This document shows positions 1-23,422 of a stretch of 23,422 nucleotides of DNA, in pieces (within the stretch, counting starts at the first letter, position 1; every line of letters starts with the position of its first letter). Source of the stretch: a virus; the IMG/VR virus record IMGVR_UViG_3300030617_000051, positions 1 to 23,422 of that record; one strand, written 5' to 3'. The position numbers were made by a program, and so were the translations under genes. The notes beneath the pieces were generated by a model. It searched no databases. It was not told where the DNA came from and worked only from the letters and a program-made list of their open reading frames with translations.

Positions 1-1
1 C

Positions 2-79
2 GAAGGTGACCTGTCTGCCTTCCTTGGCCGTGTGATTATGAGCGCTGAAGCGCACGTCTGCCCGTCGGACGATGAATGA
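2..79 (+). CDS. 3' end of an upstream gene (partial)
   Basis: An open frame runs from the left edge to TGA at 77-79 and encodes the last 25 residues of a protein ending CPSDDE. The stop overlaps the start of the polymerase gene in an ATGA arrangement, the normal spacing of translationally coupled genes in this window. The other two plus-strand frames are closed by stops here. Too little remains to identify the family. Confidence 0.6.
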   Translation, partial: EGDLSAFLGRVIMSAEAHVCPSDDE

Positions 80-2907
80 CTTTCGTTCACCTGCACAATC
101 ACACTCAATACAGCATGCTTGATGGAGCGTCCCGACTCGGGGCGCTCTTTTCATCTGCTGCCGAGATGGGCATGCCAGCCATCGCCATGACCGACCATGG
201 CAACGTGCACGGCGCCTACGATTTCTGGGAGACGGGCCAGAAGCACGGCATCAAGCCGATCATCGGCATGGAAGCCTATGTGGCGCCAGGATCCCGATTT
301 GATCGAGCACCGGTCCGATGGGGATCGGGTGGTAAGGATGATGTCTCAGGCCGTGGCGCATACACTCATATGACGCTGTACGCGTCTAGCAATGAGGGTC
401 TGCACAATCTCTTCAGGCTGTCGTCCAAAAGCTTCTCAGAGGGCATCTACTACAAGCCTCGGATCGATCTGGAGCTGTTGGCTGAGTACTCGGCCGGCAT
501 CATCGGTACGACTGGCTGCCCATCAGGTGCCGTGCAGACACGCCTTCGTCTCGGGGATCCTGATGCCGCAGCGATGCACGCGGCGGAACTGAGTGACATC
601 CTCGGGGTCGGCAATCTGTATGTTGAGCTGATGGATCACGGGCTAGAGATTGAGAGCCGTGTCAGAAACGGACTGCTGACTGTTGCCAGTCGTCTTCAGC
701 TTCCACTGCTGGCAACGAACGATAGCCACTTCGTCAAGTCTGAAGACGCTGCCGCTCACGATCTCCTTCTGTGCATCGGCACTCAGTCAACGCTAGATGC
801 CGAGGATCGATTTCGGTTCAACGGCGAAGGCTACTACCTTCGCTCGCCGGCCGAGATGCGTCATCTGTTTCGCGAACTGCCGGAAGCATGCGACAACACG
901 TTGACGTTGGCAGAGCGATGCAACGTCACCTTTGAGTCGCAGGATCTCACGCCAGTCTTTCCTGTTCCTGAGGGATGGACGGAAGAGCTGTACTTCAGGA
1001 CGGAGGTCTATCGCGGTCTTCAAGTTCGGTATCCGCGCGGGATCCCGCGCGACAGGATCGACAGGGCGGAGTACGAGCTTGGCGTCATTGGCAAGATGGG
1101 TTTTGCGTCCTACTTCCTGGTTGTTGCTGATCTCATCCGATTTGCTAAATCGCGCGGGATTCGCGTTGGCCCAGGTCGCGGATCGGCTGCCGGATCTCTA
1201 GTCTCGTATGCTCTGGGCATTACGGACTTGGATCCGATCGTTCATGGACTCCTCTTTGAGCGCTTCCTGAATCCTGAGCGCGTCTCCATGCCCGATGTGG
1301 ACATGGACTTTGATGACCGACGGAGAGGAGAAGTGATTGAATATGCCGCGCAGAGATGGGGCGGCGACCGAGTTGCCCAGATCGCCACGTTTGGTTATAT
1401 CAAGGCGAAGGCTGCGCTCAAGGACAGCGCTCGTGCACTCGGACTCGGGTATGATCTCGGCGACAGTCTCAGTAAGGCTTATCCACTTCCGATCATGGGT
1501 AAGGATGCACCGCTTGAGTGCGTTTACTCTCGCGAACATGTTCGTTATGGTGATGCTGGGAAATTCCGAAAGCTGGTTGAGACTGACGAAGATGCAAGGC
1601 GCGTCCTTGATCTCGCGTATGGAGTCGAAGGACTGATCAGGCAGCCTGGGGTTCACGCTGCCGGCGTGGTCATCAGTCGAGAGCCCCTGATCGATCACAT
1701 CCCGCTGTGGAGCCGGTCCGACGGCTCTGTTGTGACCCAATTCGACTACCCCACGTGCGAAGCACTCGGCCTGTTGAAGATGGATTTCCTCGGCTTGGCA
1801 AACCTGTCGATCATTGATGACTGCTTGAAGGAGGTGAAACGAAATCATGGTCGAGATGTTGACCTGCTGCGACTACCATTGGATGATCACGCGACTTTTG
1901 CACTGCTGTCCGCAGGACAGACGCTTGGAGTTTTCCAGCTTGACTCAGGCCCCATGCGGAAACTTCTTCAGCGTATGCGCCCAACTCAATTTGCGGACAT
2001 CAGCGCTGTCCTTGCTCTCTACCGTCCTGGACCAATGGGTGTCAAAGCGCACTACGCGTACGCGGATCGGAAGAACGGAAGAGAGCCAATTGACCCCCTT
2101 CACCCTGAGCTGAGCAACGCTCTCGATCCGATCCTGTCGCCAACCTATGGCGTCATCGTGTATCAGGAACAAGTCATTGCTGCGGCGCAAGCCGTGGCCG
2201 GCTACTCAGTGGGTCATGCTGACCTTCTCCGGAAGGCCATGGGCAAGAAGAACAAGGAAGTCCTTGACAAGGAGTTCATCCCGTTCTCTGATGGGATGAG
2301 ATCCAATGGATACTCGGAAGACGCGATCAGCGTCCTGTGGGAAACCTTGGTCCCTTTCGCCGACTACGCATTCAACAAGGCGCACGCATCGGCGTATGGG
2401 CTCATCAGCTACTGGACTGCCTACTTGAAAACGCACTATCCGGCCGAGTACATGGCTGCGGTGCTGACTGGTGAGATTGGTAAGGCTCCCGATAAGGACA
2501 GTACGTCTCTGTATCTGTCTGAGTGCCGGCGCATGGGCATCGAAGTCAGGACACCGGACGTCAACGGATCAAACGCCACCTATACGCCGACGCCTGAAGG
2601 CGTCATCCTGCACGGCCTTGGGGCCGTGAAGGGTGTGGGAGTGGCTGGAGATCTGATTACGGCAGAGCGGGACGCGTGGGGCCCGTATCGGTCCCTTCCT
2701 GATCTGCTTGCCAGGGTAGGGACTGGAGTCATGAACAAGCGCGTAGTTGAGGCCTTGGTTGCCGCTGGCGCCCTTGACGGTTTGGGCACACGATCTTCAC
2801 TTCTGGAGCAGTACGAAGCCGTCGGTGACGTCATCGGTGACATCGCGAAGCGGGAGAAATACGGACAGAAGACTCTGTTCGGCTCAGGACTTGTGTTGCT
2901 GACGTGA
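76..2907 (+). CDS. dnaE: DNA polymerase III alpha subunit (DnaE-like), C-terminally short
   Basis: Replicative family C DNA polymerase of 943 residues. The N-terminal PHP domain starts with HLHNHTQYSM (residues 5-14) and includes TDHGNVHG. The polymerase core carries GPGRGSAAGS, the catalytic PDVDMDF motif (D407 and D409, matching E. coli D401/D403) and KMDFLGL with D570 (matching D555). FNKAH (766-770) and a helix-hairpin-helix stretch (about 846-855) follow. The chain stops soon after the HhH region, whereas cellular DnaE proteins of about 1160-1180 residues continue into an OB fold and tau-binding domain. It therefore probably does not bind the host clamp loader in the usual way. The ATG overlaps the stop of the previous gene, so the two are likely coupled. 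Family assignment is secure; independence from the host clamp loader is inference. R4-like Streptomyces phages are known to carry DnaE-type polymerases. Confidence 0.96.
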   Translation: MTFVHLHNHTQYSMLDGASRLGALFSSAAEMGMPAIAMTDHGNVHGAYDFWETGQKHGIKPIIGMEAYVAPGSRFDRAPVRWGSGGKDDVSGRGAYTHMTLYASSNEGLHNLFRLSSKSFSEGIYYKPRIDLELLAEYSAGIIGTTGCPSGAVQTRLRLGDPDAAAMHAAELSDILGVGNLYVELMDHGLEIESRVRNGLLTVASRLQLPLLATNDSHFVKSEDAAAHDLLLCIGTQSTLDAEDRFRFNGEGYYLRSPAEMRHLFRELPEACDNTLTLAERCNVTFESQDLTPVFPVPEGWTEELYFRTEVYRGLQVRYPRGIPRDRIDRAEYELGVIGKMGFASYFLVVADLIRFAKSRGIRVGPGRGSAAGSLVSYALGITDLDPIVHGLLFERFLNPERVSMPDVDMDFDDRRRGEVIEYAAQRWGGDRVAQIATFGYIKAKAALKDSARALGLGYDLGDSLSKAYPLPIMGKDAPLECVYSREHVRYGDAGKFRKLVETDEDARRVLDLAYGVEGLIRQPGVHAAGVVISREPLIDHIPLWSRSDGSVVTQFDYPTCEALGLLKMDFLGLANLSIIDDCLKEVKRNHGRDVDLLRLPLDDHATFALLSAGQTLGVFQLDSGPMRKLLQRMRPTQFADISAVLALYRPGPMGVKAHYAYADRKNGREPIDPLHPELSNALDPILSPTYGVIVYQEQVIAAAQAVAGYSVGHADLLRKAMGKKNKEVLDKEFIPFSDGMRSNGYSEDAISVLWETLVPFADYAFNKAHASAYGLISYWTAYLKTHYPAEYMAAVLTGEIGKAPDKDSTSLYLSECRRMGIEVRTPDVNGSNATYTPTPEGVILHGLGAVKGVGVAGDLITAERDAWGPYRSLPDLLARVGTGVMNKRVVEALVAAGALDGLGTRSSLLEQYEAVGDVIGDIAKREKYGQKTLFGSGLVLLT

Positions 2908-2910
2908 AAC

Positions 2911-2946
2911 TTGACGCTTGACACCCGCTGCTGGCGGGTGCAGGAT
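2911..2946 (+). promoter_or_regulatory. Stoperator-like 13-mer with hairpin and -10-like hexamer
   Basis: TTGACGCTTGACA (2911-2923) begins four bases after the polymerase stop codon. The 7-bp perfect stem CACCCGC/GCGGGTG (2922-2940, loop TGCTG) starts within it. CAGGAT (2941-2946) lies 17 bp after the second TTGACA and could be a weak -10. This is either a promoter with a palindromic spacer or a repressor site coupled to a terminator-like hairpin. Confidence 0.55.
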
Positions 2947-2953
2947 CTTCACA

Positions 2954-2973
2954 TCAGAACCGATCAGAACCGA
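2954..2973 (+). repeat. Tandem 10-bp direct repeat
   Basis: TCAGAACCGA occurs twice back to back in the gap after the polymerase gene, between the regulatory element and the terminator. No function is evident. Confidence 0.6.
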
Positions 2974-2989
2974 TCGGCGAATGACATCG

Positions 2990-3026
2990 ATGGGCGCTCA
3001 TCCTCGACCCGTGGGCGCCCATTTTC
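2990..3026 (+). terminator. Probable rho-independent terminator after the polymerase gene
   Basis: ATGGGCGC (2990-2997) pairs perfectly with GCGCCCAT (3015-3022) across a 17-nt loop and is followed by a short T run (TTTTC). It lies in the longest gap of this part of the early arm, so it plausibly ends the upstream transcript. Confidence 0.55.
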
Positions 3027-3038
3027 AACCGCAGTTAC

Positions 3039-3051
3039 TTGACGCTTGACA
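3039..3051 (+). promoter_or_regulatory. Stoperator-like 13-mer abutting a Shine-Dalgarno
   Basis: An exact TTGACGCTTGACA copy. Its last A is the first base of the AGGAG Shine-Dalgarno (3051-3055) of the gene starting at 3062. A promoter using this TTGACA as -35 would start transcription inside that gene, so a repressor-binding role fits better than a promoter for it. Confidence 0.6.
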
Positions 3052-3061
3052 GGAGTCACGA

Positions 3062-3205
3062 GTGAGCGAGAACAGCAAGACGACCATCCGGAAGTTTCGT
3101 CGCCAGGACGAGACGAAGGTGTCCCGCAAGGACATGGAGAAGTACCGGACCACTCAGCGCCGGCTGGCACGGCGGATCAAGGCGCTCACCAACTCGACCA
3201 TCTGA
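3062..3205 (+). CDS. Small basic protein (47 aa)
   Basis: GTG start seven bases after the strong Shine-Dalgarno AGGAG, ending at TGA 3203-3205. The 47-residue product is highly charged and Lys/Arg-rich (MSENSKTTIRKFRRQ at the N-terminus, RRLARRIKALTNSTI at the end) and is probably mostly helical. It looks like the small basic proteins often found in actinophage early arms, but I recognise no family. A longer reading in another frame covers the same bases; the ribosome-binding site and the clean join to the next gene favour this frame. A nucleic-acid-binding role is only suggested by its charge. Confidence 0.6.
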   Translation: MSENSKTTIRKFRRQDETKVSRKDMEKYRTTQRRLARRIKALTNSTI

Positions 3206-3219
3206 AAGGCATTCGGATC

Positions 3220-3456
3220 ATGGTCATCACCATCGAAGACATCATCAAGCGGATCAAGCGATTCAAGGGTTACGAGATGTATGAGAAGGCCATTTTCTGG
3301 CTCCAGATGACCTTCCAGATGGAAGGGCCCCGTGCGGCTATGGCGCATGCGCGCCGTATTGAAGCTGCCTACAAGGCGCTTCGCAGTGACCGAATCGCGA
3401 AGCGCGAGGAATTCCTCCGTAACGACGCCACGCGTCGTGGACTGGTGATCGCATGA
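3220..3456 (+). CDS. Hypothetical early protein (78 aa), helical
   Basis: ATG at 3220 is preceded by GAAAGG about ten bases upstream. The frame is open further 5' but those residues belong to the overlapping 47-aa gene, so the short start is preferred. The product (MVITIEDIIKRIKRF...) is rich in charged and aromatic residues with predicted helices, including EMYEKAIFWLQMTFQM and ARRIEAAYKALR. No catalytic motif is visible and I do not recognise the family. Its stop overlaps the next start as ATGA. Confidence 0.65.
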   Translation: MVITIEDIIKRIKRFKGYEMYEKAIFWLQMTFQMEGPRAAMAHARRIEAAYKALRSDRIAKREEFLRNDATRRGLVIA

Positions 3457-3536
3457 GCGATGACCGTCCCGTGGACTACGAAGACGAAGATTTCGATTAT
3501 GGAGATGACGATGGTCGGTTCGATTGCGCTGACTGA
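3453..3536 (+). CDS. Tiny acidic ORF (27 aa)
   Basis: ATG overlaps the previous stop (ATGA) and the frame closes at TGA 3534-3536. The 27-residue product is strikingly acidic: 12 Asp/Glu, including runs such as YEDEDFDYGDDD. It overlaps the 5' end of the ParB-like gene, whose Shine-Dalgarno and start lie inside it. It may be a real micropeptide or a coupling ORF that carries ribosomes to the next start. Only the overlap pattern and composition support it. Confidence 0.4.
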   Translation: MSDDRPVDYEDEDFDYGDDDGRFDCAD

Positions 3537-3912
3537 AGTCCTCGCACTCGGATCTACCGATGCGCCGTCCTATAGTCGATGCCCCGCCTGTAAGGTCGTC
3601 TACAACGACGATTGCGAATCCTGCGGCTGCCCGAACGGCGTTTCTTGGAATGATGCCGAGATCGTTAGGAACGTTCGGGAGACGCTTTCAAAGAAGCGTC
3701 GCGATGGAGAGTACCCCGATTTGTTGGATTCGATCCGACTGCATGGTATCTCCCGTCCAATCCTGATCAAAAATGGAATTGTCTGCAATGGCCACCATCG
3801 CATAGCAGCAGCGCAAGACCTGGGAATCTCTGAGATTCCATACACTGATGACCCCGAGATCGGATGGGAGGATGACTGGCCCGATGGGCAGATTCCAGAT
3901 TCCTGGGCCTGA
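3511..3912 (+). CDS. ParB/Srx-like domain protein with Cys cluster
   Basis: About 133 residues from ATG 3511, which has GGAG six bases upstream; earlier in-frame ATGs at 3460, 3499 and 3505 lack a comparable site. The N-terminal part holds the cysteine-rich, zinc-ribbon-like run CPACKVVYNDDCESCGCP. The C-terminal half has the ParB N-terminal-like core: RLHGISRPILIKNGIVCNGH followed by HRIAAAQDLGISEIPY, with the typical G-H-H-R loop. Members of this fold act as DNA-binding partition proteins, nucleases or CTPases; in phage early regions many are uncharacterised. It has no ParA partner here, so partition is unlikely. The end overlaps the next gene by 29 bases. Confidence 0.72.
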   Translation: MVGSIALTEVLALGSTDAPSYSRCPACKVVYNDDCESCGCPNGVSWNDAEIVRNVRETLSKKRRDGEYPDLLDSIRLHGISRPILIKNGIVCNGHHRIAAAQDLGISEIPYTDDPEIGWEDDWPDGQIPDSWA

Positions 3913-4504
3913 ACTAGCGAGGCTGACGCATAACGCTCTTGCGTTCATGCCGGCGCGTAGCGCGGTCAAGGTCTGCCGAGTCCACCAGAATATCGGCAGC
4001 CTCAGCATCATGGCGACCGATATTTATAGCCTAGGCTACGATTCGGCAAGCGTAGAAACTGAGAACGATACGGCACAGATCGACCTGTGTCGTGCCGATC
4101 TGGTGGAACTGGACAAGATCGCACGGGCCCGCAAGAAGGACGCAGTCGAGATCGATATCCGTCACCAGGATGGACTGTCAATCCTAGACGATAACGGCGC
4201 ATGGATGCCGATGCGCGATGCATCGGAGCAACGCAATCCTGTCGATCTCTGGGACCGCTGTTACGACCTGCTGACTCGCGAGACGCCAACGCGTCTCGTC
4301 CTGATCGATCCGAAGATGATGGCTGCCTTCGGCAAGATCAAGGCTGCTGGCGAGACCATCGCCGACCTCTCCATCTCCGACGGTGATGAGCAGATCTCCG
4401 TGAAGATCGGATCCACGTTCGTTGGCGCCATCATGCCAGTCGATCGATACACGGCAGCACAGTCCGAAGAGATCGGAGCTGAAGGGCTCTGGCCATCAAT
4501 TTAG
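3884..4504 (+). CDS. Probable DNA polymerase III sliding-clamp-like protein
   Basis: 206 residues from ATG 3884 (MGRFQIPGPELARL); a GGGAGG lies 12 bases upstream, slightly far. The pattern resembles the divergent clamp-like proteins of actinophages: an N-terminal helix (ELARLTHNALAFM), then SLSIMATDIYSLGYDSASVE, matching the 'atDrYrLg' strand of beta-clamp domains, and a C-terminal stretch DGDEQISVKIGSTFVGAIMP typical of the final clamp strands. Cellular beta clamps are about 370 residues with three domains, so this would be a shortened form. Proximity to the phage DnaE supports a processivity role. Homology is judged by eye; structure prediction would settle it. Confidence 0.6.
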   Translation: MGRFQIPGPELARLTHNALAFMPARSAVKVCRVHQNIGSLSIMATDIYSLGYDSASVETENDTAQIDLCRADLVELDKIARARKKDAVEIDIRHQDGLSILDDNGAWMPMRDASEQRNPVDLWDRCYDLLTRETPTRLVLIDPKMMAAFGKIKAAGETIADLSISDGDEQISVKIGSTFVGAIMPVDRYTAAQSEEIGAEGLWPSI

Positions 4505-4512
4505 GCAATTTC

Positions 4513-4525
4513 TTGACGCTTGGCA
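4513..4525 (+). promoter_or_regulatory. Stoperator-like 13-mer variant abutting a Shine-Dalgarno
   Basis: TTGACGCTTGGCA differs from the common form at one position. It fills most of the 31-bp gap between two genes and runs straight into AGGAGG (4525-4530), the ribosome-binding site of the gene at 4536. There is no room for a -10 and start site before that gene. Confidence 0.55.
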
Positions 4526-4535
4526 GGAGGATGGC

Positions 4536-4904
4536 GTGTTGGTGTATCGGGTAGCAACAGCAGAAAGGATGCCCTACGGCGTTCCTGGGGGCCCGTACAA
4601 CGGGCCGGAAACCGATGAATGGCAAAAAGACATGGCGTGGGCGCACAGCAACCGGGATCATCCAAATCCATATGACGATGGCGGTCTGCACGGAATTCTG
4701 GATGACGAATTCTGTGCCTTCGCATCCATGGAACTGCTGACGTCCTGGTTCAAGGACTGGCTGGACAAGCTCCATGAAGCCGGCTACCTGAAGCACGTCT
4801 ACGACGTGCCAGACGAACATGTTCGATTCGGAGAGAAGCAGGTAGTAGCCAAGCTCAAGCTTGGCGCTCTCGTCCGGACAGAACCGATCCTGGTTGCGGC
4901 ATGA
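4536..4904 (+). CDS. Conserved phage hypothetical protein (122 aa)
   Basis: GTG start five bases after a perfect AGGAGG. The frame is open further upstream into the clamp-like gene, but this start has by far the best ribosome-binding site. The product starts MLVYRVATAERMPYGVPGGP and has HPNPYDDGG, a Trp/Phe-rich middle (LLTSWFKDWLDKLHEAGYL) and ends with a VYDVPDEHVRFGEKQVVAKL segment. This order (Tyr-Arg-Val start, GPY, acidic loop, 'F/W-S-L-E-L-x-x-W-F', C-terminal 'G-x-x-Q-V-V') resembles a widespread family of phage and prophage proteins of unknown function. No activity can be assigned. Confidence 0.75.
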   Translation: MLVYRVATAERMPYGVPGGPYNGPETDEWQKDMAWAHSNRDHPNPYDDGGLHGILDDEFCAFASMELLTSWFKDWLDKLHEAGYLKHVYDVPDEHVRFGEKQVVAKLKLGALVRTEPILVAA

Positions 4905-5002
4905 CTACGCAACGCGTGGTCTGGCGCAACCGCGAGTGGACCGATGCCGAGTGGGCCGAGTTCCTGCGACTGCTCTTCGGCCCCCGACCACCTGCCAAGT
5001 GA
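4901..5002 (+). CDS. Small Trp-rich ORF (33 aa)
   Basis: ATG overlaps the upstream stop (ATGA) and the frame closes at TGA 5000-5002. The product has three Trp in 33 residues (MTTQRVVWRNREWTDAEW...) and ends GPRPPAK. It is probably the last gene of the small operon, before the hairpin at 5058. Coupling supports translation; no family recognised. Confidence 0.5.
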   Translation: MTTQRVVWRNREWTDAEWAEFLRLLFGPRPPAK

Positions 5003-5057
5003 TCCGAGCCGTCGTCAACTGCTGCCGCCCTGCGCTACCTTGACTCCAGACGCAAAC

Positions 5058-5087
5058 GTGCGCCAGGGGTTCCAGCCCCTGGCGCAC
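5058..5087 (+). terminator. Strong hairpin upstream of the integrase gene
   Basis: GTGCGCCAGGGG and CCCCTGGCGCAC form a perfect 12-bp stem with loop TTCCAG. There is no T run, which is common for actinobacterial terminators. It separates the upstream operon from the integrase and may also overlap the phage attachment site, which in serine-integrase phages often lies just outside the integrase gene. Confidence 0.65.
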
Positions 5088-5114
5088 AGCGACCGACTGT
5101 GAAGGAGTCGAGTC

Positions 5115-7127
5115 ATGCCTAGTCTAACCATGCCCGTGGCCACTGGTGTGCTTAGGGCCGTTGACTACAATCGGGTCTCCACCGAAGAGCAGCGCAAGGG
5201 TTATGGCATTGCTGCCGGCCTGCGCAAGTCTGCCTCCTTCATCACCCGCAAGGGCTGGGACCATGTAGGCACTTACAAGGATGAGGGTCTGTCTGGATCC
5301 TTGGAGATGGGCTCCCGAGCGGACTTCGATCGTCTCATGCTCGACGCGAAGACGATCGACACCTTTGGCAGGCGTGCCTTTGATGTGGTGGTGGTACCCA
5401 AGGGCGACCGCATCGGCCGTACCGGCCGCGCCTTTTGGCGTTGGGTATGGGCACTTGAAGACATCGGTATCTTCGTTGCCCTAGTAGACAAAGACTGCGA
5501 CAATACGACTCAAGCCGGGCGTTCCGAGTTTCGCAAATCTGCGGACTATGCCGAGACCGAATGGGAAACGATCCGCTCTCGAACTCAAGACGGCCTTCAA
5601 GAGAAGGCCTATGCTGGCGGCTGGATCGGCGGCCCACCACCTTTCGGCTATGAGATCGAGAATCAGGGCAAGCGTGGTGAATCTCACCTGATCGTTTGCG
5701 ATAGGGAAGCCCTCATGGTTCGGATTGTCGTAAAGGCCCTCCAGGAAGGCGACAGTCTGAACGATGCCGCGATCATCCTCAACATGGAAGAGCAGTTCAC
5801 TCGATCGGGCAGGCCCTGGGGACGTGAGAATCTGCGTCACCAGATATTCTCTGACGCAATCCTTAACGGATACGTCATCTTTAGGAACACAGCCGTCAAT
5901 GCGAAGGCTGGTCCCGATGGCGAGCCGCTATACGGCCCATCGGTGAAGATCCCAGTCCCTCAGTTCCTGACCGATGATGAGGTTGCCTACCTGCGAGAAT
6001 GGCAGATGCGGTCACGGAAGCCCAAGCGCCGTGCTGATGCCACTTACCCTCTGTCTCTGCGCCTGATCGGCATGTGCGGCAAGCACTATAGTGGCCAGGG
6101 GCGGTCAGAATCTGGATACATTCGCGGCTATCGATGCTCCGGAAAGAATCAGTCTTATCCGGGCGCCCCTACTTGCAACGATCATAACATCGATGCCAGC
6201 ACCCTCGAAAAGGCCGTGTGGGATCTCCTCTGCACGAAGCTCGGCGATCGTGACAAGCTTGAGGAAATTTCGGCTGAATGGCTGAGCCTTGCCGGAGAAG
6301 GATTCGAGATGCACGAATCCCGGATTTCCGACCTTGAGTCGGCAATCAAGCGACAGAATTCCGTCATCAGCACGACTGTGGTGAGCCTTGCAAGGCTTGG
6401 ACAAAGTGAAGAAGAGATCGCTGTGGCCGTACGGCCACTCAATGAAGAACTTGAGCAGATCCAAAAGATGAAGGCTGATGCCGAGGCGTGGTTCAAGGAA
6501 CGGGAGGATGGCGCGCAGCGCGGGCGGGATCTTGCTGCCTTGGCGCAGATGGCGCAGGAAAGGCTTGGGGACGAGTCTCTAGAAACTCAGGCGCGCTTCC
6601 TGGACCTACTAGACGTACGCGTGCACATCCTGTCTCCTGTACCGATTCTGGCCGGCGGTCATCCCTGCACGGTGGCCGGCTGGTACGAAGAGCGGAAGCG
6701 AGGTGTCCCGATGGAGCTGACAGACGATCAGTGGGCGCGTGTGGCGCCCCTAGTGGGCTCTACAGACGCGCTGAGAAGGCGCGTCAACGCCGTACTTCAC
6801 AAGGCTCGTTCGCGCTGCCGTTGGGCCGATCTGCCGTCGGAGTACGGCTCGCCAAACACGGCGCGCCGGGCATGGACTCAATGGTCAACGGGCCTGTGGG
6901 CGCAGGTGGATCAGGTTCTTGATGATGCCGAGAGGAGTGACTTCGTGCCTACGATGCGCCCGCTGCCAGACTTTGAGCTGCGCGTAGATGTGGACCCCCG
7001 CATCTTGGTAGTCGCGGAACCATCCCGAACGGAGTGGTTTCCCCACTCGCAGGATGTGCGTCCACGGCTTCACCTGCGGATCGATCGGGAATCCGCACAG
7101 CTTCGAACAGTCCTGACTGCCGCGTGA
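5115..7127 (+). CDS. int: Large serine integrase with C-terminal DUF4096-like domain
   Basis: A 670-residue site-specific recombinase expected to join phage attP to host attB. ATG 5115 has AGGAG seven bases upstream. The catalytic domain has DYNRVSTEEQ with nucleophile S22, then the GLSGS and PKGDRIGRTGRAF motifs. A recombinase domain follows (GGPPPFGYEIE onward), then a zinc-ribbon region with C321, C341 and C354 (H324 in place of the usual fourth Cys) and a long coiled coil (about 385-500). The core would normally end near residue 520. Here a further 150 residues follow: 533-602 (LTDDQWARVAPLV... RRVNAVLHKARSRCRWADLP) match the DUF4096 domain of IS5-type transposases, followed by about 68 unrecognised residues. 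The frame is uninterrupted. An internal ATG at 6711 with a weak site (GAGG) could also express the extra domain alone. Confidence 0.95.
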   Translation: MPSLTMPVATGVLRAVDYNRVSTEEQRKGYGIAAGLRKSASFITRKGWDHVGTYKDEGLSGSLEMGSRADFDRLMLDAKTIDTFGRRAFDVVVVPKGDRIGRTGRAFWRWVWALEDIGIFVALVDKDCDNTTQAGRSEFRKSADYAETEWETIRSRTQDGLQEKAYAGGWIGGPPPFGYEIENQGKRGESHLIVCDREALMVRIVVKALQEGDSLNDAAIILNMEEQFTRSGRPWGRENLRHQIFSDAILNGYVIFRNTAVNAKAGPDGEPLYGPSVKIPVPQFLTDDEVAYLREWQMRSRKPKRRADATYPLSLRLIGMCGKHYSGQGRSESGYIRGYRCSGKNQSYPGAPTCNDHNIDASTLEKAVWDLLCTKLGDRDKLEEISAEWLSLAGEGFEMHESRISDLESAIKRQNSVISTTVVSLARLGQSEEEIAVAVRPLNEELEQIQKMKADAEAWFKEREDGAQRGRDLAALAQMAQERLGDESLETQARFLDLLDVRVHILSPVPILAGGHPCTVAGWYEERKRGVPMELTDDQWARVAPLVGSTDALRRRVNAVLHKARSRCRWADLPSEYGSPNTARRAWTQWSTGLWAQVDQVLDDAERSDFVPTMRPLPDFELRVDVDPRILVVAEPSRTEWFPHSQDVRPRLHLRIDRESAQLRTVLTAA

Positions 7128-7218
7128 CATCAAGGGCACGCTATGATTCGAACGTATCTTCGATCCTTCTACCTGAGTGCTTCCGGCCAAACCGCTGTGA
7201 TCGCGTCATGACGGTTAG

Positions 7219-7255
7219 TTGACACTTGACACCCGATCCTGCGGGTATCTATGGT
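7219..7255 (+). promoter_or_regulatory. Probable promoter/operator of the HTH repressor candidate
   Basis: TTGACACTTGACA (7219-7231) is the repeated 13-mer with one change. From its second TTGACA there are 18 bp to TATGGT (7250-7255). The spacer contains a 5-bp inverted repeat ACCCG/CGGGT (7231-7246). The HTH gene starts 46 bases beyond the -10, leaving a credible leader. A repressor site overlapping its own promoter would give autoregulation. Confidence 0.6.
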
Positions 7256-7300
7256 CTTGGTAGGCAATCACGTTCGCGGCGCTAGAAGGGTCGAGATTAA

Positions 7301-7819
7301 ATGCCACGACCGAGGACACTGCCTGATGATGAAATTCTGGTGCGGGACAAAGATTTCCTGGGTCTGAGTCTCAATGAAATCGCGGACAAGTACGGCGTGA
7401 GCAAGCAGGCCGTAAGCGCGCTTTTCATTGAGATGGGTAGACCATGGGGCGCGGTAGCGCCGGTAAATTACCGGGACTATCTGCCCTGGGACATCGGTCG
7501 CGATCATCAGGCCCTTGATGCCGCACAGAGGCTCAGGGCACACATCAGGTGGAGGACAGGACACCCGTCGACAGACGCGCAGTTGCGTCGTCTGTCCAAC
7601 TGGCATGCACGCATCACACGCGAGAATGTAACAGTTGTGTACGATCCTGTCCTGCCGTCGCCGTGGATCTACGTGCCGCGCACGGCTTCTGACGGAGAGT
7701 TGATCATCCGCTGGCCGGCAGACATAGAGCCTCCGACCGACGTTCAGCGCGCTGTCCTGCTGCTACCCAGGGGCCCTGAGCTGGGCGAACGGCATGTCAG
7801 GGAGACTCTGAGTAGCTAG
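7301..7819 (+). CDS. HTH DNA-binding protein, candidate immunity repressor
   Basis: 172 residues from ATG 7301, with AAGGG about ten bases upstream. Residues 18-45 form a helix-turn-helix: LSLNEIADKYGVSKQAVSAL, with the usual Ala and Gly in the helix and turn. The rest has no recognised domain and could mediate asymmetric site recognition or dimerisation. Three points suggest the lysogeny repressor: it sits next to the integrase, it is a single gene between its own promoter and a strong terminator (7853-7882), and the repeated 13-mer overlaps its promoter. The cluster A/L5 repressor is of similar size (about 183 residues). Its role is inference; it could instead be an excision or Cro-like regulator. 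Confidence 0.75.
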   Translation: MPRPRTLPDDEILVRDKDFLGLSLNEIADKYGVSKQAVSALFIEMGRPWGAVAPVNYRDYLPWDIGRDHQALDAAQRLRAHIRWRTGHPSTDAQLRRLSNWHARITRENVTVVYDPVLPSPWIYVPRTASDGELIIRWPADIEPPTDVQRAVLLLPRGPELGERHVRETLSS

Positions 7820-7852
7820 CCTTTACAACTTCATTACACATCGTCACATGTC

Positions 7853-7887
7853 AGTGCTCGGTCCTAGAGTGGGCCGAGCACTTTCGT
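7853..7887 (+). terminator. Terminator after the HTH gene
   Basis: AGTGCTCGG (7853-7861) pairs perfectly with CCGAGCACT (7874-7882), followed by TTCGTT. It isolates the HTH gene as a monocistronic unit. Confidence 0.75.
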
Positions 7888-7899
7888 TGTAGGTTGAAC

Positions 7900-7937
7900 T
7901 TGACGCTTGACAGGCGCACAAAGTGCGCGCGTATGAT
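7900..7937 (+). promoter_or_regulatory. Probable early promoter with stoperator-like 13-mer
   Basis: TTGACGCTTGACA (7900-7912) is followed after 19 bp by TATGAT (7932-7937), the best -10 of the set. The spacer holds a perfect 6-bp inverted repeat GCGCAC-AAA-GTGCGC (7914-7928). It lies between the HTH terminator and the next gene block, so it probably starts transcription of the nuclease/ATPase operon and may be repressed through the 13-mer. Confidence 0.65.
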
Positions 7938-7963
7938 CGTCGTCACACATCAAGCGGAGCGGG

Positions 7964-8017
7964 ATGGGTCAGTTGCGTGACAGATGTGATGGAACAGCGT
8001 CAGCGGGGGGCAGTTGA
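7964..8017 (+). CDS. Possible 17-aa leader peptide
   Basis: ATG 7964 has GGAG about four bases upstream. The frame encodes MGQLRDRCDGTASAGGS and its TGA (8015-8017) overlaps the ATG of the next gene. It starts 27 bases after the -10 of the preceding promoter, the expected place for a leader ORF. Translation would couple to the next gene. Support is position and ribosome-binding site only. Confidence 0.35.
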   Translation: MGQLRDRCDGTASAGGS

Positions 8018-8367
8018 TGACATTGGCGTCCGTACTGCCGGACGAACGTGGGCCGCAGACGGCCAAAACCGAAACCTTGTACGATGATGCGCCGTATGCC
8101 CGATTGATGGTCTTTCACTACCAGTGGGCAGATGTGTACTGGCTCTACGTCAGCGAGCACACCGACCCGGACGCCATCGAAGATCTCTGGACACACCTTC
8201 CCAAGACTGCCCGCTTCTCCGAATCAGAACCGTGCGCACGTGGATTCGGCAACGACGCAACACGATGCGTCGTGCACACCTTTATTGCTCGGAGAGGAGA
8301 ACTGATTGAGTCAAGTCTCACGCCGGAGGTCTTTTTCACAAGTCAAGTCATGGGCCAGCTGCTCTGA
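8017..8367 (+). CDS. Hypothetical early protein (116 aa)
   Basis: ATG 8017 has a G-rich run (8005-8010) about six bases upstream. The product starts MTLASVLPDERGPQ, has an aromatic-rich centre (VFHYQWADVYWLYVSEHTD) and a C-terminal VVHTFIARRGELIESS. It looks like a small mixed alpha/beta domain without obvious catalytic residues, and I do not recognise the family. Its 3' end overlaps the nuclease gene by 62 bases, an unusually long overlap here, but the nuclease has no later usable start, so both genes appear real. Confidence 0.65.
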   Translation: MTLASVLPDERGPQTAKTETLYDDAPYARLMVFHYQWADVYWLYVSEHTDPDAIEDLWTHLPKTARFSESEPCARGFGNDATRCVVHTFIARRGELIESSLTPEVFFTSQVMGQLL

Positions 8368-9112
8368 GGCGTACCGACTGGAGCGCATTGTACGGGCCCC
8401 GCGACGGCCGGCAGCATGGTTCACTCATGGCACCGCATTTCACGCCGCCGTAGAGGCGTACGAGCGCTCTGGACGCACACTGACACCGGATCAGTGCATC
8501 GCCGAATTCGAGGCCGCATGGGCTGTCAGCATCATGCAGGATTTTGAGAAGGAACCTGATCTGTCGGTGTGGATGACCGGTGGCCGGCGCAAGCCGGAGA
8601 TGGACATCGAAGTCCGCTACGCCGAAGGCAAAGACATGGTCCTCCAGTACCTTGACTACATCTCCAAGAGTGGTGAGACGATCTGGACGGCGCCCGATGG
8701 GCGCCTAGCGGTCGAGCTGGAAATTGAGTTTGAACTCTCCGGCGTTCGCGTTATCGTCTACATCGACCAAGTCATCGTGACCAACGCTGGCCGGCTGGTC
8801 GTCCGGGATCTGAAGACCGGATCATCCTTCAACAGCCCGATCCAGCTTGGCACTTACGATCTGGCGCTTTCCGCCGAGTACGGCGTCAGGACCGGTTGGG
8901 GTGACTTCTACCTGGCCAAGAAGAATAAGCCGTCGGCACCAATCGATCTGAGTCCCTACACGCCTGAGCGTGTAGGTGCATGGTTCAAGGCCATGGACTC
9001 TGCCGAGTCTCAGGGCATCTACATTCCGAGTCCTGGCGATCACTGCCGCGTATGCGGCGTATCCCAATGGTGTGTCGCCAACGGCGGCACCGACTATCAG
9101 GAGGCATCTTGA
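8306..9112 (+). CDS. RecB/Cas4-like PD-(D/E)XK exonuclease with Fe-S cysteines
   Basis: 268 residues from TTG 8306, preceded by the strong GGAGAGGAG six bases upstream. The N-terminal SQVKSWASCSEAYRLERI contains C19, then HGTAFHAAVEAY. The nuclease core GVRVIVYIDQV...VVRDLKTG supplies D154, D168 and K170 of the PD-(D/E)XK motif. Near the C-terminus CRVCGVSQWC gives three further cysteines that, with C19, match the four-Cys iron-sulfur cluster of AddB/Cas4-type nucleases. Expected role: single-strand exonuclease in phage DNA recombination or end processing. No Cas1/Cas2 or CRISPR array is present, so this is a phage replication-module nuclease, as in cluster A-type phages. Confidence 0.88.
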   Translation: MSQVSRRRSFSQVKSWASCSEAYRLERIVRAPRRPAAWFTHGTAFHAAVEAYERSGRTLTPDQCIAEFEAAWAVSIMQDFEKEPDLSVWMTGGRRKPEMDIEVRYAEGKDMVLQYLDYISKSGETIWTAPDGRLAVELEIEFELSGVRVIVYIDQVIVTNAGRLVVRDLKTGSSFNSPIQLGTYDLALSAEYGVRTGWGDFYLAKKNKPSAPIDLSPYTPERVGAWFKAMDSAESQGIYIPSPGDHCRVCGVSQWCVANGGTDYQEAS

Positions 9113-9642
9113 CCACGCCATACGGCGCCCCTACTCCTTCGACTCCGCCGGAGTCTCCTCTCAGCATCAACTTCAGGATCCCCGAGGTCCCTGGCGGTCC
9201 TCAGCTCACTGTCCGCGCGGGCAACGGCAATGAACTTGCCGGGCTGACCGAGGATGTTGCGCACGCTGGTGCGCGAATCGGACATGCCTTGACCGAGTTC
9301 CGGGCCGGCTTCCTTGCCGGCTCCGGGATGCCTGCCGAGGCTCCGTCAGTTCCGGCCGTAGCGGCGCCCCAGCCGCCCTATCAGGCTCCGCCGGAGCAGC
9401 AGTATCAGAATCCCTCTGGTCCGCCCCCCTGGATGGCTCCCGCCACGCCGCCTCAGCAGGGATACTCGATGCCTGCGCAGCCTCAGCCGCCGCAGACCGG
9501 TAGTGGTCCAGTGCCGATGTGTCCTCATGGTCCGCGGACCTACAAGTCTGGCATTTCCAAGGCTGGCAAGCCGTATGCCATGTGGACATGCACTCAGCCG
9601 CAGGGACCGAGCCAGTGCGAACCTGAGTGGGCCAAGAGCTAA
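9109..9642 (+). CDS. Pro/Gln-rich protein with C-terminal Cys/His motif
   Basis: 177 residues from TTG 9109, which overlaps the nuclease stop (TTGA) and has AGGAGG four bases upstream. Three parts are visible: an N-terminal beta-rich segment (LSINFRIPEVPGGPQLTVRA) with a helical ITD-like stretch, a long Pro/Gln/Ala-rich linker (about residues 80-135), and a C-terminal possible zinc-binding domain CPHGPRTYKS...MWTCTQPQ...QCEPEW. A flexible linker ending in a small zinc domain recalls single-strand-DNA-associated replication proteins, and the location between a nuclease and a helicase-like ATPase fits. I do not recognise a named family, so the role is a guess. Confidence 0.75.
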   Translation: MTTPYGAPTPSTPPESPLSINFRIPEVPGGPQLTVRAGNGNELAGLTEDVAHAGARIGHALTEFRAGFLAGSGMPAEAPSVPAVAAPQPPYQAPPEQQYQNPSGPPPWMAPATPPQQGYSMPAQPQPPQTGSGPVPMCPHGPRTYKSGISKAGKPYAMWTCTQPQGPSQCEPEWAKS

Positions 9643-9661
9643 CTCTCTTTTGCCTCATTAA

Positions 9662-9698
9662 TTGACGCTTGACAGGTAGCCGCTTCGGCGGCTACCTT
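9662..9698 (+). promoter_or_regulatory. Stoperator-like 13-mer with UUCG hairpin
   Basis: TTGACGCTTGACA (9662-9674) is followed at once by a perfect 9-bp stem GGTAGCCGC/GCGGCTACC (9675-9696) closed by a TTCG tetraloop, one of the most stable RNA loops. TACCTT (9693-9698) lies 18 bp after the second TTGACA. The element can be read as a promoter with palindromic spacer, or as a repressor site plus terminator-like hairpin after the upstream gene. Confidence 0.6.
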
Positions 9699-9717
9699 CA
9701 GGGCAGAGAGAGGGGAA

Positions 9718-10521
9718 TTGCTTACTCTCACTCAAGCGAAAAACCAGCGGGGATCCGCTGGTGAGCCTCTACCGGACATCTTCCAGTCCTTTGCGCAGAA
9801 CGGCATCTATATCCGGCAGGGACAGTTGACTCTGATCTCTGCCGCTCCGGGGATCGGCAAGAGTGTCTTGTCTCAGACGATCGCCACGAAATGCGGTCTT
9901 CCTGGATACTACTTCTCTGCGGACAGCGACCAGTTCGAAATGTATTGCCGCTGTGCGGCGATGCTGACTGGCTGGCGAAAGCAAGACATCGAATCGAGTG
10001 TTCTCGCCGGGCGCACGGAGACGATCGATGCTCGACTGTCCCAGTCTGCGATGCTGAGATATGACTTCAGTGGCTCGCCGACAACGGATTACATCGATGA
10101 TGAGCTGAAGGCTTACGCGATGTATGCCGGCCGGTGGCCGGCGCTGATCGTGATGGACAACATCAGCAACATCGATATCGGGGGCAGCGCCACCGATACG
10201 GCTGCACTTGAAGAAGCTTGCGCTTACCTGCATGACGTCGCCCGGGAAACGGGCGCTGCGGTAATCGCACTGCATCACGTGCAGGGAACGTATAACGATG
10301 GCAATCAGCCGGTTCCGCTGTCTGGCCTCAGGGGCCAGATCGGGCGAGTCCCCGAAGTCGTCCTGACTCTGCACAACGCATCGACTGAGATCGAGATGTT
10401 CAATGGCGTCAATATTCTCGGCGTGAATGCGGTCAAGAATCGTGGCGGCAAAGCCGATCCTGCTGCACGGAACACGATTCGACTGGACTTCTATCCGGAG
10501 CGTATGGAGCTGCGGGGATAG
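9718..10521 (+). CDS. DnaB/RecA-like ATPase (helicase-type)
   Basis: 267 residues; probable TTG start at 9718 with a purine-rich GAGAGAGG upstream. Walker A is SAAPGIGKS (K48, S49) and Walker B is LIVMDN (D147). A sensor-like ALHHVQG and a SGLRGQIGRVPEVVLTL stretch match the RecA-fold core of DnaB-type helicases. The N-terminal DnaB domain that binds primase is absent, so this is a core-only ATPase, common in actinophages. Expected role: DNA unwinding or loading at the phage fork with the primase encoded 2 kb downstream. RadA/KaiC-type functions cannot be excluded. Confidence 0.88.
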   Translation: MLTLTQAKNQRGSAGEPLPDIFQSFAQNGIYIRQGQLTLISAAPGIGKSVLSQTIATKCGLPGYYFSADSDQFEMYCRCAAMLTGWRKQDIESSVLAGRTETIDARLSQSAMLRYDFSGSPTTDYIDDELKAYAMYAGRWPALIVMDNISNIDIGGSATDTAALEEACAYLHDVARETGAAVIALHHVQGTYNDGNQPVPLSGLRGQIGRVPEVVLTLHNASTEIEMFNGVNILGVNAVKNRGGKADPAARNTIRLDFYPERMELRG

Positions 10522-10571
10522 TCAAGATCATCTTTAACTGACACTGTCGAAAATTTCTTAGGGGAGCACAC

Positions 10572-10709
10572 GTGGACTACAAGTTGTGGATGGCCGAGGC
10601 GATGACTCGGCTGATGAAGCCGGCCAAGCCGGCATACGCGCCGAATCGTGCCGGCAGGCGCGCGGCGATGCGGAGCACTCAGAAGCGAGGAAAGGGGTTC
10701 ACCAAGTGA
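10572..10709 (+). CDS. Small basic protein (45 aa)
   Basis: GTG 10572 has GGGGAG about six bases upstream. The product starts MDYKLWMAEAMTRLM and is strongly basic towards the end (NRAGRRAAMRSTQKRGKGF). Its stop overlaps the next start (GTGA). The 50-bp gap before it has a weak relative of the repeated 13-mer (AACTGACACTGTCGA, near 10536) that I do not count as a copy. Function unknown. Confidence 0.6.
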   Translation: MDYKLWMAEAMTRLMKPAKPAYAPNRAGRRAAMRSTQKRGKGFTK

Positions 10710-10972
10710 CCTATCGCGAGATTCGCGTCTATGACGAGAACATTCATCTCGTCACCGAGACTGACGGAACTCACACCGTGAGCAAGCTTTTCGGCAAGTC
10801 TCCTTACTTCGGCACGAATCAAATCGAGCTGTCTCGGGGTGAAGCCTTCCGGCATCCTCATGACGAAGAGTACGACAGGATCGGGCAGTATCTCGCTGTT
10901 CGACGTGCCCTGTTGGCTGAAGCTGAGGTGCTTGCCAAGGCTCTTGCCCTTCTTGGTGTGACCGTCGATTGA
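10706..10972 (+). CDS. Hypothetical early protein (88 aa)
   Basis: GTG 10706 overlaps the upstream stop and has GGAAAGGGG about nine bases before it; the frame is open upstream but those codons belong to the 45-aa gene. The product starts MTYREIRVYDENIHLV, has a beta-strand-rich first half and ends in a long Ala/Leu helix (YLAVRRALLAEAEVLAKAL). No motif or family recognised. It is coupled to the endonuclease gene through TTGA. Confidence 0.65.
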   Translation: MTYREIRVYDENIHLVTETDGTHTVSKLFGKSPYFGTNQIELSRGEAFRHPHDEEYDRIGQYLAVRRALLAEAEVLAKALALLGVTVD

Positions 10973-11409
10973 CCGCACGTAAGGGCTATCGACCCTGCAA
11001 GAAGTGCCACCGAGATCGGGCAGAGAGATTCTTCACCTCGGCCAGAGGCCATACGTGCTCATCGTGTCGCAAGAATGGCCGCTCTGCGGCCGGACATGAG
11101 GCCAGAGTCATGGCCACCTATGGACTCGCCAAGGGCGAGTATGAAGCACTCTTCAAGGCTCAGGACGGCCGATGTGCCATCTGTGGTGGAAGGCGCCGAG
11201 AGCGCCTATCGGTAGACCACTGCCACAAGACTGGGCTCATCCGAGGACTTCTCTGCCGAATGTGTAATGGCCGTCTGCTGACGGCTGCACGAGACAAGCC
11301 GGATGTTCTACGTGCCGGCGCTGACTATCTCGACAATCCACCCGCAGCGCGGGTGATCGGACAACGCTTCTACACGGGCGAAGACAAGAAAGCGGGGAAA
11401 CTATGGTGA
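10969..11409 (+). CDS. Recombination endonuclease VII
   Basis: 146 residues from TTG 10969 (TTGA overlap with the previous stop). The N-terminus has two CxxC pairs (CKKCHRDR, CSSCRKNG). The endonuclease VII core follows: DGRCAICGGRR, then LSVDHCHKTGLIRGLLC with D83, H84 and H86 and the closing CRMCNG. Enzymes of this family (T4 gp49-like, His-Me finger) resolve Holliday junctions and other branched DNA before packaging. Its place in the replication operon fits. Four Cys of the core bind zinc; the extra N-terminal cysteines may bind a second ion. Confidence 0.93.
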   Translation: MTARKGYRPCKKCHRDRAERFFTSARGHTCSSCRKNGRSAAGHEARVMATYGLAKGEYEALFKAQDGRCAICGGRRRERLSVDHCHKTGLIRGLLCRMCNGRLLTAARDKPDVLRAGADYLDNPPAARVIGQRFYTGEDKKAGKLW

Positions 11410-11807
11410 GCACCGAGAAGACACTTCCCGAGATCTATCGTGAGGCTGCCGAGCTAGTCCTGAAGGACGGCAAGGTGACAGGCCAAATGAAGAAGATTGC
11501 CGAGGATCGATGCTTCGGCTTCTGTACCATGGGCGCGGTTTTCGAGGCATCGGGCAACCTCGAAAAGTATGGCTCCCTCTCGTCCGACTTTGACGAGTCG
11601 GACGAGTATTACCGGCTGGTCAACCCGGTTGCCAATCAGATCACTGAATCTGGAAGGCTCGACACAATCCCGGGCCGCGATCCATTCTGGGTCATCGCGG
11701 ACTGGAACGACAATCCGAGCAGCGACAAGGCTGCCCCTTCGGCTGAGGATGTTGCTGTCCTGCTTCGCGAGACTGCCGATCGCATCGAGAATGGAGACAA
11801 CGCCTGA
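11403..11807 (+). CDS. DUF6197-like hypothetical phage protein (134 aa)
   Basis: ATG 11403 lies within the end of the endonuclease gene, with GCGGGGA upstream. The N-terminal helix (LPEIYREAAELVLKDGKVTG) is followed by FGFCTMGAVFEASG and a late DWNDNPSSDKA...VAVLLRETADRI. This order (helix, C-x-M/L-G-A, W-N-D, C-terminal helix) resembles DUF6197, frequent in actinobacteria and their phages and without known function. The match is by memory of the pattern. The stop overlaps the next ATG (TGATG). Confidence 0.7.
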   Translation: MVSTEKTLPEIYREAAELVLKDGKVTGQMKKIAEDRCFGFCTMGAVFEASGNLEKYGSLSSDFDESDEYYRLVNPVANQITESGRLDTIPGRDPFWVIADWNDNPSSDKAAPSAEDVAVLLRETADRIENGDNA

Positions 11808-12406
11808 TGGCAACTGCCGAGAAGACGACCATCAAGGTCGAGAAGACGATCCAGGCCGATGAGGATGCCTATATCCTGACGCTGTCCAAGGATGAGGCCG
11901 AGACCCTTCGCGCCGTCGTGGGAATGCACGTTAACGGCGCCGGCCGGCGCAAGCATACCGACGCCATCTGGCACGCACTTAATGCGGCTGGCATCAATCC
12001 GGGCCGTATCAGTGGGATCAAGGGCATGATCACCATGGAGAATGGCCCGGATCCGGCGAAGCCCAAGATCGGCGATCGAGTGAGGATCACCCGCGCCGAC
12101 GATTACCCGGATTGGGTTGGTTGGGTTGGCATCCTTGTGGACCTTGATACCGATGACGAACCCTATTTCGTGGACAGCATCGGATGGGTTAACGACGTTG
12201 AGACGGTCAATGACTCGCCCATCAAGGTTGGGGATCGAGTGAAGATCCTTGAGGCGTACTGTGCAGAGCAGTATGTCGGAGAAATGGGAGTAGTGACTAG
12301 TGTCACCGACACTTGGCACTGCGCCGCAGGACCCCACCCCTATCGAGTTCACAGGGATGGCGGTACAGGAGAACTTCACGTCAAGCGCGTTGAGCGCGTC
12401 AGCTAA
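11807..12406 (+). CDS. Protein with two SH3/KOW-like beta-barrel repeats
   Basis: 199 residues from ATG 11807. After a helical N-terminal part (LSKDEAETLRAVVGMHV, residues 26-60) come two similar segments: KIGDRVRITRADDYPDWVGW and IKVGDRVKILEAYCAEQYVG, each 'K-x-G-D-R-V-x-I' followed by a G-x-x-G-x-V/L strand, as in KOW/SH3-type barrels. The last part (YRVHRDGGTGELHVKRVERV) could be the second barrel's final strands. A nucleic-acid or protein-binding adaptor role is plausible but unproven. A G-rich repeat in the DNA (12114-12129) encodes WVGWVG. The 3' end overlaps the primase gene. Confidence 0.7.
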   Translation: MATAEKTTIKVEKTIQADEDAYILTLSKDEAETLRAVVGMHVNGAGRRKHTDAIWHALNAAGINPGRISGIKGMITMENGPDPAKPKIGDRVRITRADDYPDWVGWVGILVDLDTDDEPYFVDSIGWVNDVETVNDSPIKVGDRVKILEAYCAEQYVGEMGVVTSVTDTWHCAAGPHPYRVHRDGGTGELHVKRVERVS

Positions 12407-12791
12407 ACCCCCCATCGCCGACGTTGTCCGGCACTACCATCCCGATGCGGTAGTGCCGGACCGCGAATACGGCTGGCAGAAAATGAGATGCCCGTTCCAT
12501 GGGGAACGGAACGCCTCAGCATCCATCAATCTGGAAGCCGACTTCTTTCAATGCTTCGCGTGTGACGCGTCGGGTGATTCGTGGAGTATCATCATGAGGG
12601 AGGAATCATGTGACTTTCGCGGTGCCGTCGAAATCGCAGAAAGATTTTTTGGGTTCAGCGGCGGCTCAGTACGCGGCGGATCTGGCCGTGCACGGCGCGG
12701 CACAAGCTTGGCTGATGAAGCGGGCCCTGTCCGAGGCCAGCGCACGATCTTTTCAGCTAGGCGTGGTCGCAAACCCCTTGCCGAGTCATGA
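12357..12791 (+). CDS. DNA primase, zinc-binding (CHC2) part
   Basis: From ATG 12357 (earlier starts lie deep in the previous gene) this frame encodes the primase zinc domain: IADVVRHYHPDAVVP, KMRCPFHGERNASAS, then FFQCFACDASGDSWSIIM, giving the C-x-x-H ... C-x-x-C ligands. Primase-like sequence continues to AVEIAERFF at the T6 run (12645-12650). After that the frame becomes Arg/Gly/Ser-rich and unlike primase up to its stop at 12791, while the catalytic half continues in the next frame. So the natural product is either a short zinc-domain protein with a junk-like tail or, after frameshifting, the N-terminus of a complete primase. The zinc domain directs template recognition for RNA primers. 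Confidence 0.85.
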   Translation: MAVQENFTSSALSASAKPPIADVVRHYHPDAVVPDREYGWQKMRCPFHGERNASASINLEADFFQCFACDASGDSWSIIMREESCDFRGAVEIAERFFGFSGGSVRGGSGRARRGTSLADEAGPVRGQRTIFSARRGRKPLAES

Positions 12792-13269
12792 GCAGTACCG
12801 TGGCCGGCTGGCCATCCCGTATCTGACACTCTCTGGTGTCTGCGGGATGGCCTTCCGATGCCTTGAGTCTCACGACTGCAAAGAGGCTCATGGAGGCACC
12901 AAGTACTTGTACTCCAAGGGCGACAGCAGGCGCATGTTCAACACTCCGGCCTTGGATACTCAGTCCCCATGGATTGCGATCTGTGAGGGCGAGATGGACA
13001 CCATTGCAGCCACTCAGGCCGGTGTGCCGGCTGTAGGAGTCCCTGGCGTGACCAACTGGCAGAGATACTGGGCCAGATGCTTCAAGGGCTTCGATACGGT
13101 CTACATCTTGGCTGATGCGGATGATGTCGGCCAAGGATCCGAGATGGCCAAGAAGATCGAGAGCCACGTGCCGCAGGCACGAACCATCCTCATGCCTCAA
13201 GGGCATGACGTGAACTCGCTCATTATCGAGCAAGGACCAGAAGCGCTGATAGCGCGGATTGGAGCATGA
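12610..13269 (+). CDS. DNA primase, TOPRIM catalytic part
   Basis: GTG 12610 has the strong Shine-Dalgarno AGGGAGG six bases upstream, so this 219-aa protein can start independently inside the CHC2 gene. The first 11 codons overlap the conserved zinc-domain sequence in the other frame. Primase-like sequence starts at about residue 15 (AAAQYAADLAVHGAAQAWLM), then FQLGVVANPLPSHEQYRGRL and the TOPRIM motifs ICEGEMDTIAATQAG (catalytic Glu) and YILADADDVG (Asp pair), ending QGHDVNSLI. It makes primers for the phage fork. Two products (separate subunit and frameshift fusion) are possible. The stop overlaps the next gene. Confidence 0.9.
   Translation: MTFAVPSKSQKDFLGSAAAQYAADLAVHGAAQAWLMKRALSEASARSFQLGVVANPLPSHEQYRGRLAIPYLTLSGVCGMAFRCLESHDCKEAHGGTKYLYSKGDSRRMFNTPALDTQSPWIAICEGEMDTIAATQAGVPAVGVPGVTNWQRYWARCFKGFDTVYILADADDVGQGSEMAKKIESHVPQARTILMPQGHDVNSLIIEQGPEALIARIGA
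12645..12651 (+). other. Candidate frameshift site in the primase
   Basis: Reading AGA TTT TTT GGG in the zinc-domain frame, the T6 run is the exact point where primase-like sequence moves to the other frame. The change is +1 (equivalently -2); a -2 slip lets tRNA-Phe re-pair on TTT at 12646-12648 and continue with TTG GGT TCA. A single-base indel or sequencing error in the T run would look identical. Confidence 0.45.
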
Positions 13270-13466
13270 TGGCAGCGAAACGCTGGTATGCCCTAATTGA
13301 TGTGGACGAGAGGGGCCCGTACCTGTCTTTCACGGGATTTCCTAGCGCCAAACATGCGCGGGAGTGGGGAAGCCTTCTTGTAGAGAAGAACCACAAGGGG
13401 AAGCTGATCGACGTCATCAAGCTGTCCGTCAATTCGCGCGGGGCATTGGGGAGGCTGAAGAAGTGA
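13266..13466 (+). CDS. Hypothetical small protein (66 aa)
   Basis: ATG 13266 overlaps the primase stop (ATGA); a second ATG follows directly. The product MMAAKRWYALIDVDERGPYL... has a beta-strand start, a helix (SAKHAREWGSLLVEKN) and a basic end (GALGRLKK), a compact alpha/beta fold by eye. Function unknown. It is coupled to the next gene by GTGA. Confidence 0.65.
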   Translation: MMAAKRWYALIDVDERGPYLSFTGFPSAKHAREWGSLLVEKNHKGKLIDVIKLSVNSRGALGRLKK

Positions 13467-13756
13467 CTAGTCCGGTACCGAGTCCTAGCGCGGGATCGAA
13501 GAAGCCGAAGATGAACGGCATTCGGCCTGCCGGCGTGATCGTGGACGAGACGCGCAGCGTCCTGACAACCCAGATGTGGTTTGCCGTGATGGAGCGGCCC
13601 GATGGCTCGATGTGGATTCGCTCCATCGGATATGGCACGCAAGAGGAATCAGAGCGAGAGACCATGAGAGAGGATTGGGAGGCCGATCCCATTGCGCATA
13701 TCTGCATGTCCCAGCTCACCCGGGACGCACTTCAGAACAACCATATCTACTTCTGA
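13463..13756 (+). CDS. Hypothetical protein (97 aa)
   Basis: GTG 13463 overlaps the upstream stop. The N-terminal 20 residues are Ser/Pro/Lys-rich and probably disordered (MTSPVPSPSAGSKKPKMNG). The rest (MWFAVMERPDGSMWIRSIGY...ESERETMREDWEADPIAHIC) appears to be a small beta-strand plus helix domain. No known family. It is the last gene before the 13-mer at 13765. Confidence 0.65.
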   Translation: MTSPVPSPSAGSKKPKMNGIRPAGVIVDETRSVLTTQMWFAVMERPDGSMWIRSIGYGTQEESERETMREDWEADPIAHICMSQLTRDALQNNHIYF

Positions 13757-13764
13757 GCTATTTC

Positions 13765-13777
13765 TTGACGCTTGACA
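13765..13777 (+). promoter_or_regulatory. Stoperator-like 13-mer upstream of a small gene
   Basis: An exact TTGACGCTTGACA, nine bases after a stop codon and 12 bases before the ATG at 13790. The gap (13757-13789) has no room for a -10 and transcript start before that gene, so a repressor site acting on passing transcription is more likely than a promoter. Confidence 0.6.
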
Positions 13778-13789
13778 GATTGGGGCACG

Positions 13790-14005
13790 ATGAAGAGCTT
13801 TGACATGGCTGGTGGCTGGGACTTCGAAGAGATCGAGAGGGAAGAGAAAGACCGATCGGCAAACATGATTCGCGACAGCTATAGGCGAATCGTGGAGACT
13901 GCCGTAGGCATCGAGGTGGACGCAATCAACGCTGGCGCCCCCAAGGATCTTGCGAAGGCAGTTTCTCGCCTTGCGCTTGCTCGCATGCTGGGACTGACGA
14001 CTTGA
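13790..14005 (+). CDS. Hypothetical charged protein (71 aa)
   Basis: ATG 13790 has GGGG four bases upstream; an in-frame TTG at 13772 falls inside the 13-mer and lacks a site. The product MKSFDMAGGWDFEEIEREEK... is Glu/Arg-rich and helical, ending AKAVSRLALARMLGLTT. No family recognised. Its stop overlaps the TTG of the phosphoesterase. Confidence 0.65.
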   Translation: MKSFDMAGGWDFEEIEREEKDRSANMIRDSYRRIVETAVGIEVDAINAGAPKDLAKAVSRLALARMLGLTT

Positions 14006-14763
14006 CCAAGGAACAAACGATCCTGGTATGGCCCGATACCCAGATCCCAGAGCAGGACAATCGCGCGGTCAACGCGCTGATCTCCTTCATCAACGACTTC
14101 GGCCCTGATGGCATCGTTGACATCGGCGACTGGATGGAGTTCAGCCCTCCGTCCCGCTGGTCCAAGGGCACCGCCCAGGAATACGACACAAGTCTGACCC
14201 GTGACCTCAAGGTGGCTCATGGAATTCAGGCGCGTGTCCGCGCGGTGCATGATGGTTGGTGGAAGCGTCATCTCGGAAATCACGATATGCGAGTGGCCGA
14301 CTCTGTTCGCCGTTACTCGCCGTGGCTGTACGGCTATGAGGGCATCTCGTACGACTCCATGCTGAAGCACGAGGAGTACGGGATCGAGACTCTGCCGCTG
14401 ATCTACGACATTGCCCCGGGCTGGATCAGTACCCATGGCCATAAAGGCACTCACATGTCTCAGCGGCCGGCAGGCACGGCCATGAGCCTGGTCAAGAGGA
14501 CCAGCAAGAGCGTCGTAATCGGCCATACACATCGTGCCGGGCTGGAGCCCTGGGATAGGGGCTACAACGGCCATACGGACCGACTGTGGGCTATGGAAGT
14601 CGGGAACCTGATGGATATGCGCAAGGCGTCCTATCTGGAGATCGGCTCCGCGAACTGGCAGACCGCTTTTGGTCTGCTTCACGTCAAGGGCCGGCAGGTC
14701 CGGCCTGAGGTCATCTACATCACGAACGGCCGTTTCGTTGTCGATGGGAAGGAGTACAGGTGA
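14002..14763 (+). CDS. Calcineurin-like metallophosphoesterase
   Basis: 253 residues from TTG 14002 (TTGA overlap). The metal-binding motifs are in order: PDTQIP (D12, Gln where many enzymes have His), DIGDWMEF, LGNHDMR (G92-D95), STHGHKGTHM and IGHTHRAG. This is a complete two-metal phosphoesterase site. Phage members act on DNA, nucleotides or other phosphodiesters; the substrate cannot be told from sequence. Position among replication genes suggests nucleic-acid processing. The C-terminal strands (YITNGRFVVDGKEYR) are typical of the fold's end. Confidence 0.88.
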   Translation: MTKEQTILVWPDTQIPEQDNRAVNALISFINDFGPDGIVDIGDWMEFSPPSRWSKGTAQEYDTSLTRDLKVAHGIQARVRAVHDGWWKRHLGNHDMRVADSVRRYSPWLYGYEGISYDSMLKHEEYGIETLPLIYDIAPGWISTHGHKGTHMSQRPAGTAMSLVKRTSKSVVIGHTHRAGLEPWDRGYNGHTDRLWAMEVGNLMDMRKASYLEIGSANWQTAFGLLHVKGRQVRPEVIYITNGRFVVDGKEYR

Positions 14764-15119
14764 CAGACGAGTGGACTGGCCGCAAGTACGTCGGCATTGG
14801 AGCGGACGCGCGTCCGCTGGAAATCATCTCGGAGCCCTTCAAGGGTGGCGAGATTCAATACGTGGCCTTCAAGAGCGGACTCGAAGTTGCAGTTGTCCGC
14901 ACGGACTCTCTCGATGAAGGCCGCTTCGGTCTCTTCCGGCGCATCATTGAGCCGAAGTACAAGGTTGGCGACAGGGTTGTTATCGGTGACGACGTCTACA
15001 CCATCGATGCAGTGTCGTCCAAGCCCGATAAGGATGGAGAATTCCTTTACATCCTCAATAGCCCAGAGGACATCGATTACTCATGGCAGCTCTACATCGA
15101 CCGTAAGGCCGATGCATGA
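14760..15119 (+). CDS. Hypothetical protein with SH3-like segment (119 aa)
   Basis: GTG 14760 overlaps the phosphoesterase stop, with GGAGTACAG upstream. The N-terminal half (EIISEPFKGGEIQYVAFKSG) and the C-terminal half (PKYKVGDRVVIGDDVYTIDA) look like small beta structures; the latter has the same 'K-V-G-D-R-V' pattern as the barrels at 11807-12406. Function unknown. ATGA coupling to the sigma-like gene. Confidence 0.65.
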   Translation: MTDEWTGRKYVGIGADARPLEIISEPFKGGEIQYVAFKSGLEVAVVRTDSLDEGRFGLFRRIIEPKYKVGDRVVIGDDVYTIDAVSSKPDKDGEFLYILNSPEDIDYSWQLYIDRKADA

Positions 15120-15724
15120 CAGATATCGACTGGCAACCGATCACCGAACTCGCGAAGCGAGTCGGGAAGAAGTACGCGGCCAAGTATCCGGGCATTGATG
15201 CCGAGGACATCTCTCAGGAAGTCCTGGTGAAGCTTGTCGAGCATCCCGACATCCTTCGGGCCTTCCCGGAGAACATTGCCGTTGTCACGGCTCTCATGGG
15301 CAAGCTTGCCGCCGGCTATGCGTCGATGGAGCGATACGACTACACGGTTCGATCGGCGAAGTACCTCTACACACCGGACGAAGTCAGGGCACTTCTTGAG
15401 CATGCCTACTGGGATGAGTCCCTGAGAGAGACATCAGTCCCGACAGGACCGGACGACAGGACGGCACTGGTCGTCTGGCAGAACGTCTGCGTTGCCCTCT
15501 GGGATCTCGATGCCGCATTCACCGCGCTCAATCCGGCCGATGCATTCCGGCTCCAGTCGCGTTACTGGATGGGGAACGAGTTCCCGACCGATGCAGCGAA
15601 GAAGGCTTGCTATCGAGCCGTGGACACTCTCACTCGATACCTGAATGAACGGGTCAATCGGAGCACTGTTGACCACGACGGACCAGGATCCCGTAAGGCC
15701 GGCAAGCTGCCGGCCGCAGCATAA
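15116..15724 (+). CDS. Sigma-factor-like protein
   Basis: 202 residues from ATG 15116. The N-terminal part (ITELAKRVGKKYAAKYPGID followed by AEDISQEVLVKLVEHP) matches sigma region 2, especially the 'D-x-x-Q-E-x-x-x-K' helix that binds core polymerase. The C-terminal part (NEFPTDAAKKACYRAVDTLTRYLNE) is arranged like a weak region 4 helix-turn-helix. The middle is divergent and the tail is Ala/Lys-rich. It may redirect host RNA polymerase to late or early phage promoters, or be a relic used as a regulator. The match is moderate and by eye. Confidence 0.6.
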   Translation: MTDIDWQPITELAKRVGKKYAAKYPGIDAEDISQEVLVKLVEHPDILRAFPENIAVVTALMGKLAAGYASMERYDYTVRSAKYLYTPDEVRALLEHAYWDESLRETSVPTGPDDRTALVVWQNVCVALWDLDAAFTALNPADAFRLQSRYWMGNEFPTDAAKKACYRAVDTLTRYLNERVNRSTVDHDGPGSRKAGKLPAAA

Positions 15725-15734
15725 GGAGGATGGC

Positions 15735-15935
15735 GTGAACTCTGAAACGTCGGTAGGACTTGCGTGTGTTGGAGTGTTCTTCGGGCTCCTGGCAATCCTG
15801 GGCATTGATGCCCTAGTGGCCCAGGGACTTCACTGGCTCTTCCCCCACTTCTGGGGATTCTGGCGTGACTTTGTTGGAGTCATCATCGCCGTATTCTTCC
15901 TCAATCATCTGCGCGCACGCTCCGTCAAGAGCTGA
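15735..15935 (+). CDS. Small membrane protein with two TM segments (66 aa)
   Basis: GTG 15735 has a perfect AAGGAGG five bases upstream (overlapping the sigma-like gene's stop). Hydrophobic segments are SVGLACVGVFFGLLAILGI and DFVGVIIAVFFLNHL, separated by an aromatic loop (HWLFPHFWGFWR), with a basic C-terminus that should face the cytoplasm. Being in the early arm and far from the endolysin, it is more likely a host-membrane or superinfection-related protein than the main holin. Function unknown. Confidence 0.7.
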   Translation: MNSETSVGLACVGVFFGLLAILGIDALVAQGLHWLFPHFWGFWRDFVGVIIAVFFLNHLRARSVKS

Positions 15936-16039
15936 TGTACAAGCGACTGTTTGAAAACCTTGAACGGCGGGGCATCAGCCCCGCCGTTTCGGCAAATCTC
16001 AAGCGCATATCGATGCGATGGATAGGAGAGAAGCGGTGA
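15935..16039 (+). CDS. Small basic ORF (34 aa) containing a hairpin
   Basis: ATG 15935 overlaps the previous stop (TGATG) and the TGA at 16037-16039 overlaps the next GTG. The product MYKRLFENLERRGISPAVSA... is basic and helical. The 11-bp hairpin at 15963-15988 lies inside it. Double coupling supports translation; the hairpin supports a terminator instead. Both may be true. Confidence 0.45.
   Translation: MYKRLFENLERRGISPAVSANLKRISMRWIGEKR
15963..15989 (+). terminator. Perfect 11-bp hairpin, possible terminator
   Basis: AACGGCGGGGC (15963-15973), loop ATCA, GCCCCGCCGTT (15978-15988), then T. The ATCA loop is shared with the terminator at 17239. It would end or attenuate the transcript in the middle of a tightly coupled gene string. 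Confidence 0.6.
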
Positions 16040-16272
16040 GCCTGAACATGGAAAAGTACACGACAGTCTATCTGGAAGTCACGTGGTCCAGTGGCGATAG
16101 CGAGAAGCTGACACTCCTAGATGGCACGAAGCTTGATGACGTGGTGTCAACTCTTGACGACATCAATTCGGAAGAGTTCTTTGGACTCATCCAGTGGGAC
16201 ACTTCCGTCGTATGCCTGCGACTTGATCTGATTCGTAAGATCAAACTCTGGACCGAAGAGAGGTACCGATGA
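16036..16272 (+). CDS. Hypothetical protein (78 aa)
   Basis: GTG 16036 has GGAG eight bases upstream and overlaps the 34-aa ORF's stop; the in-frame ATG at 16018 lacks a site. The product (MSLNMEKYTTVYLEVTWSSG...) is strand-rich with an acidic middle (LDDVVSTLDDINSEEF) and a basic helical end. No family recognised. Confidence 0.65.
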   Translation: MSLNMEKYTTVYLEVTWSSGDSEKLTLLDGTKLDDVVSTLDDINSEEFFGLIQWDTSVVCLRLDLIRKIKLWTEERYR

Positions 16273-16673
16273 GGATCCTCATTACCGGCTCGCGTCAGTG
16301 GACGGACCAGACAAGGCTAGAGACAGAGATTTTCAAGGCGGTAGCGCAGGCGCACGGCGAAGCCTTCATGGGCTATCGGATCCCAGTCACCTTCGTTCAC
16401 GGCGCCTGTCCCCTCGGCGCAGACCAGATGGCCTCTGACTACATCACGAAGATTCAGGCAGTCAACGAGCCTGGTCGCATCTACCATGAGAAGCATCCTG
16501 CCGATTGGGAGAAGCACGGTAAGTCTGCTGGCCTCATCAGGAATGCCGAGATGGTCAAGCTCGGTGCTGACCTCTGCATTGCCTTCATCGTTCCCGGCCG
16601 CAGCCGGGGAACAGAGCATACTGTCCGGCTTGCCCGCACTGCGGGCATCGAAGTCTGTGCGGTGATCGCCTAA
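16269..16673 (+). CDS. SLOG-family protein (DUF2493/YspA-like)
   Basis: 134 residues from ATG 16269 (ATGA overlap). The Rossmann-like start MRILITGSRQWTD, the FVHGACPLGADQMASDY loop and the later GRSRGTEHTVRLARTAG match the SLOG nucleotide-binding superfamily, DUF2493 branch. Such proteins are common in phages and mobile elements; relatives sense or process nucleotide ligands or NAD-related molecules. Substrate unknown. No TIR, effector or helicase partner is adjacent, so a defence role is not indicated. Confidence 0.85.
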   Translation: MRILITGSRQWTDQTRLETEIFKAVAQAHGEAFMGYRIPVTFVHGACPLGADQMASDYITKIQAVNEPGRIYHEKHPADWEKHGKSAGLIRNAEMVKLGADLCIAFIVPGRSRGTEHTVRLARTAGIEVCAVIA

Positions 16674-16873
16674 TGGCTATCCGAATCAGAGCAACATTCG
16701 TTATCGAGTACGATGCGGATCCCGGTGACTATGGCACTGACGTACCGGCAGATATGGCATCGGTTGATGAGGAGAATTACACTAGCGGCTCCGTAAGTCT
16801 GGATGAGCTTGCCTATGGTGGCGATGACGTCACGATAGCTGCGACTTTCGAAGGGCTGGTAGTCAATGACTGA
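16673..16873 (+). CDS. Hypothetical acidic protein (66 aa)
   Basis: ATG 16673 overlaps the previous stop by one base (TAATG). The product (MAIRIRATFVIEYDADPGDY...) is rich in Asp/Glu with beta-strand ends (VTIAATFEGLVVND). No family recognised. Its end overlaps the next gene by eight bases. Confidence 0.65.
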   Translation: MAIRIRATFVIEYDADPGDYGTDVPADMASVDEENYTSGSVSLDELAYGGDDVTIAATFEGLVVND

Positions 16874-17231
16874 GTTCGAGGTCGGAGACATCATTGAGTG
16901 CCCCACCGACGATAAAGAGCGGGAGCGATACGAAGTCAAGTACGTCATCCGTCAGCCCGATGGCCGAGTCTTCTACATCGGCAAGGTATTGACCGGCGAT
17001 CGTGTCGGACATGAGCTTTGGGGGATCTTCAGTACGGCTCGCAAGGTCGAACCATTCTTTGAAGCTGGCAAGACATATCGGGATCACGACGGAGAGCTGT
17101 TCGAGGTGCAGCACGTATCGGAGCGATACGGCAAGAAGATCGCGGCCGGCTGGGCTAAGTATCCGGACATGGATGATGGATACTGGATTTCCAAGACCAT
17201 GTTCGGTCGGTGGACCGAGGTGAAGGACTAG
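16866..17231 (+). CDS. Hypothetical protein with SH3-like strands (121 aa), last of early arm
   Basis: ATG 16866, reached through overlap with the previous gene. Strand-rich sequence with FEVGDIIECPTDDKERERYE near the start and a second similar part (FEAGKTYRDHDGELFEVQHV), so it may hold two small barrels like the proteins at 11807 and 14760. TAG 17229-17231 lies eight bases before the convergent terminator, making this the last gene of the arm. Confidence 0.68.
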   Translation: MTEFEVGDIIECPTDDKERERYEVKYVIRQPDGRVFYIGKVLTGDRVGHELWGIFSTARKVEPFFEAGKTYRDHDGELFEVQHVSERYGKKIAAGWAKYPDMDDGYWISKTMFGRWTEVKD

Positions 17232-17238
17232 AACGACA

Positions 17239-17271
17239 GAAAGCCCCCGCCATCAGGCGGGGGCTTTCGTG
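17239..17271. terminator. Bidirectional terminator at the end of the early arm
   Basis: GAAAGCCCCCGCC (17239-17251), loop ATCA, GGCGGGGGCTTTC (17256-17268): a perfect 13-bp stem with T-rich flanks on both strands. It stops the plus-strand arm and may stop minus-strand transcription from the DUF397 gene. The rest of the gap to 17343 holds only a small hairpin TCAGG-TACTG-CCTGA at 17301-17315. Confidence 0.88.
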
Positions 17272-17343
17272 TTTCGGCAGTAAGTAATCCGTGACTCACG
17301 TCAGGTACTGCCTGATGCCAGCCCATTGGAGCCGACCCTGATA

Positions 17344-17538
17344 TCAGCCTAGCTCACCGTTCTTGATCGCGGAGACGAACGCCGACCAGGCTTCAGAGCC
17401 GAACTGAAGTGCCGGCCCCTGGGGGTCCTTCGTGTCGCCTACAGCGACACCATCAACAGCGGCAACCTCTACACAGTCGCCAGACGCATTGCTGTAGCTG
17501 GCCTTACGCCAGGTGCCCTCGATACCGTGCTTCATCAT
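17344..17538 (-). CDS. DUF397 protein
   Basis: 64 residues; the ATG at 17538 overlaps the XRE gene's stop (ATGA) with AAGGAG nine bases upstream. The sequence has the family hallmarks in order: WRKASYSNASGDCVEVA, then VAVGDTKDPQGPALQFGSEA and WSAFVSAIKNGEL. DUF397 proteins are nearly always encoded next to a WhiJ-type XRE regulator in Streptomyces, and such pairs (Scr1/Scr2, WhiJ region) regulate antibiotic production or development, with the small protein thought to modulate its partner. In a phage this is probably host-derived cargo. Confidence 0.93.
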   Translation of the reverse strand: MMKHGIEGTWRKASYSNASGDCVEVAAVDGVAVGDTKDPQGPALQFGSEAWSAFVSAIKNGELG

Positions 17539-18389
17539 GGCGCATACTCCTTAGCGAGTTGGTGTAGCCAGTCGCGCGTTCGCTCTGGCGGATCCGCAGA
17601 CGCCATGAGTCGACTGAAAGCGTCTTCATGGCGATCGAGGTCTGATGGTCGGTCCATATAAAGTGCACCGGTCATAGCCTCTGTATAGGCCACGGTTCCG
17701 GGCACTTCGTCAGTGAACTCGAAGAGCACGAAGCTTTGTCCCATGCTGGCATGGGCTCCGGCAGTGAAGGGCAGGAACTGCACCACAACCTTGGAACTTC
17801 GCGAAAGATCGGCCAGCTTGAGTAGCTGAGCTGCCATAATGGCCGGCGATCCAACAGGGCGCCGGGCAACAGCTTCGCTCATGACTGCCCAGATCTGCGG
17901 ACCCTCTGGACGATCAAGGATCGCCTGGCGCTCCATCCGAAGCGCAACACGTTGATCAATCTGGTCGCTGGTCTCCAGTGGATGCCCCACTTGGAACACT
18001 GCCCGAGCGTAGTCCTGGGTCTGGAACAAGCCGGGGATCAACTCCTGCTGGAACGTGCGGATCCTGGCAGCGTCAGCCTCAAACCCTACGTAGTCGGCGA
18101 ACCAGCCGGGCACCGAGTCTCCGTAGGACTGCCACCATCCTCGCTGCCGGCTACGGCGAGCAAGATCTCTGATCGATCGCACCTCGTCATCGGCCGTTAC
18201 CCCATAGATTTCAAGCAGGGGACGTACGTCCGCATCCCGAAGGGCGATCTCTCCCGACTCGATACGAGACAGCTTGCTCAGCGACCAGCCGAGCGGGGCA
18301 CAGACGTCCTTGGCTGCGATGTTCTGGTCTGACCGCAACTTGCGCAGCGACGCGCCCAGACGTCGCCTCAGCACGGTTGGACTCTGCAC
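17535..18389 (-). CDS. WhiJ/Scr1-type XRE regulator (DUF5753)
   Basis: 284 residues from GTG 18389, preceded on the minus strand by GGGAGAGG four bases upstream; an upstream extension in frame to 18440 lacks a site and would collide with the divergent promoter. The N-terminal HTH is LRRRLGASLRKLRSDQNIAA then LGWSLSKLSRIESGEIALRD, about residues 5-55. The rest is the DUF5753 domain: WFADYVGFEADAARIRTFQQ, LIPGLFQTQDYARAV, VVVQFLPFTAGAHASMGQSF and VAYTEAMTGALYMDRP. Members bind DNA and work with the adjacent DUF397 protein. It may control its own divergent promoter region (18390-18566). This is a host-type regulator, not a typical phage repressor. Confidence 0.92.
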   Translation of the reverse strand: MQSPTVLRRRLGASLRKLRSDQNIAAKDVCAPLGWSLSKLSRIESGEIALRDADVRPLLEIYGVTADDEVRSIRDLARRSRQRGWWQSYGDSVPGWFADYVGFEADAARIRTFQQELIPGLFQTQDYARAVFQVGHPLETSDQIDQRVALRMERQAILDRPEGPQIWAVMSEAVARRPVGSPAIMAAQLLKLADLSRSSKVVVQFLPFTAGAHASMGQSFVLFEFTDEVPGTVAYTEAMTGALYMDRPSDLDRHEDAFSRLMASADPPERTRDWLHQLAKEYAP

Positions 18390-18473
18390 GCTGCCTCTCC
18401 CAGGTCGATGACGCACATACAGTCTCCCACCACCTCTCACCTGATCAACCCCCGGCTCGCGCGATCATGCAAC

Positions 18474-18501
18474 TTGCACTTGCTGTCAAATTTGCACTTG
18501 C
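18474..18501. promoter_or_regulatory. Direct repeats in the divergent regulator region
   Basis: TTGCACTTGC occurs at 18474-18483 and 18492-18501, 18 bp apart start to start, with TGTCAAAT between. On the minus strand TTGACA (18484-18489) could be a -35 for the XRE gene. The 177-bp region 18390-18566 divides two divergent genes, so these repeats are the best operator candidates for the XRE/DUF397 pair. Confidence 0.55.
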
Positions 18502-18566
18502 ATCGGAGCCTACCTGCGGGGCATCATGAAGTCAGGAAGATTGCTCATAGTGATCGCGAGTCGCCC

Positions 18567-19031
18567 ATGAGTGATCTTGATCCGGCATCAGATTGGATCA
18601 TCATGGGATCAGCCGTGTTAGCTGTGGCTTGGAGACGCTTCTACGTCAGTACGCCCGAAGGGCTTTCGTCGCTCAGGCGACACTGCCGTCGGTCCATGGA
18701 GCTGCAATGGCTCCTACTCAATCCCGTCCTCGATGCCGCAGAGCTGGTCATCAGCGAGCTAGCCACGAACGCGATCAGGCACGCCGATGGTGTGGAGGGC
18801 ATAGACCTGCGGATCGTAGACGTCTACTACGACCATCCCGTCCTGACGATCGAGTGCCGAGATGGATCCCCCGTCTTCGATGTTGTGGCGCCCGGCAACT
18901 CCCTCTCAGACAGCTGTCGCGGTCTGGGTATCGTCACCGCGCTCACGGACCACTGGCACATAGAGCCCAGGGGTTCAGGCAAGTCAGTGATCGCGGTCAT
19001 CGACACGTCACTCAAACGGGTGAAGCTGTAG
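18567..19031 (+). CDS. RsbW/SpoIIAB-like anti-sigma ATPase with a TTA codon
   Basis: About 154 residues from ATG 18567 (ribosome-binding site weak; ATG 18603 is an alternative). GHKL ATPase motifs are in order: N-box ELVISELATNAIRHADG, D-x-G in LTIECRDGSPVFDV, and the G-x-G-L lid SCRGLGIVTALTDHW. This is the HATPase_c_2 type common in Streptomyces, where such kinases bind anti-sigma-factor antagonists or sigma factors, and it is a frequent neighbour of WhiJ-like/DUF397 pairs. Codon 18 (18618-18620) is TTA, the rare codon read only by the bldA tRNA in Streptomyces, so translation may wait for late growth or development. It is transcribed away from the XRE gene. Confidence 0.85.
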   Translation: MSDLDPASDWIIMGSAVLAVAWRRFYVSTPEGLSSLRRHCRRSMELQWLLLNPVLDAAELVISELATNAIRHADGVEGIDLRIVDVYYDHPVLTIECRDGSPVFDVVAPGNSLSDSCRGLGIVTALTDHWHIEPRGSGKSVIAVIDTSLKRVKL

Positions 19032-19081
19032 ACCAGACGCTTTGATGAAGGCGCGAGGGGCAAGATGCCCCTTCCATAGAC

Positions 19082-19119
19082 TCCTCCGGAGAGTCGCTGA
19101 CCCTTCTATCTCCGGAGGA
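19082..19119. repeat. Inverted repeat after the ATPase gene
   Basis: TCCTCCGGAGA (19082-19092) and TCTCCGGAGGA (19109-19119) are perfect complements, and each arm is itself nearly palindromic, so alternative folds exist. Another hairpin, GCGTGGC...GCCACGC, follows (19121-19145). Together with the terminator at 19150 they fill the gap 19032-19149, which otherwise holds no gene I can support. Confidence 0.6.
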
Positions 19120-19149
19120 CGCGTGGCCGTCGGTCGGCCGCCACGCAAA

Positions 19150-19179
19150 GAAGCCCCCCGCCTGATGGCGGGGGGCTTC
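19150..19179. terminator. Bidirectional terminator between late arm and cassette
   Basis: GAAGCCCCCCGCC, loop TGAT, GGCGGGGGGCTTC: a perfect 13-bp stem, followed by CTTCTTTG on the minus strand. It ends the minus-strand lysis transcript and the plus-strand ATPase transcript. It is nearly the mirror image of the terminator at 17239. Confidence 0.88.
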
Positions 19180-19185
19180 GTCGTT

Positions 19186-19416
19186 CTAGCTACTGGACTC
19201 CAGCTGAGTCACACGCTGGTCCAGCGCGGTAAGGGCCGTGGATGTGTTGGTGGCGTGCTGACTCAGCTCATCGCCAAGACGCACAACCGCAGCAGTGTTC
19301 TCGGCAACTGCCGTGACGAAGTCATGAAGCTTCGCCAGACTCTTGGCACACATGGCCAGTAGGGCACCCGCAGTGCCTATCGCAGCCATGATGGTCGTAA
19401 TGGTGTCGATGCTCAT
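19186..19416 (-). CDS. Holin-like small membrane protein (76 aa)
   Basis: Starts at ATG 19416; the ribosome-binding site is weak. One hydrophobic segment (TIMAAIGTAGALLAMCAKSL, residues 6-26) is followed by a probable coiled coil (VRLGDELSQHATNTSTALTA, then LDQRVTQLES). One membrane segment plus a short soluble coil, directly after the endolysin and another small gene, fits a holin or holin-associated protein that controls timing of lysis. It could also be a membrane anchor. It is the last gene of the late arm, and its TAG stop lies at the start of the terminator repeat. Confidence 0.7.
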   Translation of the reverse strand: MSIDTITTIMAAIGTAGALLAMCAKSLAKLHDFVTAVAENTAAVVRLGDELSQHATNTSTALTALDQRVTQLESSS

Positions 19417-19426
19417 AACTCAGTCA

Positions 19427-19795
19427 TCACGCACCAGGCGCGACAGGCGCCTCAGCCGCCGGAGCGGCTGGCACAGCTATCGGCACTGCACTGGCCGCAT
19501 GCTCAACAGCCGCAGCCAGCTTCCGCAGCTCGGCCGCAGCATCAGCCCGAACACGATCAACATCGGCCGTGGCCTGAGCCTTCAGCTTGGCCACCTCAGC
19601 CTCAACTGCCTTGGCAACGCTCGGATCATGAGTCTCTACATAGTCCACAACGCCCGTAGCGTCGTGCTGAAGGGTGGCCACGTTGCCAGTAGCCACGGCG
19701 GTTGCAACGCCAGTCAGACGGGCGCTGACGTAGCTCAGCGCGTTGTGCAGAGTGACACCAGACCCAACGACAGTCAGCAGTTCAACAAGGCTCAT
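19427..19795 (-). CDS. Ala-rich coiled-coil protein in the lysis region (122 aa)
   Basis: ATG 19795 overlaps the endolysin stop (TGATG). The N-terminal 35 residues are moderately hydrophobic (LLTVVGSGVTLHNALSYVSA), then a long Ala/Lys/Glu helix (AEVAKLKAQATADVDRVRAD onward) and a Pro/Ala tail (PAAPAAEAPVAPGA). It may be a second holin-type protein or a membrane-associated lysis accessory, but no known family is recognised. Confidence 0.65.
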   Translation of the reverse strand: MSLVELLTVVGSGVTLHNALSYVSARLTGVATAVATGNVATLQHDATGVVDYVETHDPSVAKAVEAEVAKLKAQATADVDRVRADAAAELRKLAAAVEHAASAVPIAVPAAPAAEAPVAPGA

Positions 19796-20661
19796 CAGAC
19801 AGCACTTCCCTTCAGGGCAGACAGGAGATTGGCGACCATGGCCGCATAGCCGGCCTCAACAGCCGCAGTGATCTGAGCGGCGGACGGACCGCCAATGGAT
19901 GCAATGGTGGCGAGATCGGCCTTGATGGCTGCGGTCTGCGCGTCGCGCTCATAATCGACGTACGCCATGACGCCACCAGGCGTCATGGCCTTCTTAGTGG
20001 CAACGTTCGTCATCTGGAAATTCCAGACAGCGGCAGCGATGTTCTTGAGGTCGTCGGCATCGAGAGTGGCCAAGACATCCTCCTTCGGTCGTGGGTACTG
20101 CCCATAGTCGGCAGTCTGGGCATAGTCGTAATCGGCAGAGCCGCTGAACAGCGTTCCCTCTTGACGGATATTGGCGTGAGCACTCCACTTGCCATCCGAC
20201 CAGGCCATGGTCTGCCAGAAGAAAGATGCTGTGGCTGGCGAAGCCGCCACGCTCTCAACCGCGTAGTAGCCACCGTAGAATCCGGATCGGCTAATGCCGA
20301 TCACAGAATTCACGCCATCCATGTACTGATTGATTGTGTGGAACCGCGATCCGCTCGCATCGAAGTCACAGGCGAAATAGATGACCGTGTCATCGGGAAG
20401 GCCAACCGCCTTCCGCTGTGCATCGGCAGTCTGGGCATCGGCCACGCCAGCGGCATAGCCGCCAAGCATTCGATTCGCAGCGCCTTCCCAGACCACGATG
20501 ATATCCAGGCCGTGAGCCTGATAGTCGGTGACCTCGGACGCGGTAATGTTCTTGGTGGAATCAGGACTCAGATATCGGGCCACAAAGTGGGCGCCAGACG
20601 CCAGGATCTGACTTGTATCAGGCCGTGCCCAAGCGATATCGATTCCCATCACGTCAGTCAA
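19795..20661 (-). CDS. Endolysin with DUF1906 glycoside-hydrolase-like domain
   Basis: 288 residues; TTG 20661 has GGAGG four bases upstream on the minus strand. Residues 1-190 match the DUF1906/Rv2525c-like TIM-barrel: MGIDIAWARPD, HFVARYLSPDSTKNI, IIVVWEGAANRMLGGYAAG, VIYFACDFDASGS and GFYGGYYAVE. These domains are used by actinophages to cut peptidoglycan glycans. The C-terminal 90 residues (DLKNIAAAVWNF...AQITAAVEAGYAAMVANLLS) form a separate helical part that may bind the wall or multimerise. There is no signal peptide, so release needs a holin, likely one of the two genes downstream. Confidence 0.88.
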   Translation of the reverse strand: MTDVMGIDIAWARPDTSQILASGAHFVARYLSPDSTKNITASEVTDYQAHGLDIIVVWEGAANRMLGGYAAGVADAQTADAQRKAVGLPDDTVIYFACDFDASGSRFHTINQYMDGVNSVIGISRSGFYGGYYAVESVAASPATASFFWQTMAWSDGKWSAHANIRQEGTLFSGSADYDYAQTADYGQYPRPKEDVLATLDADDLKNIAAAVWNFQMTNVATKKAMTPGGVMAYVDYERDAQTAAIKADLATIASIGGPSAAQITAAVEAGYAAMVANLLSALKGSAV

Positions 20662-20670
20662 GGTGCCTCC

Positions 20671-21312
20671 TTACACGGTCTGGTAGGTCATCTGAATCCG
20701 CATGTACGACGTCGCGGACGTCCACGTATATCCGCTGCCAGAGCCAACGGCAACGTAGCTCTGTGAAGAGCTGAGCGCCATTACGCTAGCAAAGGTGGCT
20801 GCTGATCCCACATCGGAAAGCAGCGGATGCCATACGGCACTTGCATCACGGAATTTCCCTGTGCCCTGCCAGCCCATATCTCCAGACACAGTGGCCGATT
20901 GGATGGGCAGAGACACATTGATGGATCCAGTACCGAGAGTAGATCCAGTGCCCCACTCAAGATCGGCAGTAACGAAACACGTCTTACCGACTTGCGCATA
21001 GAGGCCCCGGGCCACAGAGGCGCCGAGAGCCGACAGTCCAGACCACGTAGGCGTGTATGGCTGCCAGGCGCCAAGCGTGATGTTATTCCAGGCTGTTCCG
21101 TCCCATTGCTGATAGCAATCCAGATCGTAGCGATAACACATGTCGCCTGTCGCAGGAGACGGATTCGCGGCAGTCTGAGCGATTGAAGAAGTGTACTTCG
21201 GAATCACTATGCCATCGAGGTCAGTGGCCAACGTCTGGAGGGACGCCGGCACATTCGGTGAATCGGCCAGCGATGGATAGGTCAGTCCGGACTTGGGTGT
21301 GCTTGCAGACAT
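20671..21312 (-). CDS. Minor tail/tail-fibre-like protein (213 aa)
   Basis: ATG 21312 has GAGAGGAG upstream on the minus strand. The first part (TPKSGLTYPSLADSPNVPAS, then LQTLATDLDGIVIPKYTS) is typical of actinophage tail-end proteins in which a 'tyPs..dspnv...l..la.dld' segment leads into repeat-like beta strands. The rest is Ser/Gly/Thr-rich beta sequence (WQPYTPTWSGLSALGASVAR, SLPIQSATVSGDMGW) with a jelly-roll-like end. It is probably a receptor-binding or fibre tip protein at the distal end of the tail. Host specificity cannot be read from it. Confidence 0.75.
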   Translation of the reverse strand: MSASTPKSGLTYPSLADSPNVPASLQTLATDLDGIVIPKYTSSIAQTAANPSPATGDMCYRYDLDCYQQWDGTAWNNITLGAWQPYTPTWSGLSALGASVARGLYAQVGKTCFVTADLEWGTGSTLGTGSINVSLPIQSATVSGDMGWQGTGKFRDASAVWHPLLSDVGSAATFASVMALSSSQSYVAVGSGSGYTWTSATSYMRIQMTYQTV

Positions 21313-21323
21313 TCAATCTCCTC

Positions 21324-21629
21324 TCAAGATCCAGCCAGAGTGATATCCCCGAGCTGAATACCGAGGATGATGAAAGATCCGCCAAGGGATCCGATCAGTA
21401 GAACTGTTCCCGCCGATGGCGCCGTGGACCAGGCGCTACTCAATCGCGGCACCCATCGGAAAGTTTCTGATCCGATCGTCACCTGTGACAGATTCGCGTC
21501 AGCAGTCTCGGACGCGACAAAGAGTGCCTTGTAACATTTCATCGCCGTACCAAGACCAGCAGCACCAGGAGACTTTTTGGGTGAGGCAGCCACGGAGTTT
21601 GCGAGACGTCTCACAGAATTGACTGACAT
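21324..21629 (-). CDS. Small tail-region protein (101 aa)
   Basis: ATG 21629 overlaps the stop of the upstream tail gene and has GGGAGG six bases before it; a GTG three bases earlier is less well spaced. The product (MSVNSVRRLANSVAASPKKS...) has a short basic N-terminus, then strands (ADANLSQVTIGSETFRWVPR, GTVLLIGSLGGSFIILG) suggesting a small OB-like or barrel domain. Its position between hub and fibre genes suggests a tail-tip component. Family not recognised. Confidence 0.7.
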   Translation of the reverse strand: MSVNSVRRLANSVAASPKKSPGAAGLGTAMKCYKALFVASETADANLSQVTIGSETFRWVPRLSSAWSTAPSAGTVLLIGSLGGSFIILGIQLGDITLAGS

Positions 21630-22819
21630 CACGTGCCTCCCGACAGTTGATAAGTGAGGGTCCTTGTGGTGCCGGTGAACTGCTCGCCAGGTCCCAAAGG
21701 AATCGTGAAGGTGTCCAGCAAGTGCAATTCGGTCTTGCCGTCCGGATAGACGACCAGAACGATATCTCCGGCCTCAAGAGCTGGATTGGGGCACACTGTG
21801 AAAGATAGCGATCGGGCCAGTCCAAGGAAGTTCTGGAGCTGCGCCTCAGCCGCTACTGCGGCATCTGCAATCGTTGTGATCAGGCTGTTGGTGTAGCGGT
21901 AAGTGCTGGCACCGAACGGCCCCTGGGGATTGCCCGTAGCAGACGGACCGTAATACGTAGGACTCCGTGGATCCGTGTCACACGCATAGCCAACCGGGGG
22001 CGGTCCAGATCCAGTTGAGGATCCGTAGCACGACACTGCGTTGTAGACGCCGGACCGGCTGACAGTCCTCTGTGCCTGCACCAGGACGCCAGTGGATGAT
22101 CCTCCGGCCGCGATAGCAGCCGGCGTGCTGGCGTCCATTACCCACACCGCCGCACTGGTCGGCGTGGACTGACTCAGTGATGGAATCGGAACGTATTGGG
22201 CAATACCGTTGGCATCGAAGTAGCACTCTGCGTTCAGGAATCCTGCAATGGTGCTGACTGCATCCCATCGGTCGGTATCGAAAGTCGTGCCTCCAGGAGT
22301 TGTTCCGTCACCAAGACCAGGCGCGAACTTCACTGCTGCATACGGGACGACGTCCTGAATCAGGCGCGTTCCCACAGAGACAACGTCCTGTCCGGACCTG
22401 TCGATCGGATCCAGGAAGCTGGCCTCGATGACCGCTTGAGAGCGGTCGAAGAAATCCACGATGGGCAATCCACCATTGGACTGCCCGGGGGCAGTCTCCT
22501 CATAAACGTCTTCGATCCTGAACCAGCCGAGACTGATCATCTCGGTCGTTCCATCGGGAAAGGTGATGCCCTGTTTGATATTCAGCTCGGCGCCATACGG
22601 GGCCAAAGCAGAGTTCGCGAAGGTGGGGAAAAAAGTCGGGTCACCGATCGTGCATGTTCCCGAGCGTCGGGTCTTCGACGTCCGATCGACCGTGATCGTG
22701 CCATCCACGATCGGCACACCAGCAACGACAAGCGCTTGGTTGTACCAGACGTCTACGGTCGTAATGGTGACGTGAGAGCCCCTGAGGGCCGTCAGGAAGC
22801 GGTCGGATACTGGCAGCAT
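21629..22819 (-). CDS. DUF5047-like tail protein (hub/minor tail)
   Basis: 396 residues from ATG 22819, overlapping the upstream stop (a TTG three bases earlier is also possible). The start MLPVSDRFLTALRGSHVTIT is the typical DUF5047 opening, followed by GTITVDRTSKTRRSGTCTIG and GAELNIKQGI. The rest is strand-rich with Asp and Gly loops (DPIDRSGQDVVSVGTRLIQD, CYFDANGIAQYVP) and ends AGDIVLVVYPDGKTELHLLD. In siphoviruses of actinobacteria this family lies between the distal tail protein and the fibres and is thought to form part of the tail-tip hub. Confidence 0.82.
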   Translation of the reverse strand: MLPVSDRFLTALRGSHVTITTVDVWYNQALVVAGVPIVDGTITVDRTSKTRRSGTCTIGDPTFFPTFANSALAPYGAELNIKQGITFPDGTTEMISLGWFRIEDVYEETAPGQSNGGLPIVDFFDRSQAVIEASFLDPIDRSGQDVVSVGTRLIQDVVPYAAVKFAPGLGDGTTPGGTTFDTDRWDAVSTIAGFLNAECYFDANGIAQYVPIPSLSQSTPTSAAVWVMDASTPAAIAAGGSSTGVLVQAQRTVSRSGVYNAVSCYGSSTGSGPPPVGYACDTDPRSPTYYGPSATGNPQGPFGASTYRYTNSLITTIADAAVAAEAQLQNFLGLARSLSFTVCPNPALEAGDIVLVVYPDGKTELHLLDTFTIPLGPGEQFTGTTRTLTYQLSGGT

Positions 22820-23421
22820 CAAATACCACCGGGGCCCGTGCCGTAGGCTTCGTCAAGAACGCTCAGGTAGGTTGCACGGTCATCAAGCAGGTTCTGGTAA
22901 GTCCCGAAGTTCGTCACCAGCAGATAAGAGTTGCCGGGGATCGATGTAAGAGCGCCGGAAGGCGAATCGACCTCGGTGAAATCGATCTGCCAAATACGAG
23001 TCAGGTCAGACGACGTCTGCGCCGGCCGCTGTTCTGTGACGTCACCAGCGATGAAATACATGTCGGCGAAGTAGTCATCAGGTGTAGCCTGAAAGAACAG
23101 GGTAGTTCCAGGCTGGAGAAGACCCAGGATCGACTGATAGTCGGTCGTGCCAATCGTCATCAGACTCAGCGTGCCTGTACGTCCGGTAAGGACGTCCGAG
23201 ACAACCACCGGATTCGATCTGCCAACCACGGGATAGACCTGCTGACGAGACGGACGCTTGACGTCCGACAGAGTCTGAATGGTGACCTGAGTATTCAGAG
23301 CCGACTGGGACAAGTTTTTGAGCCAGCCGACACTACTCGACACAGGGATCGTCACTGCTGGCGAGACGATCTGATATGTGGTTGTGGTGCCATCAGGCTT
23401 CGGCTGTTCCACGATCACCGC
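22819..23421 (-). CDS. Minor tail protein, 5' end outside the window (partial)
   Basis: Reading right to left, the frame is open through the window edge; GTG at 23418 is possible but has no room for a visible ribosome-binding site, so the gene probably starts beyond the window. The visible 199 residues are strand-rich (VSSSVGWLKNLSQSALNTQV, YPVVGRSNPVVVSDVLTGRT, IWQIDFTEVDSPSG), resembling distal tail or Dit-like proteins that precede DUF5047 hubs. The stop overlaps the next gene's ATG. Confidence 0.75.
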   Translation of the reverse strand, partial: AVIVEQPKPDGTTTTYQIVSPAVTIPVSSSVGWLKNLSQSALNTQVTIQTLSDVKRPSRQQVYPVVGRSNPVVVSDVLTGRTGTLSLMTIGTTDYQSILGLLQPGTTLFFQATPDDYFADMYFIAGDVTEQRPAQTSSDLTRIWQIDFTEVDSPSGALTSIPGNSYLLVTNFGTYQNLLDDRATYLSVLDEAYGTGPGGI

Positions 23422-23422
23422 A

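Follow-up and report, generated by a model that had tools for sequence, protein, structure and literature searches.

Integration of the phage studied here cuts off the C-terminal end of its own integrase, because the phage attachment site, attP, lies inside the coding region of the integrase gene. The window, i.e. the whole analysed stretch of 23,422 nucleotides (a 23.4-kb IMG/VR record that also encodes a phage DNA polymerase, exonuclease, helicase, endolysin and tail genes), carries the viral form of this gene, and relatives in actinomycete genomes carry the integrated form. About the anatomy, namely a DUF4096 domain inserted in the enzyme, attP within int, the replacement of the C-terminus and, in the sense, in-frame cases, the reciprocal addition of the severed tail to the host gene, there is little room for doubt. 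That the exchange is also a regulatory step is a tentative proposal, and the complete statement, which joins domain insertion, attP within int and a regulatory swap of the C-terminus, is the reading that we favour with moderate confidence.

Domain layout and the DUF4096 insertion

The preliminary description of this DNA, made from the letters alone, had noted a continuous frame, and the ORF translation indeed gives a single unbroken reading frame of 670 amino acids whose product matches the integrase family phrog_95 (E=9.9e-58). The features of the gene and its neighbour are:

5115-7127, + strand: large serine integrase gene, viral (attP) form, 670 aa (ORF, Pfam, phrog_95)
5157-5624, + strand: Resolvase catalytic domain, residues 15-170, Ser22 in RVST (Pfam PF00239, alignments)
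6069-6230, + strand: recombinase zinc ribbon, residues 319-372 (Pfam PF13408)
6303-6572, + strand: coiled coil, helices 397-427 and 432-486 (AlphaFold2 model)
6711-6713, + strand: internal ATG (Met533), probably no start (not conserved in relatives)
6717-6905, + strand: DUF4096 domain (IS5 transposase N-terminal type), residues 535-597, between strands 501-505 and 620-624 (Pfam, NCBIfam, AlphaFold2)
7301-7819, + strand: neighbouring gene past attP, repressor-like (phrog_3929 transcriptional repressor, E=1.9e-13)

The Resolvase domain was found with E=1e-20 and its catalytic serine is invariant across the 45 sequences aligned. The zinc ribbon scored above the Pfam cut-off, and the Recombinase profile (PF07508) gave E=0.023 for the window integrase versus 8.6e-9 for its relative L003. 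With the catalytic domain, the zinc ribbon, the coiled coil and simple attP x attB sites, the protein is a large serine integrase. The repressor-like gene is located directly past attP; after integration it and int stand at opposite ends of the prophage.

The DUF4096 domain had been placed at residues 533-602, which is correct to within a few residues. The profile PF13340 matches residues 535-597 (E=1.3e-11, 45-48 bits against a gathering cut-off of 34.3), and the NCBIfam model of IS5-family transposases, NF033580, matches the same stretch with E=1.9e-12, a score under its full-length cut-off, as expected because only a single domain is present. No DDE transposase domain was matched in the window integrase by Pfam or NCBIfam. 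The AlphaFold2 model has four helices here (537-547, 551-566, 580-590 and 594-601) with pLDDT of about 85-93. When public collections were scanned with the integrase, 39 actinomycete loci, mainly of Streptomyces and Kitasatospora, and several viral contigs were retrieved. The added-domain order proposed for the window is real, with DUF4096 occupying this place in about 40 relatives, found in actinomycete genomes, on viral contigs and in isolated Streptomyces phages, and in nearly all intact copies it sits between a strand ending ..LLDVRVTITGPVP and a strand reading ..LPPxxIEGRVDPR. A search for relatives that end near residue 530 and have the remainder in a different frame or as a separate gene found none. 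Of 295 genomes drawn from one actinomycete order, roughly 28 (a manual count) encode the domain in a long ORF of integrase type. In L046 (5935-8831) the integrase frame enters an IS5-type transposase-like sequence in the zinc-ribbon and coiled-coil region, probably an IS insertion.

One relative, L054, 41% identical, lacks the domain; its first strand runs straight into the second and both flanks are kept, which indicates that DUF4096 is a modular insertion in the C-terminal domain. Most likely the domain provides additional contacts with att-site DNA. It had been suggested that it alters site choice or acts as a built-in directionality element, and would then be the key innovation of the family. 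In favour of that proposal, IS5-type transposases have DUF4096 as their N-terminal domain, and it has been kept in relatives with many different attB target genes; however, L054 retains, besides both flanks, a similar attP-like tail sequence, and no link between the domain and direction was found, so that we consider this proposal unlikely. A built-in directionality element could still be provided by another feature of the same region, namely attP within int and the exchange of the tail. A dependence of the location of attP on DUF4096 was also considered and is unsupported, given the attP-like tail of L054. The 68 residues after the domain, previously unrecognised, resolve into a linker, the strand 620-624, the stretch encoded by attP and a terminal tail.

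A separate small protein started at the ATG at 6711 had also been proposed, which could act as a directionality factor. The codon is preceded by a weak GAGG 7 nt upstream. On the other side, a methionine occupies this column in 0 of 38 aligned relatives, and fusion to host genes in the prophages would alter such a product each time. Since the ATG is not conserved, a product from it is highly improbable.

The attachment site within the integrase gene

Two IMG/VR contigs, L001 and L005, represent the integrated form of the phage in the window. L001 is identical to window positions 2115-7029 (4,915 nt) and then continues into host DNA, and L005 begins in host DNA and from 7025 on matches the window without a difference. 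Their host flanks are the two halves of one rarD gene (the host part of L005 matches the RarD model TIGR00688 starting at the junction, E=4.4e-27), which when joined read ..FINPLVTIAFGVLVYREKLRP. As both junctions share the core 7025-7029, attP must lie inside the integrase gene, with the crossover at codon 638 of 670. The features of this region are:

7004-7053, + strand: attP, approximate 50 bp, within the integrase coding region (inverted symmetry centred at 7028/7029)
7025-7029, + strand: crossover core CCGAA, common to attP, both prophage junctions and attB (host rarD, antisense)
7029-7124, + strand: viral-form C-terminal tail, residues 639-670, ending VLTAA; severed by integration, with RRWSPVG instead
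7074-7085, + strand: predicted terminal strand, residues 654-657, counterpart of the conserved IRFRL-type strand in relatives (AlphaFold2 model, tails of relatives)

The centre at 7028/7029 is the best one in the surrounding 71 bases, with 15 of 24 symmetric pairs, a value equalled by 2% of shuffles. The viral integrase ends ..AEPSR-TEWFPHSQDVRPRLHLRIDRESAQLRTVLTAA and that of the prophage ..AEPSR-RRWSPVG, i.e. on integration into rarD the last 32 residues are exchanged for 7 encoded by the host, and the prophage form in L001 has 645 aa.

Junctions at other target genes and the exchanged tail

The same arrangement was found at other host genes, and for dprA, pnkp, a VOC gene and yccF the reciprocal junctions could be rebuilt at both ends. 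In dprA, an element of 10-12 kb is present in three Streptomyces genomes and in a viral contig (L051/G027) with both ends seen; on the int side the integrase continues in frame into the C-terminal part of DprA, and at the other end the N-terminal part of DprA continues in frame into the missing integrase tail (..ALAPIRFRLDHAA or ..ALAPIRFRVAIAA). Lysogens with the dprA element include S. goshikiensis and S. microflavus. The exchange is likewise reciprocal and in frame in the polynucleotide kinase-phosphatase gene pnkp (G005 and G012, tail ..IIPFRIMVAA) and in the glyoxalase/VOC gene (G016, tail ..VIKFSLDVAA), and reciprocal and antisense in yccF (G007, G015, G021 and also G017, tail ..ALRFRLDA). 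Only int-side junctions were seen for the remaining targets: in frame in an acyl-CoA synthetase and a cytochrome P450, in sense and out of frame in a dihydropyrimidinase (L144), an alpha/beta hydrolase (L145) and an ABC-2 transporter (L151), and antisense in DUF4191, MFS and RecQ-like genes. The names RarD, PNKP, acyl-CoA synthetase, P450 and YccF are profile matches, and the remaining ones come from reading the translations.

Several of these elements have peculiarities of their own. Those in dprA (L018, L019 and L020, in G009-G011) and in pnkp have only about 10-12 kb, below the typical size of a tailed phage genome, and could represent phage satellites or elements of the AICE type that employ the same integrase family. 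In L038 (around 7800-8004) the dprA element is inverted relative to the others and lies close to their site (GVPRP), which suggests a near-palindromic core or relaxed orientation. In the yccF-type elements of G021 (C19, about 73.7-76.6 kb) and G015 (C1, near 4,494,000) the other end is located about 1-1.7 kb upstream of int; they seem to hold little but the integrase and may be decayed. The integrase tail of L157 (G009:C10), ..GQIRFETTIGLIGNGTCALLEASL, resembles the P450 junction of L156 and ends early, possibly as a decayed P450 fusion.

The residues acquired by the prophage integrase range from 7-9 in rarD and yccF to hundreds in dprA or pnkp, and the severed tail is found at the other end of the prophage; if the insertion is in sense and in frame, it there forms the new end of the interrupted host gene. 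Selection for in-frame fusion to the host gene was rejected: five of the nine sense cases are in frame versus three of nine expected, which is not significant. Out-of-frame sense cases number four, counting dprA in L141 together with the three targets listed above, and many further cases are antisense. In-frame fusion being not universal, the replacement sequence itself seems unimportant. The constant feature across targets is the severing of the integrase's own tail by integration.

Some of this might reflect assembly chimaeras or decayed elements, as the window's own junctions come from metagenome contigs (L001 and L005) and some relatives are broken (L041 and L046). Against this, the rarD pieces of those two contigs are complementary halves of a single gene and share the 5-nt core, and the insertions in dprA, pnkp, VOC and yccF of isolate genomes show the same layout at both ends; an artefact of this kind is extremely improbable.

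The main rival to a regulatory swap is a neutral overlap: attP would happen to lie in a 3' part of int that the enzyme can spare, the tail would regulate nothing, and the two forms of the integrase would work alike. The replacement, from 7 to over 600 residues and often out of frame or antisense, gives the impression that loss of the tail is tolerated, and the linker encoded by attP, which precedes the terminal strand, is predicted to be disordered (pLDDT below 50 in the models of the window integrase and of L052). However, past the attP half-site the tail is under constraint at the protein level. The pN/pS of the tail codons was 0.35-0.37 in the dprA, pnkp and yccF groups, i.e. mostly synonymous change, in small samples. 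A strand of the pattern hydrophobic-polar-Phe-polar-hydrophobic recurs near the end across groups with different attP sequences (IRFRL, PFRIMV, LRFRL, IKFSL and IRFQM), and it falls mostly outside a typical 50-bp attP because it is encoded roughly 30-50 bp past the crossover. Its predicted confidence is modest, about 49 in the model of the window integrase and pLDDT of about 70 in L052 (366-372 of the modelled part). A search of phages with the tail only gave nothing useful, and a regular-expression screen for it gave some chance hits that were dropped. On balance we regard the neutral overlap as rather improbable and a functional tail as the preferred reading.

The end of this tail might itself carry a signal. 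An Ala-Ala end occurs in seven of the ten viral-form lineages and in 13 of 463 host-like ORFs from these regions, a count that is suggestive and not a test because the viral-form lineages are related and the sample is not independent. Among the prophage-form ORFs inspected none has this end, and the AA is also missing from the tails in L003, the yccF group and the Arquatrovirinae. Judging from the residues, the Ala-Ala end of the viral form resembles an ssrA-type degradation signal.

Proposed mechanism and comparison with known systems

These features could be combined as follows. The helical DUF4096 domain, in a loop of the C-terminal domain, would add DNA contacts, and attP is placed in the codons of a linker, predicted to be disordered, between this module and the conserved terminal strand. 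Recombination at attP cuts off the last ~32 codons of int and joins the remainder to host DNA. The viral form, with the terminal strand and often an AA end, may be a short-lived complete integrase for attP x attB. Once integrated, only tail-less or host-fused integrase would be made, with altered stability, activity or direction, and this form may help to lock in lysogeny or prepare the enzyme for RDF-dependent excision. It is conceivable, and we put it forward with reserve, that this family of actinobacterial serine integrases edits its own C-terminus by its own recombination, with directionality partly built into the architecture of the gene.

Serine integrases are major tools of genome engineering, and how their direction is controlled is still being worked out. 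An integrase family whose C-terminus is rewritten by its own integration provides a natural test of C-terminal control. The integrase-DprA, integrase-PNKP and integrase-P450 fusion ORFs found in Streptomyces genomes are integration junctions and not evolved fusions. A location within int also explains how attP can be missed, for example in a survey of Streptomyces phages that sought it in the intergenic DNA flanking the integrase (PMC10276819). A large survey of att sites describes DUF4368 in multi-targeting recombinases and finds competence genes enriched among the targets; its passages on these subjects showed no mention of attP inside a recombinase gene (PMC10083194). Nor did searches of open-access papers yield a description of DUF4096 with a serine integrase or of attP inside a serine integrase gene, which is weak evidence of novelty.

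The best structural matches of the window integrase were the Bxb1, SPbeta and phiC31 integrases. It has the catalytic domain, zinc ribbon and coiled coil in common with the large serine integrases (phiC31, Bxb1, SPbeta YokA/SprA and the Listeria integrase 4KIS) and differs from them in the DUF4096 within the C-terminal domain and in the attP inside the ORF. In precedent attP is located upstream or downstream of the serine integrase gene (PMC4068962); this position beside int, usual and not defining, is not the one found in the window. The departure from known large serine integrases is thus one of gene architecture and not of family membership. Integrases of a similar layout are encoded by the isolated Streptomyces phages phiHau3, Haizum, Sentinel and Triumph (Arquatrovirinae); these integrases have about 670 aa, the same domain order and the terminal strand, but are only 24-28% identical and match DUF4096 weakly, below the Pfam cut-off. 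With IS5-family transposases (NF033580) only the DUF4096 domain is shared; in the window it is embedded in an integrase and no DDE domain accompanies it. In archaeal SSV-type integrases, which are tyrosine recombinases, attP is also inside the integrase gene, but there integration splits the gene into two large pieces, whereas in the window integrase only the tail is exchanged. Direction can be controlled by an RDF fused to the integrase (PMC5737554). In mycobacteriophage BPs attP lies inside the repressor gene, the prophage product is 33 residues shorter and stable, and the viral product is degraded via an ssrA-like tag (PMC4557955). The window integrase resembles that system in having attP in an ORF whose C-terminus is changed by integration, with 32 residues lost. 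In BPs, however, it is the repressor that is affected and its degradation was shown experimentally, while here it is a serine integrase with a putative degron, fusions to host genes are formed as well, and the repressor-like gene is separate from the attP-bearing int.

Follow-up and report, generated by a model that had tools for sequence, protein, structure and literature searches.

Sporulation and antibiotics in Streptomyces-type bacteria are controlled by gene trios of the whiJ-bldB-abaA type; few Streptomyces gene sets have expanded so strongly or are so poorly understood. The leucine codon TTA (UUA) is rare in such hosts and can be read only late in development, by means of the bldA tRNA. 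One described locus is SCO1978-SCO1979-SCO1980 of S. coelicolor, encoding a DUF397 protein, an XRE-DUF5753 regulator and an AbaA-like protein, respectively; SCO1980, adjoining SCO1979, often bears a TTA codon, which was found in 9 of 14 Streptomyces (PMC4255298). The same gene types or layout are known from the whiJ locus (SCO4542-4544) and from whiJ9-bldB9-iosA of S. venezuelae, where WhiJ9 binds direct repeats (consensus CGXXCTCAAC, three copies) in its own divergent intergenic region (PMC10294661).

Related genes are also carried by phages. The whole trio follows the lysis genes in Streptomyces phages Picard and Darolandstone, with one additional gene behind the ATPase. A pair of DUF5753 regulator and DUF397 genes is present in the prophage Samy (SAMYPH_91/90), adjoining the integrase and att, and in phage Success (gp06/gp07), where it ends the early arm; the neighbouring gp05 was considered as an ATPase and rejected, since it has no such domain. 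Here, a trio of this kind is described from a phage contig of 23,422 nt, hereafter the window, which means the whole stretch of DNA analysed.

The phage and the layout of the cassette

As judged from its genome, the phage is a temperate phage of Streptomycetaceae. In contig G002 it is joined, at window position 7025, to 2484 nt of chromosome from a member of the Streptomycetaceae, 89% to the best genome, with the junction inside rarD, and the empty site is present in relatives. The prophage junction is known from one contig and one of two borders, so that a chimeric assembly is conceivable. The features considered are as follows.

5115–7127, plus strand: serine integrase ORF with a C-terminal DUF4096 domain; the phage attachment point lies near 7024, inside the ORF
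7301–7819, plus strand: probable immunity repressor (repressor family phrog_3929; 38% to the Hydra repressor)
15116–15724: sigma-like gene product of the phage
16866–17231, plus strand: last early-arm gene, no family, convergent with the cassette
17239–17268: left hairpin terminator arm, with TAGAACGAC just before it (17229–17237)
17344–17538, minus strand: DUF397 protein, BldB-type, 64 aa (PF04149, E=5.8e-21)
17535–18389, minus strand: WhiJ/Sco1979-type transcriptional regulator (DUF5753, E=1.5e-58; HTH_31, E=1.8e-12)
18422–18434 (approximate), minus strand: leader element GGNAGACTGT ahead of the regulator start, shared with several phages that have the trio and with a chromosomal homologue
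18474–18502: predicted operator of the divergent promoter region, made up of a twofold direct repeat of TTGCACTTGC (which reads GCAAGTGCA on the minus strand) at a spacing of 18 nt
18567–19031, plus strand: AbaA-like HATPase_c_2 anti-sigma-type protein (PF13581, E=5.7e-9); alternative start at 18603
18618–18620, plus strand: TTA leucine codon within the abaA-like gene
19150–19179: right hairpin terminator arm
19186–19795, minus strand: two small genes ending the lysis arm behind the endolysin, as in Picard; probable holin/holin-like, by position only
19795–20661, minus strand: endolysin, Rv2525c glycoside-hydrolase-like

A three-gene regulator set was confirmed at 17229–19188, with the DUF397 and HTH_31/DUF5753 genes on the minus strand and the HATPase_c_2 gene diverging from them, and the Pfam matches of all three proteins exceed the gathering cut-offs. 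All three reading frames are intact, and the cassette sequence is identical between contigs. The regulator, of 284 aa, is counted from its likely start, a GTG at 18389 preceded by GGGAGAGG; the DUF397 gene lies directly downstream and overlaps its stop by 4 nt. Of the motifs defined for DUF397 proteins (PMC7159879), CxE is retained as CVE, and RDS, found in 66 of 88 DUF397 ORFs collected, is altered to GDT.

The cassette is set where the early and lysis arms converge, with a hairpin terminator at either side. The hairpins start 7 nt after the stops of the phage-arm genes and stand 75–118 nt away from the cassette genes; each has a 13-bp stem, with z-scores of -4.1 to -6.5 against dinucleotide shuffles. 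A canonical U-tract is absent from both, and a promoter/terminator consensus scan found nothing, with no terminator at either arm. Taken as an inverted pair, the arms are 87% complementary over 30 nt, and a broader similarity of 92% over 36 nt (E=1.3e-7 within the record) takes in TAGAACGAC from each flanking stop codon. Since each hairpin is itself palindromic, the inverted relation depends on the loop and the flanking TAGAACGAC. AGAACGAC has no further copy in the approximately 44 kb of this phage. A very similar hairpin stands behind the DUF397 gene of Samy, so terminators of this type are not unique to the present phage. The earlier note, which had described an XRE-DUF5753, DUF397 and anti-sigma ATPase trio within these bounds, lying exactly between two arms alike from the stop codon through the stem-loop and insulated from both phage arms, is thus borne out in its description of the locus.

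Regulator family and predicted operator

The best curated model for the regulator is the NCBIfam Sco1979 family, not WhiJ (SCO4543); the match is full-length and reaches 291 bits, under the family cut-off of 350 bits, so that orthology with the SCO1979 cluster is not established, and the cassette, unlike that cluster, is phage-borne. By its domain models the cassette is a whiJ-bldB-abaA-type cluster, nearer to the Sco1979 family than to WhiJ itself. The name WhiJ-like, given to the trio earlier, holds for the developmental-type whiJ/bldB/abaA set but not for the closest named family. A search with the regulator against solved structures returned HTH domains only.

The duplicate GCAAGTGCA repeats, predicted to be an autoregulatory operator, are situated at -62/-44, and three viral contigs with a 52% identical regulator have them at -61/-44. 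They are confined to the close clade of the window phage and absent from the chromosomal G054 homologue. Judged by a single intergenic region, the repeats exceed chance only modestly (22 of 2000 shuffles). Two copies are present here, as compared with three copies of a different consensus at whiJ9; the divergent gene also differs, as iosA is not an ATPase.

The AbaA-like gene and its TTA codon

The AbaA-like protein possesses an N box (ELATNAIRHA), a G1 box (DGSP) and a G2 box (RGLGIV); a search of solved structures with it gave a chance antibody match only. Its gene contains the only TTA codon among the 27 predicted genes of the window. A start at GTG 18624 would leave this codon outside the gene, and no clear ribosome-binding site precedes either ATG start. 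In phages, TTA was found in 13/23 abaA, 8/87 whiJ and 3/81 DUF397 genes (odds ratio 9.7, p=1.9e-8), counts that are not phylogenetically independent, as a few clades supply most of them. In 11 of the 13 phage abaA genes the TTA lies between codons -14 and +5 relative to the start of the domain. Darolandstone has two TTA codons in the whole phage, one in abaA and one as codon 2 of a regulator whose start is doubtful. The position of the codon at the 5′-end suggests that it may serve as a bldA gate, and the putative link of the cassette to host development is strengthened by it.

Occurrence in other phages

The regulator-DUF397 pair is widespread among actinophages, and one clade is all-phage. 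Among 78 non-self viral contigs, an adjacent DUF397 gene was found in 72 and a divergent abaA-like gene in 24. Picard and Darolandstone resemble the cassette in having DUF397, a DUF5753 regulator and a divergent HATPase just behind the lysis genes; their regulators, however, are 32–34% identical and belong to another clade, and the trio is reversed relative to lysis. The Samy pair (39% identity) lacks the ATPase and, unlike the cassette, adjoins integrase and att. The Success pair ends a comparable early arm in the same orientation as the cassette but is 31% identical and has no neighbouring ATPase. A copy in Streptomyces CBMA123, 53% identical, looks like a remnant without HTH.

Neither near-DNA nor distant-DNA searches gave a match among GenBank phages, and single-protein IMG/VR scans found two contigs only, 100% identical in regulator, ATPase and endolysin. 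No DUF5753 match was obtained in Arquatrovirinae, whose polymerase is nearest, and the post-lysis slot holds different cargo in Austintatious and Picard, whose neighbouring tail and lysis proteins are 65–84% identical. These results support an accessory, rather than core, character of the trio relative to the nearest polymerase relatives; the earlier note had named core genes in all relatives as a finding that would speak against its proposal.

Discussion

In our opinion, the trio is probably, with modest confidence, lysogenic cargo of whiJ-bldB-abaA type, by which a temperate Streptomycetaceae phage would read the developmental state of its host and bias the lysogen. The HTH-DUF5753 protein would bind the two GCAAGTGCA repeats and control its own operon together with the abaA-like gene, and the DUF397 protein, by analogy with host WhiJ/BldB work, may modulate the regulator. 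The abaA-like ATPase is a candidate anti-sigma protein of SpoIIAB/AbaA type, which, owing to the 5′-end UUA in its mRNA, would be made only with active host bldA tRNA. By sensing how far the host has developed, the prophage could in this way shift sporulation, secondary metabolism or sigma-factor activity of the lysogen. It is possible, if doubtful, that temperate actinophages have repeatedly kept the UUA-gated cluster as a dedicated sensor of the bldA clock, whose effect on a sigma factor, of host or phage, would be limited to differentiating hyphae.

Control on the prophage side, in which the regulator would serve the phage itself as an accessory factor for lysogeny or superinfection and take no part in host development, is suggested by HTH-DUF5753 genes near integrase, repressor or att in Samy, Austintatious and Picard. 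We regard it as unlikely: the terminators insulate the cassette from both arms, a separate repressor-like gene lies at 7301–7819, and the sole other GCAAGTGCA copy in the phage sits within a tail gene. No GCAAGTGCA sites were found at the phage early promoters, so the regulator looks local, and its role as the immunity repressor was rejected because the operator copies are local and a separate repressor gene is present. An addiction module, in which the regulator would be the antitoxin, DUF397 the toxin stabilising the prophage and the ATPase a passenger, appears improbable. Such type II pairs were predicted from mobility and gene order (PMC2701414; PMC7159879), and most phages have the pair without the ATPase; however, 14 S. 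coelicolor DUF397 proteins were overexpressed with no toxicity (PMC10364602), BldB/WhiJ function as regulators (PMC10294661), and PADLOC gave no match for DUF397.

An ordinary moron whose function is neutral or has decayed, left as a by-product when mosaic exchange took place in a slot bounded by terminators, would fit the cargo varying between Austintatious and Picard and the change of RDS to GDT; the three intact frames, the retained ATPase motifs and operator repeats and the identity of contigs across the cassette make it quite improbable. The notion of a host cassette captured recently, mobile or invertible through its inverted terminator arms, is very unlikely. It draws on the likeness of the arms, which extends into the gene ends and is unique in the genome, and on the reversed trio of Picard and Darolandstone; the regulators of Picard type form a different clade, so the differences in orientation reflect separate acquisitions. 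The window, the free-phage contig and the prophage contig, three contigs only, share one orientation, neither the cassette nor its flanks contain a recombinase (the integrase, 10 kb distant, has its own att site), no target duplication is visible, and the arm sequence occurs in no other viral contig. The cassette has the composition of the phage (60% GC; host flank 71.5%), and relatives of the regulator-DUF397 pair form old phage lineages in the phylogeny. Recent host capture was rejected on both grounds; phage-like composition and the spread among actinophages, including the all-phage clade, indicate long-resident cargo rather than a fresh host insertion. The earlier proposal of an inserted host cassette is upheld in part; insertion or inversion via the arms found no support.

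As developmental cargo, the preferred reading, recurrent prophage trios with a UUA-marked ATPase gene would represent small natural versions of the whiJ-bldB-abaA system, and phages may be among the vehicles that carry such clusters from strain to strain. With the cassette it can be tested directly whether sporulation and antibiotic production are read and altered by prophages, as the phage may be listening to the life cycle of its host or steering it.

Genes of the cassette

The earlier note had placed a trio of an XRE-DUF5753 regulator, a DUF397 protein and an anti-sigma-like ATPase at 17229–19188, and this was confirmed, as all three domains exceed their Pfam gathering scores. The three genes match PHROGs families (phrog_10815, phrog_9908 and phrog_12354), so phages were already known to carry all three types.

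17344–17538, minus strand: DUF397 gene (Pfam, over gathering score; PHROGs match)
17535–18440, likely start GTG 18389, minus strand: HTH_31 and DUF5753 regulator (Pfam, over gathering score; PHROGs match)
about 18567–19031, plus strand: abaA-like HATPase_c_2 protein (Pfam, over gathering score; PHROGs match)

Judged by gene content and layout, the cassette is a member of the whiJ-bldB-abaA cluster type of Streptomyces. The Sco1979 family is the best match of its regulator, which is no orthologue of WhiJ. The same genome encodes a phage sigma-factor-like protein (15116–15724, phrog_354), a possible partner of the anti-sigma-like ATPase.

The phage and its lysogeny

The window is a complete IMG/VR virus record on its own (23,422 bp, linear), and two further IMG/VR contigs, of 42.4 kb and 33.6 kb, hold the cassette. 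Bases 37528–42431, at the end of the 42.4-kb contig (IMGVR_UViG_3300031964_000803), are an identical copy of window 1–4904, which closes the genome of the phage at about 44.8 kb; the overlap of this contig with the window differs at two positions only (14139 and 23400).

The 33.6-kb contig (IMGVR_UViG_3300029951_000382, L187) begins with chromosomal DNA (bases 1–2484, 71.5% GC), whose junction with phage sequence is at window 7025. Its flank genes, read from translations, encode a RarD/EamA transporter, a DeoR-type regulator and a solute-binding protein, and the flank is 89% identical over its entire length to a Streptomycetaceae genome. Because this flank is Streptomycetaceae chromosome and the gene at the integration site is uninterrupted in relatives, the phage is temperate and this contig is an integrated prophage, seen at a single border. 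The border lies within a Streptomycetaceae gene of the rarD/EamA type and thereby reveals the host family and attB. A core of about CCGAA is common to both sides of the junction and on the phage side falls inside the ORF of the serine integrase, in its 3' end.

5115–7127: serine integrase ORF, extended at the C-terminus by a DUF4096 domain of the IS4/5 transposase type

As the attachment point (about 7024) is inside the integrase 3' end, integration alters the tail of this ORF. An integrase with the same DUF4096 fusion, 35–36% identical, was found in the viral contig L027.

The replication genes are Arquatrovirinae-like: the DNA polymerase is at 57–58% to those of Hydra and Celia, and the repressor, helicase and primase genes are also related to this subfamily. 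None of the Arquatrovirinae relatives searched carries such a trio.

Distribution and origin of the cassette

Among annotated phages, tblastn gave 14 matches to the window regulator, all at ≤39%. Picard and Darolandstone possess the full trio directly after the endolysin and two small genes, in reversed orientation relative to the lysis genes as compared with the window, and Samy and Success have the regulator–DUF397 pair. Austintatious carries different cargo in the slot of the Picard trio, and its neighbouring tail and lysis proteins are 65–84% identical to those of Picard in the best segments; this post-lysis slot is a cargo hot spot. Its content in Austintatious is a divergent DUF5753 gene together with a methyltransferase and small genes. 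IMG/VR yielded 256 relatives, of which 80 were retrieved; 78 of the 80 are not the same phage, and among these 78 DUF397 adjoins the regulator in 72 and a divergent abaA-like gene is present in 24. At 80 chromosomal loci, DUF397 was nearby in 60 and an abaA-like gene in 23.

A phylogeny of 163 regulators groups Picard, Darolandstone and Samy in a clade made up of phages only (25 rows, support 98). The window falls in a separate small clade (support 99), together with one chromosomal copy from the Streptomycetaceae genome G054 and two viral contigs. Since viral and chromosomal rows were collected with different queries, sampling accounts for part of the grouping by origin. The G054 copy (L206, G054:C1:8161426–8162271) is at 54% to the window regulator and is accompanied by DUF397. 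With 58% GC in a chromosome of 71%, it probably came from a phage or another foreign source. The GC (60%) and third-position GC of the cassette, both agreeing with the phage, and the phage clades in the tree speak against a fresh insertion. The picture is one of old phage cargo, with occasional exchange with chromosomes.

Flanking hairpins

The arms bounding the cassette are 30-nt hairpins with strong predicted folding, 87% complementary to each other as a pair and 92% similar across 36 nt. Each follows a phage-arm gene, beginning 7 nt past its stop codon, and is preceded by TAGAACGAC, absent elsewhere in the phage; a U-tract was looked for at the arms and not found. A closely similar hairpin lies 3' of the DUF397 gene in the Samy prophage. 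We read these arms as putative terminators of the two convergent phage arms, which may also halt cassette transcripts. For insertion or inversion of the cassette via the arms, suggested previously, nothing speaks except the arms themselves; its sequence and orientation are identical in the window and both further contigs.

Putative operator and leader element

The region between the divergent genes contains TTGCACTTGC as a direct repeat, its two copies 18 nt apart (18474–18502; positions −62 and −44). The nearest viral homologues (contigs L026–L028, regulator 52% identical) contain GCAAGTGCA twice, at −61 and −44, kept although the surrounding DNA has diverged. Beyond the repeat pair, the window phage has a single further copy of this 9-mer, within a tail gene. 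In S. venezuelae, WhiJ9 binds to three direct repeats located between its gene and the divergent neighbour, and transcription of its gene rises two-fold when WhiJ9 is lost (PMC10294661). By analogy, the repeat pair is a putative autoregulatory operator, and the window regulator would be a local regulator and not the immunity repressor, for which 7301–7819 is a better candidate. A second element, GGNAGACTG, was found in the leaders of 17/179 regulator genes vs 0/179 control stretches; it may be a second binding site or the −10 region of a promoter.

window about 18422–18434, L027 about 7951–7960: leader element GGNAGACTG(T), upstream of regulator genes

TTA codon and possible effect on the host

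Among the 6,256 codons of the 27 genes predicted in the window, the sole TTA lies in the abaA-like gene; it is codon 18 if the gene starts at ATG 18567 and codon 6 if it starts at ATG 18603. Eight structural genes examined outside the window have one more. Of 12,326 codons in Darolandstone two are TTA, one in its abaA-like gene and the other the second codon of a regulator ORF whose start is doubtful; the Picard abaA-like gene has none. The codon occurs in 13 of 23 phage abaA-like genes and makes up 4.4% of their leucines, vs 0.4% in neighbouring regulators and 0.9% in DUF397 genes (odds ratio 9.7, Fisher p = 1.9e-8; ATPase core alone, 7.2, p = 5.7e-5; the counts are phylogenetically non-independent). 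In 11 of the 13 it is situated −14 to +5 codons from the ATPase core start.

The bldA tRNA is the sole reader of UUA in Streptomyces, and AbaA-like genes such as SCO1980, adjoining SCO1979, are among those with a conserved TTA (PMC4255298). TTA-containing phage genes have been listed earlier for phage CW39 (PMC13350457); we found no report in the literature linking TTA codons to a phage abaA-like gene.

As in the whiJ-bldB-abaA cluster, the XRE-DUF5753 protein would control the divergent promoter and be modulated by DUF397, and the anti-sigma-like ATPase would be the output, here gated by bldA. Because of what is known about the host paralogues (PMC10294661, PMC10364602, PMC4255298) and the TTA codon, it is claimed by analogy that the cassette may alter host development.
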